The notes under the pieces: model-generated
Databases searched by the model: none
What the model was told of the DNA's origin: nothing
Seen by the model: the letters and a program-made list of their open reading frames with translations, nothing else
NCBI GenBank assembly: GCA_903936705.1
Contig: CAIZWN010000029.1
Location: 1-48,447, forward strand
Source: an uncultured Myxococcales bacterium
GTDB lineage: Bacteria > Myxococcota_A > UBA9042 > DTJE01
Reading direction: 5' to 3'
DNA length: 48,447 nt
Shown here: piece after piece, positions 1 through 48,447 of the stretch
Layout of the letters: the number at the start of each line of letters is the position of its first letter
Position numbering within the stretch: position 1 is the stretch's first letter
Made by a program: the position numbers and the translations under genes

Positions 1-1269
<1,269 letters not shown>

Positions 1270-1423
1270 GACCGGCCGGAAGGCACGGTCCAGGGGTTCT
1301 TAATGAGGTTTCTACTATCCAGTCTTCAACGAGTGAGGCGTAACGCCGAGCTCTTTGGACTCCAGCGTTGCCCGCGGGGCCACTCTGCAGGTCCTTTTAT
1401 CAGGCCTTTTTGGCTTGGTTAAT

Positions 1424-1500
1424 GGGCCTGTAGCTCAGATGGCTAGAGCACGCGCCTGATAAGCGCGGGGTCGACAGTTCGATTCTGTCCAGGCCCACCA
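1424..1500 (+). tRNA. ileT: tRNA-Ile(GAU)
   Basis: This is a 77-nt cloverleaf in the 16S-23S spacer. Acceptor GGGCCUG pairs with CAGGCCC; the D arm is UAGCUCAGAUGG; the anticodon GAU is at 1458-1460 inside CGCCUGAUAAGCG; the T arm is GACAG-UUCGAUU-CUGUC. The terminal CCA is encoded (1498-1500), unlike the neighbouring tRNA-Ala. Isoleucine followed by alanine tRNA is the usual bacterial spacer order. Confidence 0.97.
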
Positions 1501-1535
1501 GTTTCGAGCGGAGGCGCAAGCCTCCTCTTCTTTCT

Positions 1536-1608
1536 GGGGCTGTAGCTCATCTGGGAGAGCGCCGCCTTTGCAAGGCGGATGTGGCCGGTTCGAGTCCGGC
1601 CAGCTCCA
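1536..1608 (+). tRNA. alaT: tRNA-Ala(UGC)
   Basis: This is a 73-nt cloverleaf. Acceptor GGGGCUG pairs with CAGCUCC (one G-U); anticodon stem CCGCC/GGCGG encloses loop UUUGCAA, with anticodon UGC at 1569-1571; the T arm is GCCGG-UUCGAGU-CCGGC. The discriminator A is at 1608 and the next three bases are CTC, so CCA is not encoded and must be added by tRNA nucleotidyltransferase. It lies 35 nt after tRNA-Ile in the same transcript. Confidence 0.96.
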
Positions 1609-1647
1609 CTCCGCAAGCAACACGCGACAACTGTCGTGCTGGCTCGG

Positions 1648-1656
1648 TCTTTGACA
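1648..1656 (+). promoter_or_regulatory. boxA-like antitermination element in the rRNA spacer
   Basis: TCTTTGACA lies in the spacer just ahead of the 23S processing stem, the usual place for the second boxA of rrn operons, and resembles the boxA core CTTTA/GACA. It would load the NusB-S10 antitermination complex. Assignment is by position and similarity only. Confidence 0.4.
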
Positions 1657-1666
1657 AGTGAATCCT

Positions 1667-1685
1667 GTTGATGCAATGACCTTGG
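1667..1685 (+). other. 5' half of the 23S rRNA processing stem
   Basis: The 19 nt beginning GTTGATGCAATG are an exact reverse complement of 4767-4785 downstream of 23S. In the precursor RNA they form a perfect 19-bp helix closing the 23S domain, the expected substrate for RNase III. Shorter complementary stretches continue inward from both sides toward the mature ends. Confidence 0.85.
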
Positions 1686-1716
1686 TCACAACACCTGTAA
1701 TACTGTGAATCGGCGT

Positions 1717-4741
<3,025 letters not shown>

Positions 4742-4766
4742 TACTGATTCACAGCGGGTGTTGCGG

Positions 4767-4785
4767 CCAAGGTCATTGCATCAAC
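4767..4785 (+). other. 3' half of the 23S rRNA processing stem
   Basis: CCAAGGTCATTGCATCAAC is the exact complement of 1667-1685, forming the long RNase III-type helix that brings the two ends of pre-23S together. Confidence 0.85.
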
Positions 4786-4813
4786 AAATGGGTTCCTTGT
4801 CTTAAAAAGACGA

Positions 4814-4935
4814 GGGGCTGGTGACCATACCGGAAGGGCCATACCTGATTCCATCCCGAACTCAGAAGTCAAGCCTTCCAGGGCCGATGGTACTGCGGGG
4901 GAGACCCCGTGGGAGAGTAGGTCGTTGCCGGCCCC
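4814..4935 (+). rRNA. rrf: 5S ribosomal RNA
   Basis: The gene is about 120 nt with helix I GGGGCUGGUG pairing with the 3' segment ending GCCGGCCCC. The conserved CCATCCCGAACTC loop is near 4851-4863 and GGGAGAGTAGG near 4911-4921. It follows 23S by about 70 nt. A 9-bp alternative hairpin (4795-4803 with 4807-4815) touches its 5' end and could assist processing. Ends were set from helix I pairing, so they may be off by 1-3 nt. Confidence 0.94.
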
Positions 4936-4944
4936 TTTTTTTTT
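4936..4944 (+). terminator. T-run terminator after 5S rRNA
   Basis: Nine consecutive T residues follow directly after the G+C-rich 3' strand of 5S helix I. A stem followed by a U-tract is the form of an intrinsic terminator, here ending the rrn operon. Confidence 0.55.
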
Positions 4945-5051
4945 GCCTTGTAGTCCCGTCTACATCTGCATTCGTTCTATCATTTCTGCGCGCGTTTGCC
5001 GCTCCTGCCTGGGGGTTGGCCGGCCTTTGATTGATCGACACGAGGTGTCAG

Positions 5052-6209
5052 ATGCCGCGATGGATTGGTGCAGTGGTTTTCTTCTCGGTTGCTGCCGTTA
5101 TCTGGTTTTCAATTCACCTCTATCTGTATTTCCGCGTGTCGGCTGCGGTGGACCTTGGTGGCACAGGGCGAACTGTTATCAAGGTGGCTCTTGTTGGGCT
5201 GGCGCTCTCCTATCTTTTGGGGCGAGTTTTGGCGGGCAGGTGCGACACGGCTGCGTTGTCTTTGACGTGGGTTGGTGCGGTCTGGATGGGATTTGCGGCC
5301 TTGGCATTTACCCTGTTTATTCTTGGTGACCTGATGGTCGCGCTTCCTGTCGCGGGAATGGAGAGATGGGCTGGGCTGGATACCGGGATTGCGACCTCAA
5401 TCAACCGATGGTGTGGCAGGGTGGCCCTGTTGGCTGCGGCAATCGGGTTGGTCTGGGGAATCAATGTCGTCAGGTCCGGGCCAAATGTCTCGTCGATTGA
5501 CGTTGCAGTGAAGGGTCTTGCTGCTTCGATGAATGGCTTTCGGATCGTGCAGGTTTCCGACGTCCACATCGGCGAAACCATCGGACCAGAACATCTAGGC
5601 CGGATCGTCGATGTTGTTAACGGGTTGGACGCGGATCTGGTCGTGATCACCGGAGACGTGACCGACGAACATAATGGTGGCGACGGTACGTTGCTGAGGC
5701 TGCTGGCGGGGATGAAAAGCCGGAACGGCGTGTTTGTGAGCACCGGTAATCACGAGGTGTACTCTGGAGGCGTGGGCACAGTGTCTGCGTTAGAGGCAAC
5801 TGGGATGAAGGTGTTGCGCCAGGCCCACGTGGTGGTCGGTGGATCTCTTGTTGTCGCCGGCGTGGATGATCCCACCTTTCTGGGCGGGCGTGACAAGCTT
5901 CCCGAGGCCATGGCGACGTCCCTGAATGGGCGTCCGGTCGGACTTCCGGTAGTACTGCTGTCCCACCAACCGCTGGCGCTGCAGGCCGCTGCGGATCTCG
6001 GTGTCGGGTTGATGCTGTCCGGCCACACTCACGGCGGTCAAATTCCGCCCTTCCAGCTTCTGAATCGAATCGCGTATCGGTACATTTCCGGATTGCACAG
6101 GATCGGGGATATGTTTCTTTACGTGTCGCGCGGCGCTGGATACTGGGGGCCTCCTGTCAGGTTGTTCGCGGATCCCGAGGTCGTCTTGATCAGGCTGGGT
6201 CCCGCATGA
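5052..6209 (+). CDS. membrane-anchored metallophosphoesterase (YkuE/YaeI-like)
   Basis: The product is a 385-aa calcineurin-like phosphoesterase with a hydrophobic N-terminal half. About four or five membrane segments lie in residues 5-145, followed by a soluble domain carrying the metal-binding series: SDVHIG, GDVTDE, GNHEVYSG and LSGHTHGGQ. These supply the Asp, His and Asn ligands of a di-metal centre. Relatives act on phosphodiesters or UDP-linked lipids at the membrane; the substrate here is not evident. ATG 5052 is preferred over TTG 5031 because AGGTG lies just ahead of it and the hydrophobic segment starts there. It is monocistronic, after the rrn terminator, and converges on the peptide-modification operon with a 21-nt gap. 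Confidence 0.88.
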   Translation: MPRWIGAVVFFSVAAVIWFSIHLYLYFRVSAAVDLGGTGRTVIKVALVGLALSYLLGRVLAGRCDTAALSLTWVGAVWMGFAALAFTLFILGDLMVALPVAGMERWAGLDTGIATSINRWCGRVALLAAAIGLVWGINVVRSGPNVSSIDVAVKGLAASMNGFRIVQVSDVHIGETIGPEHLGRIVDVVNGLDADLVVITGDVTDEHNGGDGTLLRLLAGMKSRNGVFVSTGNHEVYSGGVGTVSALEATGMKVLRQAHVVVGGSLVVAGVDDPTFLGGRDKLPEAMATSLNGRPVGLPVVLLSHQPLALQAAADLGVGLMLSGHTHGGQIPPFQLLNRIAYRYISGLHRIGDMFLYVSRGAGYWGPPVRLFADPEVVLIRLGPA

Positions 6210-6230
6210 CTCCGAATTCGATTGCCTTTT

Positions 6231-7379
6231 CTACCCAGGCAACTGTCGTTGCCTGACTCGCAATTCTGCCAGTAACAATTGCCATAGTTGCATAACAGCA
6301 TTCCGGATTCCTGGAATTCCGGGAAGAGGGTAAAGCCCAGGAAACCTGCCTTCGGTCTTGGTTCGGATGGTTGACAATGAGCCCGTTCTAAGAAGATGCA
6401 GCATCTGGCGCAGTCGAAGGGCGTTGCGGTAGTCCGTATCAATCGATCCTGATACGACATGGGCTAGCAGTCGGCCAGTTGCGGACGAAGTTGGTGGTTG
6501 CCTTCCCGAAACCAGGAACTCCACCAGTTCAATGACGGCAATAATCTCACCACGCGATACCGAGTTTCCGACAAATTGAGAGATCTTCATAAATGAATCC
6601 CGGCAATCTGCGACATCGCCCAGCATCCGCATAGGTGGATATCGATCTGCACCGAAGCCATGATCGACAAGTCCGTGAACGATGGCGTGAGCCGCAAGGA
6701 AAGAAGCGGCCGGGACAAAAGAGTCGCCCGGTAGCGAAGGTATCCGTTCAAGAAGGCCGTGGCGCGCCAGGTCTTCAAGAACCACCGATCCAGCGATATC
6801 AGGTACGGTGCACCCGGGGATTTCCAGGTGAATCTCAACCGGGGGATCGCGTCCTTCGGCCAGGGGCTGCAGGTGGTGTTCGGATCGCGACGGCCCGAGC
6901 GGCGAGAATCCAGATGTCATCAGGGTGCGGTGAAAGGCCAAGGCAAGTTGCCGAGGAACCAGCACGTCCACATCGGAGGCTGGCCGGGATGCAACTCCAG
7001 TCCTGTTCGACAGATGCAGCGCAGCCCCCTTCAAGAAAACGATTGGTATGCCGTTCCTGGCAGCAACTTGCGACACGCGATCTGAACTGCGCAGGATTCG
7101 AAGCGCCTGCCGGGCGGCCGCACTTCGATCTGCCAGGGCGGCCTGCAGGCCGGTTGTTCCAAGATCCAGCAAAAGCCTGGAACCTGGAATTCGTGATGCG
7201 ATGCGACCAAGCACGTCAAGCTTGCGCGCCAAGGTAATTGCGTCAGAACTATCCGGGGGAGGCGAATGGCTGGAGTCCGGCGAGGCGTATGCTCGATGCA
7301 GCACCCACGAAAGCTCGGCTGAATGCACCAGGGGTGGTGGGTTGAATCGGCAATCACGCGTCGAAGTGGGTCGCTTCAA
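6231..7379 (-). CDS. nucleotidyltransferase-family protein (NTP_transf_5-like), last gene of the peptide-modification operon
   Basis: The product is a 382-aa protein resembling the uncharacterised nucleotidyltransferase family often found beside PqqD-like and HPrK-like genes in peptide natural-product clusters. Visible motifs are FLKGAALHL (residues 115-123), the metal-binding SDVDVLVP (135-142, Asp136 and Asp138), and VEIHLEI (181-187), a candidate for the third acidic position. Start TTG 7379 has AGGAGGG five bases upstream and overlaps the preceding stop as TTGA. The family's reaction is not established; transfer of a nucleotidyl group to peptide or sugar is a guess. It is the last gene before the convergent phosphoesterase. 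Confidence 0.8.
   Translation of the reverse strand: MKRPTSTRDCRFNPPPLVHSAELSWVLHRAYASPDSSHSPPPDSSDAITLARKLDVLGRIASRIPGSRLLLDLGTTGLQAALADRSAAARQALRILRSSDRVSQVAARNGIPIVFLKGAALHLSNRTGVASRPASDVDVLVPRQLALAFHRTLMTSGFSPLGPSRSEHHLQPLAEGRDPPVEIHLEIPGCTVPDIAGSVVLEDLARHGLLERIPSLPGDSFVPAASFLAAHAIVHGLVDHGFGADRYPPMRMLGDVADCRDSFMKISQFVGNSVSRGEIIAVIELVEFLVSGRQPPTSSATGRLLAHVVSGSIDTDYRNALRLRQMLHLLRTGSLSTIRTKTEGRFPGLYPLPGIPGIRNAVMQLWQLLLAELRVRQRQLPG
6236..6255 (-). terminator. hairpin at the end of the operon (weak terminator candidate)
   Basis: CAGGCAAC and GTTGCCTG form a perfect 8-bp stem with a 4-nt loop, inside the last codons of the nucleotidyltransferase gene and 27 nt past the convergent phosphoesterase stop. 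No U-tract follows on either strand, so intrinsic termination is uncertain. Confidence 0.3.
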
Positions 7380-7870
7380 TGGACCCTCCTGCCTATGACG
7401 CGGCGCAGGTGACTCCGTGCTGTTTCAGGCAGGTGGGCCCATAAGGTGCGCTGCGTCCAGCGCATCACAGGAGCCGTCCTCCTCCCAAAGGCCAGCCAGG
7501 CCCGAAAAGCCGGGTTTTCAGTGCGAATCCATATGCCCATCCAACCGATTCGGGTGACGATTCCGATGATGGAGTCGGCAGGCGTCCTGGGGTCGTCATG
7601 GTTTGCCCAGAGACCTCGTGTAACTATCGAAAAAGGCTCGGCCTGCGATCCTAGCCCGGCCACGACGTGGCAGATCGGAGTGTCTCCAAGACGAACAGCC
7701 ACCAGATCGCCGCATGCCGCCGCGCCAGTTGATGGATCTCGGATCTCGATATCTGCGCCGGGCAGAACGGCCGGAAGAAGGCTGAAACCGGCCAATCGGA
7801 ATCGCCGGCGCCCAGTTGTGGCAGGTTCGTTTCGAATCCGCGATGCCTTGCCGGCGGGGACAGTCATCAT
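7376..7870 (-). CDS. S24/S26-type peptidase-like protein (S26B signal-peptidase pattern)
   Basis: The product is a 164-aa soluble protein with the layout of an archaeal/ER-type (S26B) signal peptidase: GFSLLPAVLPGADIEI places Ser30 where the nucleophile sits, CHVV places His68 where S26B enzymes have the general base, and TRGLWANHDD (84-93) matches the family's TKGDNNxxDD, although the first Asp is Leu. No membrane anchor is visible, unlike true signal peptidases. Similar short proteins occur in lasso-peptide and PqqD-associated clusters, where leader cleavage has been suggested. The start ATG 7870 overlaps the radical SAM stop as ATGA; ATG 7867 is the alternative. It may be a cytosolic leader protease, or may have lost catalysis. 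Confidence 0.72.
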   Translation of the reverse strand: MMTVPAGKASRIRNEPATTGRRRFRLAGFSLLPAVLPGADIEIRDPSTGAAACGDLVAVRLGDTPICHVVAGLGSQAEPFSIVTRGLWANHDDPRTPADSIIGIVTRIGWMGIWIRTENPAFRAWLAFGRRTAPVMRWTQRTLWAHLPETARSHLRRVIGRRVH

Positions 7871-8913
7871 CCGTTCCCCACGTTCCTGGAACGCAACTGG
7901 CCCAACACTCGCGTCCACATCCGGGCGTTTTCGCATGCGGTCGTGTAGGGGGCGGTGGGTCGGCCCGAAAAAATCTCGGATTGACCAGGACAGAAATCGC
8001 ATGTCACCAGATGCTCGCAAACCATACATTCGTCGCGATCGGCATTCTTGATTGCGCGGACGCTGGCCAACTCGGGGGACTCGACGAACGATGCAAGGCC
8101 GCCTGGATCTGCAATGTTTCCAAGAACCTTTGGCCATGCGACACACGGGCTGATATCGCCTTTGGGGGTAACATAGAGTCGGGTATGTCCCGCCGAACAA
8201 GGGGCCGACAATGGCTTTACAGGACGAGGTTCCATTGGTGCGGTGTCGGTGAAATGGCTATGAATCGAGGCCATTCGGGTCTCTTCATCCAGTTCCGTAC
8301 ATCCAGCTGCCTGGCCGTCGCGACGCCTGAGAATCGTACTGGATTCCCTGAACCGGCAGCCGCGTTCCTGCGCCCATCGCAGCAGCATTCCACCGTCCTC
8401 GGGAATTCCCTCGACAAGACTTCGCGTCACCCTCACCGGCACGTTCCGCCCCCGCAGCGATTCAATCGCAGCCGCAGCCCTGTTCCATGAACCCGGGAGA
8501 CCGGTGAACGCGTCGTGAACGTGTGGTTCAATCGAATGCAGGCTGATGTCAACCATGATCCAGCCCAGATCCGCGAACAAATCAACAGTCTGCTCGGTCA
8601 GAAGAATTCCGGTTGTCTTGACCAGAACTGCAAACCCTCGCGATCGGGCGGCTTGCAGAATGTCATTGAAGTCCCTTCTGATCATCGGTTCGCCGCCCGA
8701 CAAGACGACCTGGGCGATCGCCAGTGACTTTGCCTGGTCAAGTACCTTTATCCAAGCCTCCTTCGATAGTTCATCGGCATGACTACCGACAAGATAGCAA
8801 TGTGGACAAGTCAGAGGGCACCGCCAGGTCAGGTCAATGTGAAGAAGGAACAGACGATGACAATCGAGGTACCGGTTCTCCAGGGCACGCAGCACCGTCC
8901 ACATGTCGTTCAT
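7867..8913 (-). CDS. radical SAM/SPASM peptide-modifying enzyme
   Basis: The product is a 348-aa radical SAM protein. The SAM-binding cluster motif CPLTCPHC gives Cys32, Cys36 and Cys39 (CX3CX2C), and LSGGEP lies at 72-77. A complete C-terminal SPASM set follows: Cys239-x17-Cys257, then CX2CX5CX2C (Cys296, 299, 305, 308) and Cys327, enough to hold two auxiliary Fe-S clusters. Such enzymes install thioether, C-C or other crosslinks on ribosomal peptides (PqqE, sactisynthases, MftC). The likely substrate is the Cys-rich peptide encoded two genes upstream, with the separately encoded PqqD-like protein as recognition partner. ATG 8913 overlaps the HPrK-like stop as TAATG. The precise bond formed cannot be read from sequence. 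Confidence 0.9.
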   Translation of the reverse strand: MNDMWTVLRALENRYLDCHRLFLLHIDLTWRCPLTCPHCYLVGSHADELSKEAWIKVLDQAKSLAIAQVVLSGGEPMIRRDFNDILQAARSRGFAVLVKTTGILLTEQTVDLFADLGWIMVDISLHSIEPHVHDAFTGLPGSWNRAAAAIESLRGRNVPVRVTRSLVEGIPEDGGMLLRWAQERGCRFRESSTILRRRDGQAAGCTELDEETRMASIHSHFTDTAPMEPRPVKPLSAPCSAGHTRLYVTPKGDISPCVAWPKVLGNIADPGGLASFVESPELASVRAIKNADRDECMVCEHLVTCDFCPGQSEIFSGRPTAPYTTACENARMWTRVLGQLRSRNVGNG

Positions 8914-9734
8914 TAAAAATCCAGCATCGGCCATGGGGAATGTTCAAGCGGAAGACCAAGACGGGTAACTCCGTGGTTGCGAGCCAGTCGCAAGGATGTG
9001 TCCATCACGCGCTCGCGGATGGAAAAGGCTGCGTCCGTCATGAAAGCGCGAAGTATCAAGCTGGAAAGGGCCTCGGCCGTCGAAAGCCTGGCCGTGAAAG
9101 CCTTTTCACCTTTGACGAGATCAACAATCATTGCAAGCGGAGCCGCAGGTCCCTGAGCCTGGAGCTTTTCGCGTCCGGGAAAAGGCGAAGGCACAACCCA
9201 GGGACCGGCGCGTCCAGGAACAACCAGCGTCATGTCATCCGCCAGCGAGTTTCCAAGGGAGTGTCCCTTGATCAACGTGGTCTTGCCGCCGCCAGACGGG
9301 GACAAGAATATATACGCACCTGACGGCCGGGCGACGGCTGCCGCATGCAGCGCAATGCCTCCAAGTGCCAGCAATGCTTCTGTGACGAAGTGGCGGAAGA
9401 ATTGCTGCAAGCCGTAGGTGGCAATAACCTGAGATTGATTCGTCGCCAGCGTGACCGATACCGAGTCGAGACCGTTTCCCTCTGCGATCCACAGCGGATC
9501 TTGACCCATTCTCCATGCACCCTTGGCCGGGTCCCCTTCTCGGACAAAGCGGCGTTCTGACGTAAGTGTCAGCTTTGATTCATAAAGGCAAAGTCGCGTG
9601 CTAACGTGTGCCTGAAATTCCAAGGGGTCGGCGTGGCGCGCTGGCCATCGTAAGGCAAGACCATCAACTGCCAGTTGCAGCAGATCGGTTGACGCGTTGA
9701 TCCCGAATAGGATCGGGCCGGTCCGAAGCTGCAC
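8913..9734 (-). CDS. HPr-kinase-like (HprK-related) ATP-binding protein
   Basis: The product is a 273-aa protein whose C-terminal half matches the HprK/P kinase core: LHAAAV (His130), Walker A SPSGGGKTT (145-153), and LADDMTL with Asp166/Asp167 where HPr kinase has its VADD motif. It lacks the full HprK N-terminal domain and there is no ptsH nearby, so an HPr regulatory role is unlikely. In paeninodin-type lasso clusters a related kinase phosphorylates the precursor, and that role fits here: the adjacent precursor has several Ser/Thr in its core. GTG 9734 is chosen because it overlaps the precursor stop as TAGTG, with GGAG seven bases upstream; TTG 9755 is an alternative, adding seven residues. 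Confidence 0.82.
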   Translation of the reverse strand: MQLRTGPILFGINASTDLLQLAVDGLALRWPARHADPLEFQAHVSTRLCLYESKLTLTSERRFVREGDPAKGAWRMGQDPLWIAEGNGLDSVSVTLATNQSQVIATYGLQQFFRHFVTEALLALGGIALHAAAVARPSGAYIFLSPSGGGKTTLIKGHSLGNSLADDMTLVVPGRAGPWVVPSPFPGREKLQAQGPAAPLAMIVDLVKGEKAFTARLSTAEALSSLILRAFMTDAAFSIRERVMDTSLRLARNHGVTRLGLPLEHSPWPMLDF

Positions 9735-9907
9735 TACGGTGCTCCGGAGTCGCAACCGCTGCCCTCGTCAATGCATGTTCCGCAAGTACACGATGCGTAC
9801 AGAACGGCCTTGTCAATCGGCTGATTAGTGCGCACCTGAGGCCGGGTGTATGTCTTCCGGTCGGTCTGCTTCGGTTGGAACTCTTCTTCCTTGTCTTGCT
9901 GGTCCAT
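9734..9907 (-). CDS. 57-aa Cys-rich peptide, candidate RiPP precursor
   Basis: This small gene sits in the only gap of the operon. ATG 9907 has GGAGG nine bases upstream and starts 14 nt after the lipoprotein stop; TAG ends at 9734, where the kinase gene starts. The N-terminal half is charged and Cys-free (MDQQDKEEEF...), with Y20-T-R-P23-Q-V25, resembling the YxxPx(L/V) leader element bound by PqqD-like recognition domains in lasso and related RiPPs. The last 18 residues hold all four cysteines: SCTCGTCIDEGSGCDSGAP (Cys40, 42, 45, 52; spacing CxCx2Cx6C). Context (PqqD-like protein, SPASM enzyme, kinase, peptidase) makes it the likely modification substrate. Cleavage site and crosslinks are not determinable. 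Alternative: a small Fe-S or metal-binding protein. Confidence 0.8.
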   Translation of the reverse strand: MDQQDKEEEFQPKQTDRKTYTRPQVRTNQPIDKAVLYASCTCGTCIDEGSGCDSGAP

Positions 9908-9921
9908 GGGTCATTGCCTCC

Positions 9922-12900
9922 CTAGTACAGAATTGTAGCGTACCCGGAACCGTTGGTACCGACCAGGAGGTCCGGGAACCCGTCGTCGTTGAAGTCGCCG
10001 ATCGGGTACGCCCCGAAGTATCCGAACTTCAGCCCGGTCTGGTCAATAGGATCTACAAGAGCCGGCGATCCATATGGCAAAGTACCGTAATCGAAGCTGC
10101 CAGCCGGGTCTTTCAGGTTCCGGCGGATATGAACCTTGCCGTTGACTGCGGACGCTGCCATGACATGGACCAGGTCGACGGAAGGGCCATTCGGGTCGTC
10201 ATCGAAATTCCCGATTGGAATTGCGCGTTCGAAAGAGCCTGCAATGACAAGTCCCCTCTCGTTGCCGAGGATGTCAGTCCCGACTACAGGTGTGGCATTG
10301 ATCTGTACCGTCTGGCCGAATTGCGTTTTCAGGTAACCTCCACGGAAGATGAAGATTGTCTTGTTCTGCGGAAATACGAACGGGGTTGCCGCAGAATGAG
10401 TGACGACGATCTCGGGAGAATTGTCCCCATCGAAGTCGTAGCGCCCCGCAATCGAGGTAGCTCCGAAGTTTAGGGCGGCGTTCGGGGCATCAGGCGCCAG
10501 TCTGATGACCGTCAGGTTGTCGCGTCCGCCCGATGTAACTGCGACAGAGATGTCCGTCAACCCGGTGAGGGCGCGTCCCTTGATCACCAGTACCTGCGAG
10601 GGGACTGCATAGGTGGATACTGCCGCCTCGTCCATTCCGTCGCCGTCGATGTCGCCGACAAAGGCGACGCGTGTTCCAAAGCGAGTTGATGCATCGCCAT
10701 CGGTCATCATCAAGGGGACGATGCCGTGCGCTGTGCGGACGTCCGCGTCCGACAGGTTGATTGCCAGATTGGTCGCCGCCGTCCATGAACTGTTGCCAGG
10801 GACCATGTATACGATGCTATTGGCCTGCGAGCCGACCAGCAGGTCCCCGACGCCATCGCCGTTAAAGTCGCCGCCTCCGGCCGTCGAGACTGCTGCCAAG
10901 GACGACTGGATTCCAGTGAACGTCAGATTCGGCAGTGCCGCCAAACGACCACCTGCAACACCGAACCAAACCTTCATCGTCTGGTTTGGTGTGGTGCCCT
11001 CCCCGACTAGAAGGTCTTCAACCCCGTCATGGTTCAGGTCGCCGCCGCGTTCCACGGGGATGCCAAAGTTGCTGCCAGTTGCTCCCGAGAGGCACTGGTG
11101 GCTTGGACCTGTAGCAGCAGAGATAATCAACGGCGGAATGGTTTTATCCTGGCCAGATGAGTTTCCATAGACGATGCAGAATGTGTTGGCCATCGTGCCA
11201 GTACCGCCGCCGCCCAAAGCAATGTCGCCCCGGCCATCGCCGTCAATGTCGCCAACCCAGGCAACGCGCTTGTTCATCAGGGGATCGTTGAACGGGGCTA
11301 CCGACCCGCTGATGTTTGCATATCGCAATGCGACATCGACGTCCATGAAGCTGGACGCAACAAGCGGAGAAACGTTGCCTACTGCATCTATTGCCCTGAC
11401 TGCGAAGGCGTAGTTGGTTTCGTTGTCATTCGTGCCCGGGATGAACTTGCACGGGGTGCCATTCTCGGTGACGTTCGGATTCCGGACGTCTGGGCCGGTG
11501 ATTGTGATGGACTCGGCCGAACCGGGGGCTGCCGGAACCGGGACCGCGGCCGTGTAGGCAAGCCCTGCAACGCTGCATGCGCGAGCGAACTCGGCATCGC
11601 TGGTTATGGGCAGCGGGGAATAGCGGATGTCATAGCTGGTGGCAGGAACGCCAGTCGTTCCGTTGTCCGCCACGGCAGCCCATCGCAGGGTGACCGCCGG
11701 TCTGCGCCGGTTGAGGTCGGCTGGGGCAAGTGTCTCGAGGGTCGGCGATGCCGGAGGCTGAAGATCGACCTGTGCCGTGAATGAAGACGTAGCGATGTTC
11801 CCGGCCGCGTCGGTAACGCTGATCGAGACCGTGTCATTCGACTGGTCAGGCAGCGTGGCATCGAGGTCCAGCGTGGTCGGAGATACCGACAGGGCATAGG
11901 GCAGCGAAAGATTCGATGTCGGGATCGACTGTGCGCCCATTACCAGGGCATCCATCGTCCCACCCATCAGGTTTATGTCCGTTGCCTGCACTGTAAGTGT
12001 GCGCTGCAGCCCCGGAGTGCCTGGGACTTTGTCCGCCGTAACGCCCCATTTGTTGGCTGATCCTGATGCCGGCGCGGTGAAGCTGACCACCGGATCCTGC
12101 AAGTCAACGATGCGCGTTAGGGCGCCCGACGAACCAGCCGGCGTCGATCCATCGATTGCCTGTGCCTCGAAGCTCGGGGTGGTTCCGTTGTCCACTGTCA
12201 CCGTGAATGTGGCAACCCAATCGACTATCGGCTTGTCCTCGGTGGCCACGATCGTGCCTCCGATTGTCTTGGTCAGACGGGCAGTAGTGGCCGCTGCGCA
12301 GGCGGCCGAAACGTTGACGGTGACCGATATGGAAGCCGTCGGGCAGTTGGTTCCAGGTGTCGGGCAGTGCTGGTTGTTGACGTACTGACCCGAACCAATA
12401 CCGGCAACTCCAACCTGGCAATTGACCAGGTTCAACGTCAGGTTGGCCGAGGCCGATCCCTGGTTGCCCGCGCTATCGGCAACCACGGCGATGACCTTGA
12501 AATACGAAGTTGCAGTCACCGGCAGGGTCGGGAACACCGAGGGCTCAAGTCCGCCCGCATTGGTGATTGCTCCCTGGGCAATCCTGGTCGGCGGGTCGCA
12601 TGTCGTGAAGGTTGCGTCGCAGTTCAATGCCAACTGGATCTGCCAGCCAGAGCCATCCAGACTGTCGGTGCCCAGGGAAACCTCGATCTGGAATCCCGGC
12701 ACCAAAGGCTGTGCGTCGTCCGAGTCGTCCAGGACCAGACCAGAAACGGGCTTGTCGAGAACAACGTTTGGCACGATGGTGTCCACGGTGACCGCCCGCG
12801 TTGCCGATGCCGGATTGCCCGCCTCGTCCGATACGGTGACCTCAAGGGAATGATTGCCGTCCGTGAGGATCGGCATGCTGGTAAACGGGAATTTTGCCGT

Positions 12901-15900
12901 CATCTCGGCATCGACAATAGCGGTCCACTTCTCGATGCCGCCATCCAGAAGAACGACCGTCCGGCCGATGGCGTCCGAATGGACCACGACATCAAGCAAA
13001 TCTCCGGCCCGGACAAAGGCGCCAGCGGGGTCGGCGATCGACAGTGTCGGCGCCAGTGTATCGACAGTGGCATTGTAGTAGACCACCGACTCGGACTGCG
13101 GCAAGGCGCTGTAGTTGCCCACCAGGTCCCTGACCTTCGCGTAGACCTGGTTTTCACCTTCGTAAAGCGTGGTGTTCACCAGGGCGTCGCCTGTAAAGGT
13201 AGTCAGCGTGGAGGCATCCAGCCCGTTGACAACCAGGGTCAATTCGCCTGGCTCGGAGGCAACGATCTTCATAGAGAAGACCCGATCAGCAGCCAACTGT
13301 TCCGCAATATTCAGTACACCCGTGGGTGGCAAAATGTCCGATGGACAAGACAGTTCGGATACAACCGGGGCGACGGTGTCCTGGAAGATGTAGCGGAATT
13401 GTTCCTCTGCCACGGGACTGTCGGCCGAAGAGGGCCATGGCTGTCCCTGGGCAAGGCGGCCTTCGGCAACAAGGGTGTGGGATCCGTCCAGCAGACCGTT
13501 CACCACGACCGACGTGGAAGTCGAGCCGTAGTTGGAAACAAGGGCCACCTGCCTGTATCCCTGCGTGCTGCAGAGGGGGCCGCTCAGTCCAGGGCGGTTG
13601 CTGCAAATACGGAGGTTATCGATCCCGGGGGGGAGTGCCGAAACCGCTACCATCACGTTCCTGGCGGTCTCAATACCCCATGGAGTAGCGCAGAATCCAT
13701 CGGCGCACACGGCACTTGCAGCGCACGGCAACACCGAGGAACATGCGACGCGATTCACGAACGTCGGCGAAACCAGACGGACCACGGGTCTGCTGACGAT
13801 CACGTCTACGAGTCTGGTCAGCGAACCCTGGTTGCCGGCCGAATCGGCCGTCCGGGCGGTCAACGTATACGTACCGTCCAGCAACGTGGCTTGTGGCAAT
13901 GTGATCAACTGTGCGGTTCCATCAGGCACTGCCATGGTTAATGTCGTCTGGACCTGGCCAGGTTCACGGCCTGCAGTTTCGTACACGACGGTAACGACGC
14001 TGCCTAGTTCGAGGCCCGACACGATGACCTTGAAAGTGAATTGCAGACCAGGAACGGCCGGATCCGGGGATTCGTCGAACGAGTAAGTCAGCGAGTCGAT
14101 GGTCGGGTCCGGTTGCTGGAAGGACGCGATCACGGGCGCAATACGATCGACACTTACCGTAATTGGCTGGGCGCTGGCCGACTGGCCGGCCAGGTCCGTT
14201 GCGGCCGCGTCCAATGTGCACGACGACTGATCGGACAGCAATACGTTGTCAAACTTCAGAACGCCTGTCGCGTCGGCTGAGCCGTTGTACACGATTGTTG
14301 AGGTGCCGCACGTGACCGTCAGTTGGCCTGTCGAGTCCTTTTCGAGGTTCTGTCCGTCGACGAGGACGTCGATGATGCAGTCCAGGCTTCCCGGCAAGCA
14401 TGCCGTGGTCAAGAGCGATATGGATTGGTCGCTGGCTGGCACCCTGAAGGTCAACACTGGCAGGCTGTCCTTGAAGCGCAGCACGCGCGGGGCCGAGAAG
14501 CCCTCGTTGCCGCCTACCGTGGCACTGGCTACAAAACTCTGAGGAGTGGTTGTCAGTACGTCAATCGAGATTGTTGCGATGCCATTGGAGTCTGTGGTCA
14601 GCGGGTATTGGGTTGTGCCATCGACCGTAAGCGTGACCGGCAAGTCCGCCTGTGCGACGTCGGCAACGTCGGTGACGCTGATGGCAAGGTCGAAAGGCAG
14701 AACGGCAATGGGGCCGTTCTGAGCCGGGGTGATTATGCGAACCCGCGGTCCGGACAATATCAGTTGAATGGTTCGCGCGACGGTTGCCCCGACGTTCCCG
14801 CCGGTGTCGGTTGCCTGGGCAGACACTTCGTTATTTCCGGGGATCAGGGTGACGCCAGGGAAGGTCGCAACCGATGCGTCTGGCGCCATGGTCTGGCATG
14901 AGCGGTCACCGTTCACGGTAAGGCACACGATTGTTCCCGGGCCGCCGCCGGAAAGAACCGTGACTTCAATCGTGGTCTGGTAGCCAGGAGCGGTTGCGTC
15001 CTGGTCTGCTTCCAATGGGTTCCCGCCCGCAGGGTCCAGCGTGCCGGTCCCGGGCGAGGTGATGACCACTTCCGGTGCAGCCGTGTCCAGCGTAAAGGTT
15101 GTTCTGGTAACGCTGGCCGGATTGTCGGAAGCCAGGTTCCCGAACACGTCAACAGCATCAGTGTAGAGGGTCCAAACGCCATCAGGCAGGGGTTGTCCGC
15201 CGACCAGCAGCGGCAACGTAAAGACCAGACCGTCGTTCCGTATGGGGCTTGCGGGCGTGAACAACAATACCTCCAGGCCCCCCTGGTCCAGAATACCAAT
15301 AGTCGGCACGACGTCGTTCAGGCTGGAAGTACTCAGAACCACAGGAATACTTGTGCTGTTGACAAAGGATCCTTCGGCCGGCCTAAGAATGTCCATGACC
15401 GGGGCAGGAAGGCCGACCGTGAATGCGACCTCGCTGGAACGGGAAGGGTTGGCAGCATCGTCGATGACCTGGCAAATCAGCGATGTATTCCTGGTCTGTA
15501 CCGAAAGGGAAATAGGCACAGTGTACTGCCCGTCCACCGAGGGGGTATCAACCAACAGAGAACCGACGTTTACGAAGGGCGTGCCAAAGCGGCCCTCGCG
15601 ACAGCGGACGGTCATTGTTGTTCCGGAGGTAAGTCCTTCATTGACGATCACGGCCGTCGTCTCGTAGATCATGGGAGTCGAAGGGTTTCCGTCATTCTTG
15701 GCCAGCAGGACTTCGCCTGCCATCGGCGAGACCAGAACGATTGTTGCCGTGGTTACGAGGGCCGTGAACTCGCGCTCGACGGTGCCAATGCGGCCACATG
15801 AATCCGACGCCTTTGCCACCAGTTTGTAGACGCCATCGATGGTGATGCCGAGGTCGTTTACTTGCCACTGGCCGCTGATTGCGTCCGGTTGCGGCGTGCC

Positions 15901-16965
15901 TGCGACTTCCGACCTGAAACTGACCTCCACTGGTTCGCCCGCCTTCGCGCCGGTGACGGTTCCGGATGTGTTGAACGTCAGGCCGTTCGATGGATCTGCA
16001 TCATTGTCGTCCTTCAGGGTCAGGACGGCCTTGGACGGTTGGTCGATGGTCAACACCGGGTCAACCAGGTCTAGTACGAACGGGAGATCCGCCGTAGAAG
16101 CAGCGCGGCTGGGTGATGCCGTGTCCGAGACCTCGGCCGACACCTGGACCGTCACGCCGTCCACCCCGTCGGTGTGATCCAGCAAGGTCACGCGAATCTT
16201 GGTCGATCCTGTAGAGGCAAGTGATGACGGATCGCTGAATATGGAGTTCCCGTCGGACGTTACCTTGATTCGTGCCGTCGTGCATGTGCGTTCAGGGTTG
16301 GATACGATGAAATCCACCTGAAAGCCTGGGGTGGTCGGGTCAACGTCGGCCAGCAGGCAGGACGTGTTCGTTGGCAACAAGACAATGCCGCAACTTCCGA
16401 TATCGACCTTGGCGATCTTGGTAACCTCGCCGCTGGCCTGCTGCAGGTTGGTAGCCTCGGCCTTCACTTCATAGCCGGTGGTGTTGTTGGTCATTACGAT
16501 GTTCGTGAATTCTGCCGTTCCGATACCTGAGGTTTCATTGACCACAACATTTACGGTCGATACGAGGTTGCCCGCCACGAACAGGCGGACGGCTGCGCCG
16601 TTCTCCAGGTTCTTTGAGGTGATCGTGATATCCATCTGGAACCCGGGGCTGTCCAGGTAGGCGGTTGGTTCGTCTTCCTTGAACAGGCTTACTTCGGCCG
16701 TGTCCGCGCCCTTTGGACCTGACGCCGTGTTGAACACCATCGTTAATTCGGGCGTCAGTGGGACATCGGTGGCGTCGTCGGGCGTCAAATCGGCGTCTGA
16801 AACAGTGTCAACATCCGGAAAATCTGGGGAATCGACCGTATCGACGTCGAGAGTGTCATCAACTGGAGTGAGGTCGGAGGCCGAGTTGCCGATTGTTCCG
16901 CCGGCACAGGCGCCGCCTGAAAGAATCAGAACTACAAACAATAATTCCAATGACTTACGATTCAC
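9922..16965 (-). CDS. giant Ig-like repeat / FG-GAP surface lipoprotein (2347 aa)
   Basis: The signal segment ends in LSGGAC, a degenerate lipobox with Cys20 as possible lipidation site. A linker rich in Asp, Thr, Val and Pro (about residues 30-70) follows. Residues 75-1735 are a long series of roughly 90-130-residue Ig-like domains recognisable by recurring joints such as DTAAPEVVITSP, DRIAPVIAS and VDTIVPNVVL. Next is a fibronectin-III-like stretch (about 1735-1877), then FG-GAP/integrin-alpha repeats (about 1880-2347) with calcium-binding loops DIDGDGRGD, DLNHDGVED, DFNGDGVGD, DIDGDGMDE and DFNDDGFPD, probably a beta-propeller. It should be an outer-surface adhesion or binding protein. GTG 16965 overlaps the PqqD-like gene by 11 nt, with GGAGG six bases upstream. 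Why it belongs to a peptide-modification operon is unknown. Confidence 0.9.
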   Translation of the reverse strand: MNRKSLELLFVVLILSGGACAGGTIGNSASDLTPVDDTLDVDTVDSPDFPDVDTVSDADLTPDDATDVPLTPELTMVFNTASGPKGADTAEVSLFKEDEPTAYLDSPGFQMDITITSKNLENGAAVRLFVAGNLVSTVNVVVNETSGIGTAEFTNIVMTNNTTGYEVKAEATNLQQASGEVTKIAKVDIGSCGIVLLPTNTSCLLADVDPTTPGFQVDFIVSNPERTCTTARIKVTSDGNSIFSDPSSLASTGSTKIRVTLLDHTDGVDGVTVQVSAEVSDTASPSRAASTADLPFVLDLVDPVLTIDQPSKAVLTLKDDNDADPSNGLTFNTSGTVTGAKAGEPVEVSFRSEVAGTPQPDAISGQWQVNDLGITIDGVYKLVAKASDSCGRIGTVEREFTALVTTATIVLVSPMAGEVLLAKNDGNPSTPMIYETTAVIVNEGLTSGTTMTVRCREGRFGTPFVNVGSLLVDTPSVDGQYTVPISLSVQTRNTSLICQVIDDAANPSRSSEVAFTVGLPAPVMDILRPAEGSFVNSTSIPVVLSTSSLNDVVPTIGILDQGGLEVLLFTPASPIRNDGLVFTLPLLVGGQPLPDGVWTLYTDAVDVFGNLASDNPASVTRTTFTLDTAAPEVVITSPGTGTLDPAGGNPLEADQDATAPGYQTTIEVTVLSGGGPGTIVCLTVNGDRSCQTMAPDASVATFPGVTLIPGNNEVSAQATDTGGNVGATVARTIQLILSGPRVRIITPAQNGPIAVLPFDLAISVTDVADVAQADLPVTLTVDGTTQYPLTTDSNGIATISIDVLTTTPQSFVASATVGGNEGFSAPRVLRFKDSLPVLTFRVPASDQSISLLTTACLPGSLDCIIDVLVDGQNLEKDSTGQLTVTCGTSTIVYNGSADATGVLKFDNVLLSDQSSCTLDAAATDLAGQSASAQPITVSVDRIAPVIASFQQPDPTIDSLTYSFDESPDPAVPGLQFTFKVIVSGLELGSVVTVVYETAGREPGQVQTTLTMAVPDGTAQLITLPQATLLDGTYTLTARTADSAGNQGSLTRLVDVIVSRPVVRLVSPTFVNRVACSSVLPCAASAVCADGFCATPWGIETARNVMVAVSALPPGIDNLRICSNRPGLSGPLCSTQGYRQVALVSNYGSTSTSVVVNGLLDGSHTLVAEGRLAQGQPWPSSADSPVAEEQFRYIFQDTVAPVVSELSCPSDILPPTGVLNIAEQLAADRVFSMKIVASEPGELTLVVNGLDASTLTTFTGDALVNTTLYEGENQVYAKVRDLVGNYSALPQSESVVYYNATVDTLAPTLSIADPAGAFVRAGDLLDVVVHSDAIGRTVVLLDGGIEKWTAIVDAEMTAKFPFTSMPILTDGNHSLEVTVSDEAGNPASATRAVTVDTIVPNVVLDKPVSGLVLDDSDDAQPLVPGFQIEVSLGTDSLDGSGWQIQLALNCDATFTTCDPPTRIAQGAITNAGGLEPSVFPTLPVTATSYFKVIAVVADSAGNQGSASANLTLNLVNCQVGVAGIGSGQYVNNQHCPTPGTNCPTASISVTVNVSAACAAATTARLTKTIGGTIVATEDKPIVDWVATFTVTVDNGTTPSFEAQAIDGSTPAGSSGALTRIVDLQDPVVSFTAPASGSANKWGVTADKVPGTPGLQRTLTVQATDINLMGGTMDALVMGAQSIPTSNLSLPYALSVSPTTLDLDATLPDQSNDTVSISVTDAAGNIATSSFTAQVDLQPPASPTLETLAPADLNRRRPAVTLRWAAVADNGTTGVPATSYDIRYSPLPITSDAEFARACSVAGLAYTAAVPVPAAPGSAESITITGPDVRNPNVTENGTPCKFIPGTNDNETNYAFAVRAIDAVGNVSPLVASSFMDVDVALRYANISGSVAPFNDPLMNKRVAWVGDIDGDGRGDIALGGGGTGTMANTFCIVYGNSSGQDKTIPPLIISAATGPSHQCLSGATGSNFGIPVERGGDLNHDGVEDLLVGEGTTPNQTMKVWFGVAGGRLAALPNLTFTGIQSSLAAVSTAGGGDFNGDGVGDLLVGSQANSIVYMVPGNSSWTAATNLAINLSDADVRTAHGIVPLMMTDGDASTRFGTRVAFVGDIDGDGMDEAAVSTYAVPSQVLVIKGRALTGLTDISVAVTSGGRDNLTVIRLAPDAPNAALNFGATSIAGRYDFDGDNSPEIVVTHSAATPFVFPQNKTIFIFRGGYLKTQFGQTVQINATPVVGTDILGNERGLVIAGSFERAIPIGNFDDDPNGPSVDLVHVMAASAVNGKVHIRRNLKDPAGSFDYGTLPYGSPALVDPIDQTGLKFGYFGAYPIGDFNDDGFPDLLVGTNGSGYATILY

Positions 16966-17257
16966 TTTTGTCCTCCAGGACTATTCTCTCGAGAACTTCC
17001 CGTGACAGCAGGTCATCCAGGAAGGTTCCTACATCGGAAGGTACGTCCAGGTCTTTAGTGTCGAACTCCTTGCCAACGGCGGTCACGATCTCGTCCAGCG
17101 ACCTAGGGGGGGCATCCTTCAGATATCCAAGGATAAAGCCTCCAACCGGGTCCGAAACGGTGTGAAAGGCGCTGTCGGCCGACAGCAGAAAATGCTGTTC
17201 GTCCAAAGACCTATAGACGACATCCTTCCGAAAACGGAAAAGTGGATGATATTCCAT
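16955..17257 (-). CDS. PqqD-like peptide chaperone / RiPP recognition element
   Basis: The product is a 100-aa standalone PqqD-family protein. The pattern is typical: an N-terminal strand region (FRFRKDVVYRSL...FLLSADSAFHTVSDP) followed by helices with SLDEIVTAVGKEFD and DVGTFLDDLLSREVLE, the winged-helix fold that holds precursor leader peptides and hands them to radical SAM enzymes. It is the first gene of the operon, and its partner enzyme lacks a fused recognition domain. ATG 17257 is preferred over TTG 17293, because the TTG lies inside the predicted -35 box and the spacing from the -10 box puts the transcript start at this ATG, giving a leaderless or nearly leaderless mRNA. Confidence 0.88.
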   Translation of the reverse strand: MEYHPLFRFRKDVVYRSLDEQHFLLSADSAFHTVSDPVGGFILGYLKDAPPRSLDEIVTAVGKEFDTKDLDVPSDVGTFLDDLLSREVLERIVLEDKSES

Positions 17258-17264
17258 AGGCCGA

Positions 17265-17293
17265 AGAATAGCTGACAGGGGTGTAACCGTCAA
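17265..17293 (-). promoter_or_regulatory. sigma-70-type promoter of the peptide-modification operon
   Basis: On the minus strand TTGACG (17293-17288) is followed after exactly 17 nt by TATTCT (17270-17265). The first ATG of the operon starts eight nucleotides past the -10 box, so transcription would begin on or next to the start codon, and no Shine-Dalgarno is present before it. The 84-nt gap after galT contains only this element. Confidence 0.6.
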
Positions 17294-17341
17294 TTTCCGG
17301 CGGCCTGTGCGAGGTTCGGTCGAACGCGATAAATCAGCAAG

Positions 17342-18379
17342 TCAGGACGGATTGAACCGAACCTCTCGAAGGAATCGCGCGGCATCCTCGGGGGGGGTTG
17401 GGTTAATGTAGAAGCCGCTGCCCCACTCGAAGCCGGCGGTCTTCGTCAAGCGAGGAAGTATCTCGATGTGCCAGTGCCAGTCCTGTTCGATAGTGGACCA
17501 ATAACCCGGTCGGCGCGTCATCATGTGGTACGACGGTGCCGTGTGCAGCAGGAAGTTGTATGGAGGATCGTCCAGGCTGGCCTTCATGCGTCTGATGACC
17601 TCCCGCAGGTGGCGAGCCAGGCTGAATATCCGTCCGTCATCCAGCGCGGCGTAGTCTGAGTCGTGGTGCAGCGGGGCCACGCACATCTCGAACGGGAAGC
17701 GTGAAGCGTAGGGACACCAGGTTACGAAGTCCCCGTCCTTGGCCACGATCCTGGTCTGGTTGCCCAGTTCCTGCGCAATGATGTCGCAGAAGATGCATCG
17801 CTCCTTGAGGGCGTAGTGATCGCGGGCGCTTTGGAGTTCAACGGACACCGTTCGTGGAGTGATCGGCGTTGCGATCAACTGGGAATGTGGGTGTTCCAAA
17901 GATGCACCGGCGGCCGAGCCGCGGTTCCTGAAGATCAGGATATAGCGGAATCGCAAGTCGCGCTGCAGGTCGATGATCCGCTCGCGGTACATTCGCAGGA
18001 CCGCGGCGACGTCCTCGATGGGGAGGTCGGCCAAATCCATGTCGTGGTGCGGGGTCTCGATGATGACCTCGTGTGCGCCCACCCCGTTCATCCTGTCGTA
18101 CTGACCGACGGCAGCGCGTTCAAGGTCGCCCTCGATCCGCAGGGCCGGGAACTTGTTTGCGACAACGCGGACCTTCCAGGCGTCGGGCGAGGCTGGGTCC
18201 GGAAAGGAATGGATTTGTGGCGGCGTCGATTCCTCGTGCCCGGGGCAGAAGGGGCAGGTCTCGCGGCCCGAAGTGGCGCCTTTTGAGCGATCAACCAGGA
18301 ATTCCTGCGGCCTGCTGGCCCGTTCGGTCGAAATGATGACCCAGCGCTTTTGCACCGGGTCGTGGCGGAGCTCGGGCAT
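17342..18379 (-). CDS. galT: galactose-1-phosphate uridylyltransferase
   Basis: The product is a 345-aa GalT of the HIT-fold family, which exchanges UMP between UDP-glucose and galactose-1-phosphate in the Leloir pathway. It starts MPELRHDPVQKRWVIIS, a family-typical opening. CPFCPGHE provides the first pair of metal ligands, and SLEHPHSQLIATP carries the catalytic HPH histidine that becomes uridylylated. ATG 18379 is preceded by GGAGGG at good spacing. It starts 17 nt after the GH57 stop, so the two form a small carbohydrate operon. ADP-glucose-type relatives exist, so nucleotide specificity is not certain. Confidence 0.9.
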   Translation of the reverse strand: MPELRHDPVQKRWVIISTERASRPQEFLVDRSKGATSGRETCPFCPGHEESTPPQIHSFPDPASPDAWKVRVVANKFPALRIEGDLERAAVGQYDRMNGVGAHEVIIETPHHDMDLADLPIEDVAAVLRMYRERIIDLQRDLRFRYILIFRNRGSAAGASLEHPHSQLIATPITPRTVSVELQSARDHYALKERCIFCDIIAQELGNQTRIVAKDGDFVTWCPYASRFPFEMCVAPLHHDSDYAALDDGRIFSLARHLREVIRRMKASLDDPPYNFLLHTAPSYHMMTRRPGYWSTIEQDWHWHIEILPRLTKTAGFEWGSGFYINPTPPEDAARFLREVRFNPS

Positions 18380-18395
18380 CAGGCCCTCCAGGTGG

Positions 18396-20534
18396 TCAAG
18401 CGAACCATTGGGAGCGCACGATTCCGTTCGGGTCGCACGCGACATCGATGACGGCGTCCCAGGGGAATCGCTCGTCCGAAAGGTCGGCACTTCCTAGCAC
18501 AAGGTGGAACTCGATGGCAAACGGCCGGCGGGCTTCCCTCCAGGGCTGGAAAATGTCCAGGGGCAGCGAGATTTCCAGGACGTCGCCGACTGCGGCCTTC
18601 GTGTCGGCCAGTCTGGCAGCAGTTCCGGCCGAGTCGATCAGTTCCACCACAAGACCTTCGTTTTCGTGACGAATCATCACGACCTGGGGCTGTGGACGGG
18701 AGATCTGGAGGCGCAACCAGTCCCCGTTCTTCAGCAATTCTTCCATGGGGCGGAAGCCATCGACCCTGATGAACAAGTTGTTTTCGTCGAACCCGAAACG
18801 CACCCCCGAAACAAGGGGCTGGAGGCGGTGGATCGAACCTTGCTGGAACAGGCAACACCCAGCTCCAACCCACTTGTAATAGCTGTCTCGATTCCCGGTG
18901 ATTGCCGGGGAAATCCGGGCTGTTGGTGGATGGACATGGACTCCTGTCCGGTCGCGCTCGAGGGGGCGATCCAGGTGGTCCGGGGGTTGAAGCCCTAGTT
19001 CCTCGTGGATGACGCGGAGGTTCTGGCGGAACAGGTAGTCGAATTCGCGTTCGTGAATGGACGAGTGGCCTTCGCCGAACCACCAGAACCAGTCGGATGC
19101 TTCGGCACGCATCAGCAGACTCTGTATGCGTTCGATCTTGTCATGTGCCAGGGTCTGGGTGTCGCGCGCCACGTCGATCGTTTCTGCCAGAAAGGACCAC
19201 GCGCGATTCTTTATGGGGTCTCCGATCCAGGTGTTCAGATTGCCGTCGATCCAGGACCCGGTTGCCAGGAAGTCCAGCGGTTCGCCAGGTCCGTGTTGAT
19301 CAAGGTACTCGCTGAATGTTACCGGCGTTGCAAAGTCCGAAGAGGATACGGCCTGGTACAGCGCGTCCAGGAATGGGTAGCCGCCGTCCGGGAAATGTTC
19401 CCAGGCGTTTTCTCCGTCCAGTGCGACCACCACGACCGATCGGTCATCGTCAGTGGCCTCGGCCCGATGGCGCAGTTCCCTCATGAAGGAATTGACGGCC
19501 TTTTCGCGCGGCCACTGCGAGTACACGAACCCTATCTGGTCCGACAGGAAGTGGTCGCGGAAGAAGATCGAAACCCCGGCGTAGGAGTGTGGCCGCAGGC
19601 GCTCGTGCAGGGTCATCGAGCCGCCCAGGGATCGGCGCAGGATTTCCTCGTCGGTGCAGATCCAGCGCATGCCTCGAGATCCCAGCATCCGGACGGAGGC
19701 CTCGGAAACGGCACCCTCGGCCGGCCACATCCCCGCGGGACGGCGGCCGAAAGTCTGTTCGAAGTAACGGAGCCCCTGGTCAACCTGGCGCTCGGCTTCC
19801 TCGGCAGCCTCGACCCTGGCCCAGGGCAGGCGTGTTGTCGGGTTGGCCTCGGTCGCAGCATGAGTCGAGCACAACAGCGGCAGGATTGGATGGTTGAACG
19901 GGGATGTGGACAGTTCCATCTGGCCCGAGTTCCACAGGTCGCGGTACAGGGGAACGATTTTCCCCAGGAATTCGCGTCCGATTGACAGCAATCGGTCTCG
20001 ATCGTCGGCAGAAAAATCCTGGCCCTTTTCCGCGATGGCTTGCACCTCGGGGTTTTGCTGCAACGTGGGACCGCACCATACCAGCAGGAAAAGGACCACC
20101 AGATCCCTGAAGTCTCGCGTGCTGAAACCGCTTGAAGCATTGCCCGAAGCTGCCGATGCGTGCAGGTTGTTGAACAGTTCTACGTATCGAGGAAAACGGG
20201 TCAACATGGTTTCTCGATTGATGCCGAAACACGTTCGCAGGAGGAACTCGCTGTCGGCCTTGGTCAATTGGTCCGGGTCCTTCAACATCACCTGCAGGGT
20301 CTGGTCGGGTATCAGGCCAGGTTCAGCATATCGAGACAGACCCTCCAGAAGGCTTGGAGTGAAGTTCACCACCGTTCGCATTTGCGGGTTTCGTTGTGCG
20401 ACGGACCCCATGTCATAGTAGTCCTTGGTGCCGTGGAGATAAGTCCACGGCAGCAGGAATAGACCAGACCTTGGCTCTTCGTAGGGGGGCTGGTGCATGT
20501 GCCAGAGGAATGCGACCGAGATTCGGTGTTTCAT
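18396..20534 (-). CDS. glycoside hydrolase family 57 protein (amylase or glucanotransferase type)
   Basis: The product is a 712-aa GH57 enzyme. The N-terminus shows the family signature FLWHMHQPPYEEP; GMWPAEGAVSEAS near residue 260 carries the likely nucleophile Glu; and VALDGENAWEHF near 365 corresponds to conserved region 4 with the acid/base Asp. The C-terminal part after about residue 480 is a beta-rich domain usual in this family. Family members cut or transfer alpha-1,4/1,6 glucans, so a role in glycogen turnover fits the adjacent galT. ATG 20534 is chosen because it directly precedes the conserved motif; the 100 in-frame residues upstream look like noncoding translation. No clear Shine-Dalgarno is visible. 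Confidence 0.87.
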   Translation of the reverse strand: MKHRISVAFLWHMHQPPYEEPRSGLFLLPWTYLHGTKDYYDMGSVAQRNPQMRTVVNFTPSLLEGLSRYAEPGLIPDQTLQVMLKDPDQLTKADSEFLLRTCFGINRETMLTRFPRYVELFNNLHASAASGNASSGFSTRDFRDLVVLFLLVWCGPTLQQNPEVQAIAEKGQDFSADDRDRLLSIGREFLGKIVPLYRDLWNSGQMELSTSPFNHPILPLLCSTHAATEANPTTRLPWARVEAAEEAERQVDQGLRYFEQTFGRRPAGMWPAEGAVSEASVRMLGSRGMRWICTDEEILRRSLGGSMTLHERLRPHSYAGVSIFFRDHFLSDQIGFVYSQWPREKAVNSFMRELRHRAEATDDDRSVVVVALDGENAWEHFPDGGYPFLDALYQAVSSSDFATPVTFSEYLDQHGPGEPLDFLATGSWIDGNLNTWIGDPIKNRAWSFLAETIDVARDTQTLAHDKIERIQSLLMRAEASDWFWWFGEGHSSIHEREFDYLFRQNLRVIHEELGLQPPDHLDRPLERDRTGVHVHPPTARISPAITGNRDSYYKWVGAGCCLFQQGSIHRLQPLVSGVRFGFDENNLFIRVDGFRPMEELLKNGDWLRLQISRPQPQVVMIRHENEGLVVELIDSAGTAARLADTKAAVGDVLEISLPLDIFQPWREARRPFAIEFHLVLGSADLSDERFPWDAVIDVACDPNGIVRSQWFA

Positions 20535-20718
20535 GGGTGGAGGATACCATACGGCTGTCGGAACGAGGCTCGTGCCGCGGTTCGCATTAGCCGCTCGGCT
20601 TGCCGAAACAAGGGCGCGACGATGGCTGGAGATGTCGGAAGTCGCGTGTGGGGCGGAGGCGCTGTAGAATCCTGTCGCAATTGAAGTTTCCGGGCGCGGC
20701 CCGGTCCGGAGGGACCCG

Positions 20719-21639
20719 ATGGTTGGAGTTGATGACGAGGCGACCGTCCGAATCCCGGGCAGGTTGCTGTCCATGGCCGAAGTTGCCGAGGCCTTGTGCC
20801 AGGCACATGACGGCCTGGCGCGGTTGCGTGACAACGGGAACGATCATCGCCAGCTTCCGTCCAGAGGGGCGTTGGTAGAGGCGGTTGACGCCCTGCGCTC
20901 GGTTCTGTTTCCTGGGTACGTTGGCGAGCCGGATGTTCGGCGCGAGGGGTTGCTGTTCCACCTGGGCGCTACGCTGGACCGGGCGATCCGGGTCATACGC
21001 GAGCAGATCGAGCGCGGGCTTTGTTTTTCGGGATGCCTGATCCCCGACCACTGCCCGACTTGCGCAAAACGGGCGGACGAGTTGACCGCACAGTTCGTGG
21101 CCAGGCTGCCCGAGGTGCGACGCCTGCTGGCAACGGATGTTCAGGCGGCCTACGAGGGTGACCCGGCCGCTACCAGTCCTGACGAAGCGATCTTCTGCTA
21201 TCCGGGGATTTTGGCCGTGACGATTCAGCGTCTGGCCCACGAGCTGTACGTCCTGGGTGTGCCGTTGATCCCGCGGATCCTGACCGAGCATGCCCATTCG
21301 CTGACCGGCATCGACATCCATCCTGGCGCCGCGATCGGCGAGCGGTTTTTCATTGACCACGGCACCGGAGTGGTCATCGGAGAAACGTGCGTAATCGGTC
21401 GTAACGTGCGGATCTATCAGGGTGTGACGCTGGGGGCTAAATCATTCCCCATGGACGCCGAAGGCCATCCGATCAAGGGGATTCCTCGCCACCCGATTGT
21501 AGAGGATGACGTCATTATCTACTCGGGGGCAACGGTTCTGGGTCGCGTTACCATTGGTGCCGGCTCGACAGTGGGAGGAAACGTTTGGCTGACGCAGTCC
21601 GTCCCGCCGGGAAGCCGCGTTTCCAAGGAACCAGCCTGA
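20719..21639 (+). CDS. cysE: serine O-acetyltransferase
   Basis: The product is a 306-aa acetyltransferase making O-acetylserine from serine and acetyl-CoA, the first step of cysteine synthesis. The C-terminal half is a left-handed beta-helix with hexapeptide repeats (GIDIHPGAAIGERFFIDHG, VVIGETCVIGRNV, VTIGAGSTVGGNVW). Active-site His residues are in DIHPG and FIDHGTG. The N-terminal half is the helical serine acetyltransferase domain, longer than in the short EpsC form. ATG 20719 has GGAGGG about eight bases upstream. It is divergent from the GH57 gene across 184 nt; a TAGAAT sequence at 20665-20670 may be its -10 box, but no good -35 is seen. Confidence 0.92.
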   Translation: MVGVDDEATVRIPGRLLSMAEVAEALCQAHDGLARLRDNGNDHRQLPSRGALVEAVDALRSVLFPGYVGEPDVRREGLLFHLGATLDRAIRVIREQIERGLCFSGCLIPDHCPTCAKRADELTAQFVARLPEVRRLLATDVQAAYEGDPAATSPDEAIFCYPGILAVTIQRLAHELYVLGVPLIPRILTEHAHSLTGIDIHPGAAIGERFFIDHGTGVVIGETCVIGRNVRIYQGVTLGAKSFPMDAEGHPIKGIPRHPIVEDDVIIYSGATVLGRVTIGAGSTVGGNVWLTQSVPPGSRVSKEPA

Positions 21640-21753
21640 TTCCCTGGATCAACCTCCGATAGGCCCTGTCGGCCATGAATGCGGCGGTTCCATGCTACGA
21701 TTCGGCGATTCTAACCCGGGGGAGCCTGGCGCAAGCCTTGGGTGGGGGCGTTC

Positions 21754-24360
21754 ATGAAGGGACCGACAGCCGGTGCTACGGGGCGCAAGCCCCGGGTCAG
21801 GCGGTCGCTAAAAATTGGTGCGATTGCGATCGGTGCTGTGACCCTGCTGGTGGTCGGCAGCCTGCTGGCGATCCGTCCACTGGCACTCAAGGTGGCTCGC
21901 GACGAACTGGATTCGCGCCTGGGACCGCTTTCTGAAGCCCTTGGCCGTAGGATAGTCGTCGGGGGCTTGGCCGCGGGATTCACTGAAGAAATATCGCTTA
22001 CCGACCTGCGGTTGCCGGCCGACAGGGAAGGGCTGGATACCCTTGTAGTCCCAGTTCTTCGCCTGGGATTTTCCCCGTGGGACATCCTGAAGGGTAAGGC
22101 CTTGCCTGATAAGGTGACGCTTGAGAAACCGGTTTTGGTAATTCGCCTGGACGGGGCCTCGCCGACCGATTTGAAGGACCTTTATGAAGGTGTGATGAGG
22201 TGGCGGGCCCTGCGTGGCGGGTCTTCATCCGGCAGTGCTACCCAGGTCCGGGTGCTGCCCGAAATCGAGGTTGTCGATGGGACCATCCTGTTTCTGCAGG
22301 GTGGGGATCCGACGCCGGTGGCGCGCTTGTCCGGCCTGGCTCTTGACGTCGTTCGAAACGATGGAGCTTTGGAAGCCGATTTGTCGGCCATGGCGGAAGG
22401 ATTGTCACCGGCACCTGCCCGGATCCGTGCAGTAGCTACCTATGATGACAGTCGGATTGCATATGCCAGCCTGGATTCCGACGTGATGCTGGCATGGACC
22501 CGCCTGCTAGGTGCGGCAGCTCCACTGGCCATTGCTGTCGATGGAGCCGGGGTCGACCTCGACAGGAAGACCGGACGGCTGCGCGTGACTTTGAAGGGAG
22601 CCAGGTCTGAGGACGTGACGGCCATCCTTCCGGCGGCGGTGGCGCGATGGTTCCCGGCAGCTGGACCGGTTTCGGCGGACGAGATAAGGGTTGAGGTTGA
22701 TTCGGCGTTGCTGGTGGCTGCCGCCGGTGCCGGCGACTTGAGGAAAGGGCTCCAATCCTTGGCCATTCGCGGGGCGCGGGCCCGGATGACGCCGTCGCGC
22801 GGGTCCTGGTCTGCACTGTCCCTGGAGGGGGTCTCGATTGATCTGAATCGGGATAAGGACGGGGGCATGCTGTTGCGAGTGTCGGGCGGGACGGCCCTCG
22901 GAGCCGGGGCCGGGTCGCGGTTTCAGGGCGAGGTCAGCCTGGGACCTGGCGATGTCCCGCTGGGTGCTGGCCTGAAACTGTCTGGTCCGTTGGCGGTACA
23001 GGCGTTGTCTGTCCTGGATCCCCATGTCCTGCCTTGGCCGGGAGCCGATATCGATCTTGACCTGTCCATTCTTGGCGACGGGACGCGCTATACGGCCAAT
23101 GGTCGTGTCGCTGGGACAGGCTTGTCGTACTTCTGGACGAAGATCTGCCTTGTCCCTGTGACCGACCTGGCCTTCTCGGCGGTGCTGCGCGGCGAAATGA
23201 ATGTCGAGAAGCAGACAGCCCACCTGTTCGTTGACCCGCTGACGGTCGGCAGGGCCACATTTGCTGCTGACGTGGGAATCGAGGGATTCCATTCGAAGCC
23301 CAAAGTGTCGTTGCGCTTTCAGATCCCGCGCCAGCCGTGCAACTGGATCGCGTCGGCCATTCCGCTGGTGATGGTTCCGCGATTGAAGGGAATGGTCCTG
23401 GACGGGTCGTTGGAGTTCGATCTGAAACTGTCGGTCGATATGAACGGCCTGGAAGTTCGCACTGGTGGTCCCGATAACAAGACGATCGTGAAGGGCGCCA
23501 GCCTTGCGGTGGAGGGGGATTTCGAGGCTTGCGACGCGAGGACGCTGGGTCGTCATGCCAACCTGCGTGCGCTGGACGAGCCGTTCATACACTTGATCCC
23601 GGCCGACGAGGAAGAGAATACCCCTGCCATTCAGGTGGGGCCGGCCACCCCGTCGTACGTGCCTCTTGAAAGGATTCCGGAACCGGTTTGGCAGGCAGCT
23701 CTGGCCACGGAGGACATGGGGTTCTTCAAGCACCAGGGATTCAAGCTGGGCCTGATCAAGCGTGCCATCGTGCTGAACCTGGACAAGGGCTGGTACGTCT
23801 ATGGAGGCAGCACCATCAGCCAGCAGTTGGTCAAGAACCTGTTCCTGTCGCGTGAAAAGACGCTGTCGCGCAAGCTGGAAGAGGCGATCATCGTTTGGCA
23901 GATGGAGCGCCGGTTGACCAAGGAGAGGATCCTGGAGCTGTATCTCAACTGCATAGAATACGGGAAGCGGATTTACGGGGTTCAGTCGGCTGCGAAGGCC
24001 TATTTCAACAAGGCGGTAGAGGATTTGACGCCTGTGGAGGGCGCCTTCCTGATGGCGACGAAGCCGGCTCCAACATATGCGTATGGTGTGTACGAGAAGC
24101 GCCAATTCAACCGTTGGTGGGCCGAGCGAATGAAGGGGATCCTGGTGCGCCTGTGGAAGGAAATGAACGTCCTGAGCGAGAAACAGGTTGCCGAGGCGGC
24201 GCCTTATCTGCCGCTGTTCTGGTATCCGGCGGATGGTGTCTATGCCTATCCTGCCGTGGACTCGTCGGCGCTGGTTCCCCCCGGTATGCCTGTGGAACTG
24301 CCAAGGGAGCTGCCTTCCCCGGTGCAGGTCCCTTCGACTGCCCCCCAGCCGGCCATGTGA
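21754..24360 (+). CDS. AsmA-like / GT51 peptidoglycan glycosyltransferase fusion
   Basis: The product is an 868-aa protein with one membrane segment (about residues 20-45, IGAIAIGAVTLLVVGSLLA), a long beta-rich periplasmic region resembling AsmA/TamB-type proteins (about 50-600), and a C-terminal GT51 glycosyltransferase domain. GT51 motifs are complete: ATEDMGFFKHQG with catalytic Glu653, GGSTISQQLVKNLFL, RKLEEAIIVWQMERRLTKE, and IYGVQSAAKAYF. No transpeptidase domain follows, so it would polymerise lipid II only, like MtgA. ATG 21754 is preferred; GTG 21742 would add four residues. The last 115 nt overlap the 3' end of mnmG on the other strand, where the protein tail is Pro-rich and low-complexity. 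Confidence 0.86.
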   Translation: MKGPTAGATGRKPRVRRSLKIGAIAIGAVTLLVVGSLLAIRPLALKVARDELDSRLGPLSEALGRRIVVGGLAAGFTEEISLTDLRLPADREGLDTLVVPVLRLGFSPWDILKGKALPDKVTLEKPVLVIRLDGASPTDLKDLYEGVMRWRALRGGSSSGSATQVRVLPEIEVVDGTILFLQGGDPTPVARLSGLALDVVRNDGALEADLSAMAEGLSPAPARIRAVATYDDSRIAYASLDSDVMLAWTRLLGAAAPLAIAVDGAGVDLDRKTGRLRVTLKGARSEDVTAILPAAVARWFPAAGPVSADEIRVEVDSALLVAAAGAGDLRKGLQSLAIRGARARMTPSRGSWSALSLEGVSIDLNRDKDGGMLLRVSGGTALGAGAGSRFQGEVSLGPGDVPLGAGLKLSGPLAVQALSVLDPHVLPWPGADIDLDLSILGDGTRYTANGRVAGTGLSYFWTKICLVPVTDLAFSAVLRGEMNVEKQTAHLFVDPLTVGRATFAADVGIEGFHSKPKVSLRFQIPRQPCNWIASAIPLVMVPRLKGMVLDGSLEFDLKLSVDMNGLEVRTGGPDNKTIVKGASLAVEGDFEACDARTLGRHANLRALDEPFIHLIPADEEENTPAIQVGPATPSYVPLERIPEPVWQAALATEDMGFFKHQGFKLGLIKRAIVLNLDKGWYVYGGSTISQQLVKNLFLSREKTLSRKLEEAIIVWQMERRLTKERILELYLNCIEYGKRIYGVQSAAKAYFNKAVEDLTPVEGAFLMATKPAPTYAYGVYEKRQFNRWWAERMKGILVRLWKEMNVLSEKQVAEAAPYLPLFWYPADGVYAYPAVDSSALVPPGMPVELPRELPSPVQVPSTAPQPAM

Positions 24361-26213
24361 CCATGTCGTCCCTGGGAACGCAGGTGCAGCATGAGGATCG
24401 ATACCGCCGCTGGGGTGATCCCTTCCATGCGGCTTGCTGCGCCAAGCGTTGCGGGACGGGCGCGAGCCAGGCGCTCGCGGACCTCGATTGACAGGCCGGA
24501 CAGGGATGCGATGTCCAGGTCGGGCGGGAGTTTCAAGCCATCGAACGCGCGGAAGCGTTCGGCCTCGACCCGTTCGCGGGCGATATATCCCTCGTAGCGG
24601 ACGCGGATGGCGAGCGCGGTTCGTTCGTCTGAATGCAGGTTGGCCAGGGTTCCCGAGGCGTCAAAGGGAATCAGGGTCGTCAAGTCGGTGCCGGGCCTGC
24701 GCAGCCACTCGCGCAGAGTCAGCCCGTCCGGCGGGGTTGGCGTGCCGGATGGCAGGTCCGATGATCGAATTCGCGTGGCGGTTAGCTTGCGGTCCGCCGC
24801 ATCCAATCGGCAGGATCGTGCCTCGACGTCTCCTGCGCGGCTGGCGTCCAGCAGGCCGATGCGAGTGGCCAACGGGGACAGGCGGTCGAGGGCGTTGTCC
24901 TCGCGCAGGCTAAGTCGGAACTCGGCCCTGGATGTGAACATGCGGTAGGGCTCCGTCACTCCCCTGGTCACCAGGTCGTCAACCATTACACCCATGTAGC
25001 CGTCGGCGCGTGACAGAATCAACGGCGGTGCCCCAAGCGCAGCAAAAGCCGCGTTTGCGCCGGCCAGCAGCCCAAGAGCCGCCGCCTCTTCGTAGCCGGT
25101 AGTTCCCAGCACCTGGCCGCCAAGGTACAGGCCGGAAACGCGGTGGCAGCGCAGACTGTGATCAACCTGGCTAGGGTCGACGAAGTCGTATTCGACCGCG
25201 TATCCCGGCTGCGTGATTACAGCATGTTCAAGTGCCGGTATGGCATGAACGAATGCTTCCTGGACGTCAAGCGGGAGGCTGGTGGACAGTCCGTTCGGAT
25301 AGATCTCGGGGCTGTCCAGGCCCTCTGGCTCCAGGAATACCTGGTGATGGTCGTGGTGGGCAAACCTGACGACCTTGTCTTCCAGTGATGGACAATATCT
25401 AGGCCCTCGTCCGCGGATCTGTCCGCTGAACAGGGGCGCGCGATGCAGGTTTGCCCTGATGACGGCGTGGCATTGATCGCCGGTCCAAGTGATATGGCAT
25501 GCGCGATGCGGCAGTGATGGGCCGGGGTGTGGCCAGAGGCTGAACGGGGTTGCTGCCGGATCCGATTGCTGGGGCGTGGTTGCGTCGAAATCGATTGATG
25601 ACGCCAACAGGCGCGGGGGAGTGCCGGTCTTCAGGCGTCCCAAGCGCACCCCCAATGCCATCAGGGCAGCGGAGAGTCCGGTTGATGGAGCCTCGTGAAT
25701 ACGGCCGCCAGGGACCGTTTCGCTGCCGAAGTGCAGCAGACCGTTCAGGAACGTGCCACAGGTCAGGACAACGGCGTCGGTCTCGATGATGCGCCCGCCG
25801 GCGGTTCGCACCGCACGAACAGCCCCCTCGCGGACGACAAGGTCATGAACCTCCTCGCCGATCACGGTGATGCCGGGTGTTGCCATCACGGTGCGAACGA
25901 TGCCCTGGTTGTACAGATACCGGTCGCACTGGACTCGTGTTGCGCGGACGGCCGGACCCTTTTGGGTGTTCAGAATCCGCGCGTGAAGAGTCGAGGCGTC
26001 CGCTGCGCGGCCCATCTCGCCGCCAAGAGCGTCGATCTCCCGGACAAGATGCCCCTTCCCTATGCCGCCAATGGACGGGTTGCAGGACATGCGGCCCAGC
26101 GAACCGGCATCATGCGTCAGCAGGACGACCGGTACGCCCAGGCGTGCTGCCGCCATCGCGGCCTCGACCCCGGCGTGTCCACCTCCTACGACGACCATCG
26201 GCTTCAAGTTCAC
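24246..26213 (-). CDS. mnmG: tRNA uridine-5-carboxymethylaminomethyl modification enzyme MnmG
   Basis: The product is a 655-aa FAD-dependent partner of MnmE that builds cmnm5 at the wobble uridine. The N-terminus MVVVGGGHAGVEAAMAAARLG is the dinucleotide-binding motif, followed by the family signature region MSCNPSIGGIGKGHLVREIDALGG. The family's conserved end is reached at GITPAAVSILMLHLRSQG, about 40 residues before the stop; the remaining Gly/Ser/Thr-rich tail is not family sequence and lies over the end of the convergent GT51 gene. MnmE is not in the window. Confidence 0.95.
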   Translation of the reverse strand: MNLKPMVVVGGGHAGVEAAMAAARLGVPVVLLTHDAGSLGRMSCNPSIGGIGKGHLVREIDALGGEMGRAADASTLHARILNTQKGPAVRATRVQCDRYLYNQGIVRTVMATPGITVIGEEVHDLVVREGAVRAVRTAGGRIIETDAVVLTCGTFLNGLLHFGSETVPGGRIHEAPSTGLSAALMALGVRLGRLKTGTPPRLLASSIDFDATTPQQSDPAATPFSLWPHPGPSLPHRACHITWTGDQCHAVIRANLHRAPLFSGQIRGRGPRYCPSLEDKVVRFAHHDHHQVFLEPEGLDSPEIYPNGLSTSLPLDVQEAFVHAIPALEHAVITQPGYAVEYDFVDPSQVDHSLRCHRVSGLYLGGQVLGTTGYEEAAALGLLAGANAAFAALGAPPLILSRADGYMGVMVDDLVTRGVTEPYRMFTSRAEFRLSLREDNALDRLSPLATRIGLLDASRAGDVEARSCRLDAADRKLTATRIRSSDLPSGTPTPPDGLTLREWLRRPGTDLTTLIPFDASGTLANLHSDERTALAIRVRYEGYIARERVEAERFRAFDGLKLPPDLDIASLSGLSIEVRERLARARPATLGAASRMEGITPAAVSILMLHLRSQGRHGHMAGWGAVEGTCTGEGSSLGSSTGIPGGTSADESTAG

Positions 26214-26333
26214 CTCCGGCGGGCAGGTATAGCCGATTCGCGCAGTTCATTCCATCCTTGCCAGCGGTTGCCCCGGTTGCAGGCGAGGATGCATTGATGA
26301 CCCGAAATGTGGGGGCTTACGTTCAAGAGTCGG

Positions 26334-26361
26334 TTGACTTCGCGTATTAAACCGATAAGGT
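26334..26361 (+). promoter_or_regulatory. promoter and possible operator of the Rrf2-type regulator
   Basis: TTGACT (26334-26339) and TAAGGT (26356-26361) are separated by 16 nt, 30 nt before the start codon. An inverted repeat AGTC-GGTT-GACT overlaps the -35 box, consistent with autoregulation as is common for Rrf2 proteins. The operator assignment is inference. Confidence 0.4.
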
Positions 26362-26390
26362 CCGATCAGGCTGGAACCCGGAGGAATCTG

Positions 26391-26858
26391 ATGCGACTGA
26401 CCCGAGCCACCGAATACGCCTACCGTGCTCTTCGTTTTCTCGCTTCCCGGAAGGAGGAACGATGGTTCTCCATCCAGGAGATCGCACAGGCCGAGGAGAT
26501 GCCGGTGCAGTTCCTGGCCAAGGTCATGCAGCATTTGACACAGGCCGGCCTGGTGCATTCGGCTTGCGGGAAGACCGGCGGATATCGCCTGGGACGGCCG
26601 GCAGCCCAGGTCAAGATGGCAGATGTCTTCCTTGCGATGGAAGGCCCGTTGTCGGTGAACATGTGTATGATGTACCCGACGGACTGCAAGTTTGTCGAGC
26701 ACTGCAAGGTTCACAACGTCTGGCAGGAACTGCAGGACGCCATCCTCAATGTGATGAACCGGCACACTCTCGAAGAGATTCTTCCTACCGGAGTGCCTTT
26801 CCCGTTGCCCGAGCGTTCAAAGGGCCGCAAGCGGGTTGCGCCGGCTGCGGTTGGTTGA
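26391..26858 (+). CDS. Rrf2-family transcriptional regulator with cysteine ligands
   Basis: The product is a 155-aa winged-helix regulator. MRLTRATEYAYRALRFLAS is the standard Rrf2 opening, and CGKTGGYRLGRPAAQVKMADV is the wing. Three cysteines in MCMMYPTDC...EHC (spacing Cx6Cx5C) occupy the Fe-S cluster position used by IscR, NsrR and RsrR, so the protein may sense iron-sulfur status, nitric oxide or redox. No isc or suf genes are adjacent, which leaves its regulon open. ATG 26391 follows GGAGG by six bases. The 32 residues in frame upstream are not part of the family. Confidence 0.9.
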   Translation: MRLTRATEYAYRALRFLASRKEERWFSIQEIAQAEEMPVQFLAKVMQHLTQAGLVHSACGKTGGYRLGRPAAQVKMADVFLAMEGPLSVNMCMMYPTDCKFVEHCKVHNVWQELQDAILNVMNRHTLEEILPTGVPFPLPERSKGRKRVAPAAVG

Positions 26859-27036
26859 TTCGGTCGACAGGAACGCATGGAAGACGTCGATGTTCTTCGG
26901 CAACCCGCTGACGGACTTCGTGGCTCCGTAATCGGTTCCAGGTGCTTGAAAATCAATCCATGCTGAACCGTCTGACTTTCCTTGCCCTCGAAAAAACCGG
27001 CAGTGCGTTCATGAATGGAGTATTGGCGAACAAGGT

Positions 27037-27067
27037 GCGTCTCGCGGTGGTTGGCGCGTCGAGACGC
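27037..27067 (-). terminator. stem-loop after guaB
   Basis: GCGTCTCG (27037-27044) and CGAGACGC (27060-27067) form a perfect 8-bp stem with a 15-nt loop, three bases beyond the guaB stop. There is no U-tract, so it could be a weak terminator or an mRNA 3'-end stabiliser. Confidence 0.4.
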
Positions 27068-27069
27068 GG

Positions 27070-30096
<3,027 letters not shown>

Positions 30097-30151
30097 ATAT
30101 TGCAGTCGATGCCTCAGGCGGATCGTTGGTGTCAACTGGACTGGACTGGGC

Positions 30152-30181
30152 TTGACAATCCAGGACTTGCGGCTTTAGGCT
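30152..30181 (+). promoter_or_regulatory. promoter ahead of the NarL-type response regulator
   Basis: TTGACA (30152-30157) and TAGGCT (30176-30181) are 18 nt apart, ending 40 nt before the ATG of the response-regulator gene. The -35 box is consensus and the -10 box matches at three key positions. Confidence 0.45.
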
Positions 30182-30221
30182 GCGTGGCGGCCCCACCCGC
30201 CCATTGAACCGAGGAACCAGG

Positions 30222-30938
30222 ATGACGACCACCAATGGTTCCGACGCGGTCCTGCCTTCCTTGAACTTCCAAACGCCCGATTCGCCGCGAATCAAGGTGT
30301 TCATCGTCGACGACCACCCGGTCGTGCGCCAGGGGTTGAGCCTGCTGCTGTCGATGGAACCAGACCTGGTCTGCTGCGGCCAGGCGGAAACGATCCTTGA
30401 AGCCATGCGCGGAATCGAAACTACCAGGCCCGACGTTGCGGTGGTCGATCTGTCGCTCAGGGGTGCCAGCGGGCTGGAACTGGTCAAGAAACTCCACGCC
30501 TGCAACCCGGAGTTGCCAGTGGTGGTCCTGTCCATGCACGACGAAACCCTGTATGCGGAACGAGTGCTGAAGGCCGGTGCCATGGCATACGTGATGAAGG
30601 ACGAGGCCCAGTGCACCATCCTGACCGCGATCCGGAAGGTGAAGGCCGGGGGACTCTACCTCAGTGAACGCATGTCGGGTCGGCTCCTGTCCATGTTCTT
30701 ACAGGGCCCGAACGCCCCCGGGAATTCACGGATAGGCCAACTGAGCGATCGCGAGATCGAGGTGTTCGAGTTGATCGGGCGTGGGATTACGACCCGGGAG
30801 ATCGCCGGCCAACTGAACCTGAGCATCAAGACGGTCGAGGCACACCGCGAGCACATCAAGAATAAGATGAAGTTGGCGGATGCTACGCAACTGCTCCAGC
30901 ACGCCATCCACTGGGTTCAGAACGAAGGACAGCCCTGA
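30222..30938 (+). CDS. NarL/FixJ-type response regulator
   Basis: The product is a 238-aa two-domain regulator. The receiver domain (about 25-145) has IVDDHPV acidic residues and the phospho-acceptor Asp76 in VVDLSLRG. A LuxR-type helix-turn-helix follows, with LSDREIEVFELIGRG, TREIAGQLNLSIKTVEAHREHIKNK. ATG 30222 follows GAGG and AGG elements. The HisKA_3-type kinase encoded at 34978-37311 is the class that normally pairs with NarL regulators, and it lies about 4 kb downstream, so the two are plausible partners although they are not in one transcript. Confidence 0.9.
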   Translation: MTTTNGSDAVLPSLNFQTPDSPRIKVFIVDDHPVVRQGLSLLLSMEPDLVCCGQAETILEAMRGIETTRPDVAVVDLSLRGASGLELVKKLHACNPELPVVVLSMHDETLYAERVLKAGAMAYVMKDEAQCTILTAIRKVKAGGLYLSERMSGRLLSMFLQGPNAPGNSRIGQLSDREIEVFELIGRGITTREIAGQLNLSIKTVEAHREHIKNKMKLADATQLLQHAIHWVQNEGQP

Positions 30939-30943
30939 GGACT

Positions 30944-31138
30944 TCAGTCGGGGTTCACTGGCTTCCGGTCCGCGTGCTTCGGACTTCCCATCAGATGACC
31001 TGCGGCGATCACGAAGGCGCCAGTCAGAGTCGAACGCGTGACCTGCTCGAGTTGCTTCGTCAGATCTGCACCTAGGGTCGCGATGTCCCGCAACACGTGA
31101 CCGGTACCGACAACTCTCTGCTGCACGAATTGGTTCAC
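30944..31138 (-). CDS. small hypothetical protein (64 aa)
   Basis: A short ORF converges on the response regulator with a 5-nt gap. GTG 31138 has AGGAG about eight bases upstream. The peptide starts MNQFVQQRVVGTGHV and has an amphipathic stretch (ADLTKQLEQVTRSTLTGAFVIAAGHLMG) and a basic tail. No family is recognised. Its place between regulator and CheB-CheR genes may be incidental. A good ribosome site and natural-looking composition argue for it; its shortness argues against. Confidence 0.4.
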   Translation of the reverse strand: MNQFVQQRVVGTGHVLRDIATLGADLTKQLEQVTRSTLTGAFVIAAGHLMGSPKHADRKPVNPD

Positions 31139-31326
31139 CTGTGATGCTCCTCTTCAAGTAGACAAACTATGACACAGATGATTCACTGGTTCGCCTGTTC
31201 CAGCGTCAACTCTTCAAGACAACAGGTGTTTTCCTGTCGGGGTTGAATCGTCCGGAAACCCGCAAAAATGGTGTGATTGCAAGAAGTTAGGTGTGTCACT
31301 TAAACTGTGATAGGGAGTTCCCCCAG

Positions 31327-31554
31327 TCAGTCGGACTGGCCGGAAGCCGCGTAGGCGTCCCGTCTAGTGTGACCGTGGGGGCAACGAAAGCACGCGCTGC
31401 GGCGCTTTTCCAGCGAGTTCGCGTCCACGTAGTCGTCCAAACAGTTTTCCAGAAGGACCCAACGGCGGCGCGAACGGCAGAGGAACCGGTCGCCAAGGGA
31501 CATCCTCCCGGCATCCGAGCGAGCCGTGTGAACAGTGTGCGCTGATGGCTGCAT
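31327..31554 (-). CDS. small Cys-containing hypothetical protein (75 aa)
   Basis: From ATG 31554 (AAGGAAT upstream) the peptide reads MQPSAHTVHTARSD..., then WVLLENCLDDYVDANSL and a C-terminal CFRCPHGHTRRDAYAAS. The C-terminal CxxC and Arg/Tyr pattern looks like a real small protein, possibly metal-binding, but I cannot name a family. Another frame upstream (from about 31648) encodes an acidic stretch TVDDDDASDAVSEIAGLLRK that also looks natural, so this may be the second half of a frameshifted gene, or two overlapping small genes. Confidence 0.35.
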   Translation of the reverse strand: MQPSAHTVHTARSDAGRMSLGDRFLCRSRRRWVLLENCLDDYVDANSLEKRRSACFRCPHGHTRRDAYAASGQSD

Positions 31555-31940
31555 GTCGATTCCTTTCCGCGTCCTTCCGAAGAAGTCCGGCAATCTCGGA
31601 CACCGCATCCGATGCGTCATCATCATCGACCGTGGGGGGGTAATCCATTGGTACCGTGCCCCTGGACGGCATCGGGCTAAGGTTCATCGACCGGTAGGTA
31701 ATTGCCCTATGGACGTCCGGGCAGATCGCGAAACGGCCGTCGTTGGCGACGTCCGCTTGCTGCCTGGAAAAACCGGGGCCTTCACTCCTGCACGCCTGCC
31801 GAATCCGGGTTCAAGGCCTGCATAACGTGTTACGCTTCCACTGCCTGAGGCGGGGACGCGAGTATCCGGAATCAGGCAGATGGAGAGGCAATGGCCTCCG
31901 TACGAATCTTCCTGTAACAGCTCGCAGGCGAGGATCTTCA
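31555..31940 (+). other. intergenic region ahead of the CheB-CheR gene
   Basis: No convincing plus-strand gene is seen; residues in frame upstream of ATG 31941 look like noncoding translation. On the minus strand an acidic reading frame (about 31550-31648) may extend the small ORF to the left. A distant promoter-like pair TTGCAA-N18-TAAACT lies at 31277-31306 on the plus strand, before the small ORF, but nothing better is close to the gene. Confidence 0.4.
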
Positions 31941-34900
31941 ATGAAGAAGCGAACGACAGCCCCTACGACCGCCTTTCCCGCCGCGGTAAAGCCAGCCTTG
32001 GAGCCAAGGCCGGTCTGGGATGCCGCCGCGCCGGTTGCAAGTTTTCCCGTGGTTGGTATTGGCGCTTCTGCGGGCGGCCTGGCGGCGTTCGCAGCCTTTT
32101 TTGCCGGCATGCCAGCCGAAACCGATCCGGGAATGGCCTTCGTGCTGGTGCAGCACCTGGCCCCGGATCACAAGAGCATCCTTTCCGAACTCATCCGGCG
32201 CTACACCCGCATGGAGGTCTTCGAGGTCGAGGACGGCATGGAGGTGAGGCTCAACTGCGCCTATATCATCCCGCCGGGCCGCGACATGGCGTTCCTGAAT
32301 GGCACGCTGCAATTGCTGGAACCCAGCGAGCCGCGCGGCAAGCGTCTGCCGATCGATTTTTTCTTCCGGTCGCTGGCACGGGATCAGCGCGAGAGGGCCA
32401 TCGGTATCGTGTTGTCGGGCACCGGCAGCGACGGCATGCTGGGCGTTCGCGCCATCAAGGGCGAGGGCGGCATGGTAATGGTCCAGAACCCGGCCTCGAC
32501 CGAGTTCGACGGCATGCCGCGCAGTGCCATCGCCACCGGCCTGGTGGACTTCGAGCTACCGCCGGCCGAGATGGCCGCCCAACTGATCGCCTACGCCACT
32601 CATGCCTTTGGAAGGCTTCCCGGGCCTGACGCCTTCCCGGCGCCCAAGTCCGAAAGTGCGATGAAGAAGATCTTCGTTCTGCTACGCGCCCAGACCGGCA
32701 ACGATTTTTCCCAGTACAAACCCAGCACCATCCACCGGCGCATCGAGCGACGCATGGCCGTCCATCAGATCGATGCGATCGGCACCTACGTCAAGTATCT
32801 TCAGCAGACCCCGGCGGAAATCGATGCGCTGTTCCTGGACCTTCTGATCGGCGTGACCAATTTCTTTCGCGACCCGGAGGCATTCCGGCTTCTGGAGGAC
32901 AAGGTCATCCCCGAACTCTTCGAGGGCAAGCCGTCAGGTTCCGCGGTCCGCGTCTGGTCGGCGGGGTGCTCTACCGGCGAGGAGGCCTATTCCATCGCCA
33001 TCCTCCTGGTCGAGCGCATGGAGGCAATGAAGCGAAGCTTCGCGGTGCAGGTCTTCGCGACCGACATCGACAGCCAGGCGATTGCCACGGCCCGCGCCGG
33101 CGTGTACCCGGCCAGCATCAGTGCCGACATCACGCCCGAGCGGCTGGCGCGCTTCTTCACGGCGGAGGCCGATGGCAGCGCGTACCGCATCAACAAGGGC
33201 ATCCGAGACATGCTGATCTTTTCCGAGCAAAGCGTCATCAAGGACCCGCCCTTCTCACGGCTGGATCTGATCAGTTGCCGCAACCTGTTGATATACATGG
33301 GTTCCGATTTGCAGCGGAAACTGATCCCGCTGTTTCACTACGCACTGAAACCTGGCGCGTGGCTGTTCCTGGGCACGTCCGAAGGTATCAGCGAGTTCGA
33401 CGCGCTGTTTTCCGTGCAGGACCGCAAGTGGAAGGTATACCAGCGGAAAGAGGATCCTCACGGCGTGCAGCGTGCCGCCCTGGGCCGGTTCCTGCCGCCG
33501 ATGACGGAAATGGACGTGACGCTTTCCCGGGCTGCCGTCAAGCAGGCCGGCCCCAGGAAACCGACCCTGCGCGAGATGACCGAACAGGCGCTGCTGCAGC
33601 AGGTCGTGTCGGTCGGCGCGCTGGTCAACGGCCAGGGCGATGTTCTTTACCTGCACGGCCGCACCGGGATGTTCCTGGAGCCGGCCCCGGGCGAGGCGGG
33701 CATCAACAACATCCTGAGGATGGCCAGGGAAGGCCTGCTGAGCGGCCTGACCATGACGCTTCACAAGGCCGTGGGCACGCGTGGCACGGTTCACTGTCCG
33801 GGCCTGCGGGTAGGGACGAACGGCTCACACACCACCGTCAACCTGACCATACGTCCGGTGACGACCGGTCCGGTCGCGTCGCCCGAGTTCCCACTGTACC
33901 TGGTGATCCTGGAGGAAGTGCCCCACGTCGTTCCCGAATCGGCGGCGCCGGATTTCGTGTCGGCCATGGCCGGCCAGGAGGGCCTGACGCCGCCGGCAGC
34001 CGAGGAACGGATCGCGGCTCTGAAGGCGGAGTTGCGGGCCAAGGAGGAATACCTCCGGAGCACCCACGAGGAACTGGAGACTTCCACCGAGGAACTCAAG
34101 TCCTCCAACGAGGAAATGCAGTCGGTGAACGAGGAACTGCAATCCAGCAACGAGGAACTGGAGACCTCCAAGGAGGAACTTCAGTCGCTGAACGAGGAAC
34201 TGGCCACCGTCAACACCGAGCTGCAGACCAAGGTGCTGGACCTGTCGCGGTCCAACAACGACATGAACAACCTTTTGGCCGGCACCGGCATCGGCACGGT
34301 GTTCGTGGACCACCAGTTGCGAATCCTGCGGTTCACCCCGGCCGCCAGCCGGATCATCAACCTGATTCTCAGCGATGTGGGTAGGCCGGTGGCCCACATC
34401 GTTTCGAACCTCGTGGGATACGGTTCACTTGTGGCCGATTTGCAGGCTGTTCTGGACACGCTGGTGCCCAGGGAAGTGGACGTTCTGTCGCTGGAAGGCA
34501 AGTCGTACACGATGCGCATCCAGCCATATCGCACGCTGGACAACGTGATCGAAGGTGCGGTGATCTCGTTCGTGGACATCACCCAGCGCAAGCACGCCGA
34601 GGATGCGCTGCGCAAGGCGAACGAACTGCAACGCCTGGTCGTGGTCATGCGCGATGCCCGCGATGCCGTCATCGTTCAGGACATGGGGGGGCGCATCCTG
34701 GCCTGGAACCCTGGTGCGGTGCGCATGTATGGCTGGAGCGAGGAGGAGGCCCTGAGGTTGAACGTGCGCGACCGCATTCCGCAGGGGCTGTGCGAGCACG
34801 CGCTGGACCAGCTTGCCCGGTTAAGCCAGGCGGCGACCCTGCTGCCCTGTCTCACCCAACGAATTACCAAGCAGGGAAACACCGTCGAGATTTCGATGAT

Positions 34901-34991
34901 CTCCACGGCCCTAATGAACGAGGACGGCCAGATGTACGCGGTTGCGACCACTGAGCGTGCGGTAGAGGGGCTGGAGGATGAGCATAGATAG
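31941..34991 (+). CDS. CheB-CheR-PAS hybrid sensor protein
   Basis: The product is a 1016-aa fusion. The CheB methylesterase domain (about 35-220) has the catalytic triad pieces GIGASAGG (Ser), VLVQHLAPDH (His) and SGTGSDGM (Asp). The CheR methyltransferase domain (about 240-510) has the SAM motif WSAGCSTGEEAYS, FATDIDSQAI and CRNLLIYM. A long coiled coil rich in EEL/NEE heptads follows (about 685-770), then two PAS domains (about 775-880 and 900-1005). Unlike many relatives it ends without a histidine kinase; a separate kinase overlaps its last 14 nt. No cheA, cheW or receptor gene is nearby, so a signalling rather than flagellar role is likely. ATG 31941 follows GAGG. Confidence 0.92.
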   Translation: MKKRTTAPTTAFPAAVKPALEPRPVWDAAAPVASFPVVGIGASAGGLAAFAAFFAGMPAETDPGMAFVLVQHLAPDHKSILSELIRRYTRMEVFEVEDGMEVRLNCAYIIPPGRDMAFLNGTLQLLEPSEPRGKRLPIDFFFRSLARDQRERAIGIVLSGTGSDGMLGVRAIKGEGGMVMVQNPASTEFDGMPRSAIATGLVDFELPPAEMAAQLIAYATHAFGRLPGPDAFPAPKSESAMKKIFVLLRAQTGNDFSQYKPSTIHRRIERRMAVHQIDAIGTYVKYLQQTPAEIDALFLDLLIGVTNFFRDPEAFRLLEDKVIPELFEGKPSGSAVRVWSAGCSTGEEAYSIAILLVERMEAMKRSFAVQVFATDIDSQAIATARAGVYPASISADITPERLARFFTAEADGSAYRINKGIRDMLIFSEQSVIKDPPFSRLDLISCRNLLIYMGSDLQRKLIPLFHYALKPGAWLFLGTSEGISEFDALFSVQDRKWKVYQRKEDPHGVQRAALGRFLPPMTEMDVTLSRAAVKQAGPRKPTLREMTEQALLQQVVSVGALVNGQGDVLYLHGRTGMFLEPAPGEAGINNILRMAREGLLSGLTMTLHKAVGTRGTVHCPGLRVGTNGSHTTVNLTIRPVTTGPVASPEFPLYLVILEEVPHVVPESAAPDFVSAMAGQEGLTPPAAEERIAALKAELRAKEEYLRSTHEELETSTEELKSSNEEMQSVNEELQSSNEELETSKEELQSLNEELATVNTELQTKVLDLSRSNNDMNNLLAGTGIGTVFVDHQLRILRFTPAASRIINLILSDVGRPVAHIVSNLVGYGSLVADLQAVLDTLVPREVDVLSLEGKSYTMRIQPYRTLDNVIEGAVISFVDITQRKHAEDALRKANELQRLVVVMRDARDAVIVQDMGGRILAWNPGAVRMYGWSEEEALRLNVRDRIPQGLCEHALDQLARLSQAATLLPCLTQRITKQGNTVEISMISTALMNEDGQMYAVATTERAVEGLEDEHR

Positions 34992-37311
34992 CCCGGCTCC
35001 GAATCCGGAGGCCCTGTCGCCCGAGGCGACGCTGCAACTTTTGCACGAACTGCGCGTGTACCAGACCGAACTGGAGACGCAGAACGAAGAACTGCGCTTG
35101 TCGCAACAGGCTCTGCACGTTTCGCGCGAAAGCTACGTCGACTTCTACGATCTGGCGCCGGTGGGCTATTGCACGGTTAATGCGAATGGGCTGATCGTCC
35201 GGGCCAACCTCACCGCCGCCAGTCTGCTGGGCCTGGCCCGGAGCGCCCTGGTCAAGAAGCCGTTCCTCCGGTTCATCCTTAAGTCGGACCAGGACAGGTA
35301 CTACAAGCTGGAGCGCAGGCGGTTCCTGGAAAACGGCGAACCGCAGTCCTACGAACTGCAGATGGCGAGGAGCGACGGTACGCAGTTCTGGGCCCACGTC
35401 GCGGCAACCGATGCCGAGGGCCCCGAGGGCGCGCCCGAACTCCGCATCGTGTTCTTCGACATCACCGACAGCAAGTCGGCGTCAGCCTACCGGGAGATGG
35501 GCCGGGAGGTCCTTCAGGTCCTGAACCAGCCGCAGACGCCGCGGGAGTGCATGCAGCGCGCCGTCGCGGTCATGAAGGCCTGGACCGGGTTCGACGCGGT
35601 TGGCATCCGCCTTGAGGGCGCCGATGACTATCCGTATTTCGCGCAGGAAGGCTTCTCCCAGGAATTCCTGAAGGCGGAGGACTTTCTGGTCAAGCGCGCC
35701 GCGGATGACGGAGCATGTCGGAACGCGGACAGTACTCCCCGCCTGGAATGCACGTGCGGCCTCGTCATTTCGGGGCGGGTCGACCCGGCCAGCCCGTCGG
35801 TAACGCCGGTGGGAAGCTTCTGGACGAACGATTCCCTCCAGATCCTGAACCTCCCGCGCGCCGAGGATCGGCGGCATCGTCCGCACAACCGATGCATCCG
35901 CGACGGATACGAGTCCGTGGCCCTGGTGCCCATTCGGACCCGGGACCGGATCGTGGGCCTGATCCAGTTCAACGATCGGCGCAAGAACCGATTCACGTTG
36001 GAATCGGTCGAGTTGCTGGAGGGAATCGCATCGCACGTCGGGGCGGCCCTGGTGCGCGTACAGGCCGAAGAGGCGTTGAGCCGTGCCCTGGGGGACTTGG
36101 AGAGGCAAGTCGCGGAGCGGACGGCCGAACTGTCCGACTCGAACCAGGTGCTGCAGATGCTGAGTGCCTGCAACGAGGCGCTGGTGCGCGGGACCGACGA
36201 GCCTGCGCTGCTGCAGGAGGTCTGCCAGATCATCGTCGACGTCGGAAAGTACACGATGGCCTGGGTCGGCTTTGCCCAGGATGACCCGGACAGGACGGTG
36301 TTGCCGGCAGCGCGCGCGGGCCACGAGGATGGCTACCTGGATTCCGCAGTGATCACGTGGGGCGACGGGCCGCAGGGACAGGGGCCTACCGGAACGGCCA
36401 TTCGCACGGGGAAGATCGGGGTCGCCAGCGACCTAGGCACCGCTCCGGATTCCTCGCCGTGGCGTGCGGCGGCCCTCCAGCGGGGCTACCGCTCGTCCGT
36501 CGCTCTGCCCCTGGTCTCCGGCGGGCCGGCGTTCGGCGCCCTGACCATCTATGCCAGCCGGCCCGCTGCGTTCCCGGACGAACGAATCGCATTCCTGAAG
36601 CGACTTGCCGACAATCTTGCGTCGGGTATCATGGCCCGTCGGAACCTGAGCGCCCTGCGCCGCGTCGAGCGCGAGGTCCTGGATGCAACCGAGCGCGAGC
36701 AGCGGCGAATCGGGCGCGATCTGCACGATGGTATCCAGGGCAGCCTGGTCGGCATCGGCTTCATGCTGGAGGCTCTCAAGGCGGGCCTGCCGACAGGCCA
36801 GGTCAGCGTGGCAACGATGATGGCCCAGGTGAGCAACCTCGCCGGCATCGTCAAGGATACCTTCAACCAGACGCGCTGGCTGGCCCGCGGGTTGTGCCCT
36901 CAGGACTTGAAATTCGAGGGCTTCGCGATGGCCCTGAGCGAACTGGCCCTGACCACCAACGATCTGTTCCACGTGGACTGCCGGTTCCGGAACGAGGGGT
37001 TGGTCCAGATGGACGATGACCTCATCGCCATGCAGCTCTACCGGATCTGCCAGGAGGCGGTCAGCAACGTCCTGAAGCACGCCAGGGCCACTCACATAAC
37101 GATCAGCCTGGATTCCCGGCCCGGAAGCCTGGTCCTGCAGGTGCGGGACGACGGGACGGGTATTCCGGAAGATGCCGCCGTGGCCGAGGGGATGGGCCTT
37201 CAGACCATGGCCTACCGCGCCGCGCTGATCGGGGCCACGCTGACGATCGGTCGGGGGGATCCCGGCGGAACTCTCGTGGAGTGCACGGTGCCGGTCCACT
37301 CACCTGCATGA
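34978..37311 (+). CDS. PAS-GAF-GAF sensor histidine kinase (NarX/HisKA_3 type)
   Basis: The product is a 777-aa soluble kinase. It has an N-terminal coiled coil (LHELRVYQTELETQNEEL), a PAS domain (about 45-165), a first GAF domain (about 180-365) with several Cys (residues near LECTCGLV), a coiled coil (ALGDLERQVAERTAEL), a second GAF (about 390-560), and a HisKA_3 dimerisation domain with phospho-acceptor His583 in GRDLHDGIQG. The HATPase domain has CQEAVSNVLKHA, RDDGTGI and GMGLQTMAYRA. It starts inside the end of the CheB-CheR gene (14-nt overlap), so both are made together and may form one complex. The NarL-type regulator at 30222-30938 is the natural partner. Confidence 0.92.
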   Translation: MSIDSPAPNPEALSPEATLQLLHELRVYQTELETQNEELRLSQQALHVSRESYVDFYDLAPVGYCTVNANGLIVRANLTAASLLGLARSALVKKPFLRFILKSDQDRYYKLERRRFLENGEPQSYELQMARSDGTQFWAHVAATDAEGPEGAPELRIVFFDITDSKSASAYREMGREVLQVLNQPQTPRECMQRAVAVMKAWTGFDAVGIRLEGADDYPYFAQEGFSQEFLKAEDFLVKRAADDGACRNADSTPRLECTCGLVISGRVDPASPSVTPVGSFWTNDSLQILNLPRAEDRRHRPHNRCIRDGYESVALVPIRTRDRIVGLIQFNDRRKNRFTLESVELLEGIASHVGAALVRVQAEEALSRALGDLERQVAERTAELSDSNQVLQMLSACNEALVRGTDEPALLQEVCQIIVDVGKYTMAWVGFAQDDPDRTVLPAARAGHEDGYLDSAVITWGDGPQGQGPTGTAIRTGKIGVASDLGTAPDSSPWRAAALQRGYRSSVALPLVSGGPAFGALTIYASRPAAFPDERIAFLKRLADNLASGIMARRNLSALRRVEREVLDATEREQRRIGRDLHDGIQGSLVGIGFMLEALKAGLPTGQVSVATMMAQVSNLAGIVKDTFNQTRWLARGLCPQDLKFEGFAMALSELALTTNDLFHVDCRFRNEGLVQMDDDLIAMQLYRICQEAVSNVLKHARATHITISLDSRPGSLVLQVRDDGTGIPEDAAVAEGMGLQTMAYRAALIGATLTIGRGDPGGTLVECTVPVHSPA

Positions 37312-37556
37312 GAAGATCAAGTGGGCCCAGGGTCTCTTCCATGGTGGCTAGGGCGCAGTGGCAAGCCTACCGGCTGAACGGATTGAAGCAACGCACGCTC
37401 GTCCGCAGCACGTCGGCCACGGCGCAATCGATGGGCAGCATTCGATTCCAGTAGTCCTCGACCAACCGGCCACGACGTGCCTGAATTGCCCGATCTGTCG
37501 GCAGATTCCTTGGGGGCATGCAATGAAGCGACTGCGAACGACCAGTTTGGGCACCA
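37312..37556 (+). other. intergenic region between convergent genes
   Basis: This 245-nt stretch lies between the kinase stop and the desulfurase stop. Short minus-strand frames exist (for example 37367-37588), but none has a ribosome site or recognisable sequence. I see no clear hairpin with U-tract. Confidence 0.4.
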
Positions 37557-38723
37557 TCAGCAAGCCGACATTTTGGCAGTTGAGGCAAGCATTCCGGCCA
37601 GGGCGTCGATCAGATGGTCAACGTCGTTGGTGGTGTTGAAGGGCCCCAGGCTGGCCCGCACGGTGCCGGCAGGCAGGGTGCCCAGCGAGGCATGGGCTTC
37701 GGGAGCGCAGTGGAGGCCTGCCCTGACGGCGATTCCGAATGTCGCGTCCAGCGCCCCGGCAGCGTCATGAGGATCCAGATCCTTCAGTGTGAACGAGATC
37801 GCGCCCGTGCGGCCATTCGCTCCGGCAGGTCCGTGAATCGATACGCCGTCGATGCTTGAAAGCCCTGCCAGCAGCCTGGCCGCAAGCAAGCGTTCGTGCT
37901 CGCGTATTGCGCCCACGCCACGTTCCATGACCCACCGGCAACCGGCCCTCAGTCCCGCAAGTCCGTGTGCGTTCGGTGTCCCGCCTTCCATGCGGTGTGG
38001 CATGGCAAGCGGTTGCACTGGCAAGGTGGAATCGCCTCCCGTACCGCCTTCACGCCATGGGGCAAGGTCCAGCCCAGCGCGGATGTAAAGGGCGCCGGTT
38101 CCCATTGGGCCCATCAGGCCCTTGTGTCCGGGGAATGCCAGCAGGTCGATTGGCACACGGCCAGCAACGTCAACATCGATGCTGCCGACTGCCTGGGAAG
38201 CGTCCAGCAGCAGCAGCGCACCTTGCGTCTTCACGACCTCGGCGATCTGGTCGATGGGCTGGATCGTCCCGAACGCATTGGAGGCCCAGGTCATCGCGAC
38301 CAGGCGTGTTGATGGGCGCATCAGACGGCGCAACGAATCGGGGTCTATACAGCCCGTCATGTCGTTGTCCGCCCGGTCCAGATCGATCAAGCCTGCCCTG
38401 GCCAGCGCGTTCAAGGGGCGCACGACTGAGTTGTGTTCCATTCGCGAGGTCACGACGTGGTCACCAGGTCGCAGGATTCCGTGGAATGCCATCGACAGTG
38501 CATCGGTCGCATTCAGGCACAGGGCAACCCGCGACGGGTCGGGCGCCCCGATCAGTCGGGCCACTTCCTGCCGTGCCCCCTCGACTTCACCGGAAGCCGC
38601 AGTCGCCCAGTGGTGGCCTGAGCGCCCGGGGTTACCTGCGTCGTTCCGGGCGAAGTGTTCCATCGCCTGGTGGACAGCCTCGGGTTTGGGGAAGGTTGTT
38701 GCTGCATTGTCGAGGTATATCAA
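37557..38723 (-). CDS. cysteine desulfurase-family PLP enzyme
   Basis: The product is a 388-aa class V aminotransferase-fold enzyme of the NifS/SufS family. It begins IYLDNAATTFPKPEAV; the PLP-binding Lys201 is in FPGHKGLMGPMG, the cofactor Asp is in LLLDASQAVG, and the active-site Cys339 is in RAGLHCAPEAH. It should release sulfur from cysteine as persulfide. TTG 38723 is chosen: it has GGAGA eight bases upstream and starts the family sequence; the 46 residues upstream in frame overlap the previous gene and are not conserved. It follows the ThiF-type gene by 25 nt, suggesting sulfur delivery to a thiocarboxylated carrier. Confidence 0.88.
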   Translation of the reverse strand: MIYLDNAATTFPKPEAVHQAMEHFARNDAGNPGRSGHHWATAASGEVEGARQEVARLIGAPDPSRVALCLNATDALSMAFHGILRPGDHVVTSRMEHNSVVRPLNALARAGLIDLDRADNDMTGCIDPDSLRRLMRPSTRLVAMTWASNAFGTIQPIDQIAEVVKTQGALLLLDASQAVGSIDVDVAGRVPIDLLAFPGHKGLMGPMGTGALYIRAGLDLAPWREGGTGGDSTLPVQPLAMPHRMEGGTPNAHGLAGLRAGCRWVMERGVGAIREHERLLAARLLAGLSSIDGVSIHGPAGANGRTGAISFTLKDLDPHDAAGALDATFGIAVRAGLHCAPEAHASLGTLPAGTVRASLGPFNTTNDVDHLIDALAGMLASTAKMSAC

Positions 38724-38748
38724 GACGGTTTCTCCGGGGTTCTTGCGT

Positions 38749-39777
38749 CTACATGCCCAGGTACTCGGCCACAACTGCACGGGCGCGAGCCGGGTCCTCG
38801 GTGCCGCGCACCAGCGCCCTGCCATCAGCGAACAGCGTGACTTCGCATGCACCTGCCACAAAGCGCAACAGGAAAGGCGTCACAACGGCGTGGGCAGCAG
38901 TTGGCAGGCTGGCCGCCAGTTTTGCCAGGTCAGGGCGCGCGCCGGCAGAAGGCGGGACCTGGATGACGTCGCGGCCGCACAAGCGTAATGCCTGCCCTCC
39001 GCGGCGACCTTCCAGCCAGTCGAATCTGTGCTGAACGCACACCGGGCATCCGTCGCCGACCGTTGCGCGGGTAATGGCTACTTCCGATCGGGTGCCTATC
39101 CACGGGTCCATCGACAGCAGTGTCCGGCGCACGCGGTCGCTGTGCCCTACCAGGATCTTCACGGCCTCGGTCGCCTGTGTTGCAGCGACCATGGTGCTGA
39201 CCATCGGAAGGATACCTGCAGTCTCGCAGGTAGGCGTGGAACCTGGCGCCGGCGGTTCGTCGACCACGCAGGCATAGCAGGCGGTCTGACCTGGCAGCAC
39301 CGTGAACTGGATGCCGTAGGTGCCGACTGCGCCTCCGGACACGAAGGGGCGTCCAGCGCGGACGCAGGCTTCGTTAAGCAGGAATCGCAGTTCGAAGTTG
39401 TCAGCCCCGTCGATCACGAGGTCTACGGACTCGACCAGGGCCAAAACGTTCGTCCGGTCCAGGTCGGCCACGACGGCCTCGCACAGCACATCAGGATTCG
39501 CCCGCGACAATCGTCTTGCCGCTGCCTGGGCCTTGGGCGTTGGAATATCAGCGTCCTCGTCGTCGTAAAGGACCTGCCTGTGCAGGTTCTGGCGTTCGAC
39601 CACATCGCGATCGGCCAGAACCAGCCGCCCCACTCCCGCGCGGGCCAGCAGCATGGCTGCCACGGACCCAAGCGCTCCGCACCCAGCCACAAGTACAGAC
39701 GAATCCAGCAGGCGCTGCTGTCCGTCCTCACCAATCTCGGGCAGTCTTGTCTGGCGGCGGTATCGGCCGTGGTCCAC
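38749..39777 (-). CDS. ThiF/MoeB/HesA-family adenylyltransferase
   Basis: The product is a 342-aa E1-like enzyme. YRRQTRLPEIGEDGQQ and VAGCGALGSVAAMLLARAGVGRL form the ATP-binding Rossmann start; DRDVVERQNLHRQVLY is the family signature; DGADNFELRFLLNEAC and TACYACV...GCPVC give the structural zinc Cys pairs. It would adenylate the C-terminal Gly of a ubiquitin-like sulfur carrier (ThiS, MoaD or relatives). It lacks a rhodanese domain but has about 90 extra C-terminal residues (LRFVAGACEVTLFADGRAL...) as in several bacterial ThiF-like proteins. GTG 39777 is the start. A carrier gene is not visible nearby. Thiamine versus molybdopterin versus other pathway cannot be decided. Confidence 0.88.
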   Translation of the reverse strand: MDHGRYRRQTRLPEIGEDGQQRLLDSSVLVAGCGALGSVAAMLLARAGVGRLVLADRDVVERQNLHRQVLYDDEDADIPTPKAQAAARRLSRANPDVLCEAVVADLDRTNVLALVESVDLVIDGADNFELRFLLNEACVRAGRPFVSGGAVGTYGIQFTVLPGQTACYACVVDEPPAPGSTPTCETAGILPMVSTMVAATQATEAVKILVGHSDRVRRTLLSMDPWIGTRSEVAITRATVGDGCPVCVQHRFDWLEGRRGGQALRLCGRDVIQVPPSAGARPDLAKLAASLPTAAHAVVTPFLLRFVAGACEVTLFADGRALVRGTEDPARARAVVAEYLGM

Positions 39778-39862
39778 AGCGGTCCTTTTTCAGGGTCCGT
39801 AGCGCAGAATAGGCGGCAGATCAGCCCGCGTCAACGTGTCCCAGGCTGGTCCGCTTTTTTGG

Positions 39863-39892
39863 TTGACAACCCCCTTGTCCGAGGGTCAGGAT
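39863..39892 (+). promoter_or_regulatory. promoter of the 39.9-48.3 kb gene run
   Basis: A consensus -35 box TTGACA (39863-39868) is followed after 18 nt by CAGGAT (39887-39892), a weak -10 box, 26 nt ahead of the first ATG. The spacer contains a short GC hairpin (CCCTTGTCCGAGGG). Confidence 0.4.
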
Positions 39893-39917
39893 CTGGCGTC
39901 TCTCAAAGGAAGTTTTC

Positions 39918-40355
39918 ATGGCCACCGTCAAGAACGCGAAGTCCGCGAGTGTGCCCAAGCCCGTATCGAAGCCTGCTCCAAAGTCAGTCGCAAAGCCGGT
40001 TGCAAAGTCAGTCGCAAAGCCGGTTGCAAAGGCTGTCGCCAAGCCGGCGGTCAAGGCCGTGAAGTTGGCGTCCATCAAGGCGCCCCAGCCGGCCATGCAG
40101 AATTTCGAGGCATTCGCAACGGCATGCATCTTCGACTCGATTCTTGTGCAGGTCCATTCCGACTTTCGCAGCGAGAAGGCCGAGCTTGCCGATGTCCGTG
40201 CTCGAATGGTCGCGCTTGCCAGCGACATGAACCTGGCCAACAGCGACGCGTTGATGAAGCACATCAAGAAGCTGCCTGACAAGGATCTTCATGCCTTGAT
40301 AGACGTCCTTGAGGGCATGGCCCGCGTGGCCAATGCCACCGGCATAGGGCCCTGA
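39918..40355 (+). CDS. Lys/Ala/Pro-rich repeat-tailed protein of unknown function (145 aa)
   Basis: The first 55 residues are low-complexity and strongly basic, built from AKPVAKSV-type units resembling histone H1 or the tails of bacterial histone-like proteins. A folded-looking helical part follows (about 60-145: MQNFEAFATACIFDSILVQVHSDFRSE...LPDKDLHALIDVLEGMARV). ATG 39918 is preceded by AAAGGAAG. Nucleic-acid binding through the tail is plausible inference; the C-terminal part belongs to no family I recognise. It is followed by the papain-like peptidase with a 74-nt gap. It is too unlike known leader families to be called a RiPP precursor. Confidence 0.78.
   Translation: MATVKNAKSASVPKPVSKPAPKSVAKPVAKSVAKPVAKAVAKPAVKAVKLASIKAPQPAMQNFEAFATACIFDSILVQVHSDFRSEKAELADVRARMVALASDMNLANSDALMKHIKKLPDKDLHALIDVLEGMARVANATGIGP
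39981..40028 (+). repeat. tandem 24-bp coding repeat
   Basis: A 24-nt unit beginning AAGTCAGTCGCAAAGCC occurs twice in exact succession (39981-40004 and 40005-40028), with degenerate copies on both sides. It encodes the Lys-Ser-Val-Ala-Lys-Pro-Val-Ala unit of the basic tail and may vary in copy number between strains. Confidence 0.9.
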
Positions 40356-40429
40356 TCATCGCCCGGGTTCCCAAGATTTTCCCGTTCATCATCAGGAAGT
40401 CCGTCGTTGACGGTTTGGGGAGTTCCAGC

Positions 40430-41413
40430 ATGTGCAAGCAATCTGAGACGTCACGCAATTCGCAGTTATTGGAAATCACAGGCGAATTTCTGGATGAGAT
40501 CAAGGCGGCACAGGCCGAGAACTCGGTGTCCAGTTGGGTCGCGGGGCGAACCTGCTGGTATGACGGTTACGTGCCTTTATCGTGCAGCCATGCGGCCATG
40601 GATGGCCCCAGCGAATTGACAATTGCCCTGACGCTGGAGGACGTGCCTTCAGTTCAGGTCGATGATGTCGACGCGTCCGACCTGCCGCCGCGGGTGGACT
40701 GGCGGTTTCTGGACCCCCGCGGGTATCCCTGGATGGACGCCGTGGAATTCCAGGGGCTTTCATTCGCCTGCCTTCCGTTCGCCCTGACGGCTGTGGCCGA
40801 GTCCTTGGCCCGCACGGCTACCGGGGATCCGACGCTGCCCAGTCTTTCCGAGGCGGATCTTCTTTTCGGCAGTGGCGGGAATTGCTGGGCGCCATTCGAC
40901 GATCCACGTCCGGCACTTGCCCACCTTCACGAGACAGGCATTCTGACCCATGAGGACTGGCCGTTTGAAGGATGCAATCCGCCCGGCTTCGACACGGACA
41001 AGGTGCGTCGCGCCGGTCGCCGTACGCGTGCCAGCGAGATCGCGTGGGTTTTCGTCAAGAACGACCCTACGGCAGCAAGGTGGTGGCTGGCCAACTGCGG
41101 GCCCCTGCTGGCAATCCTTTCGCCTGCAAGGGACTTCCTGCTTTACAGGGCCGGGACATATGTTCCGGTGCTACGCGATCAATGGATGGGGGCTCACGCG
41201 GTTGCGCTGATCGGGTACGACGACGTTCGGAATGCCTGGTTGTGCCGGAACAGTTGGGGGCGCAATTGGGGCGAGGACGGGTGCTGCTGGATACCATATG
41301 GCCCCGAGGACAACTGCGGCATTCTGGCCCCCAAGATGTACGGCGTGAATCGGTTTTCGATGGTCAACGGAGTCAAGGTCGATACGCCCCCGTTCTACAC
41401 GGGGCGCAAGTAA
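40430..41413 (+). CDS. papain-like (C1 family) cysteine peptidase
   Basis: The product is a 327-aa protein with no signal peptide or membrane segment, so probably cytosolic. The papain active site is intact in layout: EFQGLSFACLPF gives oxyanion Gln108 and nucleophile Cys114 (the usual Trp after Cys is Leu), GAHAVALIGYDD gives His256, and RNSWGRNWGEDG gives Asn274. The Cys-His and His-Asn spacings match papain closely. The N-terminal 85 residues are short for a propeptide. ATG 40430 follows GGGGAG by seven bases. C1 peptidases remove leaders in some proteusin RiPP clusters, and this one lies upstream of a RiPP-type radical SAM gene; that link is inference. Confidence 0.88.
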   Translation: MCKQSETSRNSQLLEITGEFLDEIKAAQAENSVSSWVAGRTCWYDGYVPLSCSHAAMDGPSELTIALTLEDVPSVQVDDVDASDLPPRVDWRFLDPRGYPWMDAVEFQGLSFACLPFALTAVAESLARTATGDPTLPSLSEADLLFGSGGNCWAPFDDPRPALAHLHETGILTHEDWPFEGCNPPGFDTDKVRRAGRRTRASEIAWVFVKNDPTAARWWLANCGPLLAILSPARDFLLYRAGTYVPVLRDQWMGAHAVALIGYDDVRNAWLCRNSWGRNWGEDGCCWIPYGPEDNCGILAPKMYGVNRFSMVNGVKVDTPPFYTGRK

Positions 41414-41485
41414 GATCAACAGGTCCTGGCCGGTGCCCCTGGAACGACGGGACTCTGGTAACCTATCTCCCGACGGAGTTCCACC

Positions 41486-44400
41486 ATGGATCAGGGTGCC
41501 TTCATTCCCATCGATCAGCGGTTTGCAATCGCCGATGGCAGGGAACTCGGGGGGGTGGCGAATGGCGTGGTGCTGTCGTTGGACCTCGTGGGTTCCACCC
41601 TGCTGATTGATACGCTGGTCAAGGCAGTTGGTCCACGGCGCGCAGTCGGGACGTTTGGTGCCTTTCTAAGTCGGCTGTTTGGGCTGGTCATCCAGCGGGT
41701 TCATTCCCACCGCGGGTCGGTGGTCAGTTTTGGCGGGGACGCCGTCACCTGCTGGTTCGAGTCTCCAGGCGAGCTGGCTGCCCTGCAATGCGCGTCCGAG
41801 ATCCGTGACATGTTCGCCACCACGCATGTGTTGCACTTGCCCGACTCCAGTGCCAGCCCTGTGGGGTTGAAACTTGCCCTGTGTGCCGGGTCGGCTTTGC
41901 GATGTGTCGTGGGTCGGCCCGAGATCCAGCGTATGGACGTGCTGGCTGGCCGGATCATGGGACGCGTGGCGGCGGCAGGGCACCTGGCAAATCTGGGCCG
42001 CATTGTAGTTGACGAGCAGTTGCGCCGGTTGTCACCGATTCGCGTGAACGCCACGGGTTCAGTTGACGGCGGAAGTTTTGGGAATTTTCTGGAATTCGGC
42101 GAACTGCTTGTCCCGGTCATACCAAGGCCCTGGCCCGGCGTGCCACCGGCGATTGCGTCGGCCGCTTCAAGCTGGATTCACCCCCATGTCCAGCAGCGCC
42201 TGGCTTCCATGGGGTCGTTTCTGTTTGACGAAATGCGGTCGCCCGCGATTCTGTTCGTTGGATTCGGGGGTGTCGACTACGACAATGACCCCGAGGCTGG
42301 CACCAAGCTGGACCGGTTCGTATGCTGGGTTCAGGATGTGCTGGGGCAGCACGAGGCGTTGTTGCTGCAGCTTCTGATGGACGAAAAGGGCAGCCATTTC
42401 TACGCCTCGTTTGGCGCGCCACGCGCCAATGAGGACGACTCGGGGCGGGCCTTGGCCGCCGCCTGCCAGTTGCTGAATCCACCTTCCGACTTGTCATTCA
42501 TCAGCGGCTTGCGGGCAGGGGTTTCCCGCGGACCGGTCTATGCGGGTGCATACGGAGGGAACGAGCGCTGCACATACGGGGTCCTTGGGCGTGACGTCCA
42601 TATCGCTGCTCGCCTGATGGAGGCCGCCGATCCAGGCGAGGTCATGTTGACCGCAGTGGTGGCCAAGGACGCCGATCAAACCTTCGAATTCGAGGATCGG
42701 GGGGAACTGGTGCTGCGGGGTATCGAGACGACAACGCGGGCTTTCCGCGTCAAGAGTCGCAAGCTGGCGCGCACAGTGCCGGCGCCCAAGGCGGGATATC
42801 TCCACGGGCTTGTTGGCAGGCGTCAGGAAATTGCGGCACTGACCCGTCGACTGGATGGGCTGGATCGCGGTGATGGTGGGGGGGTGCTGCTGGTTGGCGA
42901 TGCGGGCATTGGCAAGTCCCGGCTGGTTGCCGAGACCTGGGGGCAGGCGCAGGCGCGCGGGTTCATGACCCTGGCCGGCTTTGGGGAGCCTGCCGGAATG
43001 GCCACTCCCTACCACATCTGGCGTCCGATCTTTGATGCGCTTTTCGGGTTCGCAAAAGGGGACGTGGCTGCCCAGCGTGCCGGGGCAGTGCTGGCCGAAC
43101 GGGGCTTCCAGGCGAACCTAGCCCCGTTGCTGAACGTAGCGCTGCCCCTGGGCCTGCCCGAGAACGACCATACCAGTGGCATGTCTCCCGAGGTGCGTGG
43201 TTCCCAGACCAGAAGCTTGCTGACCGGGCTTTTGCGGCAGGAGGTCGCTGCTGCTGGCTGCCCCGTGATGCTGGTAATGGAGGATGTTCACTGGGCGGAT
43301 CGGGCCTCATGGGCCCTGTTGGACCTGGTGCTGCGGGAGCTGCCAAGCCTTCTCGTCCTGGTGACCACCCGGCCCCCCGAGGCCAACGCGGCTCTGGAAT
43401 GTCTTCGAATGCTGGAGGTGCCAGGTAGCGAGCGCATTGACCTGTGCCGCCTGGATGCGGACGCCACTGAACTTCTGGCCTGCGGTGTTCTGGGGGTCGA
43501 GGCGATGGGTGCCGAACTGCGGTTCGCGGTGAATGCCCGCAGCGAGGGAAACCCGTTCGTGGTTCAGGAGATCCTGAGGGACCTGCTGGAGTCGCATCGG
43601 ATCCGGGTCAAAGACGGGATTGTGCAGTCGACCTCCACCGAGGAGATGGCCTCCATTGCCCTGACGCCCAGGTCCATCCAGGACATCATTACCAGCCGCT
43701 TCGATCGCCTGGCGCCCGGTCTTCAAGCGTTGCTGAAGGTGGCAAGCGTCGTTGGACGCGCGTTTTCGGCCTCGGCATTGAAGGACATTCTGGGGCCGCA
43801 CGTCAGTGCCGACGAGATGTCGCGCGACCTGACCGACCTGACGACCCTGGCCATTCTTGTGGCTCGACCTGCCGAAGGGGCTGACCATTTTGCATTCAGC
43901 CACGCCATTACCCAGGAGGTTGTGTACGGGATTCTGCTGGAGTCCCAGCGCGAGTCGTTGCACCGTGCTGTGGCCCAGTGGTGGGAGATGCACTACGCGG
44001 ACGACCTGAGTTCGCACCTTGGCGTTCTGGCCCACCATTGGGAGCGGGCAGGGGATGTCGTTCGTGCCGTGGAATACCTCGACGGGGCCGCGGAATCCGC
44101 ATTGAAGAACTTCTCCAATGACGAGGCTGCCATTCTGTTCGATCGGGTCAGGCACCTTACGGACCATCACGCCCTGCCAATTGCCGATGCCAGACAAGCG
44201 CACTGGGCGATGGGGGCCGGTGACGCGATGGCAAAACTGTTCCGCAACGACCTGGCCGAGGCGCGCGTGCGCCGCGGGCTGGAACTGCTGGAGTACAAGT
44301 TCCCTCGCAAGTCGGTCCAGGTTGTTTTACGAATGCTGAAAGAGGCAGTCAAGCAACTGGGGCGGCGACTGCTGCCAATGGTTTTCCGGCCGAACCCACC

Positions 44401-45514
44401 AGTTGATCGGGAACGGACCATGGAGGTGGCGCGCGGTCTGGAGAAGCTCATCGAACCGTTCGTGATTACCGGTCGTACAGCCGAGGCCTATTGTGCTGTG
44501 TTCACGGTGATGAACCTTGCCGAGGACTGTGGCCCTTCGCCCGAACTGGTCAGGAGTTTCGCAAACATGGGCCTGGGCCTGGGGCTGGAGGGGATGCATG
44601 GCGCGGCCCGGGCCTACATCAAGCTGGCCGGCGACGTGTTGGCGGCAGCCGAAGATGCGCCGACGCGGGTATATGTGGGCCTGATGGCTGGCGTCTACCA
44701 CACTGGGATTGGCGATTGGAAGCAGGCAGGCAGCCTGCTGCAGATGGCTTTGGAACTGGCAGAGAGTCTGGGTGATGCCCGTCGTGCCACCGATGTCCTG
44801 ACGGCGCTGGTCCCGTCCTTGATCATGCAGGACCGTATGCAGGAGGCCGTTGCGCTATCTGACCGGCTGGTCGTACTTGGTCGGTCCAGCGTTTACTCCC
44901 GTAACCTGTGCGAGGCTTTGTACATCAGGGCCGCCGTGCACATGGCGACGGGGAAGCATTCGGGGGCGAAGACCGACATGGACGAGTTCGACCGCACCCG
45001 GCGGTCGGACCCTTCGCTTGGGGAAGCGACTCTTGACGCCATGCACTTTGCGCTTCGGGCCGAACTTGCGCTTGCGGCGGGACAGTCGGATGAGGCCGAA
45101 TTCCTGGTTCGGGACGGGTTGGCGGCTGCCGAGCAGAAACGCTTCCTTTTCGTGTCGTCCTACTGGTCCTATGCGGCCCTTGGCGATGTGGCAGTTCGAT
45201 TGCTGGGCGCGAACGAAGGCTGCAGTCCCGCGCGCAGGTCCCAGCTTCTGATCCTTGTGCGTCGGGCGCTGGGCGTGATGGCCTGGTTTACTCACGGCGT
45301 GCCGGTGGCTCGTCCGGCCCTGCTGCGTATCGAGGCCCAGTACGCCTTGCTGTCCGGGCGCAAGAAAAAGGCCGCGGCGCGCCTGCGCTTGTCGGCGGAA
45401 GCGGCTCGCGGACTGGGGATGCCCATGGAGGAGCGCCGGGCCCAGGCGGAGGCATCGGGGGCGGGTCCTGCTTCCTGGGCCGCTGGTCAGGAGTCCGCCG
45501 GTGGGGAAGCATGA
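41486..45514 (+). CDS. soluble-adenylyl-cyclase-like protein (two cyclase domains, AAA ATPase, helical repeats)
   Basis: The product is a 1342-aa protein with the architecture of vertebrate soluble adenylyl cyclase. Cyclase domain 1 (about 25-215) keeps both metal-binding Asp: LSLDLVGST (Asp33) and SFGGDAVTCWF (Asp85). Cyclase domain 2 (about 245-430) lacks the first Asp (LFVGFGGVDY) but has KGSHFYASFGAP and RCTYGVLGRDVHIAARLME. An AAA-type ATPase follows, with Walker A VGDAGIGKSRLV (about 468-479) and Walker B LVMEDVHWAD. Helical, TPR-like repeats fill the rest (about 830-1300). It should make cAMP and may act as a signal-gated scaffold. ATG 41486 has GGAG seven bases upstream. The gene is coupled by ATGA to the next. 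Confidence 0.9.
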   Translation: MDQGAFIPIDQRFAIADGRELGGVANGVVLSLDLVGSTLLIDTLVKAVGPRRAVGTFGAFLSRLFGLVIQRVHSHRGSVVSFGGDAVTCWFESPGELAALQCASEIRDMFATTHVLHLPDSSASPVGLKLALCAGSALRCVVGRPEIQRMDVLAGRIMGRVAAAGHLANLGRIVVDEQLRRLSPIRVNATGSVDGGSFGNFLEFGELLVPVIPRPWPGVPPAIASAASSWIHPHVQQRLASMGSFLFDEMRSPAILFVGFGGVDYDNDPEAGTKLDRFVCWVQDVLGQHEALLLQLLMDEKGSHFYASFGAPRANEDDSGRALAAACQLLNPPSDLSFISGLRAGVSRGPVYAGAYGGNERCTYGVLGRDVHIAARLMEAADPGEVMLTAVVAKDADQTFEFEDRGELVLRGIETTTRAFRVKSRKLARTVPAPKAGYLHGLVGRRQEIAALTRRLDGLDRGDGGGVLLVGDAGIGKSRLVAETWGQAQARGFMTLAGFGEPAGMATPYHIWRPIFDALFGFAKGDVAAQRAGAVLAERGFQANLAPLLNVALPLGLPENDHTSGMSPEVRGSQTRSLLTGLLRQEVAAAGCPVMLVMEDVHWADRASWALLDLVLRELPSLLVLVTTRPPEANAALECLRMLEVPGSERIDLCRLDADATELLACGVLGVEAMGAELRFAVNARSEGNPFVVQEILRDLLESHRIRVKDGIVQSTSTEEMASIALTPRSIQDIITSRFDRLAPGLQALLKVASVVGRAFSASALKDILGPHVSADEMSRDLTDLTTLAILVARPAEGADHFAFSHAITQEVVYGILLESQRESLHRAVAQWWEMHYADDLSSHLGVLAHHWERAGDVVRAVEYLDGAAESALKNFSNDEAAILFDRVRHLTDHHALPIADARQAHWAMGAGDAMAKLFRNDLAEARVRRGLELLEYKFPRKSVQVVLRMLKEAVKQLGRRLLPMVFRPNPPVDRERTMEVARGLEKLIEPFVITGRTAEAYCAVFTVMNLAEDCGPSPELVRSFANMGLGLGLEGMHGAARAYIKLAGDVLAAAEDAPTRVYVGLMAGVYHTGIGDWKQAGSLLQMALELAESLGDARRATDVLTALVPSLIMQDRMQEAVALSDRLVVLGRSSVYSRNLCEALYIRAAVHMATGKHSGAKTDMDEFDRTRRSDPSLGEATLDAMHFALRAELALAAGQSDEAEFLVRDGLAAAEQKRFLFVSSYWSYAALGDVAVRLLGANEGCSPARRSQLLILVRRALGVMAWFTHGVPVARPALLRIEAQYALLSGRKKKAAARLRLSAEAARGLGMPMEERRAQAEASGAGPASWAAGQESAGGEA

Positions 45515-46470
45515 CGAGCTTTCCCGATACCGTGGCCACCGAGGTGCTGGGTAGGGCCATGGCGCGGTTGGAGTTGTACGTCAGAGGTGCCGGCCCAGTC
45601 CTGTCTGGGCACGTGCTGCCGTGGATGTCCGGTCTGGCCCTTCCTGGCTCGCCCCACTGGTCCTACTTCATCCACCAGCGCGGCTTTCCCTTTCTTGCGC
45701 TTCCTTGGTGGCTGGAAGAGTCCATTGCCGGGAAGGTCGATTCGGTCTTCCAGGAAGACCTGATATTGTCGTCGATGTCGGCCTACTACTACATTCGTCT
45801 TGTCGATCAGATCATGGACGAACGTGACGCTCCCGAGCGGGCCTTGCTGCCTGCCGCGGGCGTCTTTCTGATGGCGTTTCTGGAGCCTTACCGCCAGCGT
45901 TTCCCTCCGGGGGATCCATTCCATGAGCAACTGGCGGCGCTGTGGTCCCTGTCGGCGGAAGTCACTCTTGACGACGGGATGCAGCGCGAGATCGACGAGA
46001 CCGCCTTCCGGAAGGCCGGGGGGCGCAAGCAGTGCGCGGCACTTGTTCCCGTCGAGGCCGTTCTTCATTTTCACGGCCGCACCGACCTGTCGCCCGCCTG
46101 GGAAAATTTCTTCAGGACCTTCGGCTTGTGGCACCAGATGGAAGACGACGTTTTCGACTGGAAGGACGACATCGAGAAGGGCCGAACCACCTACCTGATT
46201 TCGGAGGCGCGGCGACACGATTCGGCTGGCACGTCTGCAGGGGCGGCGGCATGGATTCTGCGGGAGGGGCTGCAGTGGGCCTTTGAATGCCTGGAAGGGT
46301 GGTGGGCCGATGCCAACCAGGCGGCCAAGGAACTGGGTTGCCCGCAACTTCAGGACTGGATGGTTGCCCGGAAAGTCGAGGCGGACGGGAGGCGAGAAGA
46401 AATGCTGGGTCTTGTGCGGAAGCTTCGCGAGATGACGGCCCTGTTTGCACGGGCAGGTGACAAGACATGA
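45511..46470 (+). CDS. isoprenoid-synthase-fold protein
   Basis: The product is a 319-aa, all-helical protein. YYYIRLVDQIMDERD (Asp99, Asp103, Glu104) and HQMEDDVFDWKDDIEKGRTTYL (Asp212, Asp213, Asp216) resemble the first and second aspartate-rich motifs of trans-prenyltransferases and terpene synthases, at a suitable distance. The first motif is not the canonical DDxxD, so catalytic type is uncertain: it could condense prenyl diphosphates, prenylate a product, or be a non-catalytic relative. It overlaps the cyclase gene by ATGA and the radical SAM gene by ATGA, so all three are translated together. I do not recognise a named subfamily. Confidence 0.72.
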   Translation: MTSFPDTVATEVLGRAMARLELYVRGAGPVLSGHVLPWMSGLALPGSPHWSYFIHQRGFPFLALPWWLEESIAGKVDSVFQEDLILSSMSAYYYIRLVDQIMDERDAPERALLPAAGVFLMAFLEPYRQRFPPGDPFHEQLAALWSLSAEVTLDDGMQREIDETAFRKAGGRKQCAALVPVEAVLHFHGRTDLSPAWENFFRTFGLWHQMEDDVFDWKDDIEKGRTTYLISEARRHDSAGTSAGAAAWILREGLQWAFECLEGWWADANQAAKELGCPQLQDWMVARKVEADGRREEMLGLVRKLREMTALFARAGDKT

Positions 46471-48344
46471 TCAAGACGTGTTACCAGCGCTTCCTGCCCC
46501 CGGGGGATGCCCTTCTGGTGGTTCCTCCGGTAACTCGCATGACCCTGTCGTCCCATGGTCCACACGTGCTGCAGGCCGTCGCTGCCCGCGAGGGTCTGAC
46601 CGTAAGGATCTTTTACGGCAGCCTTTCATACGCCGCGATGGTGGGCCCTGACTGGTACGAACCGCTGGCGCAGATCCCTCCGTTGCTGGGCGGTTTTCTG
46701 GGCGAGCGCCTGTTCGCCCGCGCTGCGCATGGGCTGCCCCCCCTGGGCCGGCGGGCCCAGCGGATCTTCGATATCGAGGCGCAGATAGGTGCCGCCAAGT
46801 TCCGCCAGCTTGCAGGGATTCCCCTTGGCCGCCCGTCGGAAGGTCCGATTGCCCAGGCCGAGTTGCTGGCTGCCGAGCAGGCTGCCATGCAGTGGGTGGT
46901 TGAAACGGCCGAGGCCATCGCAGAGGCCGGATACCCTGTCGTTGGTTGTTCGACGATGTTCGATCAGACGAACGCAAGCCTGGCCCTGCTGCGAGAAGTG
47001 AAGCGTCGCCGGCCCGAAACGATCACCATCATAGGCGGGGCCAATTGTGCCGGCAGTCTTTCCCGCGGCATCATTGGTCTGGACCCGATGTCCGAGGCAT
47101 GGGACTACATCTTTGACGGAGAGGCGGAAATCACCTTCCCTCGCTTCCTGGCCGATCTGAAGGCGGGGCGCCGGCCGACGCAGCGGGTCATTGGCGGGGC
47201 TCCGTGTCTGGACCTGGACTCGTTGCCACCTCCAGGTTACGACGACTACCTGGAACAGCACGCGGCCTTTGTTGGGGGCGCCGCAAGCATCTTCCCGCAG
47301 CGCGACATCCAGTACGAAACCAGCCGCGGCTGCTATAGGCACCTTGCTGGCCGATGCCATTTCTGCGGGCTGAACGGCGAGGAACGTCGTTTCAGGTTGC
47401 GGGCGCCCGAGACCGTTGTGAAAGACGTGGCCGGCCTGCACGAAAAGTACCCCGACAGCGCCATCTTCCTGGCTGACACCATCGTTCCCGATCGCAACCT
47501 TGGAGCCCTGGCGGACGTGCCCAGCGGGGCTCGATTGTTCGGGCAGGTGGCGTCACGTACTTCGGCCCAGCGTGCAGTGCAGTTTCAGCAGGCCGGGTTT
47601 TTCGCAGTACTGCCGGGCTTCGAAAGTCTTGATACGACCCAGTTGCGGGCGATGGGCAAGGGCACCAGGGCCGCCGACAACGTGAACGCCATGCGCCGTT
47701 TGTGGTCGGCTGGCGTGACAGCCTTCTGGAATCTTCTGTGGGGCTTTCCCGACGAGGACCCTGGTGCCTACCGGCGCATGGCGGCGGTTATCGACCGGAT
47801 TCACCACCTGCCACCGCCTCGTTCAGCGTTCCATGTGTACGTGACGCGCGACAGTTCCTTCCGGACCGACCCGGCGCGTTTCGGGATCCGGTCGGTCAGC
47901 CCTCTTGCGGCTTACGACGACATCTTCCCCGAGGGTACGGACACGCGCGACCTGGCGATGGTCTTCACGGGCGACTACGACAGCCCCACGTACAAGGCCG
48001 CCGACGAATTGCTGTTCTTTCTTGATGCGGTGGATCGCTGGCGGGCCCACTGGAACCCAGGTCCGCCGCCGGCCCTGGCGCTGGCGCCGTTCGGCGACCT
48101 TGTTCTGCTGATGGACACGCGGGGCCTGCCGCGCAGCCGGCCTGTTCGCGTCTTTACCTTGGAAGACGCCCGTTTACTGATGCAGCCGCGTCAGTTGGAC
48201 GATAATCCGGTGGCGCTGGCGGCAGTCGAGGACGGTCTGGCCCTTGCGCTGGATGGCGAGTATGTGCCTTTGGCGGTTGCCAAGCCGGAATTGCTGGATG
48301 CCCTTGGTGTTGTTGATGCGGTTCCGGTTCAATCTTTGGTTTGA
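46467..48344 (+). CDS. B12-binding radical SAM enzyme, RiPP maturation C-methyltransferase type
   Basis: The product is a 625-aa protein. An N-terminal cobalamin-binding Rossmann-type domain (about 10-235) contains VGCSTMFDQTNASLALLREV and TITIIGGANCAG; the radical SAM barrel follows. The cluster motif is unusual: YETSRGCYRHLAGRCHFCGLNG gives Cys289, Cys297 and Cys300 (CX7CX2C). This motif and the following GLNGEERRFR match the family described as RiPP maturation radical SAM protein 1 (rSAM_ocin type), proposed C-methyltransferases. No clear precursor peptide lies within the window downstream or upstream; it may be outside. It is the last gene before a GC-rich hairpin region. Confidence 0.87.
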   Translation: MIKTCYQRFLPPGDALLVVPPVTRMTLSSHGPHVLQAVAAREGLTVRIFYGSLSYAAMVGPDWYEPLAQIPPLLGGFLGERLFARAAHGLPPLGRRAQRIFDIEAQIGAAKFRQLAGIPLGRPSEGPIAQAELLAAEQAAMQWVVETAEAIAEAGYPVVGCSTMFDQTNASLALLREVKRRRPETITIIGGANCAGSLSRGIIGLDPMSEAWDYIFDGEAEITFPRFLADLKAGRRPTQRVIGGAPCLDLDSLPPPGYDDYLEQHAAFVGGAASIFPQRDIQYETSRGCYRHLAGRCHFCGLNGEERRFRLRAPETVVKDVAGLHEKYPDSAIFLADTIVPDRNLGALADVPSGARLFGQVASRTSAQRAVQFQQAGFFAVLPGFESLDTTQLRAMGKGTRAADNVNAMRRLWSAGVTAFWNLLWGFPDEDPGAYRRMAAVIDRIHHLPPPRSAFHVYVTRDSSFRTDPARFGIRSVSPLAAYDDIFPEGTDTRDLAMVFTGDYDSPTYKAADELLFFLDAVDRWRAHWNPGPPPALALAPFGDLVLLMDTRGLPRSRPVRVFTLEDARLLMQPRQLDDNPVALAAVEDGLALALDGEYVPLAVAKPELLDALGVVDAVPVQSLV

Positions 48345-48366
48345 TTGGCGTGACGCTTTGGAGGGC

Positions 48367-48424
48367 CGGGTCCGGGGGTGCCCCTCCGGGACCGGAGTTC
48401 CGGCGGGGGCTCTGCCCCCACCGG
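48367..48424 (+). repeat. tandem GC-rich hairpins after the B12 radical SAM gene
   Basis: Two stem-loops lie back to back: GGTCC...GGACC with GGGG/CCCC inside (48369-48393), and CCGG-c-GGGGG-CTCT-CCCCC-a-CCGG (48400-48424). No T-run follows. They may act as a transcript end or belong to a dispersed intergenic repeat family common in GC-rich genomes; copy number cannot be judged from one window. Confidence 0.5.
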
Positions 48425-48447
48425 CCTCCTGCAGTCTCGGCGCGGCC

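Follow-up and report, generated by a model that had tools for sequence, protein, structure and literature searches.

What does a seven-gene operon make when it encodes both a giant lipoprotein and a 57-residue Cys-rich peptide, and what have the two products to do with each other? The operon lies in the window, a stretch of 48,447 nucleotides from an uncultured bacterium of the phylum Myxococcota. A sequence-only reading had taken it for a radical SAM RiPP pathway. RiPP clusters are usually regarded as patchy and dispensable. We compared the operon with loci of related genomes, and we consider it probable that it belongs to the core operons of an uncultured class of Myxococcota and that it makes a modified peptide of RiPP type along with a giant partner in the envelope.

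Layout of the operon

The seven genes are tightly joined on the minus strand, from 17257 to 6231 of the window (ORFs read from the sequence), in the following order:

16955..17257, minus strand: PqqD-like stand-alone RiPP recognition element (Pfam PqqD above cut-off; ORF from TTG 17293)
9922..16965, minus strand: 2,347-aa lipoprotein with Big_13 Ig-like and C-terminal FG-GAP repeats (Pfam, full-length orthologs)
9734..9907, minus strand: 57-aa precursor peptide, Cys-rich (leader profile E 7.2e-10, the peptide itself being in the training set; position consensus from 38 tails)
8913..9734, minus strand: HPrK/PEPCK-superfamily kinase with a GTG start (motif residues, weak NCBIfam matches, predicted fold)
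7867..8913, minus strand: radical SAM enzyme with a SPASM domain (Pfam Radical_SAM and SPASM above cut-off; invariant Cys)
7376..7870, minus strand: S26B-type (SEC11-like) serine peptidase domain (alignment, profile search, AlphaFold model)
6231..7379, minus strand: NTP_transf_5 nucleotidyltransferase-like protein, a family-restricted accessory (Pfam PF14907; adjacent homologs in L033-L036)

All seven ORFs of the compact operon described in the sequence-only reading were confirmed, and its account of 1-11 nt overlaps with one 14-nt gap held when the junctions were checked in the sequence. The PqqD and giant genes overlap by 11 nt, and 14 nt separate the giant gene from that of the peptide. Peptide and kinase genes share 1 nt (TAGTG; kinase GTG at 9734), as do kinase and SPASM genes (TAATG; ATG at 8913), and overlaps of 4 nt join the SPASM gene to the peptidase gene (ATGA, 7870) and the latter to the NTP_transf_5 gene (7379). 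From the sequence, the PqqD-like protein most likely starts at ATG 17257 (100 aa) rather than at TTG 17293, and the starts of the kinase, SPASM and peptidase genes lie later than the raw ORF list gives. Promoter and terminator scans of the operon region returned sites no commoner than in shuffled sequence, with 3 promoter-like sites observed and 3.2 expected by chance. A promoter-like TTGACG-17-TATTCT (17293-17265), not above chance, stops 8 nt short of the ATG at which PqqD probably starts; a transcript from it would thus be nearly leaderless.

The precursor family and its candidate enzymes

The 57-aa peptide carries a leader (...KTYTRPQVRTNQPIDKAVLYAS) followed by a Cys-containing tail (CTCGTCIDEGSGCDSGAP), and the leader consensus across loci is Y-x-x-P-x-[VIL]-x-[ST]...L-[AGS]-S. 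Among 38 distinct tails, Tyr was found in 32 (otherwise Trp or Phe), Pro in 37, [VIL] in 36 and [ST] in 33, with Leu at +16 in 30 and a small residue (A/G/S) at +17 in 29. Every tail contains Cys, 1-4 per core and a single one in 10 of the 38, and the first Cys follows the aromatic residue at a distance of 18-27 residues (mean 20.8). Mean pairwise identity is 29% in the leader against 10% after the first Cys, so that the core is hypervariable; Lys, Arg, His and Trp hardly occur in the cores, which have almost no basic or aromatic residues.

A leader profile trained on 30 small ORFs was run against 20,290 ORFs. In nearly all loci that are not cut off it picked one ORF, at the expected place, with chance matches beginning at E of about 1, and it also matched loci outside the training set (L047, L048, L052, L055, L057, L064, L081, L094, L103 and L105). 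Between L035 and L036, the last 32 amino-acid codons of the small ORF differ at 10 synonymous and 0 non-synonymous positions, a pattern in which purifying selection is visible. Because the profile selects one ORF per locus and the differences are all synonymous, the small ORF is not a chance reading frame. The peptide matched no NCBIfam family; a Pfam match to Cactin_mid (E 0.011, 15.9 of 23 bits) fell below cut-off and was taken as chance.

The PqqD-like protein scored 25.0 bits with Pfam PqqD (cut-off 23.4; the genome-level match was 25.6 bits), and by sequence it would provide the leader recognition element (PqqD/RRE) expected of a radical SAM RiPP pathway. In most of the class's intact loci its ortholog precedes the giant; in a few loci, mostly where the contig ends, it was undetected. 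The genome also holds a second PqqD-like gene (L053:10226-10615; G000:C8 about 95226-95615), above the Pfam cut-off and beside peptidase-like genes, and no radical SAM enzyme of the operon's SPASM family was found near it.

In the kinase the P-loop reads GGGKTT; His130, Lys151 and Thr153 are invariant, and Asp166 is near-invariant. Its nearest NCBIfam models, ScmC, HprK_rel_A and HprK_rel_B, were all matched below cut-off, weakly but consistently, and the predicted fold was nearest to PEP carboxykinase and then, lower down, to HPr kinase. P-loop, catalytic His and Asp, and predicted fold place the protein in the HPr kinase/PEPCK superfamily. The SPASM enzyme has a CX3CX2C motif and C229, C247, C286, C289, C295 and C298, and its radical SAM and auxiliary Cys are conserved among homologs. 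All ten aligned SPASM enzymes of family f6 (L042, L044-L046, L048-L050, L054-L056) carry Phe-His at the last SPASM Cys (...YTTACENA in the window), possibly a change of auxiliary-cluster ligand.

The window's peptidase has no Pfam match of its own and was assigned through an alignment profile, of which the best solved relatives are SEC11C and SEC11A (SEC11C at 2.4e-8). Ser30 and His68 are invariant in the alignment, no Lys is conserved, and no transmembrane segment is apparent. Its AlphaFold model (pLDDT 86) matched LexA, SipA and SEC11 at modest E-values. A Ser/His pair instead of Ser/Lys, within a SEC11-like domain, assigns it by sequence to the S26B-type signal peptidases. The NTP_transf_5 protein scored 55.9 bits with PF14907 (cut-off 31.2).

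Distribution across the class and the giant lipoprotein

We searched for the SPASM enzyme in 90 relatives, found orthologs at the level of genus, family and class, and compared the neighbourhoods of the loci fetched around these matches and of 31 further loci. The SPASM ortholog was present in 40 of the 52 genomes of the class (E <= 1e-60). The order PqqD, giant lipoprotein, precursor, HPrK-like kinase, SPASM enzyme, S26B-like peptidase is conserved across the class. The proposed check, which asked whether a small Cys-containing ORF co-occurs with these genes, was thus positive: beside the gene of a peptide-type SPASM enzyme there is one for a conserved small precursor. No homologous locus of the class lacked both the peptide and the lipoprotein, and the two genomes with a SPASM enzyme and no giant (G006 and G012) keep the precursor. 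The idea of a seven-gene unit stood for six of the genes; because NTP_transf_5 homologs at the corresponding place are confined to the window's own family (L033-L036), the conserved unit comprises six.

The giant has a lipobox (...SGGAC, Cys20), Big_13 Ig-like repeats and C-terminal, integrin-alpha-like FG-GAP repeats, and matches integrin alpha-IIb weakly. Its orthologs are full-length and 27-60% identical to the window's protein, with the lipobox Cys conserved and further Cys near-invariant; the ORF at its position in relatives' loci is about 2,320-2,560 aa long. Of the 52 class genomes, 43 have it in single copy, in a few cases divided between contigs, and a search of 38 other Myxococcota genomes at E 1e-40 found no ortholog. 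In the class the SPASM gene adjoins the giant except where the contig ends: in G008, G023, G030, G033 and G049, where the giant has no adjacent SPASM gene, its downstream end lies near a contig end, and G033 has a SPASM fragment at the contig edge near the giant.

Both giant and SPASM enzyme were found in 38 genomes, the giant only in 5, the SPASM enzyme only in 5 and neither in 42 (Fisher p 2e-14, a value inflated by relatedness and obtained with a SPASM cut-off outside the class that differed from that within). Trees of the two proteins both recover families f1, f6 and f9, with deeper branches not all resolved, and this agreement points to largely vertical inheritance, unlike that of a patchy antibiotic cluster. 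Collectively, comparison of the loci establishes conserved order, leader, variable Cys-containing core, orthology of the giants and shared inheritance.

Downstream of the cassette, many class members have a TPR lipoprotein and a LysM protein (L072:11869-13907 and equivalents), and the neighbourhood itself thus looks conserved. L073 and L096 have recA-like genes upstream of those for the kinase, SPASM enzyme and S26-like peptidase; the giant is absent there and PqqD undetected.

Known systems, proposed pathway and alternatives

The operon shares a SPASM radical SAM enzyme and a Cys-containing precursor with sactipeptide and ranthipeptide systems, to which it adds a stand-alone PqqD, an HPrK-like kinase and a giant lipoprotein; a crosslink like theirs is here inferred. 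By the names of the NCBIfam models, the HPr-rel-A system pairs a PqqD-family chaperone with an HPrK-related kinase and the GeoRSP system pairs one with a SPASM enzyme, as here, but the operon scored far below their equivalog cut-offs, and HprK_rel_A and PqqD_rel_X were not found together above cut-off. The SynChlorMet cassette is similar in that ScmC was the nearest named relative of 12 of 14 kinases and that ScmE and ScmF were among the SPASM models matched, but all scores were far below cut-off (ScmC 21.3 of 125 bits, ScmE 83 of 400); the open-licence papers searched held nothing relevant on this cassette. They likewise held nothing relevant on FG-GAP proteins with radical SAM enzymes or RiPPs, or on SPASM enzymes with a lipoprotein and a precursor, and the pairing of the giant with these peptide-maturation genes was found described nowhere in them. 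Since only open-licence papers were covered, this absence is weak evidence of novelty.

Taken together, the conserved cassette and the precursor family support the radical SAM RiPP pathway proposed earlier, with the chemistry drawn from sequence. The operon is best read as a known kind, a radical SAM RiPP system, in which the precursor family, the S26B-like peptidase and the fixed giant lipoprotein partner are new. PqqD would bind the YxxPx[VIL] leader and present the peptide, and the SPASM enzyme would crosslink the core through a thioether or a C-C bond, probably by way of the conserved Cys. The kinase may phosphorylate Ser/Thr of the core, to which, in the window's own family only, the NTP_transf_5 enzyme would add a decoration on the phosphate. 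The soluble Ser/His peptidase would cut near L-[AGS]-S, leaving a core of roughly 8-22 residues. The finished product may then serve at the cell envelope in concert with the giant, either as a ligand or in a structural role, and not be released as an antibiotic. Only gene order and shared inheritance suggest this link between giant and peptide. More tentatively, the mature radical-modified, phosphorylated peptide could belong to the giant itself, built in as a ligand or as a covalent element.

Several findings run against this pathway. The cassette encodes no exporter and the peptide has no signal sequence with which to reach an envelope protein; the peptide may be exported by a system encoded elsewhere, or it may act in the cytoplasm. 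In roughly one tail in four, a single Cys is present and a conserved acceptor is missing; the kinase's matches to named models of the HPrK type are weak, and the window's peptidase has no Pfam match of its own.

The hypervariable core behind a conserved leader, and a surface-anchored lipoprotein in the same operon, would also suit a secreted signalling or antagonistic RiPP, exported by an unlinked transporter, with the giant as its receptor or immunity protein. We regard this as unlikely: the cassette is near class-wide, single-copy and tree-congruent, unlike patchy bacteriocin loci, its cores are almost without Lys, Arg and Trp, and the flanking genes that recur, identified only in part, include no recognised exporter. 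Distribution and core composition disfavour a bacteriocin in particular.

Alternatively, the giant could be an unrelated structural protein sharing a promoter with a peptide pathway that works alone, for instance towards a cofactor-like product. The enzymes are indeed kept without the giant in loci from other lineages (L059, L063, L064, L065, L073, L096 and L105); at L064 and L105, in the genomes G006 and G012, kinase, PqqD, SPASM enzyme, precursor and peptidase are all present. Yet in class members the gene of the giant is an internal one of the operon, with PqqD on one side and the precursor on the other, and in other families of the phylum L057 and L052 each encode a divergent, shorter lipobox/FG-GAP protein that adjoins a precursor and matches the giant's profile (E 9e-47 and 7e-54, respectively). 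Independence of the giant therefore seems improbable to us. At L064, a C25-family (gingipain-like) peptidase (6555-9845) stands in the giant's stead beside the S26-like peptidase; near the C-terminus of this surface protein a hydrophobic stretch precedes a cluster of Arg.

Phosphorylated lasso peptides (paeninodin, Bradymonas bsf, pseudomycoidin) have in common with the operon a YxxPxL-type leader, a PqqD-like B1, an HPrK-like kinase and a nucleotidyltransferase (PMC8498205, PMC10368454), with precedents for YxxPxL leaders and a B1-assisted kinase in Bradymonas (PMC10368454) and for tailoring by kinase and nucleotidyltransferase (PMC8498205). A lasso-like cluster that lacks its cyclase is nevertheless very improbable and was rejected: as the sequence-only reading had noted, cyclase and B2 protease are absent (no Asn-synthase-like cyclase among the seven ORFs, no Transglut_core3 match in the genome, which is 96% complete), the operon has a SPASM enzyme, an S26B-like peptidase and a giant lipoprotein instead, and in the cores of the precursors a pattern of Gly1 with Asp/Glu8 is not conserved.

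In summary, we favour a RiPP-type peptide made alongside its giant envelope partner. Since nearly the whole class has the cassette and its inheritance is largely vertical, to call it a "secondary-metabolite cluster" is probably mistaken; its presence in most genomes of the class, in single copy and built around the giant, points to a physiological role of the modified peptide at the envelope. The probable leader peptidase is of an unusual type (soluble, S26B-like, Ser/His), and a defined precursor family with its enzyme set can now be tested directly by co-expression. If the peptide is built into the giant, a RiPP pathway would equip a structural surface protein throughout the class, rather than yield a released natural product.

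Follow-up and report, generated by a model that had tools for sequence, protein, structure and literature searches.

In the PQQ pathway (PqqA/PqqD/PqqE), a small peptide is combined with PqqD, which is an RRE, and with PqqE, a radical SAM enzyme of the SPASM type. SynChlorMet and HPr-rel-A cassettes combine HprK-like proteins with radical SAM enzymes. SkfA/SkfB is a sactipeptide system, and 6efn is the structure of SkfB.

Linear polyphosphorylated peptides (LPP) have been described from Bacillota (Popov et al., May 2026; PMC13381572). According to the part of that report available, their precursors carry the leader motif YxxPxVLxHQxIxFETxxS and are processed by a toolkit consisting of a discrete RRE (LppB, in which N33 is important for leader binding), an HprK-like kinase that phosphorylates Ser3 of the core, a leader peptidase of the archaeal signal peptidase I (SpI) type (LppS, with catalytic S29, H68 and D93) and an NTP transferase. 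The core studied there has 45 residues, and Ser3 lies at +18 from the Tyr when counted along the published motif. The same text calls LPPs restricted to Bacillota, with a patchy phyletic pattern and an unknown role. Kinase-tailored lasso peptides are a second group marked by phosphorylation: the available part of a review (PMC9266682) describes paeninodin-like peptides with the kinases PadeK and PsmK, and PsmN, which is credited with adding a sugar.

The window (the whole stretch of 48,447 nucleotides that was analysed) holds a small gene which is conserved at one position throughout its class of uncultured Myxococcota, together with genes for an RRE, an HprK-like kinase, a SPASM enzyme and a SpI-like protease. 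Quite probably this ORF encodes the precursor of a new, LPP-like RiPP variant that contains a radical SAM enzyme, the individual steps being read by analogy with LPP.

The putative precursor gene

The candidate RiPP precursor, MDQQDKEEEFQPKQTDRKTYTRPQVRTNQPIDKAVLYASCTCGTCIDEGSGCDSGAP, has 57 aa and is read on the minus strand from 9907 to 9734 (9734..9907 including the stop); it is annotated as peptide A from its ORF and its class-wide conservation. All coordinates given below for the operon refer to this strand, which the original prediction did not state. That prediction had claimed a 57-aa ORF with a strong GGAGG site and with a stop codon overlapping the next start, lying in the only uncovered gap of the operon, and each of these points is borne out. 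The ribosome-binding site (9917..9921) stands 9 nt ahead of the ATG at 9907; the stop codon TAG (9736-9734) forms the overlap TAGTG with a GTG at 9734, where the HprK-like gene probably starts; and the ORF, whose ATG is separated by 14 nt from the stop of the preceding giant gene, occupies the sole gap between neighbouring genes. Promoter and terminator scans gave matches at chance level only.

The translation also agrees with what had been said of the peptide itself. The leader is free of Cys, highly charged and includes the recognition motif YTRPQV (residues 20-25, 9833..9850), which takes the form [YWF]xx[P/A]x[VILM] in 40/40 class precursors, and the four Cys (Cys40, 42, 45 and 52) all fall within the last 18 residues. 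Ser39 (9791..9793), at offset +19 from Tyr20, is the putative phosphorylation site, since Ser or Thr stands at +18 or +19 in 40/40 precursors. From the class alignment, the variable Cys-containing core would comprise residues 37-57 (9737..9799).

The operon and its enzymes

Seven genes, overlapping or nearly touching, make up the operon in the order PqqD/RRE, giant lipoprotein, peptide, HprK-like kinase, radical SAM/SPASM enzyme, SpI-like protease and NTP_transf_5 protein. The overlaps measure 11 nt (PqqD/giant), 22 nt (kinase/radical SAM), 4 nt (radical SAM/SpI) and 4 nt (SpI/NTP).

The first gene (16955..17257) encodes a PqqD-like discrete RRE of 100 aa, which matches PF05402 with 24.5 bits against a Pfam cut-off of 23.4. 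It lies directly upstream of the giant gene in 28 class loci, the window among them; most other loci hold too little sequence upstream of the giant to judge its presence, and no PqqD was found in the stretch upstream of the giant that was read in G015 and G027. A second PqqD-like match (L087, G000:C8:95253-95408; E 2.5e-6) occurs elsewhere in the genome of the window, and matches of this kind, at the same model positions, are also present in two genomes of the same genus. The original prediction saw a PqqD-like protein and a SPASM enzyme as direct neighbours; they do belong to the same operon and are conserved with it, but the giant, peptide and kinase genes stand between them.

The second gene (9922..16965) encodes, according to its domain matches, a giant lipoprotein of 2347 aa with Big/Ig-like domains and C-terminal FG-GAP repeats. 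Its counterparts in relatives mostly begin with lipoprotein-like signals and have ORFs of about 2300-2550 codons. After the precursor gene follows the HprK-like kinase (8913..9734; 273 aa), which is identified by its catalytic residues (His in 39/39, P-loop Lys in 39/39 and Asp in 35/39 aligned rows, a few of them from loci outside the class) and by an AlphaFold2 model with a mean pLDDT of 90, for which the Foldseek matches are PEPCK and HPr kinase structures.

The radical SAM/SPASM enzyme (7867..8934; 355 aa) was recognised from domain matches and alignment. C39, C43 and C46, together with six further Cys, are invariant over 12 rows, and its nearest solved structures are SkfB (6efn, E=1.1e-17) and PqqE.

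The SpI-like protease of archaeal type (7376..7870; 164 aa, Ser30/His68/Asp93) owes its assignment to the alignment, in which the catalytic Ser is kept in 31/33, the His in 33/33 and the Asp in 30/33 rows, and to its family, in which 13 of 17 proteins give a match to archaeal signal peptidase I (1.2e-10 for the best). The window member itself matched no model at E up to 0.1. Its structural model has a pLDDT of 75 and gives weak Foldseek matches (one at E up to 0.001), headed by LexA C-domain, repressor and signal-peptidase folds, and the protein contains no hydrophobic stretch of transmembrane strength.

The last gene (6231..7379) encodes an NTP_transf_5 nucleotidyltransferase of 382 aa (PF14907, E=6.2e-15), which is found next to the SpI gene in five class loci only (the window, G001, G002, G005 and G011), part of one family. 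In other families of the class, the SpI gene is followed by a conserved TPR gene and then by a gene for a LysM protein (L126:10555-14684, L116:11004-12907), with an FHA gene in L126; FHA domains bind phosphothreonine. These genes hint at an envelope setting. An rRNA operon with tRNA-Ile and tRNA-Ala (1-4933) is also close by, a single gene separating it from the RiPP operon.

Conservation across the class

From a search of 89 genomes for the kinase, 40 regions were retrieved, which make 41 loci together with the window. In contig scans the kinase alone returned no relative and the radical SAM alignment did find relatives. The giant and kinase genes are syntenic in 32/41 loci (L056, L062, L063, L067, L069, L071, L077, L084 and L085 were dropped from this set), and all 32 gaps encode a peptide that is 44-64 aa long and carries [YWF]xx[P/A]x[VILM], the motif Pro being replaced by Ala in G020. 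In many relatives the start codon was picked by eye at an internal ATG, and coding was verified from residue 2 to the stop. When the peptide alone served as tblastn query, many of the matches were due to chance, and only those beside a kinase or giant gene were kept; L084 and L085, found in this way in G014 and G017:C47, were rejected because they lie away from the locus.

A profile was built from the 32 peptides and searched in 52 class genomes. It matched 41/52 at E up to 0.01, and 40 remain once the out-of-context match in G012 is set aside; this match and a second one in G028 are weak (E above 1e-3), out of context and uncounted. Nine of the 40 loci were absent from the model, and all nine peptides adjoin the end of the giant gene, seven of them also standing before kinase, radical SAM and SpI genes and two lying at contig ends. 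L079 (G058), from outside the class, is among the 32 peptides and was left out of the 40 aligned precursors.

Twelve class genomes have no genuine profile match, and three of these contain the giant gene. One of the three, G043, has a 65-aa peptide in place, which was found by eye after the profile had missed it and is excluded from the motif counts over 40 precursors; the contigs of G030 and G049 break off within the giant gene. For the remaining 9/52 class genomes the search for the giant found none, and G006 and G012 among them have a distant kinase relative only. The peptide (44-65 aa) is thus present at the same position in 41/52 class genomes. A missing or broken ORF in relatives had been named as the finding that would count against the prediction; in 41/43 giant-bearing class genomes the ORF is open and contains the leader motif, and the contigs of the other two end before that point. 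This conservation of motif and position supports the interpretation as a RiPP precursor. In a sample of 329 genomes of the phylum, the profile finds 58 with E no higher than 1e-4; 39 of these belong to the class and 19 do not, and among the latter the context was read for G058 only.

ORFs with a strict motif (40-140 aa, [YWF]xxPx[VILM] and then Cys) occur on the sense strand of 38/41 homologous stretches and on the antisense strand of 2/41, and dinucleotide shuffles lead to an expectation of 0.7 of 41. The closest pair of peptides, L049/L050, differs with a dN of 0.06 and a dS of 0.48; judged by this dN/dS, the precursor is under purifying selection. In the other eight pairs pN is also lower than pS, but the peptide is mostly fast-changing and several dS values are near saturation. 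The distances of the radical SAM enzyme, the kinase and the C-terminus of the giant correlate with each other over 30 loci (Spearman 0.52-0.60, reached in 0/999 permutations), as co-inheritance would give, these being distances and not trees.

Anatomy of the predicted precursors

The 40 class precursors share a leader of fixed spacing. Counted from the motif aromatic residue (position 0, 40/40), they have Lys or Arg at -3 (37/40), Pro at +3 (39/40), Val, Ile, Leu or Met at +5 (40/40), Ser or Thr at +7 (39/40) and Leu at +16 (36/40). The Ser/Thr at +18 or +19 stands at +18 in 32/40, against an overall Ser/Thr frequency of 16%. Beyond +19 the sequence is variable and 7-21 residues long.

At least one Cys occurs beyond +16 in every precursor (one in 12, two in 16, three in 9 and four in 3), and a Cys earlier than this region in 2/40. 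The CxCx2Cx6C core of the original prediction is present in the window, but it is species-specific: within the genus only C42 and C52 align, and the pattern of four Cys is limited to the species of the window. None of 32 precursors matches any Pfam model above cut-off, and none of five tested against NCBIfam (the window and four relatives) matches a model.

Related gene sets in other phyla

Four loci from Acidobacteriota/Aminicenantes MAGs (L155, L158, L160 and L163) have matches to the kinase, radical SAM, PqqD and SpI HMMs, together with a small Cys-rich peptide that starts with MKKEWQTPELIVLFKGRPEETLLCHCK or alike and has a WxxPEL leader; in L158 the kinase match lies in an ORF where Pfam detects only a radical SAM domain. 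In a MAG labelled Burkholderiales (L118:7304-10101) the order is peptide (KKPYVKPAFRHERVFETMALACGK...), SpI-like, kinase, PqqD and radical SAM, and the giant gene was not detected. A Coatesbacteria MAG (L146:8117-8653) contains two similar Yx-K-P-x-V peptides between kinase and PqqD/radical SAM genes. From such partial toolkits in single MAGs of other phyla, the wider peptide family may be large.

Comparison with LPP

The original prediction had left the HprK-like kinase, the SpI-like peptidase, the NTP transferase and the giant lipoprotein unnamed, and its RiPP type has to be refined on this point, because these genes indicate the LPP pathway rather than a generic SPASM RiPP. Compared with the available text on LPP (PMC13381572), the window has the YxxPxV leader (YTRPQV), kept in the relaxed form given above by 40/40 class precursors, a discrete RRE, an HprK-like kinase with its catalytic His, Lys and Asp, a SpI-like peptidase (S30/H68/D93 against S29/H68/D93 in LppS) and an NTP transferase (PF14907). 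Among solved structures, LppB itself (9x8z_B, E=0.0027) matches the window RRE best. Counted along the alignment, LppB D70 and F74 correspond to D103 and F107 of P0008, the window RRE, so that the Tyr-binding Asp is kept (D70 to D103); LppB N33 is replaced by Asp64 in the window and varies across the class.

Other features differ from those described in the same text. The full motif YxxPxVLxHQxIxFETxxS is not found, the window peptide having neither HQ nor FET at the respective places and its Ser at +19, and none of the seven operon genes codes for an MsbA-like transporter. The locus here includes genes for a radical SAM/SPASM enzyme and for a giant lipoprotein. The segment past +19 has 7-21 residues with Cys in 40/40, against a core of 45 residues in LPP, and class-wide inheritance in Myxococcota stands against a patchy pattern in Bacillota. 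The locus is therefore considered an LPP-like variant and not LPP: the full leader motif and the in-cluster transporter fail, and two genes are added.

Several observations weigh against even this LPP-like reading: the Asp that replaces LppB N33, the window Ser at +19 instead of +18, an operon without transporter, the two loci without PqqD (G015, G027) and an NTP transferase limited to few loci. Besides, related peptides outside the class (e.g. L118) have Cys at +18, so the Ser match to LPP may not carry over.

The peptide could also be an LPP-type phosphopeptide precursor on which the SPASM enzyme does not act, this enzyme having another substrate, e.g. the giant lipoprotein, and leaving the Cys without cross-links of its making. 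LPP has a similar leader, kinase, SpI, RRE and NTP transferase, and the available text mentions no radical SAM enzyme (PMC13381572); moreover, the Cys pattern varies, with a single core Cys in 12/40. On the other hand, the radical SAM and SpI genes directly follow the pair of peptide and kinase in nearly every locus, at least one core Cys occurs in 40/40, and the peptide maturases SkfB and PqqE are the nearest to the radical SAM enzyme. We regard this explanation as rather unlikely, and the reading in which the SPASM enzyme belongs to the LPP-like pathway is preferred.

Comparison with other known systems

With paeninodin-like lasso peptides, as the available part of the review describes them (PMC9266682), the locus shares an HprK-like kinase with a His-Lys-Asp-Asp motif, an NTP_transf_5-type gene, an RRE and a [Y/W]xxP leader. 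Unlike those systems, its seven operon genes include neither a lasso cyclase nor a B2 protease, and the phosphorylated Ser is C-terminal in the lasso peptides (PMC9266682).

SkfB is the nearest solved structure of the window radical SAM enzyme, but the SkfB family model stays far below cut-off and the accessory enzymes differ. This proximity, together with the Cys-rich core in the window species, would suit an antimicrobial bacteriocin with sactipeptide- or ranthipeptide-like thioethers, to which the kinase and the peptidase would be accessory. Such a product is improbable, given that no sactipeptide maturase model reaches its cut-off, that cores with one Cys are common, that the operon has neither exporter nor immunity gene and that conservation of a single locus throughout the class is unlike the patchy occurrence of bacteriocins.

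The small peptide, the PqqD-like RRE and the PqqE-like SPASM enzyme recall PQQ, and with a vertically inherited single copy per genome they could speak for a product like PQQ or mycofactocin, a redox cofactor formed out of one fixed pair of core residues. However, the window adds a kinase, a SpI peptidase, a giant lipoprotein and a variable core; the core varies in sequence and length, with only a Cys and a Ser/Thr common to all; and the PqqE and mycofactocin models lie far below cut-off (PqqE 101.8 bits against 381.35; PqqD 17.8 against 46). To our knowledge kinase and SpI are foreign to both pathways, and we give a cofactor precursor very little credence.

As for SynChlorMet and HPr-rel-A cassettes, the kinase gives weak matches to ScmC (1.5e-4) and HprK_rel_A (0.02) and the radical SAM enzyme one to ScmE, but all are far below the curated cut-offs (ScmC 21.2/125 bits, HprK_rel_A 14/200 bits). 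By the sequence features tested, the locus is none of lasso, PQQ, SynChlorMet or HPr-rel-A.

Finally, the TAGTG overlap with the kinase gene might be taken for the sign of an unmodified small protein, e.g. a leader serving translational coupling or a regulator of the kinase, which is most improbable given a leader motif fixed in spacing in 40/40 while the tail varies, an RRE conserved in the operon (28 class loci) and purifying selection on the peptide.

Proposed pathway and significance

In the LPP-like pathway proposed here, the PqqD-like protein would grip the YxxPxV leader and the kinase would phosphorylate the conserved Ser/Thr at +18/+19, i.e. Ser39 in the window. The SpI-like peptidase, a protein without transmembrane stretch, would cut the leader from the short core, and the NTP transferase would add a nucleotide or a sugar to the phosphate. 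By analogy with LPP, we infer in particular the phosphorylation of Ser39 and the cleavage by the SpI-like enzyme. The SPASM enzyme might join a core Cys to another residue as a thioether, which is the most speculative of these steps, a guess made because Cys is present in every precursor.

The likely site of action of the product is the cell surface, where it would work with the giant lipoprotein that is encoded between RRE and precursor. More tentatively, and as a picture that we hold to be possible without favouring it, the locus would encode a vertically inherited RiPP close to the core genome, in which a radical-SAM cross-link is combined with a phosphate (or with a sugar or nucleotide linked through phosphate) and which serves as a surface component or ligand with the giant lipoprotein; this would be a new RiPP class with an envelope and not an antimicrobial role. 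No prior report of this gene combination was recognised in the literature by title and abstract, a coverage that leaves subscription papers mostly outside.

An LPP-like toolkit joined by a SPASM enzyme is thus spread through a class of Myxococcota beside a giant lipoprotein gene. The locus adds radical chemistry to the kinase-marked RiPPs and supplies 41 precursor sequences from the class, and the giant lipoprotein is a concrete candidate partner in the role of LPP-like peptides.
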